DNA of 64,000 nt, taken from contig OX439042.1 in assembly GCA_949317995.1 (NCBI GenBank), positions 20,253,174 to 20,317,173 of the forward strand. Reading direction: 5' to 3'. How positions within the stretch are numbered: the stretch's first letter is position 1; each line of letters begins with the position of its first letter. Position numbers and translations under genes: made by a program. A model generated the notes under the pieces. It saw nothing but the letters and a program-made list of their open reading frames with translations, did not search any database and was not told the DNA's origin. Shown piece after piece: positions 1 through 64,000 of the stretch. Origin of the DNA: Acholoe squamosa (lineage: Eukaryota; Annelida; Polychaeta; Phyllodocida; Polynoidae).

Positions 1-1160
1 GACCTGCTATGTCCAGGATACCAAAGGTAAATCAGATGTGATAGTAGACATATGTGACATGCAATGGGAATGGGGACCTTAAAGCACCCTGCACTAAGGG
101 CCCTTTTCACTGATCCTGTCACAATATACAGTATACTCATTCCAGGTAACAAGCTGCATGATTTGCTAATATCATAATTATTGACTCCCAGATTATGCCC
201 ACACCTGCGAGCAATGGGCTCCCTCCATTAAGATTAATTATAAGGCCCATTCAAATAGCGTTCATTTACCCCTTTATATGTGCGATTCCTTGAATATAGA
301 GGAAATAAATATTTGAAGGAATTCCCACAAAAGCTGGAAAGAATTTTCTGCAACTCTATTGCATACACCAGAGTACAAGCACCTGTCATTTCTCTTGCTT
401 CATCTCTAGAAAACACTCTAATGTGCATCTCCTATAACGCGCCTCACTGGTTCTCCCTTCCTTTCCCCTCACTGACTCGACACAGCCTCAGGATCGATGT
501 AAAATAAACTGGCATGCTTATCGGCTGAAGAAGACCAAAGGTCAGGTTGGCCTCAACTGGAGCATCATGGTGCCTAAGGACACAGGCTCTTAAGGACACT
601 TCAGTCTCCACCTTAACCCCTCCTTACTACCACCATCCTCCATCATGGTCCTTAAGCCGGATCCTTCAGTGGCCAATTTGTTTTCCCTCTTGGCTTTTCT
701 GCTGCAAATCGTCGTAACGCAATACTGCTCATTGACAATTACCTCCAATTGTAGTTTGGGTTAACACAAATCACATGGGGTTAGACGCATGGAGGTTAAG
801 CTGAGGACAATCTCCTGGGGTTTGCTCATTGTTAGTCTACCTCCTGTATAGTGCAGCACATTGACCTACCACTGTCCCTACATTCATCAATTATATTGAC
901 ATACTGACTCCCAAGGTAGTAGTGTGCCTTGGGGTGGGTAAGGCTGTGGGGATTGTGAACAATGCTCTAATTGCTAGTTTGTAGGCTGAATTTGACAGTT
1001 TTGTCAATGATTATTGAACACACCCCCTTGGGACATTGTCTCAGTGGTTCCATGTGGAATCTATTATGTCTGGACAAGGGAATTGCCATGTTTTATTTAA
1101 TATAACAATTATGAGCAAAGTCTGTAAAACTTTGAAGCCTTTATCTAGCCTTAACAGATC
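1..1160. other. Intergenic, nothing recognised
   Basis: No exon with convincing splice sites, no RNA gene and no clear repeat boundary was found here. Open frames are short and do not look like protein. Confidence 0.5.
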
Positions 1161-1517
1161 TAGAGCATGTTGCTCCTATGGTAAAAAGAGCTGTCAGTAG
1201 GTACCCTCTTTTCAAAAGAAGTCACGCTCTGCTTCACCATTCAACTTGCACTCACCCCATTAGTCTGAAAAGTCACCTGCCTTTTTTTTAAAACAGAGAG
1301 AGAGCTGCACTATCAGATACCTACTCATGTCACACATTCTATAGTATATTATACTGACTGACTAGGTACCTACTCAAATCCCCCTTTTTTAGCACCATAC
1401 TTGAATGACCAGTTGTGAGCAACAAAAGGGACACATTACAGCTACACGAAAAGAGAGGACTGGAAACGAGGGCTTTTTTAGCCAGCTCTTCCTTTTACTA
1501 TAGGAGAAAACCCTCCT
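1161..1517. mobile_element. MITE with TGTTGCTCCTAT ends, copy 1
   Basis: The two ends are inverted copies of each other: TGTTGCTCCTATGGTAAAA at the left and, read on the minus strand, TTTTCTCCTATAGTAAAAGG at the right. The whole segment reappears as its reverse complement at 13697-14076, including the internal words about tracts of AGCTGCACTATCA and GTAGGTACCTACT. There is no coding capacity. A non-autonomous DNA transposon is the simplest reading. The target-site duplication is not clear and the superfamily is not assigned. Confidence 0.6.
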
Positions 1518-4500
1518 ACAGTATTGTATCAACACACCACGGATAAATACAACTAGACAAGATGTATGCACTGGCACCGATGAATAGGCGCTCATGTATG
1601 CCTTCCAGTGTGTTTCGTCTCTTAATATTAAACACTTACACATGATTCAAATATAGAATCCCTATAAAGATTGCATTGACATCTAGCACGTCTTGATTTA
1701 TTTTTCTGAGAGGTTGACAAGGAATGAGTCTGGATCCAAGGGTGGGCAAAGCAGATCAAGATGGTCGGTGTCGAAGCGGCTGATAGGGGCCATATGGCTC
1801 TTACAGGGTGCATAGTTTTGTACAAGTTATCCTTTGTTATCTTAAACAGATCCCATGTTGTCTTCAACCTGACCCTGACTTGGCTAGTTTTAATCTCCTG
1901 CTAATTTTTATACTGTGGCTAGAGAATGAAAGCGTATCCTGGGGGTCCAGCCTTTGGTGTTCCAGCTGTTTTAATCTGAGCTGCTCGACTGGAGGCAATC
2001 CTCCAGAGAGCAGAGGTCAAATAACAAGGCCAGCTGTGTGCTCCTTTTTGCTTCTCGATTGTATATTATAACTATTTCTAGTACTTCCTGATCTATGCCC
2101 AATATATAGTTATACCATACAAGTGAAAATCTACAGCATGGCATGTATTCACATGTGTAGTCCAGGCTCATTTTTTTTCAGACACAAAGTTCTGTTCAAA
2201 ATTTCAGTCTCGTCACACAATTAAGAGCCGACCTGGTGTATTAAAGTGTCATTGTCTGGTTCCTAATATATGACAGATGCGTCAATGTGTGATTATATTG
2301 AATTAACGGAACCTTCAATTGCTGTGTCATTTATCAAGAGAACTATATTTGACATTCTGCATAAATAAAACTATTACACCATCTGTGTTTCTTCCGATAG
2401 GAAATGATACTAATATATAAGGAAAGGTACCAACGGTCCTTCGACCTCAATTGACCGCTGAGGTCACAGCAGGGCGCCCAGGGGAGATTGAGAATGAGCT
2501 GGAAAGCCCATCTTGACCTCACAGTTGGTTGGAACCTTTGGTGAACTTTTCTGCCTTAACCTGACCTTGCACACCTGGTGCCCTTGACCTTTGCTTCCCA
2601 AGGTCTTTGTAAAGGTCAGGGATGTCAGAACCAGAAAGCTTTTGTGTTTACTTCTGTAAGGGCCTCAGGACGGGATAGGTCTGTGTTTACATCTTTAAGG
2701 ACATGTTCCCATTGGGTGAAGTCCCATTGAGAAGATATAATAATGCTGCCTTTGTTTTATATGCCATGACACCACCTACCTTTTACAATAAATAACACTT
2801 AGCATCACCATATTGGTGCATTGCCTTGCAGCCATGCTGTCACGAGAGTTGCACACAGTTCACAGAACACTTTATCATATAAACGTCCAAAAGAAATGCA
2901 TTGCATGCGTAATTATGCCGAAATGGACAAGATTAGATCTAATGGACGAGAGTTAGAATTATAGACATAGCTGAAGTTCCTTATGTTCATGTGTTGAGAA
3001 ATGAGAACTATATGTCATCTATATACATTCCTCCTGCCAACTGCAGCATGGTAACCTCAGGGTGTGCAGGCATCTATGGGGTTATGGTGTACTAGTCTGC
3101 CGACAGGTGGCCACCATTCGTCAGCCCTCTTCCAGGCCTGTCCCATTCACTCCTCTCCATACAGCAACACATCTAAACGGAAAGGCAACACGGCTCTAAA
3201 CGGAACGGCAACAGTGACCCCACTGACTTGGCAATGTCTGCCAACCAGACTCTCTGACAGGAAAAAGTGCAACCTGCTCTACCAAGAAGAGACGGAGTGT
3301 AGAACACTGCTGTTGGCAGATCCACCTTTTTCTGATGGTAAACCTAAGTAGTGTGGGGGAGGGCTTGGGTCTCTAACATGTGGGGAACCCTTCACACTGG
3401 CTTGGGATGAGAAGACCCATCATCAGGACGTGTGCCTGGTTTTACTTTTTATCTGTCTGCATCTATAGACAAAGGATATATACTTCTTAAGTAACCCAAG
3501 CTCTTTAATACATGTAAGTCCATGTACTGCTCTCAGAGAAAAACACACAGACTATTGAGAACAATTACTTTATTGACAAACCTACCAATAGCCAATGGTG
3601 TCTATGGACCAAATCCCTGGACAAATGAAAATCAACCAAGTCTTAAGGTCGAATCCTACGATGAGATCTATGCCTCAAAAGATTCTGCAATTTGGGAACT
3701 CTTGCAAATAAGAAGCCTTGTCTATACTACAATTTGCAAGAACTCTAGCACACTATTGTAATTTCGAAATCCCACTTTTGCAATAGAAATGGCGTCTTAG
3801 CCTTGCAATATAGAACCTATGCTACAAGTAGGCTTGTGCAAATTGCTATGCCATTCCATTTAATATTGAAACTGCAAGCTAATATGGGAAATCACAATGT
3901 ATATATTTAGATTATAAGATTGAACCCTGTGTATAGTTTGTGTAGACGACATAGGATAAAGGATTTGATAGCAAGGTGGAACTTGGGTTGCATATTGAAG
4001 AGGACAAGCATGCCCTCATGTCCAAGATTTTACTTAAGTTTCTGGAATTTGCAACAGAATCTGGCAAATTGCAGAAACTTTTCATTTAAGCAAGGGCAAA
4101 TATCCAAATATTTAGATCTTGATTTGTCTACCAAGCTGCAAGAGTTCCCATGCCATTATACCTCCCTGTCACTGTTATTCCTCTTGCAATATGCAGGGAG
4201 TACATCAAATTGCGACATATTTCTATATTGCAAAAACCTATCTGTGAAAATTACATCATGGGATTTGACCTTTATGTTCAAATTACATGCATGTTCAAAT
4301 ACTCGATCTAGCTCTGGTTGTGAATATGTGTAGAAAAATACTGTACAGTATAACACATGCTCTTGTTTATATATAGGCTACCTAGCATATCTGGGCTGTA
4401 AATCTTTGTTATGGAAGATGATTATCCCTATATTTATGTCTGAAGACCAGTTTTTTACAGCTCTCCTCCCAAGGAGATAGGTCAGGGTACCATTGTGTAT

Positions 4501-5345
4501 CTGCAAGGGAAACTCCCATATCCCCGAACATGTTAACATGATGTTTGGGACTATTTCCGTTGAGCCAAACAACCTATGTGCAAGTATTTCCAAGGGAAAG
4601 GGGGATATGAATAACAAACAACCCCCTCTATCTGTAACAGCTTAGCAAATATTCCGTGGGTGATGCTCCATATGCAACTGGCGGTAGCAGGATGGGTTTA
4701 CATCCTAACATGTAGCAAAACAATGGAACATAGCACAAAGGCACCCTAGATATGGGATTCTAGTTTATACCACCATCTTCCATATACCTACATGCATTCC
4801 AGGCACCAATGGTAGCCATTGGCCCATTGGAATTGCTCCATGGAGCTACACACAAATCTGCAGAGTCTTTTTTCCCCAATTGGCAGAGAATGTTGAATCA
4901 AAGTCAAGATGGGACTGATCAATGTTCAGAAACTCATCTTCAACATTGATTCTTGAAACGGTCTGTGCCCACATTGGTATGTAACTTAGTATACGGTAAC
5001 TTGGTTATAACGAATTCCTGTTACAAGAGCAATTGCCTCGTTGTAATGGAGTGCTCGTTGTAATAGAGAAAATCACAATACACAGATACATGTACATCAC
5101 GCAGTGGACAGGTATAAACCTTTGCTCTTTATAAACCAGTTCTCCTTATATTTAATCTCGTTGTAGTCAAATTTTACTCAGCAAGCATCTTATTCCCTTA
5201 ATGAGAAAGGTATATATTGAATAGGATATATCAGTAATTTGGTATCGCAGCATGCTAAATTGCTTGGGGAGTGGATAAAGTAACACTTTGACATAATTTG
5301 TCATCAGCTTGCAATGGCACAGGCCTACAGTGTGGAGGCATTTAA
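1518..5345. other. Intergenic stretch, mostly unexplained
   Basis: Apart from a possible short exon at 3261-3337 (listed separately) I see no supported gene. The part from about 3640 to 4260 contains scattered inverted words such as GCAAGAGTTCCC and its complement, suggesting an old decayed transposon without clear ends. A segment near 4990-5170 with TTGGTTATAACGAATTCC resembles ends of degraded DNA transposons, but no partner end was found. Confidence 0.35.
3261..3337 (+). CDS. Possible isolated exon, unknown protein
   Basis: A pyrimidine-containing acceptor (ending CTGACAG) and a donor (GATG followed by GTAAAC) bracket 77 nt that are open in one frame and encode about 25 residues with two cysteines (KKCNLLYQEETECRTLL). 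The frame remains open upstream to about 3064. I do not recognise the protein and found no neighbouring exon with a matching phase, so this could be chance. Confidence 0.18.
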
Positions 5346-5670
5346 GGGAGTGATCATTTTTTAACAACAGGGGGGGGCGGTGGGTTTGAGGGGGGGTCAG
5401 AATTTTTTCAACCCCTTGACCGGGGGGGTCAGAATTTTTTCAATACCTCTGATGGGGGGGGGGTCAAAATGTTTTCACCTGTTTTCAGTGGAAAACCCCG
5501 CGCGTTACTATAGGCTAAAAGGCGATGTTCGTGCGCGATTTTTGTCCCTTATGGGGGGGGGTCGAAAAAACTTTACCCCCTCGAGAGGGAGAGGTCGAAA
5601 TTTTTTTCGCGCGTCCGCGCGCAAACCCACCAACCCCCCCCCCCCCTGTTGTTAAAAAATGATCACTCCA
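5346..5670. mobile_element. PIF/Harbinger-like G-rich MITE, TAA target duplication
   Basis: Inverted ends of about 40 bp share GGAGTGATCATTTTTTAACA and continue into a run of G on the left and C on the right. The element is flanked by TAA on both sides (5343-5345 and 5671-5673). A 3-bp TWA duplication and ends beginning GG fit the PIF/Harbinger superfamily. It contains G-tracts preceded by GGTTTGAGGGG but no transposase. Similar ends occur at 35334, 45782, 61283 and 62703. Confidence 0.75.
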
Positions 5671-7144
5671 TAAGTCTGTAGCGACCACTGTGGCGTGTGT
5701 TCTGCCGTGATACGTCAAGGGGGATTTTTGTTACGTCAAGCACGTCGTTACCAATAAAAGAAGACCTCCGGTTTGAGAGTGAGCGTGACCGGCCCAACCT
5801 CGGTTTCATTCAGGCCTCTGATCCGTCACAGACAGCTTCCGGTCATGTCAGGTATCTGAGGCACACCACATACAGATGGTTCCTGACATTTTATGAGCCA
5901 CCCCGCCTCCCAAATGACTTCATGTGACAGAGCATTTCACACAAAAAGGATAATGCCTGGCAACATTTAGCCTCTGAGATCTTTGAATCTTTGCACGGTG
6001 TAGGGAGACACATATTAAAAGCGCGAAGTGCCTGCTAAACTTCATATTTGACATCTGCATGCTCTTACTTATAATATGTTTACGTTCACAATATTGAGTT
6101 TTAGACATTCTGTTTCCTTGATGATTTAACCAAAGGACACAAAAATGAACTCGTCGTCTGTGGTTTATGTATCCTCAGGCAGTGTCTTGAATTACAAATA
6201 TTCAAAGCGAAATGATAATGTTTATAATAGATGTGATTGTATAGACCTACTTTTTTAGGGCATTAATCCCCTGATTGGAATAAGGAAAACTGGATCTCTT
6301 CTCTATCCGGAATCCTGCCATAGGACTATACTTAAGTCTAGGTCGTAAGTGTTGGACAGTTCCGCTTTCTGCAAGAACCCAAATAGAAACAAATACCCTA
6401 AGGGGCAGGCTGCTCGTCAAAAGAATCTCTATTAAAACGCCCAAGTACATGGAAAATTGACACCTCTTAGCACTCGAACAGAAAAGGGCCCTTTGACTGG
6501 AAAGTCCTTAGAAGCAGGGGAGCAGCTCCGAGCAGTTCCCATATAAAAAGAGCTACTGAGGACGGCCACCCTGGGGTGCTCTAATGCCATTAGACCTTCA
6601 TAAGGAGCAGCTCAGCCCCACTTCCTGTTTGTAATTCTGCTCATATTTCTCCTTGTCCCCTTTTTGAGAGGATATTAGGGAGCTGATCTTCTGTCTTACT
6701 CTTAGATGGTGTTCGGCAGTGACAATAGTGTTTGTAGTGCACTCTACTAGAGTAGCTTATGGGCTGTACGAATAGTGACATGAGTGGTGCCATATGGGGA
6801 TGGTGGCTATGGATGGGGAGGAGTGGTCCCTATACCTGAAGACTACAGACTGTGCGGGTTTTGTAACTGACAGAAATTAACCATAGTTGACTACCTATAA
6901 TTATAATATCATAAATTGACCGTCTGCTGCCTTCTTTGCTCCTGTTATACCACCCCCCCCCCACCTCCTGCTCGTAGCTCGGGTGTATAGCCGAAAAGAA
7001 GTCTTGCGTTTTTCTCTAACTGACCTTGCCATCAATTTCAAGCTTTAATGGATGCAAAGATTTGATTTTAAAAGTACAAAGGAAGTTAAGAAACATCTCC
7101 CGTCTAAATAATATGAGAATTACTAGGTCCATAGCTATAACATA

Positions 7145-8438
7145 CACTGCAAAAATGGTGTTTAGATTTTAAACATGTTTAGGTCTAAACATGTTTAAAA
7201 CCTAAACATATAGGTCAGTTAGGTGTCTCATCGACTACACATTTAGGAAATGAACACTTTTATTCTAACTACATAAACATTTATGCTAAACATGTTTAGA
7301 TGTTTAGATTTGAGACAGTTGAATAATAGGTGTTTAGAATTAAACATCAATATGTTTAGATACTTGGATGTTGAATCCACACCAGGTAGCAGCACTACCT
7401 TTGAATGGACTATCTGCACACAGTTATAATCAATTGTTGTGACAAATGTCCCCAAATCCCATGTTTATCATGGTTTCATTTCATAGAATGTCATGTGAAT
7501 AGAAAGGGCAATAGAAAATTGACTAGATTCACTTCATGCCACCATCATTACCATAAAATAATCAATAAACTCCATGACTGACACCTATTTGATGTTATTC
7601 TGCAATAGATAAGGCAATGTCCTTCCTGCCAAGCTGTTGGTCGGGAGGCGTGGCGCAGTCGGTAGCGCGTCCGCTCACAGGCCGTAAGGTCGTGGGTTCG
7701 GTTCCCGGCCCGGCCGGGGCATAGTGGTGGTTCCAAACGTCGCCGTAAGGTGTCGTTTGAGTTCCTCCCTGCTCTGGCTAGGCTGTGCTGGAAAGTCTCT
7801 CGGCGGTCATGGCAGACAAATGACTTGAAACAGGCCTGTCCATCTCTCACTATGCCTATGTAGTGACGGATGTTAAAGAACCATTGCCTCGGTAAATGTG
7901 TAGGGGCGTGAATTCTACCTTAGCTCCCTCTAGTGTACGGGTCCGGGTTTCACGCCACGGGACCTCTCACCCTTGACGTGTCCAAAGGGCACATAGGTGA
8001 GGTTAAAATTCAAAGCAAAGCAAGCCAAGCTGTTGTACTTTCTCAAGTCTCTCACTCTGATGCAGTGTGTATTATATGTACACATATATAGGTGTGGCTG
8101 ACATCTTTCGAGACTTTGACAAGTAAATACCTGCTGATGCCCCCAAGTAAATGAGGAAAAAAACAAAATATATCTCTGTTTTTTAATTCATACATGTCTG
8201 CAAACCTTAACTCTCCATCAAATCATTTAAACATCTATACACAAAAATTCTTAAACACCTAAACACAAAAATTCATATATCTAAACACAAAAGTTTTAAC
8301 CTAAACACCTACATTTCTAAACACTTGAGCTAAGCACATTGTTTGGCTAAACATGTTTAGGAAATTAATGTGATTACAAAAACGTTGCAAGAATATGTTT
8401 AGAATTGTGTTTAGGATCTAAACACCATTTTTGCAGTG
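7145..8438. mobile_element. DNA element with CACTGCAAAAATGG ends, flanked by TA
   Basis: Terminal inverted repeats of about 23 bp begin CACTGCAAAAATGGTGTTTA at both ends. TA lies on each side (7143-7144 and 8439-8440). The interior is AT-rich, full of AAACATGTTTAG and AAACACAAAAATTC words, and has no transposase. Excluding the SINE inserted at 7640-8023 (plus one 12-bp duplication), the element is about 0.9 kb. The target can be read from the neighbouring 38-bp tandem repeat, which contains the uninterrupted junction ATAACATATGCTCATG, so the TA duplication is well supported. Tc1/mariner or ISL2EU-like origin is possible but not shown. Confidence 0.75.
7640..8023 (+). mobile_element. tRNA-headed SINE, 384 bp, with 12-bp target duplication
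   Basis: The left part resembles a tRNA gene. It has a pol III A box (TGGCGCAGTCGG, 7651-7662) and B box (GGTTCGGTTCC, 7695-7705) at normal spacing, followed by a non-tRNA body and a CAAAGCAAAG-type tail. It is bracketed by perfect copies of GCCAAGCTGTTG at 7628-7639 and 8024-8035. This identifies a retrotransposed SINE rather than a working tRNA; the anticodon arm does not fold convincingly. It sits inside the DNA element at 7145-8438 and is therefore younger than it. An antisense open frame across it is incidental. Confidence 0.85.
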
Positions 8439-8736
8439 TATGCTCATGTGTTAGGGTCCTTTAGTAGTTTATAACATATGCTCATGTGTTAGGGCCCTTT
8501 AGTAGTTTATAACATATGCTCATGTGTTAGGGTCCTTTAGTAGTTTATAACATATGCTCATGTGTTAAGGCCCTTTAGTAGTTTATAACATATGCTCATG
8601 TGTTAAGGCCCTTTAGTAGTTTATAACATATGCTCATGTGTTAAGGCCTTTTAGTAGTTTATAACATATGCTCATGTGTTAGGGCCCTTTAGTAGTTTAT
8701 AACATATGCTCATGTGTTAAGGCCTTTTAGTAGTTT
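8439..8736. repeat. 38-bp minisatellite, about 7.8 copies
   Basis: Exact 38-bp periodicity is seen, with the word TATGCTCATGTGTTA starting each unit and CTTTAGTAGTTTATAACA ending it. Units differ mainly at GGGTCC, GGGCCC, AAGGCCC and AAGGCCT. The array begins immediately after the right end of the DNA element at 7145-8438. Sequence left of that element (ACTAGGTCCATAGCTATAACATA) looks like a diverged part of one more unit. Confidence 0.9.
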
Positions 8737-10615
8737 GGCCTGCAAAACTTCCTAATTGCATTATGCCAGTGAAGTCGTTGTTAACCATGCAAGATTATTT
8801 TCAATATGTTTGACTCTATTTTAGGTTTATGTCTACAACTGACTAAGGGTCAGTGATATCTGTTGGACAAGGGGCCTCACGGGGTGCCGAGTGTGCAGCA
8901 GAGAGCTTCTTTCATCTCATTAATTCGCTCTTGGCCAGGAACACGAAAGCTACATTTACAAAAGAAATGCCTTTGATCTACCCCCTTGTCTGTCTCACGC
9001 TCTTAATCAGAGCTACCAGAAACGATTATGAGCTCCCATGATGGTTTCCATTCGTGGCCATCAACAGACCTTTATTGTGTGTCCACAGTTTCATGGGAAC
9101 GGCTAACTTCAAGTAGAAAACATATAAAAAAAGAAAAGCAGTAGCTGAAGATATCGGTACTTCTGAACAAGAAGGTGTATGCTATAAATTGCACAAAGGG
9201 TGATATATGAATGTAACTACCCATTGGTAGTTTAGTACTACCAAACGTGCCAAGCACTGAGTATGGTTTTGCAGAACATTTATATATTTCGTTATATGAT
9301 TATGGCAAACAATCTTTCAAATATATAAATGACAGTGCATTATGTAATTAAACACTACTTTCAGCAAAATTCTTAGCATGGTATCTGTCCCAGCGCTTTC
9401 CACCCTAATATACACGATGATATTTAAGTTGCTAACATGATGACAAGCCCTACAGGGGTATCCATCCTCCAGGGTATCCTCAGGACAGACTTAATGGAGG
9501 CTACTGGAGTCAGGCACAGCCTGAGAACCAACAAAGGACCTGCAGGTCTTGTCACTGGCGGCTGTCTCAGTCCCCATCTACAGCTGGCCGATACACGGGT
9601 ACATACAATATGCCGCTTACGTGAGCAATTTGGGTCTCCTCTAATGCTCAGTATTGTATGTAATAGGCACAGGGTCCGTCTCTAGCTATATCATTTTGTA
9701 ATCATCTCTTGTATAGACAGGAATATTCATAATAAAGACAGAGAGGTCACCCTGACTACATCTAAGCAGTGCTCGTCTTCTATTTGAGGCAAGTGGACCC
9801 AGGCAGTATAGAACATGCCATGTGGCCATGCATATACTAAAAGGAGGTCTACCTCTTGAGAGAGATAATTTATTGACATTCAAATGTTGTCAGCTGTTTT
9901 CTGTTTCAATGAGGTGAATAGGGTGCAGTGCAATACATATTGCCTCTGCATGTGTGTTCCAGTTTTCCCAGTTAGGGTCCCAGAGAGGTATCCCTTTCCT
10001 TCGTGATGAAGCACATGTCTTGTATATAATTTGCGTATTTTAGTAATGTATGAGTGAAGTGTTTGCTACAACTTATACTCATTGACTACAGTTGCAATGC
10101 TACTAAGCACAGCTGATCGCCCCAAGTTACGAACGCCCGTACGAACGATAAGACCCCTTACAGTGGAAGATGCAATAAAGAGATTAAAAATCAATTCAAA
10201 ATAAAAAAAAAAAAATTCACGTATTTGTGCATATGGATGCGAGTGACATACAATTTTATTCACAGAGCACACACAATTATCCAGTATTTACATAAATCGA
10301 TTATTGGTTCCGTGATGTATGAGGACGATAGAGATCTATGACCTGTGTTCAGATCCTTTGTCCAGGAAGGAAATGGCTGTCGTATTATCAAAGCAATAGA
10401 AATAGGAGCATGCCTATCTGCATGCAATATGCGTTTATATAAGCATACCTTTGACAGCTTTGTTGTAAAAGAGTAGCTCGGCTGCGGGGGTGAGTCGTTA
10501 TGAGTCGATGAGGGATGAGGTAAGCAGACTGCACCATGTATTGAGCAGTTCCAGTGAACTTACAGCAAACACCTATTCTACATGGATATACGCGATTGGC
10601 GTTTTTATATAAGAC

Positions 10616-10617
<2 letters not shown>
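8737..10617. other. Intergenic, nothing firmly recognised
   Basis: No exon with matching splice phases was found. A stretch near 9437-9600 translates to proline/glycine-rich peptide in one frame, but a stop lies directly upstream and no acceptor separates them, so it is not called. Confidence 0.4.

Positions 10618-10679
<62 letters not shown>
10618..10679. repeat. (TA)n microsatellite, about 31 units
   Basis: An uninterrupted run of alternating T and A of about 62 bp. Tyr/Ile-rich open frames across it on both strands are artefacts. Confidence 0.97.
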
Positions 10680-10680
<1 letters not shown>

Positions 10681-11306
10681 CACCCAAAGTCCTAAGCCCT
10701 GCTCCGCCCCGAATATCAAGCTCTTGTGAACTGTCAGTTTATGCTAGTATTTTTCTTAACGAGAGACAAATGTGTGAATAGATGTCTACGAACTGTCTCC
10801 ATTGTTGTTTATGTTAAACAATAGACGCTCTGGGTAGCCATGTGTTGATGCTAGTTATATGTATTGACATGTCTACCTATTGACAAAGCTGCACATTGAA
10901 ACTATATGGATGTTTATCGGAACAAAAGGATCACAAACTATTACATATAATGTGCTAAGTAAATACAGCGACACGTCCAATGGTTATCCCATATAAAATC
11001 GATAACCGACTCTTCTACATATTGAATTTTTCACGCGGCAACCATATGACCTTTATTTCAAAAAGTGTTCATGTCTTTTATGCGTGAATGAGACTATTTC
11101 TTTGACATCCAAATTATATCCACTCTGCTGCACCATTTGCCCATATTGAATGCGCTTCTTTCATTCACATCTCTCACTTCAAGAATGCCATGGCTCAATA
11201 GCTAACATGGCATGCTAACATAAACCTACAAGTTTACAGAATAAAGGAAAACAGCCACCTCTTCTTCCATGCAGTGTTAGAGTATATAGGGGTAGTGTGT
11301 TCTCAC

Positions 11307-11373
11307 CTGTGGGAATCTGTCCATGGGCGAGCACCACGCCCCATGCTGAGAGCAGTACTCCTAATATCCACAT
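11307..11373 (-). CDS. Signal-peptide first exon of an unidentified secreted or membrane protein
   Basis: On the minus strand an ATG at 11373 opens 22 codons, MWILGVLLSAWGVVLAHGQ then IPT, followed by one extra base and a consensus donor (CACAG then GTGAGA). The peptide has the form of a cleavable signal peptide: a short start, a hydrophobic core of Leu, Val, Ala and Trp, and small residues near a likely cleavage after VLA. The phase-1 end is typical of first exons that precede extracellular modules. A TATATA-like sequence lies about 48 bp upstream of the ATG (around 11419-11426). Downstream exons must lie at lower coordinates, but none was recognised as far as position 1, so intron 1 is long or the later exons are outside the window. 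Confidence 0.6.
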
Positions 11374-11414
11374 GTTGGCTGCTGCTATAATCCACCTCCA
11401 CTAATCTATTACTC

Positions 11415-12060
11415 CTGTGTATATAGATGATCCACGCTCAGTGGGTATCAACACCCAGCACCTGATCGTAAATAGCAGTCCTCAGCCTCCTGAGGCTAGG
11501 AGGGCAGTACCTGAGCTCCAGGTGACAACTGAAGGTGGTGCGTTATTGCTGAGACAAGATCTCTAAATTTGTGTACTCCCCTTCTCACGGCCTCCTCCTG
11601 CTGTACTCCAGGGCCGTGTGTTAGCGGGGACGATCTGTGCACAGAGGGTATGGACACCTCTCCAGTACTGCCTGCTACTCCCGCTCCTCTGCCTACTACT
11701 ACATGTACTACTAATCCCTCCTGCTGTACTCCCGGCCTGTACTTCCGCCCACCTCTGTCTACCTCCACGCTGCACTGCCTCCTCTCTGCCTCTCTCTCCA
11801 TCGGCTGCCGCCGGAGGGCCTTACATGCAAATTGTATCTATTCCCTCTCTCAGTTTCCTACTGTCCTGCCGAGCTGCTCAGTGTACATTGTATGGAGGCA
11901 GGGGGAGGGGCCAGCTGCTCGTGGGACGCTCGGCGCTGAGTGATCTCTTGTCGTGGGGGTGTGGCACTGAGAGCTGTGATAAAGCGTCTCCCTCACCTCC
12001 ATGTCAGCCCCAGTCACTGAGCAGCTCAGACTGAGGTCCTTGGAGCTGCTCCTGAGCACT
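11415..12060 (-). promoter_or_regulatory. Probable promoter and upstream region of the signal-peptide gene
   Basis: This stretch is clearly more GC-rich and pyrimidine-skewed than its surroundings and lies directly upstream of the signal-peptide exon. A TATATA-like box sits at about 11419-11426 on the minus strand. Several overlapping Cys/Pro/Ser-rich open frames exist on both strands, but none has splice sites or family resemblance. They reflect base composition. Confidence 0.3.
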
Positions 12061-12906
12061 GGGATCCCTCATTAGTGTTGACGGGGTTGGGATGACAGGT
12101 CCCAGGCCCTACAGGTTGTCACTCAACGCACGCACTGACACAGAGCGTATGGTCCATGTTATATTGTTATTACATAGCTGCTTATAGCAAAGCATTTTTC
12201 AAGTTAGACAGTTTATATGTCAATCCGGCGTTGGAGAACGTGTCTTGAGTCGGCACTATTCTTCTAGGCAAGGCCTAGTATTACCTGAAACATTTTTTTT
12301 CTGGGCCCAAAATATATCACATATTTATACATGCTGCTGCATGTGTATCTATTTCATTTTCCTTTGAATGATGTTCTTTCTGTGATTTCAAGTGTATTTG
12401 TCCATGTAGTCACCTTTTAGGCATTTTTGATTGAGTGTGCTAATGATGCACATATTATTAATATAAGGTGTCTCTTTGAATTATTTCCCACTGTTACCCT
12501 TTTGCTTTCACTGACCCATATATAAGGCCAAAGGTACTGATATTGCTGATTAGAAAGTGAGCATTTACCATCGAACCTATTACAGTATTGTATGATCGGC
12601 ATTTAATTCTTCAAGAGGTGGGGTGGATGTATGTTGAATTTTTTTTTTCATCTGCATATCTATCACCTTATAAATAGCCGTAGAGCTAAGTCCATTCACA
12701 CCAAATAGCACTCAGGACCACCAGTAGATTGCTCCGCTCAGGGTCTGTCTGCTATTTACTGACCTGCTCAGTGCTGTCTGAGCAGGTCCCTAACCCTTGT
12801 CCCAACTGCTCACTCACCCACACATATACCACGCCGAGCAGCTCACAGATTATTTTTGAACGGAGGGAAAATCCTATCTCTTTTTGTCGGTAGCAGCTGT
12901 GCACGG

Positions 12907-12920
12907 CACCCTCTGGTGGC
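12907..12920 (+). promoter_or_regulatory. CTCF-like motif
   Basis: CACCCTCTGGTGGC closely resembles the core of the conserved bilaterian CTCF binding site. A weaker look-alike, TGCCCCCTGTTGGCC, occurs near 23718-23732. Binding is not shown. Confidence 0.3.
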
Positions 12921-13576
12921 TTCCTGACAGATCAGGGCAGGAGGTGAAGGAGGAGAGGGAGAGGGCATATGGGGTGCCAGGTGCCTCTGTAAGATTGACA
13001 TTATCTATAGACTCAAGTCAATGTTTTGTCAATTAATGTCTATTGTTGTTGGTATTTGGAGATATTGACCTACAGTGATATGAACGTATTGCAGCTGTTG
13101 GTACATGTACAAGTATGCCTACTTATTGGGGTTCGATATGGAAGGCTATACCCGGGGGGCTATATAACAACTGGTTTAACCCACAGTGATATAGTGGAAC
13201 TAAGATGATATATTTTACAATGTTGGGATCCATTTAAGTGCATACCAACATGTAATTCCCATGATACATATAGCTCAACAAGGGGTTGGTGAAAATACGA
13301 TATTATACTCAAGTGTATGATAGACTGATGGCATGTGGACTAGGAACTTTGGACATTATGGGGCTTAGTGACATGAGTTATGGTCGTGTTTTTTTTTAAT
13401 TCGACAGGGTGACATGAACATTTCTGAATAATTAATAGTTAGACATGAACTTTTCTTAAAATCGACAATAGGCATGGAGGCGGGGGCATGGAGGACCCTA
13501 TTCATGGCCCTTATATTTGTCGGAAACCCATAGAATACTACATTATGTATTCAATAGACTCGTGTATGTACATGAC

Positions 13577-13579
<3 letters not shown>

Positions 13580-13617
<38 letters not shown>
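13580..13617. repeat. (TA)n microsatellite
   Basis: About 37 bp of alternating T and A. Confidence 0.95.
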
Positions 13618-13621
<4 letters not shown>

Positions 13622-13696
13622 GGTGTGATGGCGGTCCGCTATCTTGAAAACCGCCTGAAATAGAATAGGGTGCTACTGCATGTACCTGAATAACCT

Positions 13697-14076
13697 GGAG
13701 GGTGTTGCTCCTATAGTAAGTAAAAGAAAGAGCTGGCTAAAAATGCCCTCATTTCCAGTCCTTTCTTTTCATGTAACTATAACTTGTCCCTTTTGTTCCT
13801 CACAAGTGGTCATTCGAGTATGGTGTTAAAATAGTGGGATTTGAGTAGGTACCTAGTAGGGAGAACTCCGCCAGTATAATATACTTTAGAGTGTGTGACA
13901 TGAGTAGGTACATGATAGTGCAGCTCTCTCTGTTTTAAACAAGGCAGGTGACTTTTCAGACTGATGTGGTGAGTGCAAGTACTTTGGTGAAGCAGTGCAC
14001 GCCTGGAGTGCACGACTTGTTTAGAAAAGAGGGCACATACTCACAACTCGTTTTACAATAGGAGCAACACTCTCCT
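13697..14076. mobile_element. MITE with TGTTGCTCCTAT ends, copy 2
   Basis: Ends GTGTTGCTCCTATAGTAA (left) and, read on the minus strand, GTGTTGCTCCTATTGTAAAA (right) are inverted repeats. The body is the reverse complement of 1161-1517 with moderate divergence. There is no coding sequence. Minus-strand open frames across it are incidental. Confidence 0.7.
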
Positions 14077-14412
14077 GACGTATTGGGCCAAGATAGAGGA
14101 TAGTTATGATACTTAGCACCACATAGCCCTGTACTGGAGGGGCAGCAGGTTGGTATATAGGCCACCACCTTCAGTATGGATCCATAGGTCTGTATCTATG
14201 AGCTGCTGACAGCCCTTCTCGGTAGAACAGAGCAACTCATCGTCAGGGTTAAGATGACTGAGATGTGGGACAGACTCAGAGTGGCGGGAGTAACGCTATG
14301 CCAGGCCATTTCACCCAGAAGACGGCAGACCTTTTAATGAGATTTCAATAATTTGACCCATAATACCTCTTGCGTTTGTAAAGTCTTGATTCTCACTGTA
14401 GCTAAATCCTTA

Positions 14413-14878
14413 GGGGGCATCCATTAATTATGTACGCATCTAGGGGGGGGGGGGTGGGGGGTCAGGCCAAATGCATACAGATGCGTACAGGGTGGGGGAG
14501 GGGGGTCAGAGGCTATGAGTATGTACGCATAGGGCCTAATGAATTAGGAGAAATTGAGGCATTTTTGGGGGGTAGAGGGAGGTTGATGGTAGGTCTCTTG
14601 GTACAAAATATGGTTACTGTAGGAGACAACCCCTTATTCAAGTATTCATTAAAGCTACAAAAATTAGGGGAATTCTTACAAAGCATGCATACCATTTTAC
14701 ATTTACCAGAGGGTAAAGGAAATTTTCCTGCACGCAGGAAAGGGGGGGGGGGCTCCAGGTGGCTTGAGTATGTACGCATAGGGGGAGGGGGTAGGCCAAA
14801 TGCTTACAGGGTGCAACATGGGGGGTGGGGGGGTCAATTTTCGGCAAATTTGTGCGTACATAATTAATGGAAGCCCCC
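14413..14878. mobile_element. PIF/Harbinger-like MITE, TTA target duplication
   Basis: The left end GGGGGCATCCATTAATTATG and the inverted right end GGGGGCTTCCATTAATTATG match over about 26 bp and continue through TACGCA. TTA flanks both sides (14410-14412 and 14879-14881). Inner G-rich blocks and a repeated TATGTACGCATAGGG word make the interior partly palindromic. Open frames through it are G-tract artefacts. Confidence 0.8.
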
Positions 14879-14942
14879 TTAACCCATTAACTTTAAGGGC
14901 CGCTGATGTATTAATGCATCATGCCATTGGTCTTCATGATAC

Positions 14943-15094
14943 ATGAATGTAGGCCTGCTGAGTAACTCACCAGGGCTACATTCATGCATCATTCCGACCC
15001 TATGGCATTGATACATGTACTCCCGGAGGGTCGGCATGATGCTCCAATGAAGTGCTGGCGAGCAGTCTCACCAAACTTCATTGGTGCATCATGC
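14943..15094. repeat. Three consecutive stem-loops
   Basis: Three inverted repeats follow one another almost without a gap. The first is 14943-14985 (ATGAATGTAGGCCTG pairing with CAGGGCTACATTCAT, one mismatch). The second is 14994-15034 (CCGACCCT with AGGGTCGG). The third is 15034-15094 (GCATGATGC then CCAATGAAGT pairing over 20 bp with one mismatch, loop about 21 nt). They could be parts of a decayed palindromic transposon or a structured transcript. No coding potential is seen. Confidence 0.6.
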
Positions 15095-15166
15095 TGACTT
15101 TTGTGCCATTTTGGTTATCCTTTTTTTTTTGATCAAATATGTTTAAATCAATTCAATGGTAAATGC

Positions 15167-15447
15167 CATCCCACTCGGAATAAAAACGCCTTGTAATGTT
15201 AAAAACGTTTTTATTCGGATCCTATTTATTTTAAACGTCGAAACACAAAAAACGTTTCTTGTGTCGAAAAACATTTTTCAACGTAAACAAACGTAGCTAA
15301 CAAACGTTTTATTCGCTTAAAATATATTGAAAAACAAACATTTCTATATGGTTGAAAATTGGTTGAAAGGAACGTTTAGAACGTTTTTGAACGTAATATA
15401 TAAAAATATTTGGAAACGTTGAAAATACTTTTTTTTACAAGTGGGAC
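15167..15447. mobile_element. Possible palindromic element rich in AAACGTTT
   Basis: The segment has ends TCCCACTCGGAATAAAAACG and, inverted, TCCCACTTGTAAAAAAAAG, and many internal AAACGTTT-like words that pair with each other. The match between ends is imperfect and no target duplication was identified. Confidence 0.35.
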
Positions 15448-16239
15448 ATAATTGCATACGAATTAAATAGCTTATATATCAAGTAGCAATCAGTTTAACC
15501 CCTCCCCTCCCACAGACATAACGCAGAATCATCCTGCTGCACTCCGATGCACGCAGCCAGGAGGCTGCTGCGAAAAGATTAGGATCTTAATTCTCATTGT
15601 AGCTAACTCACCTTCCAGTTCCTTGTGATTCTCTGAGAAACCACTTCCCACCTTATACTGTAATGGAATTGACTTCCTCTGAATCAGACTGTGTTGCAAA
15701 AAGTTGGGGGAACTGGTTCCATGCATGATTGGTTCCACTTGAATGTTTTTGCATAGTAGGTAGCCCAGGGAATTTGAGGAAGGAACTACTCGAGAATTGG
15801 TTCTTACTTGAGAAGTATTCAACAATTCAGGACCACTCTGGAATCACATCTATGACCAATTACTTTTTGGCAACACACCAGAGAATTGATTCCCTGAGGT
15901 CAGTCAGTTCCGTTTCAGGAATAGCACCTCCGACAGAATTCATTTCCTATCCTTTCACAACACCCTCTTGTTCCCCTCCCCACCAAAGCACACGGAATCT
16001 TCCTCCTATAACATGCAGACTCTTCCCCCTGCTTCCTCTAATGTGTCTTCCCTTGTTATGCGATGTACCTCCAATACACTCATGGCCTACACCGGGGCCT
16101 ACACACTAGAACACAAAGATTTTCCCCTCTAATAAACAAATATATATGTATACATATACTCCACACCACACTTCTGATACAGCATCAGTGTATATGATAA
16201 TGTAAGGAACTTTCTGGGCCTTCATTTTAGTGTTGGTAA

Positions 16240-16481
16240 AGGTCGAATCCCACATGGCGATTTAGGGCTCCAATATCTCTGCGATTTTCTCTGTTGTGTT
16301 TTATGGCACTTACAAAGGCCATAAAATGCAAGGATCACTGCAAAGTGGATCATAATGTACTGTGGGATTCAGACTAAATTGAACAATCCTTGTGTTTTAT
16401 GGCCTCATCAACGGTCATAGAACACAACAGACAAAATCGCAGAGATATTGGAGCCCTAAATCGCCATGTGGGATTCGACCT
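16240..16481. mobile_element. Palindromic MITE, AGGTCGAATCCCACATGG ends
   Basis: Both ends share an inverted repeat of about 68 bp with only a few mismatches, beginning AGGTCGAATCCCACATGGCG and including TCTCTGCGATTTT. The centre also contains a small inverted word (GGATCACT, AGTGGATC). The size and structure are those of a non-autonomous foldback element. A relative lies at 17916-18409. Confidence 0.75.
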
Positions 16482-16671
16482 ATAAAGTTTAGCCCATCAC
16501 ACGAGCTATGGCAGTTTCCTCTATACCTTCCTCTATATTGTAAACGTGGTATTGTACTCTAGCATATACTTTTCCAGATGTATGGCGACGTTCTTCGTGG
16601 GAGGTAGAATAAACAGATTTGCTTTGTAATCTGCTTTACAGCATACCTGCTCGGTGCACATTCACTAAATC

Positions 16672-16818
16672 AACAGTGAGTATTTCTGCACAAACAAAAC
16701 TGAAAATGTTGGGCATGCTTACATTTTTATCTGAAATATTCACTTCCACAAAATAACCATTATTCACTTCTACTACGTCTGTGCTGCATTGATATGTATG
16801 TTTGCCCGTCTGTTGCAT
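16672..16818 (-). CDS. Weak exon-like open frame, unknown
   Basis: A minus-strand frame of about 60 codons contains TYQCSTDVVEVNNGYFVEVN. Good donor-like words (AAT then GTAAGC; GCAG then GTATGC) and an acceptor-like TTTGTTTGTGCAG fall inside it, but their phases do not join. No family resemblance is recognised. It may be part of a gene, or chance. Confidence 0.12.
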
Positions 16819-17416
16819 TCTACCATAGAATTATCAAACTGGCATACATAAAATGAATCATGGCAAGACGAAACTAATTGTAAAGAGCTAAAGAGAGCTA
16901 TACACTTCACAGAACCAAATCTACAGCGACAAGTTAATCCCACTGCAGAAATAATAGCAGTTTGTGGGTCTACAATTATAATATTTTCAAACTAAAATTT
17001 GATGTACACACCTAAAAGATCCAGTATCTTGCATGAGGCTGTTTAGGGAGTATAATTACAGACCCCTACACGTGCTCCTATGAGCTGCTCCCTTATCTCC
17101 CACGCTATCAGCTCATACCTCCACCATCTCCTCATCAGCATACTTCAGTACGTGTTGGGAGGGTAGGAGGAGATAACTGATACCCGACAGGTGGGCATCC
17201 TGTACCAGGGTGTGTTTATTGATGGTCAAGTCAGTCTCTATCTGATGCCCTATACCAACAAACACGCCCCAACAACATGCCCCATGTCGGCGGGCGGTCA
17301 CTTTACTGTCCAATCTGTATGGTTCTTGTTGCCTTATTAGAAGATGGATGTGATTCTACTGGGCATGCCACATGACAAGCTGTACCTTCTAGACCAAATA
17401 GTACTGCTGAGTTCAG

Positions 17417-17458
17417 TTTTGTCTACCAGTCCCAAAGTTTTGTCTACCAGTCCCAAAG
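17417..17458. repeat. 21-bp perfect tandem duplication
   Basis: The word TTTTGTCTACCAGTCCCAAA plus G occurs twice in direct succession. Confidence 0.9.
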
Positions 17459-17915
17459 TGTCCAAAATCCCAGGCCAAAATCTTAAATATCCATCAGGAT
17501 CTCTTCCAAAATGGACTTTCATCCACCTGTTGGCGGACATTTTGGAGCGAAGCCTAATATCAGGTGCTAACAATCAAGATAAACGCCAAATAATTGATTA
17601 CTCCCCTAACGTGAAATTCAAAATCAATCAAAAGATTAATTATCGTTCATATTCTAAGCGTAAGGAAGTGAATAACTAGGGCCTATATCTAGTACTGAAG
17701 GACAATTTATATAAATAACAGGCACGAGAATACAATAGCTGTTTATGGGAGGGCAATAGCAGGACACTAACTGCAGATGAATGTTTGATTTGGCTCTTAT
17801 ACTAGACCTATGAGCCAACTACTCCATTGTCGCCAATTCATTGGACACAGATCTCCTACTAAATAATGCATACCTCCTTCTCCTCAGATTTACCTTGAAT
17901 ATTGAAAAACGCTAT

Positions 17916-18409
17916 AGGTCGAATCCCACCTGGTGAAAAATGCTTCAGATATCTCTGCGATTTTGAATCTGTTGCGTTTATAGGACTCACTTCAAATTTG
18001 CTAGGCATATAAGTACAGTAGGGTGTATACACAAGCACTCTTTCCCGATTTTAGGCTCGGAAATATATGATTCACAAAGATATAAACATCAACAAAGGCA
18101 CAATATCCCAAAGACTACGTGATAAAACATAACAGTGCCCATTTGTTTTATACACCATACAACAGTTATATGCCTTGCGAATTTGGGGAAGGTCCAATAA
18201 ACGCAACAGATTCAAAATCGCAGAGATATTTCAGCCATTTTTCGCCATGTGGGATTCGACCTTATGTGATAAAACATAACAGTGCCCTTGTGTTTTATAC
18301 ACCATACAGCAGTTATATGCCTTGTGAATTTGCAGTAGGGACCACAAACACAACAGATTCAAAATCGCAGAGATATTTGAGGCATTTTTCGCCAAGTGGG
18401 ATTCGACCT
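17916..18409. mobile_element. Palindromic MITE, second family member with duplicated right half
   Basis: The left end AGGTCGAATCCCACCTGG is paired with inverted ends at both 18262 and 18409. The right half (from about 18117) is present twice in tandem with a period near 147 bp, each half ending CATTTTTCGCCAWGTGGGAT. This is the same family as 16240-16481. A 147-codon plus-strand frame starting at 18119 is an artefact of this duplication: its peptide repeats itself with the same period. Confidence 0.7.
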
Positions 18410-19135
18410 TATACTGAACAAACCCACTCCGTTGCTAGTAAAAACAGAGAAACCCTGTCTCGGGAAATCCATCGCGGCTTCCACAGTCATCCCAGGAGCA
18501 GGATGAACAGTTCAGACAGTCTGTTGGATGCTTCTCCCGGAGTGCTTCTCTGGTACAGTTGAAGAGCCCCCTTTAACCCTTTGAGAGCTACACAATGTCA
18601 CTTAACCCTGTAGAGGCATAATGTGGGCCTGGGATGTAGCCCTGACAGAGGTTACCATGGTTACATCCGCATCATAATTAAAGAACAGAGTGTGCACTAT
18701 CCGCCCGAATTGTAAATGGATTTGTCCTGACAGTAACTACCACTGTTTTCCAAAAATAGAAGCAATCTACTGCAAAACCCTTGGCGCAGTCTAACAGTGT
18801 ATATACATAAAACCACCATGTCGATGTCAGAGAGTTAAACGTCTTGTTAGTTGTATTTCCACTTCATTATTAACACCACAAACCTGGAGATGAGCATAGG
18901 GAGTGTGTCAGATTAAATAGTCCGTATCCCTGAGTCTGTTAGGGATCAGATGGAATACCGACAAACCGCAGCTCTTTCTGCCAGTTGAACATCAATTCCA
19001 GATACTGAAACATGTGTTTTCCATATCCTTGTCACTTCAGAGGTGTCCATGGGTGTTTTTTTTTTTCAAAATAATTTTTTTTTACTGTTTATTCCCATTT
19101 GCTTGTTTAAGGACATCATGCTCCCCTTGGGGCAA

Positions 19136-20436
19136 ATGGATTAGATTAATTAGATTAGATTTTTATTGAAGCGGACTCGTTCTGAGGGAACGGTTTTCCG
19201 TGGCCATTTCACATCTTTACAATCTTAGAGAGGGAAAAGTCACGCTTAACTAGGTCAATTACAGAGTAAGTATATATAGATTTAGATATGATGACTAGGC
19301 TGCAGGATCATAATCCTTAGTCAGAGCATGGTAACGAGTTATAGGTCCAGCTTGCCAATGGCATTTTTAAATCGTAGTTTTATTAACTCTCCTATGTGAC
19401 CACTGCCAGTGTAAAATGAACAGTAATCAATAATTGGGCATATCATGGCCTTATATATCTTGATGCTTACATTAGTGGTCATTGATTTGCAAAGTTTACA
19501 TAATTTATATAATTTGTTACCAAATGTCTTTTTTTTAACTTATTTGTATGTGGAGTGAGACTTAGGGCACTATCAAATTCAACTCCTAAGTATGTGTAAG
19601 TGGTACAGCTTGGCAATTCATGGCCTCCTAGAATTAATTTCGGCTCTTCAATATTTTTCAGTTTGTGTGGGGTACCAAAATGCATGTACACATGTTTTTT
19701 TCTTTGTTTTCAGTCATGAAATTCACATTTCACCAGGCATTAACATGCATGAGGTCTTCCTGTAATAACTGGTCTGCAGATTCTTTGCTGTCAGCTGTGC
19801 TGTATATTACCACATCGTCTGCATACATTACATATTTACAATTTTGAAGACAATTTGGTAGGTCATGAATAAACAGGACAAAAAGCAGCGGACCTAAAAT
19901 TAAACCTTGGGGTACCCCGAATTTGACTTCCGTTTGTTGTGAGGATTTCCCATTTGCAACAGTTTCATGTGAGTGATGTGCTAGATAGCTTGTTAACCAT
20001 TTTCAGTTTTCCGTGTATATTTAGGTTATAAATTTTCTCAATTAACTTGGGGTGGTGGACACTATCAACAACTTTGCAGTAGTCAATGTAGCATGCTGTG
20101 GTAATTTTGTTGTCATCACGGCTGTCATAAAGATCCTTTAGATAATGAAAAATAGCATCACTGGTTCCACGGTTAGGCCTGAAGCCAAATTGGTTCTTAC
20201 AGAGGATATTTTCATTTTCCAAGTGGCTAATTAAGACTTTGTGGATTAACTTCTCTAGAAGTTTACCCGGCAGCGGTAAGAGAGTGATGGGACGCCAGTT
20301 TTTTTATGTTGTTAAGGTTTCCCTTCTTTGGGATGGGGACCAAGGTCCCCTATGAGCAGCTTAATGGGAATGTTCCCTCGTTAATCAAGTTCCTGAAAAA
20401 AAGTAGTCAATTGGTCAGTGATCACTAATAGGGCAT
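19136..20436 (-). pseudogene. Decayed non-LTR retrotransposon, reverse transcriptase domain
   Basis: Read on the minus strand, several frames together give the conserved blocks of a LINE reverse transcriptase in order. These are PIPKKG and RPITLLP-like (about 20340-20270), NQFGFRPNRGTSDA (about 20190), YIDYCKVVDSV (a damaged LDLSKAFD-type block), GVPQGLILGPLLF (about 19920) and YADDVVIYS with the catalytic Asp pair (about 19830), followed by TYLGVEFDS (about 19590). Frameshifts and a stop (after HVNAW, near 19720) separate the blocks, so it is inactive. The 3' end carries AATAAAAATCTAATCTAATT, a short-repeat tail as in CR1/Jockey-type LINEs. Endonuclease and ORF1 were not found, so the copy is 5'-truncated. 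Confidence 0.85.
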
Positions 20437-20440
20437 CCTT

Positions 20441-23400
20441 TAACACTGTACATTGTACTATCGATGCCTTTTAGGCCACTTGACAAGGGGTATCATGGTC
20501 GCCTGGTATCGATATATTCATATACAAACTTATTATCAAAGCGTTATTGCTGTGTTGCTATGTCAAACAGTGGACACAGCGGAATCTCCTGATGTCACAT
20601 TTGTAAACCTATTTGACTCAAAAATTATCCATGTCGTACCATCAAAGTGCCACTAATACACGCCTATCAAAGTACTGCCACTTGTACAATAACATGTACA
20701 TGTATATATGGGATTTTCCATCCGTGGATGGTGACACTGACTATCTGGGTGGTCGCCGAGCGCTGCACCTTGCATGGGAAAACGCCCCGCTGACTTTAGC
20801 ATAACGACCATATGATCACCAGACATGGACAAACTGGATGAAAACATGCCATCTACGTGTTATAGCTTACATGGGGTAGACTCTGCACATTGTTAAACTG
20901 CCCTTCAATCAAGCCAGGAGTTTAAAAATGCAGTGAAAATTTATAATTGAATAATCTCACACAGAGAAAAATTCCAACTTAGTCTAACTTAGTAAAAGTG
21001 GCCTAATGATAAAATTAGTACATCTGAATAAATGTGTAAACAACAGTGACTGATTTACTTATGTTTGTCACATTGACTATCCAAACCAGTTTCACTCTCC
21101 AAGCACAATCTTGAGCAGCGCATCTACTGTATGTTCTACGGGCAAGATTACTAAGGGAACTTGTACGATCTTAGTCAGTTTGACTAACATCTTTTAGAAA
21201 CTTTGACTGTGGATATTCACGTGGTGATGCCTTTACATGCCAGGTGTTAGCCAGGGGCGCTTTTAAGATTCAATCAAACATTACGCTTGGCAAAATATAC
21301 CAAATAGGTTGTTCAGTTGTCAAACGAACTAGATAGTCAGATGGAAACATTTATTCTGTGGTAATCTAGATAAACATAATATCCACACAGCTGTATACTA
21401 TACCTGCTTCTTTGTGGCAAACCCAGAGTAACTTAGCTCAGGGGTACTAAATGAAGGTGATGTCTTACACACATTCATTCATATTTGTTTGGCTATGTGA
21501 ATTGTGTTCATTTCAAAATAACTTTATCTTCGATCTACGGGATGACGACAACAAAAGAGGCAAGATTGTAGCACTTTGCCACAGAAGTCGCAGAGTGAAT
21601 ATTTATCCAGCCAAGAGCACAAATGACAGGGCGTTCTTTTGCCTCAAAGATGACCCATTATACTGAGATCGGTTTGGTTTGGTTGAGTCTATCTCCATTA
21701 TAATGGAGGTAGCCTTAACCAAACTATTATATCTTTTCTGTTTGGACAGGTATTTCAAAGCTGCATGTCCTAGACAGCTATTTATATATGCTGCTTGCCT
21801 GACAGCAGTGACCGCATCTATGGATGATCGACTCTATGAGATGAATGATCGAATCTATGAGAATGGGTGAGGGAGAAAACCACTACCGGGGCTTCATTCC
21901 CCTACTCGAAGGATGGCAAGTGTTCTTTTACTTGCCTGGGTCCCATAGGCAGGGCCAGATAAACCTGGACAAGAAAGGAGAACTTTAGTTGCCACAGGGA
22001 CCAGTCTAACTTCTGGAGAGCAGATGTCGACTGTTCACCACGATTTCTCCAGCCTTATTTGCGCCCCCACCATACACCTGCCATAAAGGTTATGATAAAG
22101 ATGTCATAGCAACTACATCTTTAATTTCAAGAGATTTCCCCCCGAGTATATGTTGGTGTATATGCCTCGATGTAAAGCCACGAGCATTCTTGTTCGGTGT
22201 ATTGGCGCCTTTATTTAAATGTGAATAACCAATCATACAGAATTTAAAGTAAAGAAAAAAATATAAAAAAAAAGAATTGCAGGCTGTGGGGTTGGGTGGA
22301 CGGTACTAATAGACGCAAATCCCGTGCTACATGTATAATGTTTCTGTAGCTGAGTCACTCACCACATGCCCCATGGTTGTGGTGAGCAGCTCAAACACAG
22401 CCTACCAGTAGGTATAATACTGGCACACGGTAAAAAAGGTACTCTATACCCTGCCATCATCAACATAGCCACATCATCCACCCTACCACCTCTGTGAACC
22501 ACACACGGAATGGACTATTAATACTATCAGTAGCAACACGTTTAATAGGCCCTACAAGTCATAGATTCGGATCAAAACATCTGAAACACATTTTGTTTGG
22601 GAGGAATCCTTTGAAATTTTGTTCATGATATTTTCACGAAAATGCACGTTTAAAGAAAAGTTGGAGAGGTTTCGTGAAACATTTCGCAGAAAGTTAACCG
22701 TTGCAAGGGTGATTTTGGTGAAAATTAGGATGATGCTGGTCGAACATTAAACCCTTGCTAGGGAGATTTTGCTGAAAGAGTACCTTTGTCAGCTGCACGC
22801 CAATACAATGTCATAGTGAGCCCCCTCTTCGACCCGGGATGTATTTAGAACTGTGATTTCAGAGACAGAAAACCCTACAATAGCATATCCTAGCATGTCC
22901 AACGCCTTGGTGCCGTGGGAAGAAGGATTGAGTCATATTCCCATCTTTGTTTTCCTGATCCGTCACGGTTATCATAATATCCAGCTTTGTAAGTCTTGGT
23001 CTGTCACTCCTCTACAACACGTAAGGAATTCAGTGAATGACACCCTCTTACTGCCCCCATGGGACGTTATAGACGCCCTGGGGCTATAGACCCTATCGAT
23101 GATATAACCCCTGCAGGTTTTATGATAGGGAAACTTTGAAGACATGGCCTGTTTAACACGATGGGATGCATTCCCATGACTCGTATGGATTCCATATTAA
23201 ATCTGGTAAAAAAATTGTAAACGTTACCATGTATTAAGAATCCTTTCCGGGCCTAGCTACCTCTGATATGTATATATGCAGCAAACACATTTGTGTGCCG
23301 TTGACAATTTGTAGTTAAAGTACAATTTCAGGTGTACATGTAACTCCAGTACCACTGGTACTGGATATATTCTAAAATAGACGGACCTCATATCTAATGT

Positions 23401-23500
23401 TACAGCTGTCAGTCACCTGTTCCCACCACTCGTTCATATTATATCATACAACGGTTAGTAAGCAGTAGTATATAAACATGTATAGAAACGCAGCTCTCCA
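20441..23500. other. Intergenic, few signals
   Basis: No supported gene. A frame at 21480-21666 contains RRVNIYPAKSTNDRAFFCLK and looks protein-like, but lacks a recognised family or phase-matched partner exon. The part 22690-22801 resembles the interior of the element at 63228-63640. Confidence 0.35.
22690..22801. repeat. Relic of the ACCCTTGTTAGGG-containing element
   Basis: Words such as ACCCTTGCTAGGGAGATTTT and AGTACCTTTGTCAGCTGCAC parallel ACCCTTGTTAGGGAGATTTT and AGTGACCTTGCCAGCCGCAC in the element at 63228-63640. Intact ends were not identified here. Confidence 0.5.
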
Positions 23501-23523
23501 CAAAAAGATCTTGGAGTCTGTGC

Positions 23524-23709
23524 CCGGGCCTCCCTAGCCTATTTAAAAGGGTCTATTTCTCCTCTTTCCTATCCCCTCGGGATGTGTGTGGTGCACATAT
23601 GCGCGGGCACTGACACATTCCCCTGTGAAATTGTGTAATGTAATTCTCGCCATGAATATGACCTTAGATGTCCAAATGGCGTTAAACATCTATTACTCAC
23701 TCACTCACT
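23524..23709 (+). mobile_element. Short SINE, 186 bp, with target duplication
   Basis: The segment matches 40610-40792 along its length (TATTTAAAAGGGTCTATTTC, GTGGTGCACATATGCG, GGCGTTAAACATCTATTACT) and ends in ACTC repeats. It is flanked by near-identical 11-bp copies, GGAGTCTGTGC (23513-23523) and GGGGTCTGTGC (23710-23720). Independent flanking duplications at both copies show retroposition. No pol III boxes are evident, so it may be a truncated SINE or a LINE tail. Confidence 0.75.
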
Positions 23710-24379
23710 GGGGTCTGTGCTGCCCCCTGTTGGCCATCAAACGTACCTAGAACGCGTGTATCTCGAGTAGGTATATCAAAATATTTCTAGTTGATTTCTT
23801 AATACATTTTTGTATAAGATGGAAACTTGCAAAATACCTGCACAGGAATGTTTGGGTGGACGTAATTGCAAATTGCCTGCTCGTTATGTGCGACACAAAT
23901 CAGAATCCTCAGCTTGTAAACATACTAAAATCAATTTCCAGGAATGTCTGAAACAGGTGAGTTTAACCTTTAAAGAACACCTAGAGTTTTCGGATCTGCC
24001 TCAAAACTTAAAGATTTAAGACAATTTTCTCTATCAATGACTTGTCAGAATTGAAAATATGCACCATGTGTAGCCAGGACCCGCTGGACATCCATACTGT
24101 GGTAGAGGTTAGCGGGCAGCTCAATATAGTACATCAAAATTTTGGGTCTCCCCCCTGCTTCAGGCTCAGAGAGATACAAGTCCCCACGTGTAAGCCATGC
24201 CTCATATGCAAGGTACTACGGTATATGCTGCTGGTACCTTGAATGCCAACCTTTTAGAGAGGGATACTATTTGGGAGTGGAACAATGGCGTTAATAGATT
24301 TTGAATACTGACTGAGACACCGTAAGGCTTGAACAGCAGCACGACTGAGTCACCCATTTCAGCATACAGCACCGGTTAT

Positions 24380-24385
24380 TTTATT
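24380..24385 (-). terminator. Polyadenylation signal, CCDC22
   Basis: AATAAA on the minus strand, 476 bases past the CCDC22 stop codon and the first canonical signal noticed downstream of it. It implies a 3' UTR of about 0.5 kb. Confidence 0.5.
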
Positions 24386-24860
24386 CATTCAATCATTACA
24401 TATCTGGGAACCTAAGGATCATAAAACTAAGGTATGATACAGTCATTTAACAAGATTCATTCAGAAGTAAAGATACATACAACTTATATAGATCTTCAAT
24501 CATTTGTAAGCAGAATGTCACCAGATTACAGTACTTAACGGTAAACCTAGAGATATACATATAAGCACTATGGTTGATGTAGGAATGTAAAACGTAACAT
24601 AATCTTCTGATAACAAGTTGATAACAGACTTAAGTAAATATACCATGACCTATATTCAAATGGGACACTTGGGCTGTAATGAAAAAGATACGTATGGGAG
24701 AAATAAGTAATTTCCTACAGTAATAATCTCTTAGACAAAATCAGAATTGATAAATCCATGGCCATGTCAATCTGAGTAAACTTTGTTGCTTGGCAGGAAA
24801 ATACATTTCTTAAAATCACATCATGAAAGTCACAAAGAAGGAAAATAAGTTTTGAGCTGA

Positions 24861-27800
24861 TCATTGTTTCTTCAGTTTGTCCATTAGAACGGCATTTTCT
24901 TGTTTCATTTGTTTGTAGTCAGATGTCATACGCTCCAGATTAGAAATGACCTTTTTCTTCGACTCCTGCTCGATCTGGAAAGTAAAATTGAGAATACTCC
25001 ATTTTCATCTTCTATGGGTAACAGCCCTTAAATGAGATCGTTATTCAATGGATGACATATGAATAATTTGTGATTGACTCCTTATGCCACATCAAATTAT
25101 AAAATATGAAATATAATTTCTTAGCCAGAAAATAGTGAATTATTTCTGTCTCGGTACATTGTTAAACTTAAATTTGAATCAAATGATAAGTAGGATAACT
25201 CACCTGATCTTCTAGGTCCCTGATTTCACGCACTATGCTGCCCGTCTCCTCCACAGTTTTTATCAATATATTGCAATTCTACAAACATATAAAAGGACAT
25301 TAAGAGTAAGAGATGACACTAAAATAGGGTCTTCATTAAATTCAAGTATAATCAGCGCCTCCCCCCTCCCCCCCAAAAAAATAATAAAATAAAAAAAAGA
25401 AGAAAAATCTATTGTTTCCAAGAGGAAAATGATACATATTTATGTATATAGCAAAGACAGCTCGCCTGAATAACAAACAATAATAGAACAATCTAACTTG
25501 GGTTTGTACTTACCTCATGCAAAGACGCCAGATATTTGTATGCTTTACGTACTGATTCATCTTTTTTCGCATCCTGTGGAAAAAGAAAATTTTCAATCAC
25601 CAAACATGTATTTGTAGCAGAATACCCATTCCACATCAATAGCTGGACTTTGCTTAATATCATAGGTTTTCGTCATTTCACTGAGAAATCAGATGCATCA
25701 GGCACAATTTAAATTCTTAATTTTTCTCAACGTAAATATGAGCGTTGTACAGCTTCTTGTCGCGAATATGGTGTGTGACATTACGGGGTACTCGCAGTAT
25801 TTATATTTGCGTAAAATTCCGCTTATAAGCCACACCCTGAATTTGGGAGAAAGCTATAAGCTGCAGAAGGAGTCTGAAATAGTGCCAAATCCTTAATAAA
25901 GTCTATATAAGTAAAACCCCGTGTACACGCCGCACCCTGAGTTCCTGGAGGTGCTATAAGCCAAACCAGGGATCTGAAATGGTCTATACATGTATACACG
26001 GAGTTTTACGGTATATAGGCTAATTATGGGAGGACTGTGTGTACTCAAGTACAGCTACCATTATTTTAAACTCACCTTGAATATCAACTCGTCTGTGACG
26101 GTGAATGTTCGGTCCAGTTTACCGGCCTGCATGTTAATCTCCTTTTGTATTGTCTTTGTGTCCAATAGGATCTACAGAGCACAAAGAAAAACATTCAATA
26201 AACTACTTGTCGATGTATCTATCTCCCAGCTTCTCTTAGACAATATATTGGGGAAAACTTTACATGTTACAATTAGGTCTTCCTAAGTACTAAATGTACT
26301 CAAGGCAAGTGCATGTAATATTTAGGAATTAGTGGAGCAAATCCAATTGAGAAACCATAATATATATCTCAGGCTTGTACTAAATTCAAAACAGACAGAA
26401 AAGGGAACCACCAGGTATACCTTATCTATTTCCTCTTTTTGCTTTTTGATATTTGAAACAATTTCCATAATTTTCCTCGTATATGCTGATCTGTTGACAT
26501 CTTTGGTCATCCTTCCATATTCCGCAAGCTGAAAATGAGAAGAGGGCGATATGGATGAAAGAATAGGACAATATATATATAACAGCACCACACTTAAGTC
26601 ACAACAACTGAAAGTGAGGTTATCAACGGACATCTGCATCGGAATAGCACGATATGTCAAGATTGGCCAGAAAGCTTGAAATCAGGGAATATATTCTGAT
26701 CAAGACCACTTTAATACAAACTGGGGACGAGGCCAACATAAACTTGACATTTACTTGTGAAGGTTGGTCCATGCTTTGGTCTATAGTTTTCTTTTGAGGC
26801 TATTTTTTTCTTTTAGATTGGTCAATAGATTAAAACATGAATATAACGAGTGTTGAAGCGAGTGAACTCGCAAGTAACTTGGAAAGTATAGGTCTCGCCA
26901 TTTTGACACTATAGTGACAGCAATGCGGAAGACTTACCAACAATTATATGGAGCTGTAGTAGTTGTTAATATAAAAAATATCCCAAACAAAGAAGAAACG
27001 TAGTCCATACGTATTGCGAGACTGCCATTTTGGATTTTGCCGTCAGTCGGCTAGCTATATCGTCCTCTCGCACCAAATTTTCTCTAATCATTTTAAATCT
27101 TAGTTATAAGGCCTGTATTTGCATGGATTCATCTTTTTCCCCCTATGTTGTACCATATTATTATGATTTTCTTTAACATCCGCCATGTTTGTATCAAAGT
27201 GACACAAACTTGCAATGTCATAGAAGTTTAACTGCTCGGACGTTTTTTTGGCAAAAACATGCCGAGACGAACGCAAATCGCTTCATTGAGAATTATGCTA
27301 CTAGAATGTTTTTATTGTTATATTTTTAAATAAGAAACATAGAGAAATGTCCAATATAGCCATAGAAGGCAAAATAACATGCAATATATGATGTCTATTT
27401 GAACTTCACCATGTGTATGACACCCGATCCGACCAGAGCTGACACCCTAAGCTGACACCTCCATAGAAAAGCATTGAGTGCACAAAGCAACTTGCACCCA
27501 TTTTGAGATTACCTACTTTTTTAAAACCTTAATATCACAAAGATAAGGACCAGATAACAGGTAAAAATTACACCTCTATGATCCTGAATATGTACACTAT
27601 CTCATGACATGTTTCATTTTCTCTCATATTTTATCATTTTGATGTTATTTGAGGGTGAAGTGACAGTCCCATCTCTCAGAGGCCATTTGAGTTCTTAATT
27701 TTCGGCATGCCCCCACCTGTCTCTAAAAACTTTGAAAAGTAAACTTTCCAAGTTAACAAGCACAATACAATATATCAGATTTGCTACAATGAATGCTTTT

Positions 27801-30800
27801 TGATCTACCCTGGTACCAATAATTCATGCTCACCAATTGCTTGTGTACTTCCTCCTTTGTTCTAGCCTCTGATGCAACAACTTTCATTTTCTCTCGTAAT
27901 TCTCTGATCTCCTCCAACTTGTTCTCTGCCTCATGCTGAAATAGAAATTTATTTTTTCATCACAGGTAACTCAAAATTCACAATTACTTAAGTGTATTAT
28001 CAAATCTTTCTAAAGAAATCGTACTATCCTTCATTTATCTTTTATAGATAGGAACATTTCTAAATGTAGCTAAACAACATCACCAGGTATTTCTAATTTA
28101 CGGTAAATACCAGGATACAGTATTCCCTTTTGTTCTCCTAGCTGTATAATATAGTATCTACTCACAGCACGGTTACTGTTGACCTCTTTGAGCTGACGGA
28201 GTTGCTCGATGAGCGGCACGCGGTGCTTCTCCCACTGGTTGGCAAGGTTCACAAGACGCTGACTACTCGCACCTACTACTGCCTGCAAGACAAGGATGAG
28301 TCATTAGATATGCATAAGCTGCTTTAAAAAGGCAAATGTCCTCTATTTACACAACTCATAACAGTTTACTGTTTAGTTACGTACTTTTGCGATACATCAA
28401 CATCAATGATATTTCACCCTGACAGTATCTAACTAGAAGTTAATGTTACGTGATGTAAAAGCACTCATTTTGTATCCAACGATCCAACTTTACTATGAGT
28501 GGAAAGGTTATTGATACAATGCCATCACCTGCATTACTCATCTCCATAGTACCTCAATGTAACTAGCAAAACGTAGTCATCACTTCTTCATATTCTTCAT
28601 GTCAAGATTCTCTGTTGGACTATAACACACTATAACGCATAACGGCCTTATGAAGGCCCGAGACCAGAGTGTGTTATAGTCCAACAGAGAGTCAAGACAT
28701 GAAGATTGAGTTGTCTATTGTCTTTATAAAACATGTTACCATTTTCATCACATTGATCAAAGTCTAAAGCCTCTGATATCCCACAGGAATGATAGACAAG
28801 CTGTGGCCTTGCTCAGGTGTGCACTGTACTCCTATAATGCACTCAAGGTCACTTCTATCGTGCAGCAGTGCATGGTCTGCCATTTTATAAATACTATGCT
28901 TGCATGAGTACACAGATGATGTCAAATGGCGTTATGTCTTTACAAAAACGTTGTCTTTACAGACTTAAGTGCTAACCATTATCATACCTTGACACAAACT
29001 GTAGATGCAGCAAAATAAGGCTAAAATGTCTTTTTCATCGACTATGATCCAGTGTACTCACCTGAAGTTTTTCTATATTTATTTCTGCCTCTGGTAATAA
29101 GTCTAATGTTTGTTTCTTCACTCTATAACCATCCTCCTTCTCAATCTTCTGTCTTTCTATAGAAGATATGCTTTCTTGAAGCTGTCGATGTGAGAAAAGG
29201 AAAACACATTTTAGTTCATATCGACCTTATTGCAATATAACTTTATAGCATACGTTTTTTTTAATAACCAAATACGTCATCGACAAAGAATCAGTTTCAG
29301 TAACGTCTGCCTTATTAGTAACATTTAGAAATAGATTTTACTGATTCCTATTTATACCCCCATCTGGGGTTCACTTAAGAAGACAAAATGTACCTGTTGG
29401 TTGCTGGCATTCATCTTTCGCATGTTGAGATCCAACTTCTCTATTTGTGACGTCACTTCCGCTAATTCATGACGTATAGATTCAACCTCCTCTTCCTGTT
29501 TCTTCTGTTGCTCCTGAACAAAAATGACACACACGACTCAGTTTTTCACAACGTAATCATTTTCAATAATCAACTACAGAATGTCTCTCATAAGAAGTAG
29601 CGGGGTAGGGACAAGTATACTGACCACATGCACTTTTATATAATAATGGAGTGTGTTTTATCGAGGACGGAACAATAACCAGCCTTATCCAGCATAAGAA
29701 CTATTTCCAGTGTACGTGATATTTGATATCTGTGAGGTAGGACTACGACTTACTTCTTGAGTTTCCATCGGCGATCCCTCTAATTTACTAATACCTAAGG
29801 ACGGCGCAGTTTTCTCTTCATCCTAGAACAGTAAAAGAATGGTCTCAATGTAGATGAACTGTTTGATAAATAAGCAATAATTACAACAATGATTATCAAT
29901 ACTACTCTAAGGGTGTTGTCTTGCAATCTGTTCAAACATAAACGTAACTTTTTGTTAAAATCTTTAACGGGTATTTGTCATCTAAGCACGACCGAATGTC
30001 TGTACATAGATGGAAAGACGGAATGCTGTAGACCAAAGAAGTTGAAACGTTTCTATATATTATAAGACAGAATTGGTTGCAATACCTGAGCAAACTGCAG
30101 TTTTTCCGTATGTGTAAAGCGTGAACCTTTAGTTTTGGCGGTGGTGGCAGCTGCGCGGTCACTCATGGCAGTTACCATGGAGACCAGGTCTTGAGAGTCC
30201 TGAGCTGAAGAGACACCAGCACTGGCAGCCTCTACAGATTGCTGCAACTGGTCTGTAATACTCTTCTGGAGTTTTTGCCGCTTTCTCGCCTTGTATTCCT
30301 ATAAAGTAAGTTTATGCCAATGAAATCCTCATTTTTTCTTTCTTGGATCAAAGGAAATGAATATAGCCCCCTTATGGATGGTACACTAATCATGTGTTTT
30401 TTTTGTTCATGTTTTATCGATGATAGAAAAATTCGGAAGTACATAGCAGTATTGATAGATGAAGTAGACAGCTTCTTAGGATTGATTACATGTGTTTGTC
30501 TCATTTACTAAAACATGCTGTGAGTGCTTTTCTAGCCACACATTGATGTAGCTATCAGATATAGGATGGATGATGAACTGTAAGTTACCTCAGGAGAGAG
30601 TCTTGAGGCGAGGCCATTCGCGTTCCACTCAGCCTCCCACTCCTGCTGTGCTGTAAAGCTGACAGCGTTTGTCTCCAGTATTGAAGCCGCTACTGATGTG
30701 TGCTGGGGCGGTTGACATGTAACCGGTGCCAAGTCACGCTTATAATAATTTCGACATTCTGTAAACACAATATGTGCACAGGACCCATTACATCAAACAA

Positions 30801-33799
30801 AACTCTGCATGTAGAAGGATGGGTCAAGATTATTTATCAATTTTCACCAATACTTTATTTCCCTGATTGTACAGAGCGAAATCTATTTTGAGTTTGATAT
30901 GTATGCAAAATATGTATGCAAAATATATACAAGCAATGATAGCTCATATCAACAACACTTACCTTTAGGTATTTTTCTTGTAATGTCTCCAATTCCTTGT
31001 GGGCTTCTCAGGTGATACGCTTTGAAATTATGGACATTACTGCAACCCTATCAGAAGAAAGGAGAAAATATTTTCACACCTTTGTCCATCCTTTTACAAA
31101 GAATGGGATGAAAGGTATTAGAATTATGAACATAATTCACATATTTTGTGGTCCTGTCTTTTGTCAGCTCATCTTGTACAGTCTTTGTGTAATGTGTCAG
31201 AAATGTTGCAGCAATACTAACCCACACGATATGTGCATTACTTACCTCCCTGTGCCAAGTAGATGGTTTGCCCCGCCATGCGATACCCCTTGACTTGCAG
31301 TAGGAGGGAGTCCATGGACTACGCAGCTGAAGAGCCAGAGCAGCCGCTACAGAACGCTGCAGTAGGGCAGAGCCACCTATAACAAAGGAAAATGACGTAA
31401 CAATTTTTACACAAATAGCAGAGACGTATAGGGCATTTATTTATTTTAAATTTTTACATTAAAAAATGTTCGTGAAAATCATTATATTAGAACTGAAGTT
31501 ATGTTATTTCAAAATCCTCTAGGCAAATTCTCTAGGTGCGGCTAATAACCCAATGTGGCTGAGAGGTGGGAGTTTAAATACACCATCTATTCTTTTACAA
31601 AACAATTACACATAAACGGGTGTACTTTACCGACTACTTCTTCAGTAGATTCTACCGAGTCTCTTGGTAGCTTCTCAATGAGGAACATGAACACCTTACG
31701 CACTTCTGATTCATTGGAATAGAGGAAAGTCTGATAACCAACTTCTCCTCTATATCCAAGGTTCTGAAATTGGACAAACACATTATTAACCATAACATGA
31801 TTGTGAAAACTATGCCTCCATGTACATTATCACTGAAAGCTTTGACCATTCATATTCTTTCTGGGTCATAAACATAAACAAGATAGATCATGTTTAAAGT
31901 TTGAATCGACAGATCTACTTTTCATTCCTCCACAACAATTCAATCATTCAAGAAACTGTTAAATTTGAGAAAGTCGACTCACTGTGATAGCCGTTGCCAG
32001 AGCTGTTCCGACCCTGAAGCGGGCGGACATGCTCTGTGGCAGTTTGTGTGGGATGTCGGAGTCATTGTTGATAACCTTTAGGCATGTGGCAGTTGCCTCA
32101 ACGATCAACTCAGTGGAAAATTTGTGGATACTGGTTATATCCTCCTCAATGTCACTGCAGAAATAATTCAGCTGTCAGAGATACATATCATATGGTAGAA
32201 ACCGTAATATAACCCCGGGAAGATAACATACATTTATATGGTGGCAAACAAGAGTTACTGGAACGATGATCCCAAGGAACGATGATCCCACGGGAACAAT
32301 GATCCCATTTTCTCCTCCCTAGAAACGATGATCCCATCTTAAGGAACCATGGTCCCACATTAGAATATCTCTTATAGCTTATGTTTACTGACCCATGTGC
32401 ACTAGTATTCCATGATTTGTTGGTGATTTATGCATGGAAATTGATAGAAATGATGAATTATAATGATTAAATGCCCAGAAATGTCTGAAAATGATTTTTT
32501 TTTTCAACACTGCAGGCTACTTCTCTAGGCTACTTACATACCCTACACATTAAAGGCACAGTAATATCAGATTTTTAATGATTTGTTGGTGATTTATGCA
32601 TGGAAATAAATAGAAATGATGAATAATTATGACTAAGATGCAAAATAAATGTCCGAAATTGTCTGTACCTATAGAACTAGATCTATCATTGGAGTGATTT
32701 TTTTTTTCATAGTTATTTTACATAGATGTATTTTTTTTGTGTATATTTATTTTTTACTTATATTTCTTTTGATTATTGGGGATGCGTATCATTTACATGG
32801 ATTAATCCTAGGGTTTCACAGATTAACAGACAAACTGTCAGTACTGTACCTACACACACATTAGCCTACTGTCACTCTCAAATTCTTCCTAGATTTCATG
32901 GAAAACTCTTCATCTGAATACCACTTTGTCAATAACATGTTCAGAGATATGATACAAACACAATATAGCCATATTTGAAAAGTGGGGCAATCATTTCGTT
33001 AAGATGGGATCATGGTTCCTCAAAAGCTGGGATCATCATTCTGGGATCATTGTTCCTTGGAATCATCGCTCATGTAATCGCAAACAGTTGTTAATTATAG
33101 ATAGCACCCAATAGTTTCGACTAATATAACATATAAGGTCTGTGGTGGAAAGAAAAAGATGATTGTACTTTTAATATATTTTGGGCATGTGACCATTTAC
33201 TAACTAGAGGGTTAGTGTGAAAAAGAAACGAACTGCAAACCTGGCTAGTTAGTCACAGCCTAGTGTTTTGTATTAGGTCCTGGGTGAGATTGAATTATGT
33301 ATATTGCCTTGGAAGGCTTGGTGAAAACAGGGTACTTATCATGGTAAATGTCAGTACCGGTACCAATATTTGAAATCCCAGAGGCAGAGAGTTAGAGAAG
33401 TTACATCTATGGACATACACTTATTAAATAATAAATACTGACCCCTGGTCAATACCCCTGCCCCTGGATCTGCATTGTTTAGACCATCAATCATCGGGAA
33501 ACAATGATGTATTCAACCCGGGAGATTCAAGGGAGGCGGATCCCTTCCTGGGCACCCTGATGGGTTCAATGGGTTTCCGCACTCCACTTCAAACTCCGAC
33601 TTTGTAGGCCACAATTTGGTAACACATCAAAGATTTTCTCCAAAAGACACGACTTAAAATACATGACAACCAAATAACTATACAATGGAGCTTTAGTCTT
33701 TCGTACTAAACACATAATATGTCCGAATAAGCTATCTTATCGTAATTACCATCCGATTGATCGTAGCGAGTGAACGATGATTCCGTCTACTTCCTCCAT
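24861..33799 (-). CDS. CCDC22: CCDC22, CCC (Commander) complex coiled-coil protein
   Basis: CCDC22 pairs with CCDC93 and COMMD proteins in the endosomal Commander assembly that recycles receptors. Seventeen coding exons with GT-AG borders and compatible phases give 644 aa (human about 627): 33750-33799, 31983-32154, 31631-31763, 31246-31376, 30963-31047, 30589-30758, 30086-30298, 29754-29822, 29394-29513, 29062-29181, 28166-28282, 27834-27935, 26421-26528, 26076-26171, 25514-25573, 25204-25278, 24861-24974. Residues 1-115 are the NN-CH domain (MEEVDGIIVHSLRS; NLGYRGEVGYQTFLY). KGSRFTHTEK lies near 304, and coiled coil runs from about 345 to the end, with the family signatures QWEKHRVPL, IMEIVSNIKKQKEEI, GKLDRTFTVTDEL and DAKKDESVRKAYKYL. 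The frame stays open upstream of the chosen ATG, but the family starts with MEE, so 33799 is preferred. Exon 5 borders are least certain. Not seen: any damage. Confidence 0.96.
25803..26016. mobile_element. Possible MITE in CCDC22 intron 14
   Basis: The left GCGTAAAATTCCGCTTATAA and the inverted right CCGTAAAACTCCGTGTATAC are similar, and a second internal copy (GTAAAACCCCGTGTACACGC) follows the left end, each leading into GC.CACCCTGA.TT. The ends are imperfect and no duplication was identified. Confidence 0.4.
28595..28704. mobile_element. Short foldback element in CCDC22 intron 10
   Basis: Arms of 37 bp, including TCTCTGTTGGACTATAACAC, pair with three mismatches around a 36-nt centre. At 110 bp this is a minimal MITE or a stable hairpin in the CCDC22 pre-mRNA. 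Confidence 0.65.
32251..33079. mobile_element. DNA element with GGAACGATGATCCCA ends in CCDC22 intron 1
   Basis: The left arm carries GGAACGATGATCCCAAGG repeated several times, and the right arm carries the inverted words (GGGATCATTGTTCCTTGG). GCAAACA flanks both ends (32244-32250 and 33080-33086), consistent with a 7-8 bp duplication as in hAT-like elements. Inside, a segment beginning TGATTTGTTGGTGATTTATG occurs twice (about 32412 and 32578). No transposase is encoded. Confidence 0.65.
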
Positions 33800-34173
33800 T
33801 TTGTCCAGCTGCACGTCATGTGACATAAAAAAAGTATACGTAGAGAATGAGCATTCGTACTCTGATTGGTCAATATTGGAGAAACCACTCTTCATTATTG
33901 CGCTCAAACATGTGTAGATTGTTATAGAAATAAATAATGATGTTGAAAAAAAATATAAAAATATGATATACTCAATTCCATCAAGGTAATCGCTCCTATG
34001 AATAAAATTTGATTTTAGAAAATATTCCATGCGGTCCTGCTTTGTATACGTTATGGCGGCCAGTGGCGCTGTTTACAACTTTGACATAACGAAAACATAG
34101 TTAATTTAATAATCATATGGCCCACAGTGGTTGACACAAACCCGTAAAAAGGTTCCCTATATATTAGTTCACA
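33800..34173. promoter_or_regulatory. Shared bidirectional promoter between CCDC22 and SCLT1
   Basis: The two start codons face away from each other with 374 bp between them, so both 5' UTRs and core promoters must lie here, unless non-coding first exons exist. An inverted CCAAT box (CTGATTGG, 33872-33879) and a YY1-type ATGGCGGC (about 34053-34060) are visible. A TCATGTGAC word sits near 33818. No TATA box and no clear RFX X-box were seen. Confidence 0.6.
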
Positions 34174-37100
34174 ATGGAGTCCGAGGAACTTCATGCTTTG
34201 CGTGATCAAGGTAAGTCTAGCCCAAGATATTGATGGAGTTTATCATCGATTATGAACTCAACTGTCTCAAGTTGACGTGCACTGACAAGTTCTGCACCTG
34301 TCCTGTGAGGCTGTGAGTGTGACCCTGTGTCTGGCTCAGCGCCAGACAGCCGCCAGTGTCTGTCATTATCTTAACAGTGTTAAAATGGGCTTGCTGCTCT
34401 CCCTAGGAATAATGACAATCTGAAATAATGTGCATCACTCTCACACACATTCAGTGTAGCATTTGATATGCATTGATCATGATTGATGTCAGCCGTCAAC
34501 AAAATAACACAGAGTCAGACTATGACAAACATAAATCTTAATACATGTATTAGGTATGTGACTAAAAATTTTAAACACATGAGAGCTTTTGGTTTTTGGC
34601 ACAGTCTTTTCTGCACATATGTGAGAAGCAACATGTTTTTTGAATTGTAATTTTAAGGTCATTTTTGAGTGAGTTATTGAGGTTTTTGTGAGACAAGGTT
34701 GGCCAAATTTTCGTCATGAAATTAAACTCTGCAAAGAGGAATTGTCTGTGACCCTTAGCTACATTATTGCCATAATTTGAAAAGAAATATATCATAGCAA
34801 ACCATATATTTCCTGAAAGCCAATGACTTTACGGATACAATGCAGTTTAAATGAAGCTGATACGACCACTAGGGTCAGAGATATGAATTTATGAATATAA
34901 AAAGTTGAGAAAAACCATCAAAATTAGCTGAAATTTAAGTTGGCTGATCCTAGAAACCTATGTGCTCGTCGATAGAATTCCTTCATATTTGGCAGAGATG
35001 GGGTTAAGACTATGTACTTGCTGTTCTATATGTTTTTGTTCGACTTCCAAAGTTCTATCATATAATGAATGAGAGATTACTAAAACATTTACCTAATTAA
35101 GGTGGTAATTAATTAACTAATTAGAGTTCATACAAAATTGAAACACTAAATCAAAGGAAATCTTGTCTTCTTGGCAGATAAAATATCAGGAACCTTATTC
35201 ATCAACTATTTCTATAATTTTAAAGCTAATCGCTGAGACCTATTCCTGCACACACCTCCCAAACCTGTCACAGTTTTCTAGGACATGGTCCGCGCTCATA
35301 GCAGCCCTTTCATTCACGTACCTACATGTATAAGGGAGTGGTCATTTTAATATACCTATCAAATAATCAACAGCATGAAGGCTGAACAGGGACGGGGGAG
35401 TAGTGGGCTTTCGGCGTTTCGCATGGATGTGCACATTTTTTTAGCCTCCCCCCTCCTGCACTGGAGGTGCAGATAATTTTCCAGCCCCTCTTAAGGCTCT
35501 TTGATCTAAAAGTAGCATGACATGCATGTTTTTCTTGCTAAAAAGAGGGTAAATTTTGACGCCCCCCTGACCCTCAAGAGTAGGCACTTACCTACCCCCA
35601 GTGCATGGTTCTGCTGCAGTGGAGGTGTGAAACTGTGATACAGCTGAAACTGGGGAGTGCTAAACTCTCCTTTTTTTTGCAAGCTCATTGTGTAGCTATT
35701 TATTGGAGGATCTAAACAAACATGGGCTCATTTTAAAGGTATTGATTAGGGGTTTAATCAGAATCTATTTGAGAAATAATTGATTCAGATAAACATCCCA
35801 TTCTCCCCAAGTGAAGTTACCCCATAACTTTGAAATCATTTTTTTGTATAAAGGCCAAATCTCACATAAAAGAGAATAGTTCCCACACTTTCTACAGAAA
35901 AAAAATGGTTTAGAAACTGTCTAGGTTTTTTCATTTCATAGGGGAACAGGATGTTTGCCAGACCCCAACAAAATTTTAGCGTGCCATTCGCTATCTGTTT
36001 GTTTGTTTGTCTGTTTGCTAGAATCCAATCCTATGTATATCATTTATATAGCAATAAATAGAGTGGATTTCCTTTTTAAATGAAGTCTTTACATCAATTT
36101 AAAGGGAAATTCTGACCGATTAAAGATCTCATATCAACTCCATAATTTTGCGCCAATTATGTGAGATCGCTAAACCGCAGATGATATTAGGCCAAGATAA
36201 AATCCCTTTAAATTATTAAATTTTGATATGATACATTGATTTTCAACCTTTTATGGGGAACTCTTCCATACATGAAAAGAAAATAGTCAAAAATAATGAT
36301 TTAAGAGATGTAGCCACTCCTGTATCAGATATGCTTGATCACAAATCTGGGCCCTATTTAAACTCCTAACAGTGGCAGAATTTTGGGTTCAATTTGGGGT
36401 CTTTGATCATTCATAACTTCCCTTATACTTGGCATAAAGACTTCATTTAAAGAGCAAATCCATTTCTTTTGATGAGATCTATCCATCGCTTAAAAGATAA
36501 ATTGCATGGGACAAAGTATTGAAAACTAGGTAAGTGCCTATCAAGAGGGGTCAAAAGTTTTTGCGCCCCCCCCCCTCAAACCCAGGAACCCCCCTGTTGT
36601 GTTGATAAATAATGACCACTCCCCAACACTCTAGATCTAGTCTAGCTTAGCTTAGGTCTAGCCTCTACAATTGGTTTTTACTATTTATTCCATGGCTTCA
36701 TTCCAGTCGATTATGTAATTAAAGTTAATCCTCCCGCCTTTGATCTAGATAGTCTCTGTGAAGGTGGGTGTGTATTGGACCCTATGCTGACTGCACAGTG
36801 TGCAACACACAAATTTACACCACCATCATGGCGCAAATATAGATATAACTATATTAGGTATGGATGGGTCCAGCCTAACCCATAGTGTCTTAGGTTGGAT
36901 GGATCAGCCTAAATCTCATCTGACACTATTCATCAGGACAGTAGACTACAGAGACTACTACGGGGTAGTCTAGATATATCAGGGGATTCATTAGCGCAAG
37001 TTTTGAATGACTTGCACTCATACAACAGAACATCCGACAGCACTTGCCAATATCATAAGTTCTTAACTTCTGCAAATCCTGTCTCACGCCACATGTCTGT

Positions 37101-40100
37101 CGCATGGACGTTATCGCAGCAGCTGATCCTCTGCTGGAACATTTTCTCCAACAGCATACATATGTGAAACAATTGCAGGAAACTCGTGGAAGTGGATCCA
37201 CAACTGATGAGAGGAAGTGTTCATAATTTCCTTCCTTGGGCAGGGTCGGGGTGGGGTGTTATTGGCAGTGCCCTTTAGGTTTTGTAAATGTATATATTTT
37301 TGGGAGCGACACCCCGGTTGCTAGGGACCTGGCAAAGGCAAATTATGTAGTAGAAAAAGTAACATTTTTGCTGTTTTGTTTTTTCTAATAATGGGATTAT
37401 AAAATAGTGCATCAAGTATGTGATGCAAATTTCTAATATCTTTCAGATTTTGTGATGCATTTTGCTGTGGGATGTTTAGATCCTTTCTGATAAGGATTTT
37501 AACACCTTTTCTAGTACATTTACTATTTAAAATAACCCTTCATGAAGATTCTTATCAGTAGGGAGGTGAGGCTGATAAGGGCCGCACTGATTGCTGTGAC
37601 GTCACTGCTGCTCCCTAGAATTAATATCCTCCTGCTCAACTAACGCCTAAAGTCAGTGTGTGGGGGGGATAACATTGTTTTATTCAAGTATTGTTACCTG
37701 TGTTATGGGAGTAAAAAAAAAGAAAGAGAAGAAATTTCAGGGTAGAACCTGAGGCATAAACAGATATATGGGGGCAAAAAACATGGAAAAAATGTAAAGA
37801 ATCCTGCTTGTCAAATTTGCATCAAGGTGTAATGCTACCTGAACACAACATCTGTATTCTAGGCTTCCACAGTAATGGTTTCATGATAGCTACAGCCTAT
37901 TTACCATGCTGTCTAATGAGAAAGCACATCCATATACACTTTGCATTAAAAATATATACGTATGGCTAGGCCAACTAACCAGTCCCTAGGTGAGTAATTT
38001 AAGAGTGGCAGACGATGTAGAAGTTACACTTTGTATACCCCGAGTTTTTCACATATACACACACATATGTATCTTTTTTCGAATCATGCATAAACAGAAT
38101 GAACCTGACAATAACATCCATCAGTTAGCAGTAAGGTAATGAGCATTAAAGCTATAGCGTAGGTTTGCAGTCTATGCTTTATATCTGGATTCTCTGTATG
38201 TCTTTTCTTTACCTTACGATGGCTTTATTTCTGTAGTTTATGCTTACATGTTTTGATGTATGCTATATTTTAGTATGAATGACACCTTTCACTTTTTCAT
38301 CCCACATTAGCAAAGCACGTACTGTATAAGAAATATGATCAGCCTTAAACTGAGCAGGAAGATATGGGAAAAAAATAGCGATAAGAATTCGATACTTAAT
38401 ATTGCTACTTGTGTACCCTGAATTTTGGTTAGTTTCAACCAAAAAGGACATTACTTCATACTTGTAAGAGAAGTGTAAACAAAATTCCAATGGCATAGAC
38501 CTATACGTGTATGAAATCACTCCCACCCTCTCGAAACAATGCGTGTAATATGTGATTGTGTTCCACTATATGTGCTATTTTTCACGCACGTAAAGTTGTA
38601 AATGTGATTGTGTTGATGCATGTAGCTTGTAATGAAATGTTCCAAAATCCCTACCCTTCGACCCAAAGCTTAAGTCAGTGCACCTATTTGCAAAAAAAGA
38701 TAATGTCAGCTCATGTATCTACCCTCAGTTACATCTGAAACCCCCTTTTACTATTTACTTTATAAAAGAAATATGAACTGTAATATTGAGGAAGTGAAGT
38801 GAACGATGATTCGGCGATGTTTGACAACAATCAGTAATGAGATAAAGTTAATATTTTTTTTTCTTTAGGCCACACCAAAAATATAAGTTGGTCTATGGAA
38901 TTGGGTTTCGAACTATTTTTTTTTTTTTTTGGGGGGGGGGGGGGGTTTGTCCAATGGATTCCTTGCTGGGAAAGTAAGGCACAAGCAATTTTCTTTTTTA
39001 TTTCAAAGAAAATTTTGCCAAACATAACAGAGAAAACTTGCAGAAAATGAGGCGAGCATAATCCGTAGACATGATTTTTTTTCAAAGAAAAAAAAACTTT
39101 GCTTTTCCGAAAATATGGACAGAGTGATCCGTAGACCAACTTATGTTTTAGGTGTGGCCTTAGTAGACGTTTCATTTGTCCTAATATATGCACGTTTTTT
39201 TGTTACCCCTCATATAGTTCAACGACTGAATAGTGCCCTTGCCCAGTATCAGGAAAAGTACCCTCCTTTGCATACGGTAAGAACCACCAACTAACCATAA
39301 TATCAAATTTGACTATGCATAGTTGTATATAGAGCCATGTCAAAGTTTATGTTGTGTATGAATTATGTCACGATAAACTCTTAAAGCCAAGGTCTAAAAA
39401 TAAGAATAACAAATCATACCAGTTTACAAAAAAAGTATCACTGAGCCTTTGATATAATCATTTCACATCAAACTCTGCAACATATGCATTTTTGTAATTG
39501 CTACAGGCTACGGAAAGTGCTGAACTGCCATGGCTAACCGACAAAAAGTAAGCTACCAGTATTCTATTTTACAAACATTTGTGTGCTTTTATTATATCTC
39601 TGACTGGTCACCAGTCGATTTGATACAGGACCAACATATCTGGTTAATTTTGAGTGCATTTCCACTTTTAGCTTGATGTCCCCGTTACTGGTTGAGTATG
39701 ATGCTAATCTACAGACACTGAGGGAACAAAACGAAAACTATCAGGTATGTCCTCAACATGGCTGTTACATGTACATCGATCAAGTTGTGTTAAGTAGTCT
39801 ATGAATTTTACATAAGTACACATGTGCCTTTCATATCTTCATTTCGTTAAGCTTTGTCATGTCAAGGAACGGGACGTAATGAAAAATGTCTTAAAGATAC
39901 ATCAGTTTCAAATGTTCAGATATATATTAGGCAAGTGTCCAATATGCTCACGATTTGATATATTATGTCATCGTTTTTATACCATTTTACTTTCTCCCCT
40001 TCCGCATTCAGTCTAGTCATCGGGAGCTACGATTACAAGTCGACAAACTTGTTGCTGAGAATAAAAGGTATTTGACCATATCAAAGTGATTTTTCAATGT

Positions 40101-43100
40101 ATTTCAAAAATGACACTGGACTATCAGAATCAGCAAATAATTTAAAAAAGCAATAATTAAACCACTCTTAGTATTTGGGCTTGCACATTTAGGCAAACAG
40201 TTAAGGGTAGATGTCTTTTCATGTCATGATGTGCCATCATGTTAAATTGGTTTGTTCATATGTACATAGATTGGCACGTGAGCTGAAATCTGCCGTAGAG
40301 ACACAAATGACGGACCTCCCCGTAGATACCGGAGGACAAACACTGGACGATGACCAGCTGGTCGCTAACCTCCAGGCGCAGCTCCAAATGGCCCTACAGG
40401 TGAGTTGTAGTGAAAATATCGCCCATAGCTTAGCTTGCTGACTGTAACTAGAGTATCCAATGAATCAACCCAGGGTTGTACATCAGCTCGCTCTTTGATC
40501 ACTGAAGTGGCCAAAACACAGATAGAAACCAAAACATTTATCATGGGTCTGGCCCATAACAAATTAAACAAGCCATAACTGGAATGTATTACATGTTCCA
40601 GGAGAAAGAGGGCTTCCCTAGCCCACTTAAAAGGGTCTATATCTCCTCTTCCTATCCCCTCAGATGTGTGCGGTGCACATACGCGTGGGTACCGACACTA
40701 CCCTCTGTGAAATTGTCTAATGTAGTTCTAGCTATGAGTGTGACCTTAGCTGTCGAAATGGCATTAAACATCTATTACTCACTCACTCGCTTCAGGAGAA
40801 AGACTCTGCCATGGAGATGTGGCAGGCAGCAGTACAGGAGGTAGATCGCCTGGAGCAGGAGACTAAGGTAGGTACACATAAACCTCCATGGTGAAGATAT
40901 ACTCCAGGGTACCAAGGGATTAAACAGTTGGCTGCCGAGTTATACAGCTTGTATCTTGTACACAGTGTACTTGTTTTATGTGCCAGCCTTTCGTGGTGGT
41001 GGGTCTATTGTATCGGATAACTGGCGTTTGGCTTTTCATCCAGTATTTCAATTGATATCCATGTGTTTATAACAAGTCTGTATAACCAGCCTTTGTCTTT
41101 GCACATACTTTCAAAATAGATATAATTTACACCACGGTCATAATGTTATACACGTAGTTTCGTTTTGAACATGCATGCACGTCCAAACCTTTAAATTCTT
41201 CAATGTCTTGCTGATAAATCATCTACCATCTAATATACTGTATTCTATAGTATAATTACACGTCATTCATGTTGTTAATGTAAACATACGATTTCTGTAA
41301 TGGAAGTTCAGGTTGCTTACTGGGTATTTTATTTTACAAATGAAAAACCATGGAAAGTTGGAACAGCCAGAAAATAAGGAACAGGTAAAAACAAAATGGA
41401 AAAATCAACATAGAAATTTCATGAACACAACTTTTGCGTCAGGAACACACATTTTCATTGACAACATTACACAATTTTAAGACCAAGCCAGCTTTAATTC
41501 ATTTCCTATTGTCTTTCACTGAAAATTTAAGGAGTGAAGGTATTTTCACATTTCTGATTTTGTCAGCAAAAGCTTATACATGAGAGAATGCTTCATTTTG
41601 TGTGTTCTCCATTTTCTGATCTCTTTGACTTCTAATCTTTTTTTTTTTTTTTTTTTTTAATTTCTGATTTCATTTGCACATTAATTGCCATAATTAGAAA
41701 TCCCCAGTCTGTTCCACCATTGAGCATTAGGCTAGTGAGCTGCTCACCCAGTCTGTTCTGACTTGTTGTGCACCCTGGTTCCCTGCTGGGCATGTTGGTA
41801 CACCTGATGTCACACCTGTTTAAGTCTCACCTGTCTCTTGTCTGTCACTGCGCCATGTGTTTCCTGTAGAACCAACACTTCAACCCGCGCCTTGAGACGC
41901 TGGAGGCACACACACATAAGGTAAGTCCGAGAGAGCGTGCCTAACAGGTGACCACCTAATTAAAGACCATGCAGGCCCAGCAGCATTGGTAATATTTGGA
42001 CTCATTAAAGTTGATTGCAAGATTTTTAGACAGCTGTGCGGGTAAAGAATAAATGATCTGTTTTCAATGTGACATGTTTGCACAGAGTGAGTGACGTTGG
42101 GTTGTCATGAAATTCGCTCATGTGAACAACCGTCAAGTGATGGTAGCATTATTGAATGATGAATACATGTACCGTAATTTCCCGCGTATAAGGCGCGTCT
42201 TATACGCAGGGTTTTAGTTCTCACTGGATCCACAAAGGGGACACCAACAGCTTTCTTTTAATATACTACCGGTACTCTCCCATAATATTACATAAGGGGG
42301 TCCTGGGGGGCCAACTACATAGCTTTTTAAATTTTGAAAATCCATTCAGTAGAAGAAAAGTTATGAATTTTTTTTCTACCATATTCTAAAACTCTAGGTG
42401 TTTCTTTTACATGGAATGCGTCTTACGGTAGTTAAGATAGCATCGTCTGCTCTGTAGATTTAACCTGGTGTCTACTCCACTTGCATGTGTACATTGCATT
42501 ATAAAAATTGACTCCTGATCAGTTTACTTAAGCTATAAATTCAACTTTTTCATATTCCAAATCTTGCACCATTTTGCTTAAAGCAACATGGACGGTTAAG
42601 CATTATAATTGCATGTGTTATGCTATGGCTATCGCAAAGAACGCTTATTAGACTAGTAGTGGGAGTAACGAGATTCTAAACTCTCTGGTAGGAGGGACGG
42701 TCTAAACTGAAGAATCCCATCATATTCTGTCAAAGAATGATCACTTCCTTATCAAGTGTAGATAATTGAGAATTCCTTACAATTGCCAGATTCGTAGTCA
42801 GTACAACAGGACCGTATCAGAGCTGACAACTGAGGTGAACGCCCTGCAGGAGGAGCTGAAGAAAGCCAAGAACGAACTTAAGGCCTCCAACATCCAGGTG
42901 ATGGACCTACGCCGCACCCTGGAGGAGATGAAGAACCAACTTATACGTAAGGTATGTGTCCATGCATCGAGTCAGTTTTAGGTATGTTCAGTAATAGCAG
43001 GGAAATTTGCACATTGGAACATTAGGGTCGTCTCTTTGCACTATCATTTATACATGTATCAGTTCATACACATGCTTGACCATTGAAGACCTATATGCTG

Positions 43101-46100
43101 TTTAGTTTCCCCGTAAAAGAAAAGATCAGTTGTGTACCTGTGCAGTTATCATGATTATTGGCAATAAAATGCTTATTGAATCATAATAAAAATGTGTTAC
43201 CAGGAGCAAGAAAAGAACTTCGTCCAGGGTCGTGGAGAACAAGCAGGCAGTAAAGTAGAAGGACTGAATAAGTCAGTGGCCGACCTTAACAGCAGGTTAG
43301 ATTATGCCGTTTTTTAATACTTAAGACAAAATTTCTAATGAAATCAAGACAGATTTACATATTCTGAGATGTCAAACGTAGATCTTAGCATTAAACTTCT
43401 TGGTATTGAGTACACCCGTACAATCGCTTTCCTTTCAGACTACAAGACACCGAGCTGCATTTGAGCAGCACAAAGAAAGAAAGGGCTTCACTGGAAGAGA
43501 AAATAATTGAACTACAAAAGAAAGGGTGAGCACCAACATTAATTATGAGACATATTTTGGTTAAATAGAAGTGAGATAGATGATAAGTTTAAAGCTGTAA
43601 TCGGGCCTATACAACTATCAACATCATACATGTAGTTTGATAGCGTTTCACTAAACTTAACCTAGTCTATTTCGGCATTGACTTATAAAGCAAACAGAGA
43701 ATTTTGGGCATTGTTAGTACACATGTACTGTCCATGTTTCAGTGCTGACCTGGAGCAGCGTGAGTATGAGGCGGTGCTACAGGTGAAGGAGTCGGTACAG
43801 ATGGTGGAGAACGCCATGTTGGAGAAAGACGAGGCGCTCGTCAGGGAGCGACAGGCCACGGAGGATGTAAGCCGCCTCCAGGACGCCATAGCCAAACTAC
43901 TTGACGAGGCTGGTGCTAGGACACGACAGGAGGTCAGTTTTGGTTTTTGTTATTTTCTGAGAAGTGAGTAGAAGCCCTACATCGTCTGTCCAGATTTGTT
44001 ACTTTCTGAGTATAGAATTTCTTTAACTTTTCGCTCCTATTTCACTTTATCTTAAAGATTATGCTAGTTAACGTTTTTTGCCCAGAAGTTCAAGATTTCA
44101 TTTCCCAAAAAGCATTGACAGGTGAAAATGTAGTGCTTTGCGGTATGAATGAATTAAAAACTATGATTTCTGTTGTAATGCCAGGTTGATGCAGTAAAGA
44201 AGCAGTGCAATGATAACATATCACGGCTGATGGAGGAGATTCACGCATTGGAGCTGGAGAACAGTGAGAAGCAGGCTCAGATAGATCGGTCTATCAGAGA
44301 GAAGCGGGCAGTGGAGTCAGAGCTAGAGAAGGTAAGGATTTAATCTGGAATCCGATGATCGTTACCTTTTAAAATAAATTTATGTTGATTTTACTAATTT
44401 ATTTTTATACCCAACATTTGATAGCATTTGATCCAATTGAATTGCACTCGTGTACATCTTTTGAAATGAGTAAGAAGAAAATAACAAAAAACAAAACACT
44501 CCATGAATATTTTGCATTTGATCAATTATCAGATCTACCAGGAAGGGTTGACACAAGGGACTAAGGAGAGTGGTACAATTGATGACCTTAACAGACGAGC
44601 GTGTCATGCTGAGCGGCTGAAGGATGAGGCCATGGTTAAAATAGACTCACTCAGTGGACAACTGCGGCGATTGGAAATCAAGTATGTACTCATCAACAGG
44701 CTATCCTGACTCTGTTTCAAAATCTTTTTCCTATATGATTGAATTTCCCCCCCCCCCCGAAATCTTATTGAAGTGTATTTCCATAGAAAAAAAAATCCAC
44801 ATTTCAGTGAGCACTTGCACTTTTCTTAGCCACTCGTTGTAAGTTTAACATATTATGGGGAGCCGTGCTATGCTTTATCGATGTCTGGCTATACAGAACG
44901 ACCCCCCATTCTTTACATAGGGGTTTGGCCAAAAAATTAAGACAAAGTTGGTGCTTAATAGCAGTCATGTGGAGGTAAATGCAGGAAATCAGATGGTAGT
45001 GTGGTAAAGTTTTACATTTTTTGTGTGTACAATTTCCAGAAATTTCTTTTAATTTGATGTGGAAAGTTTAGAAAAAGAGGTTTGTGAAAGCTGTCCACAT
45101 TGTTCATAGAGCTCTACAACTCTCAACTTTTTTTTTTATTAGAGACCTTCAGCAGCCACTGCGTAGGCCGTACACCGTAAGCGTAGCCGTACCTCCTGAG
45201 ATAAGCACGTTACGGGGATGGGGGTGTGGGAAAAGAGGTTCAGCAGATTTAGCTGATACCATGGAGTATTATCACTTGTGCCAACTGCCAAACCTTTAGG
45301 AGATGGACTTGTCAGTGGCAGCTTCAAGATTTATACCCTCCCCGAGTCATTTATTGCCAGGTGGGGGGGGGGGCTTGTTAGATAGGCCTATGGGGGGGGG
45401 GGGTCATTTTGAAAAAAATGCCCCTTGGTGGGGGGGGGGCAATTCCCACATGTATCTTATTTAGGGGGGAGCATTTTGCAAAATTAGTCTAAGGGACCAA
45501 AAATTCATCCCTGGTCATTCTTGTTAGTCAGTTGCTTTTTTTAAAAAAAAAAGAATTATTCATTTTGTGATTTTTGCAGGAAAACCCCAAAGACTACTCC
45601 AGAATGAATCCTAAAGAAAATTCACTCGGGGGGGGGGGGGGGTTGCTGTGGGTTGGATACTTGAGGGGGGCCTCCCATGGTCCAAAAATTTTTGACCCTG
45701 AAGAGGGGGGGGGCAAATTTTATTTCGCATATACATCCGTGCGCAAACCCACCAACCCTGTTGTTACAAAATGATCACTCCCTAACCTACATCTTAGTAG
45801 GATGGTATGTCGACAGATCTGGCTGCCAGGACATGGTGTTAAACATGAGGTCCCTGTGTGCAAATTTAACAAGCAATCATCATCAAACTTCACTGACATG
45901 TAGATAACATATCTATACATCAACTATAATTAGCATAGACATCTGGGATTTTAATTTGATATGATAAGATAGATAGGGGAATGTGCTAAGTTTAGGACGT
46001 ACGAATGGCCTTTCCCACGTTCAGGCCGCGCGTAACCACATCGCGTATCTAAGTAGGACAGGGTCACACAGCAGATAGCGATGACGTCAGCACATTGCGT

Positions 46101-49100
46101 CTACGTTTATGGCCTACGCGGCGACTGCTGAACCTCTCTATTAATGTAATCAGGGTCCTGGATGGGTGGGGGACTACTCAGTCATGCCTCAGTAGTTCTG
46201 CTTGGGCAGGAGTAGGGTCAGTGGCTTAGGTGACCAAAGGGGCTATCAAAATAAAGTGGTGGAAGGGGGGAAGGTCTTATCCAGCACCAATCTCAGATCG
46301 CAGTAAGAGTATTATGCTACAGGTGTAGATTGATGTTAAGATATCAGTAAAGCTGTATGTATAATATAGCAGGGTTCCCACACATCATGGAAAGTCATGG
46401 AATGTCATGGAATTAAAAGTTGTCAAGGAAAGTCATGGAATTTCTGAAACTTCTTCTTGAGTCATGGAAAGTCATGGAAAATAGGAAAAAATGAATATTT
46501 ATTGCAAAATCCATTGGAGTGGACTTTCTTGCACTTCAATTGCAAGAACTTTGCCGGGAGGTCAACCCCAATAATATCCAAATAAAGTTAAAAATGTCAA
46601 AAACTTCATGGAAAATTTTGATTTTTGTCATGGAAAGTCATGGAATTTGAGTCTAGGGACTTTGTGGGAACCCTGTATAGGGTTGGATTGATGTAATCCT
46701 GTTTTTTCCCACTTTCTCAGCTCTCTTGTTCAACGCCCCCTCTTACTGGTAACTGGTTACCATTTGAACTGCTCTCATTTAAATTGCTGTCTAGTTTTAT
46801 ATGTTTTGATGATTATGATTTGTAAGTGACTGATGTCCTTCCCTACAGACACACACAGGAGGGCAAGCAGAACCTAGCGGAGATAGAATCATTACGGCAA
46901 CGGTTAGAGAAACTGGGCTTGGAGTTTGAGGGAGCCAACAGTGACAGAGTACGCCTTATGGAGGAGGTGGATGAACTTAAGAAAAAGACACAGGCCCTTA
47001 CACAGGAGAGAGATGCAGGGGAACGCAAGTACAAGAAAGAAGTATGACTTTCATTACAATCAATTCAACTAGAAGAGAAATAGAAATGTTGAAATGAAGC
47101 AGGCTTATGTCCAGTAATTACAGACATTTGGAGAGCTGTTTTGAATATTGCCCTCAGTGTTTGCTTTGTCCGATGCCTCGGTAAAGACCTCCAATCTTCT
47201 GTTTTTGAAAGTTAGACGCCCATGGAATAGGATGAATGCTGTTAAATGTTCTTTAAAGACTTTGTTATACTCCAAAGTATATCAATCATATCTAACTTCA
47301 TGGGATTTCCACAGATTACACTGTTGGAGCGGGAAGGGAAGCGTAAAGCCACAGACTATGAGACGCGGCTACAGGCCGTGGAGGATGGACATCGACATGC
47401 CATGCTGGAGTTAAGACAACTACTCTCATCACAACAACGGATGAGTGCAAAGTAAGATAACCTTTGATAGAATCATATCAAGATTTTTTAGATTATTTTA
47501 TCATGACTTAAGAAACTTTCTGAAGTTAGCAGCCCTTGGTGCCGGGTAGTTTAATGCAACTTTTTAAAAGCATTATTGGAGATGCCCTTAGCATCTCCAT
47601 TGTATTCACATGGGAGGTCGATTGCACACCAAATCGGACAGTCCAATAACCCTTGAGTCGACCTGTGCAATAGTAAATTACCTTATTTGATAATTTCTGT
47701 TTAGAAATTTAGCCAAATTACAACTGCTTTATATTGCTTATATGGACACATTATTCATCTTAATTTTGAAAGTGTATACAAAGCTTCGTTTTACTATTTT
47801 GTCATATTTTGTTGGTTCATTTTGTTCTTATAAGACTAGTCGTAACAGGGTGATACTACCCTCCGCCCAGGCATGCACCAATTCAACCCACCCTCCCTAC
47901 TCAAACCTTGCCTATAGTTAAGTAATTATAGCCTGTACACAGCCTAGTCCGCATGCACTAATTCAACCCATCCTTCCCACTCAAACCACGCCTAGAATTA
48001 AGTAATTATAGTTGGTACACAGTCCAGTCCACATGCACCAATTCAACCCACCCTCCCCACTCAAACCTCGCCTATAATTAAGTAATTAGTAGCTATTAGT
48101 ACAGCGTTCAAGAACAGGGAGAAATCGCATACTGTAAGACTGTATATCAATTTGCAGGGACAGACTGATACCTACACATCGTCATAGTGCATTTAAGACA
48201 GGGGTAGCTATACTCTATAAAACAGGACCATGCTTGCCGCTATGAACTCCTGAAACATCATCATATAGGTATATGGGACTGCTAAGGTGTTAAGTTGCCT
48301 TAAAATATCGTCAAATTCCCTTCATGGCTGCATTTTGGAAGCTAACTTTCTTATGCTTGACCATAGGTGAAAATAAACATCACCATGATGATCGCCAGCT
48401 CGAGCTACCCTTTATCTATAGGTCACACTATGGGAAACTCCTATTATTAAGGGAGATACGATTTATTTAGTAAAACTGCCAGTTCTTGGACCTCTCTGCC
48501 AGTGCCTGGACTGGCGTCTGCCCCTGCGTCCCAAAAAGACCTTTATTTCGATCCATTCCTTCCTCGGACCTGCTCTTTTTCGCCGGTGACACTTAAAACA
48601 GATAGGTTTTGGCTGGAGGTAGCGCTACCACACCCTGGATAGTGCACAGGTGGACCGGCTGGGGCCGAAAAGGCTTCTAGTCAAAAAAATTATTTCGCTT
48701 ATTGTTTTTCGAAACCGATTTTTTAGGGGGGCATGTTTTTTAGGGGGACGAAACACCCCAGATTGATACCAAACATTCCATATCCGCGCATATTATTTGC
48801 ATAATTAGCATAATTATGCAGTATCTTGGTACTGTTCAATATAATATAGATATGTTCCATTGGTCCCTTATAGAATTCATATGCTTACAAGTATAAACTA
48901 CTGACTGCACCTAGTGACTAGTGGAATCTGAACAATAGAAAAGAAATACCCCTCCCCTACCTTCCTATAGCATCAAACAAGTTATTCAATGGAGGCAGCC
49001 ATTGCTTGATCACATGCTTAAACCTTTTAGATCCAAATGCTAGTTACCAGTGCATTATCACTGTTTATAAGCTTTACACATCAATACCTGCACCCACCCA

Positions 49101-52100
49101 GGGCACATGCCCAGTTTGCACTGAATGGATGTCTTTCCATTTCTCCATTCTCTGGTGTTTGATTGAAAATGTTGACGTCATTCTGTGTTTTAATTTGTGT
49201 TTTAATCTGTGTTTTTATGGTACATATATTGAGTTTAAGGCTATAACAGGTTAGTGTTAGTACTAAGGTATGATAGTAATTACTCACTATTTGTCAGCGG
49301 TTAATCAATATATGTTAGTAATTACTCACTATTTGTTAGCAATTAGTCAATACATGTCAGTATTTACTCACAATCTGTCAGCAAATAGTCAATATATAAC
49401 AGAGAAATAGCCATTGATTCAATTGTGCATCCTGCCTTGACTGGTATTTGTCAAGATATGTCAGTATCTATGGACTATTTGTCAGCAATTAGTTAATATA
49501 TGTTAGTAATTATTCACTATTTGTCAGCAATTAGTCAATACATGATAGTAGTTACTTACATTTTATCAGCATTTAGTCAATATATGTTAGTAATTGCTCA
49601 CTATTGACTAATATCTGACAAATTGTGAGTAATTACTGACATATATGGAGTAAGTGTCAGTAATTACTCACTATTTATCAGCAATTAGTCAATACATGTC
49701 AGTATTTACTCAGAATTCACCAGCAATTTTTCAATATATATTAGTAATTACTCACTATTTGTCAGCAAATAGTCAATATATATCAGTATTTACTTACAAT
49801 TTGTCAGCAATTAGGCAATATATGTCAGTATTTACTCACTTTGTCAGCAATTAGTCAATATACGTCAGTACTTAGTCACTCTATATCAGCAATTATCAAT
49901 GCATGTCAGTATTTACTCACAATCTGTCAGCAAATAGTCAATATATAACAGAGAAATAGCCATTGATTCAATTGTGCATCCTGCCTTGACTGGTATTTGT
50001 CAAGATATGTCAGTATCTATGGACTATTTGTCAGCAATTAGTTAATATATGTTAGTAATTATTCACTATTTGTTAGCAATTAGTCAATACATGATAGTAG
50101 TTACTTACATTTTATCAGCATTTAGTCAATATATGTTAGTAATTGCTCACTATTGACTAATATCTGACAAATTGTGAGTAATTACTGACATATATGGACT
50201 AAGTAATTACTCACTATTTATCAGCAATTAGTCAATACATTACATGTCAGTTTTTACTCAGAATTCACCAGCAATTATTCAATATATTTTAGTAATTACT
50301 CACTATTTGTCAGCAAATAGTCAATATATATCAGTATTTACTCACACTTTGTCAGCGATTAGTCAATATACGTCAGTACTTAGTCACTCTATATCAGCAA
50401 TTATCAATGCATGTCAGTATTTACTCACAATCTGTCAGCAAATAGTCAATAAATAACAGAGAAATAGCCATTGATTCAACTGTGCATCCTGCCTCGACTG
50501 GTATTTGTCAAGATATGTCAGTATCTATGGGCTATCTGTCAGCAATTAGTTAATGATAGTAGTTACTTACATTTTATCAGCATTTAGTCAATATATGTTA
50601 GTAATTGCTCACTATTGACTAATATCTGACAAATTGTGAGTAATTACTGACATATATGGACTAAGTGTCAGTAATTACTCACTATTTATCAGCAATTAGT
50701 CAATACATGTCATTATTTACTCACAATCTGTCAGCCAATAGTCAATGTATAACAGAGAAATAGCCATTGATTCAATTGTGCATCCTGCCTTGACTGGTAT
50801 TTGTCAAGATATGTCAGTATCTATGGACTATTTGTCAGCAATTAGTTAATATATGTTAGTAATTATTCACTATTTGTCAGCAATTAGTCAATACATGGTA
50901 GTAGTTACTTACATTTTATCAGCATTTAGTCAATATATGTTAGTAATTGCTCACTATTTATGAGCAATTAGTCTATATGTTAGTAATTGCTCACTATTTA
51001 TTAGCAATTAGTCTATATGTTAGTAATTGCTCACTATTTATTAGCAATTAGTCTATATGTTAGTAATTGCTCACTATTTGTCAGCAATCATTCAATATAT
51101 ATTAGTAATTACTCACAATTTGTCAGCAATTAGTCAATATATATCAGTATTTACTCACACTTTGTCAGCAATTAGTCAATATATGTCAGTACTTAGTCAC
51201 CAATTCAACTTGCGTTGAACTTACATTGTCAATTGACATTTGATATTTGACATTGAGGCATCTCCTTAGGACTGAGTCCTTCACCTGTGACATTTTATCT
51301 GAGTAGTCTTTAAAAAAGCTTTAATTCAATTTCTCCTCAGATGGAAAGAGGAGTGCCAGACAATAACTTCTAAGTTTGAAGCCAAGGTTAATGACCTAAG
51401 GAATGAGATAAGCCGGCACAAAAAGCGTAATGAAGAAGTGACAAAGTTACTGCGGGAGAGTCGTGATAAGACAATCCAGGCCGAACAGATGATCTCTGAG
51501 TACGCACGCAATATTAGACGTATGGAGGAGCGGGTCCGTGAGGCAGAGAGCCGTGCAGCTACTGCATCATTACAGGTTGGTGTCACTCCATCACATCTTT
51601 TAGCGTTTATTCAGCTATAACCAGAGTTTGAGTTCTACCCAGCGCGCATTCCCGAAACTGCCCTCATATGTGGCTCACAGAATTAACCCCAAGATTAACT
51701 TTTATATAAAGGTGTTATCTAATCATCTTTTCTATTTAGGAAAAATGAAAATAAATACCCTTTACTATTTAGGTATCACAACAAATGGCCCGGGCACGAG
51801 CGGGTTTAGCCAACAGTCAAACAGGTTTAATGGGATCTACCAAACTCACCAACGGGTAAGTATATAAAGATTTAGTTTCTTGTGAGAAAAACTGTGTTTA
51901 TAACAGAAAACAACACGACTGGCTTCTTAACACCGTTTGTACATAATATTTGGTATCATGGATACCAATGTAAATATTCCTCAGTGACGTTTTCCTTGTA
52001 TGATTATTGTTCTCATTACTTCCTTTGCCTGTATATACCTGTATATGATTTGTCCGTCTAAGCAAACTAATCAGAAAGATCAGAGTATTATGAAATGGAG

Positions 52101-53298
52101 TTGTGTTTTTCAGTGGAATCGTTGTTTTGCAGGGGATATACCACACAATTTTTCTTGTCATAGCACATAGATTCCAGAGAAGTAATCATTTTGAGTTGAC
52201 TTCAGCATGTTATTTACATAGTCTGAACGTATCCACGAGGTTTCCCAATGTGAGAGAATATCCTAAACTTGTGTTTAAGCTTTTTTACGTTCTTTGCATA
52301 TTGAAAAAAAAGGACAGAATCAAAGAAAACTCCATATCCTTTAGAGCAGTAGTGTTTGAATTCTTCTCTCTTTTTTTTTTGCATCTTAAATGGCAAAAGA
52401 AAAAAAATGTGACTTTGGCATGTGTAGTTAATGATACAGTAAATCCCATGTATGTGTGTATATAATATCGACAGTCGGTCAATAGTCTGCTCAACTGTCT
52501 CCTAGCATTGACCACAAGGCGTTCCTCCGTATGTACATTTATGCATTGTTTCACAATAGGTGGTGGAATAGCCATTGAGGCTGAGATATGATGCATCTAA
52601 CATAACATTTATAACTCATGGATTTCATTTTAGAAAAATTTGGATAAAGACTAAAAGGCCCAAAGGTCCTAATATTACCTGATAATACATGGCGCACTTA
52701 GAATAGTCTAGTTTTGCTTTCTTTGGAAACTTGTTTATCCTTGATTTGTATTTTGATGCTATAGTTGTTTACAGAGATGAAGGTAGAACAGATGCTGTTT
52801 GAAACCCCTTGTTTTATGTTTTCTTGAGTTGTAGCTATTGCATCGTCAGTTCACTAACCCACAGATTAGCTTATTTGTACGACCCCTAAAATAACGCCAA
52901 AATTAACCAACTCATTACAAACATATTTCATTTTGAAATCATTTAAAATCAGACAAGATTAGGAAATATGAAAATAAACAGATGGATAAAACCCGATACA
53001 AGTGATAGCATTGTTTGTTCATCAGGTTATATCTCAGATCAATCGAAATTTCAATTCAAAATACCACTGGGTATTCATACTTTTTTGGTTCATTTCATAT
53101 CGAGTGATCACAGCTGATTTAACTGAGCGTGTACGATTCTGATGCTATTAGCTCCATTTTAATGAATATGGATGATACAAATGTGTTGTATTTTTCAGGG
53201 ACTTGGCCGAACCTATAACACTACAAGACCTGGCCACTGACACTCAGAAGTCAGGGGTGCACTTTGCAGACAATAACCAGGTGTCACGGGACAGGTAG
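34174..53298 (+). CDS. SCLT1: SCLT1, centriole distal-appendage coiled-coil protein
   Basis: SCLT1 (sodium channel and clathrin linker 1) builds the distal appendages that dock the mother centriole for ciliogenesis. Nineteen coding exons join in phase to 697 aa (human 688): 34174-34210, 39218-39276, 39507-39547, 39672-39744, 40012-40067, 40270-40399, 40796-40867, 41870-41920, 42790-42951, 43204-43295, 43439-43525, 43743-43932, 44185-44331, 44533-44681, 46849-47041, 47315-47451, 51341-51575, 51773-51855, 53199-53298. Almost all of it is predicted coiled coil. Family signatures in order are SPLLVEYDANL (about 48), VAENKRLARELKSAVE (about 84), LQAQLQMALQEKDSAMEMWQ (about 123), KKQCNDNISRL (about 355), IREKRAVESELEKIYQEG (about 388), MLELRQLLSSQQ (about 540) and REAESRAATASLQ (near 630). 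Compared with vertebrates a short segment after residue 156 seems missing. The frame is undamaged; intron 1 is 5 kb and intron 16 3.9 kb. Confidence 0.96.
35334..36623. mobile_element. Larger G-rich Harbinger-like element in SCLT1 intron 1
   Basis: The left end GGGAGTGGTCATTTTAATAT follows TAA (35331-35333). The right end, inverted, is GGGAGTGGTCATTATTTATC and is followed by CAA, one change from TAA. The ends match those at 5346, 61283 and 45782. At 1290 bp it is about four times longer than its relatives. Nested inverted repeats (TAGGCACTTACCTA at 35581-35594, inverted at 36527-36540, each next to a GCCCCCC tract) suggest a second inner element or a longer family member. No transposase frame is visible. 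Confidence 0.5.
36707..36763 (+). CDS. Candidate 57-nt cassette exon of SCLT1
   Basis: Inside SCLT1 intron 1, a strong acceptor (pyrimidine-rich, ending TTCATTCCAG) and a donor (GAAG then GTGGGT) bracket 57 nt. The phases are 1 and 1, exactly as needed to sit between SCLT1 exons 1 and 2. Inserted there, it would add VDYVIKVNPPAFDLDSLCE in frame without a stop. Human SCLT1 runs directly from the exon-1 to the exon-2 equivalent, so this would be an optional, lineage-specific exon. It could still be a chance open stretch. Confidence 0.3.
36931..37232 (+). other. Exon-like open stretch, unknown
   Basis: In SCLT1 intron 1 two overlapping plus-strand frames look protein-like. One has LRGSLDISGDSLAQVLNDLH and ends at about 37171. 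The other has DVIAAADPLLEHFLQQHTYV and ends in a stop near 37229. An acceptor-like ATTCATCAG precedes the first, but its phase fits neither SCLT1 exon 1 nor the 57-nt candidate. A retroposed fragment with a frameshift, or a nested gene, are possible. No family is recognised. Confidence 0.2.
38878..39159. mobile_element. PIF/Harbinger-like MITE just upstream of SCLT1 exon 2
   Basis: Inverted ends of about 28 bp share GGCCACACCNAAAA and then ATAAGTTGGTCTA. TTA flanks both sides (38875-38877 and 39160-39162). The start GGCC and the 3-bp TWA duplication fit PIF/Harbinger. The element ends 58 bp before SCLT1 exon 2, within branch-point range of the acceptor. A minus-strand frame of about 120 codons across it is incidental. 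Confidence 0.78.
40610..40792 (+). mobile_element. SINE inserted on the SCLT1 exon 7 splice acceptor
   Basis: This is a 183-bp copy of the repeat at 23524-23709. It is flanked by identical 11-bp copies of CAGGAGAAAGA (40599-40609 and 40793-40803), the target-site duplication. That word spans the splice acceptor of SCLT1 exon 7 (CAG then GAGAAAGA), so insertion duplicated the acceptor. Using the upstream copy would add 194 nt and shift the frame to a stop near 40844. The downstream copy keeps the SCLT1 frame, so the working acceptor now has SINE-derived sequence (CTATTACTCACTCACTCGCTT) as its pyrimidine tract. Confidence 0.85.
42170..42430. mobile_element. Probable MITE in SCLT1 intron 8
   Basis: It begins TACCGTAATTTCCCGCGTAT and ends GCGTCTTACGGTA, with further GCGTCTTATACGC words inside. 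The ends match only over about 8 bp, so this is a tentative call. The start is of a type common in animal palindromic elements. Confidence 0.4.
45488..45782. mobile_element. Right end of a G-rich Harbinger-like MITE, SCLT1 intron 14
   Basis: The right end, ACCAACCCTGTTGTTACAAA then ATGATCACTCCC followed by TAA (45783-45785), matches the element at 5346-5670. The left end is degraded or lost; a TAAGGGACC near 45491 is a poor candidate. G-runs between 45350 and 45720 look related. Confidence 0.55.
46370..46675. mobile_element. hAT-like MITE, CAGGGTTCCCACA ends, SCLT1 intron 14
   Basis: Perfect 13-bp inverted ends CAGGGTTCCCACA bracket 306 bp that contain many GTCATGGAAAGTCATGGAA words. TATAG lies on both sides. 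The CAGGG start is common in hAT elements, though a clean 8-bp duplication is not visible. No coding sequence. Confidence 0.7.
47862..48100. repeat. 80-bp minisatellite, three copies
   Basis: Period is exactly 80 bp (GCATGCACCA at 47871, 47951 and, as ACATGCACCA, 48031). Each unit contains AATTCAACCCACCCTCC and TAAGTAATTATAG. It lies in SCLT1 intron 16. Confidence 0.9.
49250..51200. repeat. 40-42 bp satellite with higher-order structure, SCLT1 intron 16
   Basis: Monomers resemble TTAGTAATTACTCACTATTT then GTCAGCAATTAGTCAATATATG. A distinct block (AACAGAGAAATAGCCATTGA to CTTGACTGGTATTTGTCAAG) recurs at about 49401, 49950, 50458 and 50754, giving higher-order periods near 549, 508 and 296 bp. 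Each longer unit also contains an inverted monomer (ATTGACTAATATCTGACAAA). From 50941 to 51075 the array is a clean 40-bp tandem. Open frames across it are artefacts. Confidence 0.92.
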
Positions 53299-53916
53299 CA
53301 CACCCTGACACCCCACACAGTGGGTAACAATATATCTTAGCAACACACAACCCAATCTAACCCAGCACAGGAAAATACACAATTGTAACAGTCATCGCAG
53401 TTACTTTAACCCATTGATCTTTTTTCCCCATCATTATTACTAATTATTCTTTGTTATATCCTTATATCATCGGTTGGTTGTTAATTTGACGAAAGGAAAC
53501 GGGATGGCATAGGATATTAAAATGTATAAAATCATCATTGTACATAAGTGTTTTGTATTCAAAAGTGTTAAATCATTTTGGTATCAGGTTCTAGCAATCT
53601 GTACAAATGTGTATTGTTCGAGGCTGGGGTCATAGGTTGGGCATGTTAACATTTTAGAGTACGTTGGGGTAAATACTATGTCTTGCATCGTTCTGTACAT
53701 ATACATTGTATAGAAAGTTCATTCCATTTTGCTCAATACGAAAGAGCTATGTATATATGGGCTCTCCATTGAATCTAGGTAAAGTGATTAACGTTTCTAA
53801 GGCGATTTAACTCGACTGAGATAATTGTATATTGAAGTGTTCATCACGTTGGCAAAAGTGCGCATTGCTTGTTCAAAATGGGAGGAAATGTGGTGCATTA
53901 TTTTTGTTAGAATAAT

Positions 53917-54058
53917 CAGAGATGCCACTTTTCCTGGTTTACCAGGAATTCCTGTTTTTTATTCCAAGATTTCTGTATTAAATTATGTTAAATTCCTGGG
54001 AAAATGTGTCCAACGTCCAGTTTTCCTGGTTTTTGTCGGCCAGTGAGTGGCATCTCTG
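53917..54058. mobile_element. Small hAT-like MITE, CAGAGATGCCACT ends
   Basis: Inverted ends CAGAGATGCCACT match perfectly, and inside are TTTTCCTGGTTT and its relatives. At 142 bp it is non-coding. The CAGAGATG start is hAT-like, but flanking 8-mers are only partly alike (AGAATAAT and AGTAATGG). Confidence 0.65.
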
Positions 54059-55190
54059 AGTAATGGTAGGCGAACGTTCCATACACAAGGTCACAGATTT
54101 CAGGTGTATACATTTATGCATAAATCAATTAGAACGGGATTAGACAAACATGAAATGATATGTAGTGAGAAGTTGCAGTAGAAAAAGCAGTATTTGGTGT
54201 GATGGTGTCTCAGTTTCAGCGAGAATGAAGAATCCTTAGTGGCCTTACATTATAGCTCAAAACATACAGAGCGTGGGCGCAGATCACACATCAGAGTGGG
54301 GAAAATGCTCCTTCAATATACCTTGAGTTTCTCCAAGTATCAAACATGATACACGTTCTATGTTTTCTATTGAACATGTAGCCCTGGTGCTGGACTTTTG
54401 GACATGTCAACATTTCCCTACAACTTTATGCTCTATACGTCTATACATCATTCCATAGTTGTCATAACCAATGTGGAATTTGTTAGATCGAAGGGTTGTA
54501 CGTGGTCAGTTTCGTTTTCGTCATGCCAATATTCCACAGCCTATGCCATAAATCAGAAATGATTACATCACCTATTACATTTCAAAATGAATCTCATTTC
54601 TGTCATTTGGACAAGTGTGTCAGGTTGTTGGTATGATCAATTTCCTAAGATTACTGTATGTTTGTTTCTTGTTGAAACACTAAATGTTCGAGATGTGGTT
54701 TTGGTAACCAACAGATCTTTATAGAATTCTTGCTACTAAGCAGACCATGGTACATCGTGGACATTTCTCTAACATGAGTTAAACTAAAATTGTAACATGT
54801 AGTAACATATTTTAGTCTAACAACTGGATACTTCCGATGCAATGTAGCATAATCTATAGTTCAAGTCAATTGACCACATTAAACACAGAACACAGCAGTG
54901 TATGTTGTGCTTCAATAGCACCGATTTTTTTGTACATTCATTGTTGGTCGATTGTTAAATACTCGTGCTTATACACCATTGACCTTCACGTTATATGTGG
55001 CACTGTCTGTGATGACTCTAAGATTTGTCCAAGTCCGTCCGATACTCTGTGCTATTAATGTTATATTGTGTCACATAGAAGATGCCGGGTATTTACTTAT
55101 TCAGTATAAATGTTGGTAATTTGGGACTAACACCAACTGATTGTTAATTGCTGTATCTTGTATATTATACACATATGGCATAAACATTTT

Positions 55191-55196
55191 AATAAA
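55191..55196 (+). terminator. Polyadenylation signal, SCLT1
   Basis: AATAAA in an AT-rich setting, followed within 25 bp by a GT-rich stretch. It is the best signal after the SCLT1 stop codon. Confidence 0.5.
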
Positions 55197-55326
55197 ATTG
55201 TTGGTATCGAAATACACATTAGTTTCTGTTGTCTATATTTTATGCACATTATTCCAATATAAGGCACTCATGTAAAATTAAAATCACGTTGTATATCTGA
55301 TGACATAAATTAATTGTCAAATTGAT

Positions 55327-55336
55327 TTATTTATTG
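55327..55336 (-). terminator. Polyadenylation signal after RWDD2 exon 2A
   Basis: The minus strand reads AATAAATAAA here, about 600 bases past the stop codon of the downstream terminal exon. It lies tail to tail with the SCLT1 signal, about 130 bp away. Confidence 0.45.
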
Positions 55337-55939
55337 TGGCACAAATAAGAAAACAGCGTAAAGAAACTATAAAGGAATACATCCTCTCATCGAACCCGTC
55401 TGCCAATGGTCTGAGAAAATGACCGGAAAATGAAAAGATATATGCGATATTGATAAACTTGTATACTGATAAACTTTTATCGTTTGAACTATATCAAGCA
55501 GATTACATTATATTACCCGATAGGTATCAAACTTGAGGCTTAACTAAATTCAAATAAATTTATCTAAACCCGAAAACCCTTTGAGGGAAGAGTCGTCAAA
55601 TGAGCATGTATTTGAATGATCCAGCAATTGACAACGCCTTAACCTGACTTGTTGCTAAAAGCACCCTTCAAAAGTTGCTGAAATATTTGAACTACAATTG
55701 AAAGACATGGCGCTTATACATGTATATGTAGTAAAAGACCTGAGGAATATTTGTGCAGTACAGTAACTGTTGTATCGATTTGAAATATGTGGAAACTTTG
55801 GTAAATAAGTCACAGTTTTCACCAATTCTGTATGAATCTCAGGTACCCGCAGTTAGTTTAACATTACCTTTTTAACTTAAAAAACGTACAAGGCAGCTAA
55901 CTTTGACAATGTCATATATGAACATTTAAAAAACTACAT

Positions 55940-56629
55940 TCAGTCATCATCTTCAGCCAGTTTGCCCTCTACATGGAAGTAAATGTTGAACATGTGCCCA
56001 AACCCCCGTTCCTCCAGGTACTGGAAGAGCTGCCCTCGGTCCGCATGTGGTGCTCGGCCAGCCGCCTGACGCATTGCAAAATAACGCTCCTCAAAGGGGC
56101 CAAATTTCCTGAAGTCTTCAATAGGCTTATCACCCATATCTACGTCCTCTCTCTCCTTCATAGTTAGTTTCTTCCATTGCATACGACGTATTCTACCCCA
56201 AAAGTCTTCCACATCATATAAATAACCCTCAAGGACAATAATACCTGGTTTTCCCGGAACATAAAATCCTGTCAAGTTAAGCTCTGCCCCAAACTCAAGC
56301 ATGTCCTTGCGTTTGATTTTACTGTATATATGATGGCTGTAAATCCACATGCGGCAGAACATATTATTTTTAGGGTCTGCACTCCGACCCTTTGGCTGAC
56401 TACTCTCTGGTTGTGGCTCACTGACAAAGTATTCCTCAGCATTGTCCTGTAGCCAGTCTATGAGTGAGCAGGTGAGCAGCTCCCCTGACTGCCAGCTGCT
56501 GTTCAGGTGGCTCCACATGGCTTCACTGAGCAGGTTGTGCTGGGTCCGAGAGAGAGATGCAGCCCGGAAGAAGATCTGTGGTAATACGGATGGGTAGTCG
56601 TATGGTAGGCGGCACACCAACTCCAGGGG
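55940..56629 (-). CDS. RWDD2 terminal exon, downstream copy (2A)
   Basis: This 690-nt exon encodes 229 residues and a stop, and is a second copy of the RWDD2 terminal exon. It begins at a good acceptor (TATATCTTTCAG) in phase 0, which would join to the first exon at 61830-62057 to give 305 aa. It carries the rest of the RWD domain (PLELVCRLPYDYPSVLP, DWLQDNAEEYF) and the DUF1115 region (MWIYSHHIYSKIKRK, LTGFYVPGKPGIIVLEG, DVEDFWGR). It ends KLAEDDD. There is no frameshift or stop, so selection seems to have kept it. No separate RWD-type first exon was found between 56630 and 58297. It is either an alternative last exon of the upstream gene, or a duplicate whose own first exon is missed. Confidence 0.85.
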   Translation of the reverse strand, partial: PLELVCRLPYDYPSVLPQIFFRAASLSRTQHNLLSEAMWSHLNSSWQSGELLTCSLIDWLQDNAEEYFVSEPQPESSQPKGRSADPKNNMFCRMWIYSHHIYSKIKRKDMLEFGAELNLTGFYVPGKPGIIVLEGYLYDVEDFWGRIRRMQWKKLTMKEREDVDMGDKPIEDFRKFGPFEERYFAMRQAAGRAPHADRGQLFQYLEERGFGHMFNIYFHVEGKLAEDDD

Positions 56630-58297
56630 CTGAAAGATATAGAAACCAATAACAGGTAAGTAAAGTGTTGTTGATTAATGAAATATAATATTTTTCGTGT
56701 AAGTAATGTTATGAAATCTGCAAAGTTTTGGTAAACTTCCTGAAATTGATTGTCCACAGACTAAATGGGCTACTTTTAGGCATATAACACAAATTCATGC
56801 AGTACTGCAATATTATACATCTTTGTAAAATTCTCCTGACTTCATGTACTTTAATGTTCTGCACCATGAATCATTTACCTGAATATTCTTAGCTTGTAAC
56901 TTTACTAGAGCCAGTTTATAACAGTTTTTTTTCTTATCATTTTATTGGTCATGATAGAGGTACAAAGTGGTTTACCTATACATGTCTTTTTTTTAATTAC
57001 CCCAGATAAATTCCTAACTTATCAAATACATTGATTACACCTTAGATATTTCCTAAAGAGGGGAGAGTTGGAGTGGAAGGTGAGCTCATTTGGCTGAAAA
57101 TGGTGACTGACAGACTGTCAACACAGATCTACTGCAAATACTTTTATTCTGGGGGAGTAGGAGAGGAGGTGGTCAGAACACCCTTTTTTCTTATCTTGCT
57201 GGTGTAATAGGGGGTTACTTACTTTATAACCTGATATGGTCTATCCTTAGTCTAACTCTTAGGGCTTAGGCAATTTTACTCGGAATGCTAAGGCGACTGA
57301 AGGATGCAGGTGTATGTACAGCCTGGTTTATACTACCGATGGGTTACTCATTGGTGCCAGCTAGGGGGTCTAATATATGGTACCGGAGTACTACTGTAGA
57401 ACAGAAGAAAAGCACAAAACAGGACTCTACCCGATGGTCCCTACATCATTGATTAGGGATTCTTAATATAATTTATATACCCTCTTTGAAGGTCAAAATG
57501 CAGCTTGCTGGCGGCTTTATACATTAAGGGGTTGGTATGAAAATATGGGTGTAGTCGTTGGGAAATTTGATCTGGGTGTACTGGGTAGTATTTCTTAACT
57601 ATATAAGGTGGGGGTGGTCTAAACGGGAGAAGAACTAATTCAATACTCACTGTGGATTACAGGTAGAACACCAATGACACAGACACCTCATTTTTTCTAA
57701 CATCAATCACATAAGCTACCCAAATGTTCATTTCATGTAGTTGTAAATGATACTAAACATATAAGTCACGGCTTATATAAAGCTCTTTACGGGTGCCCCT
57801 AATATCCCAATGCCCCATTTAGTAATGAACATCCCCCTTAGTTAAGTTTCAAAGTGACAGATTACTTAGTTAGTTTGTTATTAAACTCAGATGCTCGTAA
57901 TTAGAGAGATTAATCAATTTTCTTTAAATAAATTAAGTCAACGGTTAAATCGTTAAATAACCCTTTATATAATACCGGTATCAGTTCTCTCTTCTTCTAC
58001 ACAACACACAACAGCAAAATATGATTATAAATATTATGCTACAAATTATTAAACCAATTCTCGGAATGGTCTACTACTCAATATTGAGATGGATACAGAT
58101 GAAAGATAATTTGGCCTCATGGGTAGACTTCACAACAGTATGCATGGAATGAGAATACTCAATTGCTGCGCATATGATATGTTGAACATTGGAATACAAA
58201 GAGACAACAGAACATGGTGGAATGTTAATGACAAAAGTCGTTTTGTATACCAGATACGTGGACTGGCAGTACTGCCTCAAGACATCACATTTATACA
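56630..58297. other. Spacer between the two RWDD2 terminal exons
   Basis: 1.7 kb with no RWD-type first exon, no strong splice donor in a conserved frame and no clear transposon. It would contain the 3' UTR of the 58298-58996 exon. Confidence 0.5.
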
Positions 58298-61200
58298 TTA
58301 GTCATCACCCTCAGCTAGTTTTCCATCTACATGGAAATATATGCTGAACATACTCCCCAGCCCTCGTTCCTCTAAGAACTGGTAGAGCTGACCACGGTCA
58401 GGGATCCCAAGCTTCCCTCCCTGTACCTGCCTCACAGCAAAGAATCGCTCCTCAAAGGGACCAAACTTCCTGAAATCATCCACACTCTTGTCACCCATAT
58501 CCCAGTCCTGTTTCTCCTTCATAGTGATCTTTTTCCATGTCCACCGTCGCACACGTCCCCAGAAATCCTCTACATCATTATTGTACCCCTCAATGACTAT
58601 AATCCCTGGTTTGCCTGGGACATAAAATCCTGTCAGATCAAGCTCAGCTGCAATCTCCAGCATTCCTTTTCGTTTGACCGGATTACGGATATGGTGACTG
58701 TAGATCCACATGCGACTGAACATATTGGTTTTAGGGTCTGTGTCACGGTTCTTCTTTGGTTGACTGGACTGTTCTGCTGGTACATCAGCAGCAAAGTATG
58801 CCTCAGCATTGTCCTGTAGCCAGTCTATGAGTGAGCAGGTGAGCAGCTCCCCTGACTGCCAGCTGCTGCTCAGGTGGCTCCACATGGCTTCACTGAGCAG
58901 GTGGTGCTGGGTCCGAGACAGAGACGCAGCACGGATAAACACATGGGGTAAAATGGATGGGTAGTCATGTGAAAATCTGCACACCAACTCCAGAGGCTGG
59001 AAAACATAAATCAACACCTTCCAATTCCATCGCCTGTGTATCTCCCCAAACAAGGGTACCACGTAATAATGGAAATAACTGTGCCTATTGTACATTAATT
59101 CTTTTTTTTTTTCTTGAGCTGCCTTTTAAGTTGGATCTAATCTCCCTTCCCATGATCAGCAATTGGCCTACTTCACTCATCATAATTATTCTGCTGTATT
59201 AAGATGTGAGTAAATGTTACCATATCAGTAATTATATACATGTAGTGAGCTACTGGTATTATGTTGTAAAGCTGCAGGTACACAGATGGCTTCTGCTGCA
59301 CAGCATCGGCCATGGCAGCTGGCCACAAGACAGCTGACACTGTCAGCTTTCTTGCGGCCAGCTGCTGCAGCCAAGTGGCTGGCTGCGCGGCATCGGCCTC
59401 AGGGTGTTACACCAGTGGCATCGGCCGCAATGCATGTTCTGCGGCCAAAGCCGCACTGCCGATGCCGCAAGTGTAACTGCAGCTTAAGAGACGAGCCATT
59501 TATTACTACGGTAGTTGGAGGGGTAAGGATTGAGGTTGGTGTACTCTCTTGCTAGATAAGCTGTAAATAATCTTGACACACCCTTCTACTGAGGAATAGG
59601 AACTAATCAAGTTTATGAAATGAATCCCCCCCTCAAGAAAAAAATAATGCACTGGTAAAATGTATGTAGAATGATAAACACTGAAGAAAGTAGGCCTACC
59701 TCTCTATACAATATATCCGGGCACCACAAACCCGTCCCGCCTTTGGGAAAGTGCCCGTCCCCCCTTCGGGAAAGTGCCCGTTCCCCCTTTGCTTGTAAAT
59801 TATGTAATCATCTGTAATGTGATCAGGTAGATCATGGTATATTGTTTTATACTTGTTGTGAGCGATCAATAAAAAAGAAATGTAATAAAATATATAGATG
59901 GCATACCCCTGAATGAGTGAATACAGGGGTGGATCCATGCTTTTGAGAAAGGGGGGCGCACATCTTGGCCATGGGATGTGGGTAAATGGGTTGATGGACT
60001 CATCACAAGAGAAGCGCAGTGAGTTCGCAAGCGCAGCGAAGTGACTTTAATTGGGGGGTCTGGGGGCATGCCCCCCAGGAAAACTTTGAATTCTAGAGGG
60101 CATTTGGTGCATTCTGGTGCATTTTTAGACTCCAATCTATTGGCAGTTTTGGTATCATTTACTACAAAATATTTGTGGGTATGTGAATTTCCAGTAGCAG
60201 GATGAGATTGAGGAACAATGAGCCTGTGGGTGGGGACCCTCATTTCCAATCTCATCTTGCCCTCACCCCCAGCCCCACTATTCCTAATGACAGTCTCATG
60301 CCCTCACACCCTGCCCCCCCCCCAATCTTAGCATTCCCCAACTACCAGATTTCATCCTGTCCTCATCCCCAACCCACTATTCCTAATTCCAGTCTCACCC
60401 TGCCTTCACCCCCAATCTCACCATTCTCCTACTACAAGTTTGCATCCTACCCTATTGGCCACTAGCTGGTCTGGAGCTGGTTCCGGTGACACACTCTGAT
60501 AAGAACTGATAAGATGGGACCAGCATGTCCCTGGAAGTGGGTGTTAACCAGGGACAAGTTACCAATCATGGTATGTCTCATAAGTGGGTTTCACCTCAAC
60601 CAGCGAAATTCAAAATGGTGGCTCCACTAGGCCTCCACACTGAGTCCTATACTACCAGTCTCATCCCACCCTCACCCTAAGCCCCACTATTTCCCTACTG
60701 CCAGTCCCCTCCTGTCCTCACCCACCATAGCTCCAACCACAACCTCATCCACCCTCCTGCCTACCTCTCCATCTCATTTTTTACTATCTACCCTATATAT
60801 GAAGTCATATGATAATAACCAAAACATTCCTTATCTCATCTTGAAACTCTAGCCCAATCCGTTTTACTGTCCCAATTAAGCTTACTGTCACCACCAAGCC
60901 CAGAACTGATTGTGCACCCCTGCATCCTTTTGCTGGTGGGAGGGTGACAGTAGGGGAAGGGTGGAGAAAGGAAGGCAGTGGGAAGGGAGATCAGTGATTG
61001 GGGAGATGGGTACAGCGACTGACACTGGGGAGGGGGCATGGACAAGAGAAAGGAGGAGCAAGTATTGGAAGGCATCCTGAATAAAAAAAAGACAATCCAG
61101 GACTGCCCCTTCCATCCATCAAAGATATTCCTACCCTACACTAGCTTTCCCTCTCATCTTGATGCTCCTCCTTCCATCCAGCTGGGATGTACAGGGAAAA

Positions 61201-62057
61201 AGGTGAATGGGGAGTAAATGAATATTGGTAGTACTTTGGAGGATGGGTGGTCAGCCCACCTAGCTAGTTTATGCCAATGTAAGGGAGTGGTCATTATTCA
61301 TCAACAAGGGGGGGGGTGGTGGGTTTGAGGGGGGGCTTAAAATTTTCAGACCCCTCCCAAGGGGGGGGGGCTAAAATAGTTTTGACTCCTCTTATAGGCT
61401 AATAAAATTCACCCTCTTTTTAGCCAAAACGCCTGTGCGCTACTATAGATCAAAGAGGGGCGCGAAAACTCTCCGCGCCTCTGGCGCGGGGGGCGCAAAA
61501 AATTTTGACTGCCATCGAGGGGGGTGTAAAAAATTTCCGCGCACCCGCGAAAACCCACCACCCCCCCTGTTGATAAATAATGACCACTCCCTAAAGGTTG
61601 GGTTGGGGTCATTTTCAAGAGAAAATTTTGAAAATTTCATTGTTAAAACAATTAAACATGCATTCTGGTGACTTTTGGGAATGACTTAATAACTTTTGTT
61701 CTAGTAGGAATATTGGACATTCTAGCAAACATGATTTTGGAAAAAATGGGGGGGGGGGTGCGCGTCCGCTGCGCCCCTCCCCCCTCAATCCGCGCCTGGA
61801 ATATAATTAAACAGTATTATAGTACATACCTGCCCACCAACAGAAAGTTTGACAGTGAAACCTATCCTACTCTGCAGGTTGGACGCATCGATCTGACCTT
61901 CCAGAAAGGCATTAATCTCAGCTACACTGCCTTGATCATCCAGGACAAACTCAGAACGGTCAGGAAACATGGAGGACAACATCTCCACTTCTGACAACTG
62001 CAGTGTCAATGTCTCTGTTAGGTCCGCTGTGGGCGACTCTGTGGCCTCAGAACTCAT
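58298..62057 (-). CDS. RWDD2: RWD domain-containing protein 2 (RWDD2A/2B ortholog)
   Basis: Two coding exons, 61830-62057 (76 residues) and 58298-58996 (232 residues plus stop), join in phase 0 to give 308 aa, in line with human RWDD2A (about 292) and RWDD2B (about 319). The first exon carries the start of the RWD domain (QLSEVEMLSSMFPD). The second exon completes it (DYPSILPHVF, SLIDWLQDNAE) and adds the DUF1115 domain with MWIYSHHI, LTGFYVPGKPGIIVIEGY and DVEDFWGR. The start is the first ATG of the conserved frame. Human RWDD2A and 2B are vertebrate duplicates, so this invertebrate gene probably corresponds to both. The function is not well established. The intron (2.8 kb) holds repeats. 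A second terminal exon lies downstream at 55940-56629. Confidence 0.93.
59269..59485. mobile_element. GC-rich palindromic element in RWDD2 intron 1
   Basis: The ends AAGCTGCAGGTACAC and, inverted, AAGCTGCAGTTACAC match closely. Inside, GCATCGGCC and GCGGCCA words recur in both orientations. It is markedly more GC-rich than the surrounding intron. A MITE is likely; the target duplication is not clear. Confidence 0.6.
60195..60790. repeat. Pyrimidine-rich imperfect tandem repeat
   Basis: Repeated phrases such as CCCACTATTCCTAAT, CAGTCTCA and CCCTCACCCC recur every 40-50 bp with poor conservation. The strand asymmetry (C/T on plus) is strong. Confidence 0.5.
61283..61591. mobile_element. PIF/Harbinger-like G-rich MITE, TAA target duplication
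   Basis: The left GGGAGTGGTCATTATTCATC and the inverted right GGGAGTGGTCATTATTTATC match. TAA lies at 61280-61282 and 61592-61594. G-runs follow the left end and C-runs precede the right. It is the same family as 5346-5670, located in RWDD2 intron 1 near the first exon. Confidence 0.8.
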
Positions 62058-62340
62058 CTTGACCAGTCACAATTTGTCTATGACAATTGGTGGTCAATCT
62101 GGATGTATTAGATATTGAATCCTAACTCTCATGTCCAAGAAATGCGTGAAATTTAACACGGCAACTTTGCACTTTGGTTTGTTTACATCGCCATCTTGAT
62201 CCACGTGTTCGCACTGGTTTTGGGACATGTCGGGAGGTGGCGTGGCAAAAAACGTAGACGCTTGGGACGCCTCTTCCCGCGCTCCTAAAACGAGTGTGAG
62301 ATCGGTCGACATTCTTAATCCATCTAGCTCAATTTATCCA
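62058..62340 (-). promoter_or_regulatory. RWDD2 promoter and 5' UTR region
   Basis: Immediately upstream of the RWDD2 start codon. It contains a YY1-type CAAGATGGCGATG on the minus strand (about 62187-62199), which often lies at the start site of TATA-less genes, and a CACGTG E-box next to it. An upstream minus-strand frame of 72 codons (62094-62312, beginning MSTDLTLVLG) could be an upstream ORF or an alternative first exon (GAT then GTAAAC), but nothing confirms it. Confidence 0.4.
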
Positions 62341-62702
62341 TAGAAATATTCAGCGAGGACTATTTCTATGATTTATCACAGAGGTAGTCCAGAACCGTTG
62401 ACTAGAGCGGCCTAGGAATTTCTTTGATTAAATTTGGTTAGAGCTTGATAATGAATAGAAATTCCCCAATTTCGTAAAAATGAATAAATAAATAAAATTA
62501 AAAAGATAAATAAATGAAATAAATAGAAGAAGAAAGAAAAAAAGGGGGGGGGGAGAAAAAAAAAGAAGTATCATGATTGCATGTACTGACCGCATATTCC
62601 TTGCTTCTAATATGATTGACATTTGATGAATACGATCAGGAATCCCTTTATCCAGTGGCCCAGTTCCTGAACTCTCATCTCTGTTCCTCTCTACGGGAGT
62701 AA

Positions 62703-62880
62703 GGGAGCATTCATTATTTATGGCAGGGGTGGGGGTGAGCAAATTGAGGGGGGGCCATTTATTTTCAGGGTATTCTTAGGGGGGGCAAATATTTTCAGGG
62801 TATTCTTAGAGGGGGGGGCTGTTTATTTTTTACCTATTTTTAGAGGGGGGGCCATTTATTTTTATGGTATTTATCCAAAA
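62703..62880. mobile_element. Left half of a G-rich MITE
   Basis: TAA (62700-62702) is followed by GGGAGCATTCATTATTTATG and G-runs, as at 61283. Three similar blocks (GGGGCCATTTATTTTCAGGG-like) follow. No inverted right end was found, so the element is incomplete or diverged. Confidence 0.45.
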
Positions 62881-63227
62881 TGCCGCAAATTTCATCACCA
62901 TAAAATGTCTTTTAATGTATCAGAGACTCCTTTTGAAAGATTAAAGGTAATCAAATTGATCCAGTTCAGTGAAATCTAATTGGATGGAACTATATTCAGA
63001 GATCTTTTTCAATTGATCAATACCAATGTGCATTTCTTGTCGATGACTACCAGTATATGCAGCTACAAGACCACCTGAATGTGTAAGGACATGTTATAAG
63101 GCACATCTCATGTGGGTATAAAGTCGACCCTTGCTTCATCAGATTTAAAAATGCAAGGAAAACTGTCTGGTGAAGCAAATTATCCGAGGATGTAAGTCCA
63201 AATATAAAAGAAAACATAGAGATAGTT

Positions 63228-63640
63228 CCCGGGGGGGGCACTTGAATTTATTTTGAAGGGGGTGTGCGGCTGGGCCTCTGACAGCTCTTACCCTTGTTAG
63301 GGAGATTTTACCCTCGAAAGTCCACCCTTGTTAGGGAATTTTCAGCCAAAAACTCCATGTTTTGGAAGGAAAATCTGATCAATGAAATCACATTTTGAAA
63401 ATTGACTCAAAAATGTCTAGTAGTTGGGAAAATTTTCTTGAAAAAAACAGCAAACTTTGCCTGATCCGCGGGCTTTTTGCCCAAAAGTAGACCCTTGTTA
63501 GGGAGATTTTCTTAAAAGTAGACCCTTGTTAGGGGGATTTTTCTTAAAAATAGGACCCTTGTTAGGGCGATTTTGGCCAAAAAGTGACCTTGCCAGCCGC
63601 ACACATGTGGTACCAACACATATGAAGTGCCCCCCCCGGG
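63228..63640. mobile_element. MITE with CCCGGGGGGGGCACTT ends and 8-bp target duplication
   Basis: Perfect 16-bp inverted ends CCCGGGGGGGGCACTT bracket 413 bp. AGATAGTT flanks both sides exactly (63220-63227 and 63641-63648), fitting an 8-bp duplicating superfamily such as hAT, P or Merlin. The interior has at least five copies of a phrase like ACCCTTGTTAGGGAGATTTT at irregular spacing of about 30 bp or more. There is no coding sequence. A relic of the interior lies at 22690-22801. Confidence 0.85.
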
Positions 63641-64000
63641 AGATAGTTGAAGATCATCTGTCTTTATAAAGGGTCGAGGAAGCAAGGACCAACTGTAAGC
63701 CCTGGGTCAAGGTTAAACCCAATTGGCAAATGTTGGGATTTAAAAGTACATACAAAATATCCTGTGGGTGAAGCACAGATTGGGTGATAGTTGGAAAATT
63801 AAGTACTGTTCTACAATATGATATCCTAGCATACCCTGACTTTAGGAGGATTCTTTGTGGGTCTGACTGAAGGAGCTATCCTCGTGTATAATCTCCACCT
63901 TATGCATGAGTTTTTACAGTAGTAGGTCTACTATTCTACACAAAAATACCTTGTCTATAAGGTGTATCTGAGTTGAGACCCATTCTATCACCTATCCCTT

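Follow-up and report, generated by a model that had tools for sequence, protein, structure and literature searches.

At the locus considered here, the same short sequence is found on both sides of a 183-bp insert, and each of its copies contains what appears to be a splice acceptor of a gene that is most likely SCLT1. This raises the question of how such a gene fares when a mobile element comes to lie across the border of one of its exons, and of which of the acceptors now present is put to use. These points were considered within the window, i.e., the whole 64,000-nucleotide stretch of DNA that was analyzed.

The insert and its direct repeats

The window sequence contains an exact 11-bp direct repeat, CAGGAGAAAGA, at positions 40599-40609 and 40793-40803, with a start-to-start spacing of 194, and the two copies flank an insert of 183 bp (40610-40792). 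Because a second, dispersed copy of the insert (23526-23709) shares the same ends, both ends of the insert can be fixed without making use of the repeat. The features of the region, each on the plus strand, are as follows.

40270-40399, plus strand: SCLT1 exon preceding the enlarged intron, with donor CAG/GTGAGT
40400-40795, plus strand: intron as it now stands, assuming use of the downstream acceptor; 396 bp, as compared to 202 bp in the reconstructed empty site, where the repeat is joined to a single copy
40599-40609, plus strand: upstream copy of the target site, CAGGAGAAAGA, containing the original acceptor (exon start 40602)
40610-40792, plus strand: sequence read as a retroposon insert, 183 bp, with tail (ACTC)3 followed by GCTT; second copy at 23526-23709
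40793-40803, plus strand: downstream copy of the target site, CAGGAGAAAGA, containing the frame-keeping acceptor (exon start 40796)
40796-40867, plus strand: SCLT1 exon EKDSAMEMWQAAVQEVDRLEQETK, with donor AAG/GTAGGT
23526-23709, plus strand: second copy of the putative retroposon, flanked by a terminal repeat of its own, GGAGTCTGTGC at 23513-23523 and GGGGTCTGTGC at 23710-23720

When the insert was used as query in a blastn search of the window, the second copy was found to be 85.9% identical over 184 columns, covering bases 1-182 of the 183 in the query, while the other matches obtained, 12 to 29 columns long, were at the level of chance. With regard to the target-site duplication that serves as a criterion for non-LTR retroposons, all 11 bases match at the SCLT1 insert, and 10 of the 11 match at the second copy. 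In random placements within the window, an exact 11-mer near both ends at a spacing of 194, with four bases of play, was encountered 578 times in 200,000. When 11-mers occurring more than twice nearby were set aside, 216 matches, counted per offset pair, were obtained in 300,000 placements.

Because the 11-bp repeat is exact and the second copy carries an 11-bp repeat of its own, the arrangement is read as a retroposon insertion with target-site duplication across an intron-exon border, as proposed in the initial annotation. That annotation had also described the repeat as containing the acceptor CAG and the first eight bases of the exon, and CAGGAGAAAGA does indeed span the border in this manner; the exon starts at 40602 and 40796, the exon end at 40867 and the donor after 40399 were likewise correctly assigned.

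The host gene and the class of the element

Twelve SCLT1 exons were delimited by homology together with AG/GT borders. Four of these (39672-39744, 40012-40067, 40270-40399, and 40796-40867) join as one open frame, as do six others between 42790 and 44681, with the last two (46849-47041 and 51341-51575) lying outside both joined groups. The integrity of the gene was accordingly checked in part, i.e., over ten joined exons in two groups. Exons corresponding to the approximately 45 residues of the human protein that follow 40867, between the two groups, were not located, nor were any before 39672.

When compared with provisional sequences of human proteins, the first exon group aligned to SCLT1 with 44% identity across 108 residues (91.3 bits, vs. 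27.3 bits for SDCCAG8) and the second with 35% identity across 271 residues (183 bits, vs. 70.1 bits for SDCCAG8). In Pfam, no family scored above cut-off with the first exon group, and CCCAP was the sole family to do so with the second (3e-12); to go by its name, CCCAP is the SDCCAG8 family, SDCCAG8 being a relative of SCLT1. The comparison with these provisional human sequences thus points to SCLT1 as the most likely identity of the gene. Moreover, since the alignment to human SCLT1 continues unbroken over the junction at QEK, the acceptor preceding GAGAAAGAC would be older than the insertion. It is also plausible that SCLT1 survived the insertion, given that the ten joined exons are open. 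A Protein Data Bank match of the first exon group to a coiled-coil protein (E 0.069) was weak and was taken as chance, and a search of viral_contigs for SCLT1 relatives, queried with 231 residues out of the 275 in the second exon group, yielded 38 pattern matches, none of which was confirmed.

As for the element itself, the homology of both copies starts at GGGC and finishes in TTAAACATCTATTACTCACTCACTC, with two extra bases (CC) standing between the terminal repeat and GGGC in the second copy. A simple-repeat or A-rich 3' tail is a feature of non-LTR retroposon insertions, and an (ACTC)3 tail is present in both copies. SINEs are short, dispersed, multicopy elements without coding capacity, with a head derived from tRNA, 5S or 7SL RNA that includes a polymerase III promoter; such elements have reportedly been described in gastropods and bivalves. 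The two copies found in the 64 kb are 183-184 bp long, and stops are present in all three forward frames of the second. Based on size, tail, direct repeats and the existence of a second copy, the element is likely a SINE, the class originally assigned to it, although a tRNA, 5S or 7SL head was looked for and not found. ARAGORN detected no gene in the window, nor were there Rfam matches at gathering score, with the reservation that worn heads can escape such searches. The RNA-family matches on the two copies, three in all, were to unrelated families (E 3 to 9.8). No support for an RNA-gene origin of the insert was obtained, no match being usable and the fold energy being ordinary (z -0.76), and no copies or relatives of the element were found in viral_contigs with a 33-base tail pattern. 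Between the two copies, 17 transitions and 7 transversions were counted among the 181 positions compared, alongside two gapped columns (K2P 0.149); dating the insertion from this value was abandoned, as two copies without a consensus yield no age.

Elsewhere in the window, at 19989-20225 on the minus strand, lies a reverse transcriptase fragment (RVT_1, 9.5e-07, 29.2 bits vs. a Pfam cut-off of 29.6) that probably represents a worn LINE.

It is possible, if doubtful, that the insert is instead the 3' end of a 5'-truncated LINE or an element of some other type. Such an origin would be in keeping with the lack of a tRNA, 5S or 7SL match at a usable score, and the worn reverse transcriptase fragment places LINEs in the window. 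Yet the homology of both copies starts at the same base, which random 5' truncation would seldom achieve, a point to be qualified by the two additional bases ahead of the shared start in the second copy. In addition, the exact string ACTCACTCACTC is confined to the two element copies when both strands of the window are considered, LINE ends having been compared by exact string alone.

Candidate acceptors and reading frames

A generic, approximate acceptor matrix was applied to every AG from 40400 to 40867. Three sites scored above 5, namely, 40602 (5.94), 40664 (10.62), and 40796 (9.45). By the same matrix, the 11 other SCLT1 acceptors score 2.36 to 9.52, a range that includes 40602, and among the 3766 AGs of the window, 40602 is in the top 6.6%, 40664 in the top 0.24% and 40796 in the top 0.69%. 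When the matrix was instead derived from the 11 acceptors of the gene itself, 40602 and 40796 were nearly equal (7.14 and 7.32, respectively), although this matrix is noisy, its 11 acceptors giving -5.92 to 10.47 on leave-one-out; 40664 was scored by the generic matrix alone. Three further features, all on the plus strand, are relevant here.

40578, plus strand: UAAC (-24), a candidate branch point for the original acceptor; loose motif match only
40662-40663, plus strand: AG of an acceptor internal to the insert, with exon start 40664, predicted to be strong by the generic matrix; absent from the second copy
40777-40781, plus strand: two candidate branch points within the insert tail, UUAC (-19) and CUCAC (-15); motif match only

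Pyrimidines account for 53% of positions -20 to -4 at 40602, as compared to 76% at 40796. Within 60 bases upstream, 40796 has the strict motif yUnAy at two positions, -15 and -11, and 40602 has none. Between -45 and -12, 40602 has matches to the loose motif UNAY at -24 and -43, 40796 has them at -19 and -15, and 40664 has none, as is also the case for two of the 11 known acceptors; branch-point motifs are common, and matches of this kind prove little. The AG at 40662-40663 is lacking in the second copy, which reads CTCGGGATG vs. CTCAGATG in the SCLT1 insert, and with two copies either state may be the ancestral one.

The original acceptor, 40602, is still intact upstream of the insert, with its tract, CAG, eight exon bases and the loose UAAC at -24. 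The initial annotation had counted two acceptors, 194 bp apart. Both copies are present as described, but the third acceptor, 40664, lying within the element, had been overlooked. The idea that the downstream acceptor takes its pyrimidine tract and probable branch point from the element is in agreement with the tract and the candidate UUAC (-19) and CUCAC (-15) seen in the tail. The further claim that the duplication recreated the splice site of the gene is true for the exon-side copy; the original, however, was never lost, and what the duplication added was a rival.

The consequences for the reading frame differ among the three sites. From 40602, the exon would be 266 bases long (leaving a remainder of 2 when divided by three), the insert being free of stops and the shifted frame reaching a stop in the exon. 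From 40664, the length would be 204, a multiple of three, with an in-frame stop inside the insert. From 40796, the exon is 72 bases long, again a multiple of three, and is open. Hence, the downstream acceptor is the sole open one among the three tested, as had been maintained for it from the outset. Judging from these frames, normal protein needs 40796, and productive splicing must skip the two upstream competitors; therefore, a working message is predicted to depend on 40796 beating both. The best donor-like site in the insert scores 3.52, as compared to 6.33 to 12.38 for the 12 SCLT1 donors, from which the donor matrix was itself derived and which it hence flatters. Because even the weakest of the 12 (6.33) outscores every donor-like site in the insert, the insert is unlikely to be used as a separate cassette exon.

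Proposed history and comparable insertions

Taken together, it is very likely that a short non-LTR retroposon, probably a SINE, was inserted across the SCLT1 intron-exon border, leaving three candidate acceptors behind. As deduced from the anatomy of the site, target-primed reverse transcription would have set the element across the border, in the sense orientation to judge by its tail. Because CAG and eight bases of the exon lay within the 11-bp target, an acceptor would have come to lie on each side of the insert. The exon-side copy would then have gained a pyrimidine tract and a likely branch point from the ACTC tail, with the intron-side copy retaining its own. At present, 40602 and 40664 would compete with 40796, both leading to early stops, and 40796 would be used sufficiently to keep the gene working. 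This history is supported by the like-sized repeat at the second copy and by the four-exon open frame that runs through 40796.

Of the three sites, 40796 is probably the main one in use. Its generic score is 9.45, as compared to 5.94 for 40602, and of these two, it alone has a strict yUnAy upstream. Counterpoints are the near tie of 40602 and 40796 according to the gene's own matrix and the generic score of 40664 (10.62), which exceeds that of 40796.

A different outcome, namely that the allele is mostly broken, with use of 40602 or 40664 leading to early stops and message decay and with the insertion being harmful and possibly rare, seems unlikely. It gains from the tract, AG and loose UAAC at -24 that the original acceptor retains, from 40664 being ranked first by the generic matrix and from the early stops that both sites yield, and the repeat copies, still identical, are compatible with a young age. 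By contrast, the tail makes 40796 a good predicted acceptor, both joined groups, ten SCLT1 exons in all, read as open frames, and the element differs from the second copy by 15% (K2P), a distance that permits an old insertion without demonstrating one.

It is improbable that unproductive splicing to 40602 or 40664 in some tissues serves to lower SCLT1 levels, in what would be regulated unproductive splicing derived from a retroposon. None of the three acceptors scores below the range of the other acceptors of the gene, and two are unproductive, but the AG of 40664, absent from the second copy, may be a recent change in the SCLT1 copy, and no branch-point-like motif is found between -45 and -12 of this site. 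That the retroposon and the target-site duplication jointly converted a once constitutive splicing event into a regulated three-way switch setting the dose of SCLT1, a cilium gene, is regarded as more improbable still. Finally, the notion that the repeat copies are alike by chance or through local duplication, with no insertion having occurred, could appeal to the shortness of the repeat and to nothing else, and is hardly credible in light of the second copy, which is dispersed, shares the ends of the insert and has a repeat of its own, and of the placement figures (578 in 200,000 and 216 in 300,000).

Insertion at 40599-40803 with 40796 as the favored acceptor can be compared with known systems. 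The closest case found is the canine Merle insertion in PMEL. There, a SINE (SINEC_Cf) lies at the intron 10/exon 11 border with a 15-bp target-site duplication, placed by a review at the 5' end of exon 11, on the exon side, with the original acceptor included. A rival acceptor is found within the SINE, and the length of the tail, or the tract that it makes, sets the balance between acceptors (PMC7349775; PMC6091007). Both loci combine a SINE, or in SCLT1 a likely SINE, at an intron-exon border, a duplicated acceptor region and a rival acceptor, predicted in SCLT1, inside the element. Unlike the SCLT1 insert, the Merle element is antisense, offers an oligo(dT) tract, alters coat color and has known spliced products, whereas the SCLT1 insert is in the sense orientation and draws its tract from an ACTC tail. 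At SCLT1, a full acceptor is found in both repeat copies.

A LINE-1 insertion at an RB1 acceptor, leading to aberrant splicing and retinoblastoma, similarly has a target site that touches a splice acceptor, although the duplication, as printed in that report, stops just short of the ag, unlike in SCLT1; the same source gives 4-20 bp as the length of target-site duplications for most human LINE-1 insertions (PMC4859970). In Introners, some families are described as drawing splice sites from the target-site duplication, including cases of the 3' site; these elements create new introns, whereas an existing SCLT1 intron was lengthened (PMC9860276). Accordingly, this type of event is already known, and what the SCLT1 case, as read here, adds is the sense orientation and the full acceptor in both copies of the repeat. 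No report of the SCLT1 insertion was found in literature searches, which did not use the gene name SCLT1.

The locus is an easily read natural example of an intron lengthened by an insertion that brings its own possible remedy. It involves a single intron and three candidate acceptors whose sequences are known, one of them productive, and can be readily tested with RNA reads from the source species, which would tell whether the acceptor that owes its tract to a retroposon tail can outcompete an older, intact acceptor 194 bases upstream.

Other features of the window were also noted. An open frame of 123 amino acids on the minus strand (7548-7919), for which Pfam gave no match at E 0.1 or below, is perhaps a repeat. 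Two neighboring open frames, also on the minus strand (55940-56674 and 58298-59125), each encode RWD and Prp3_C domains and are probably tandem genes of the RWDD2-like type.
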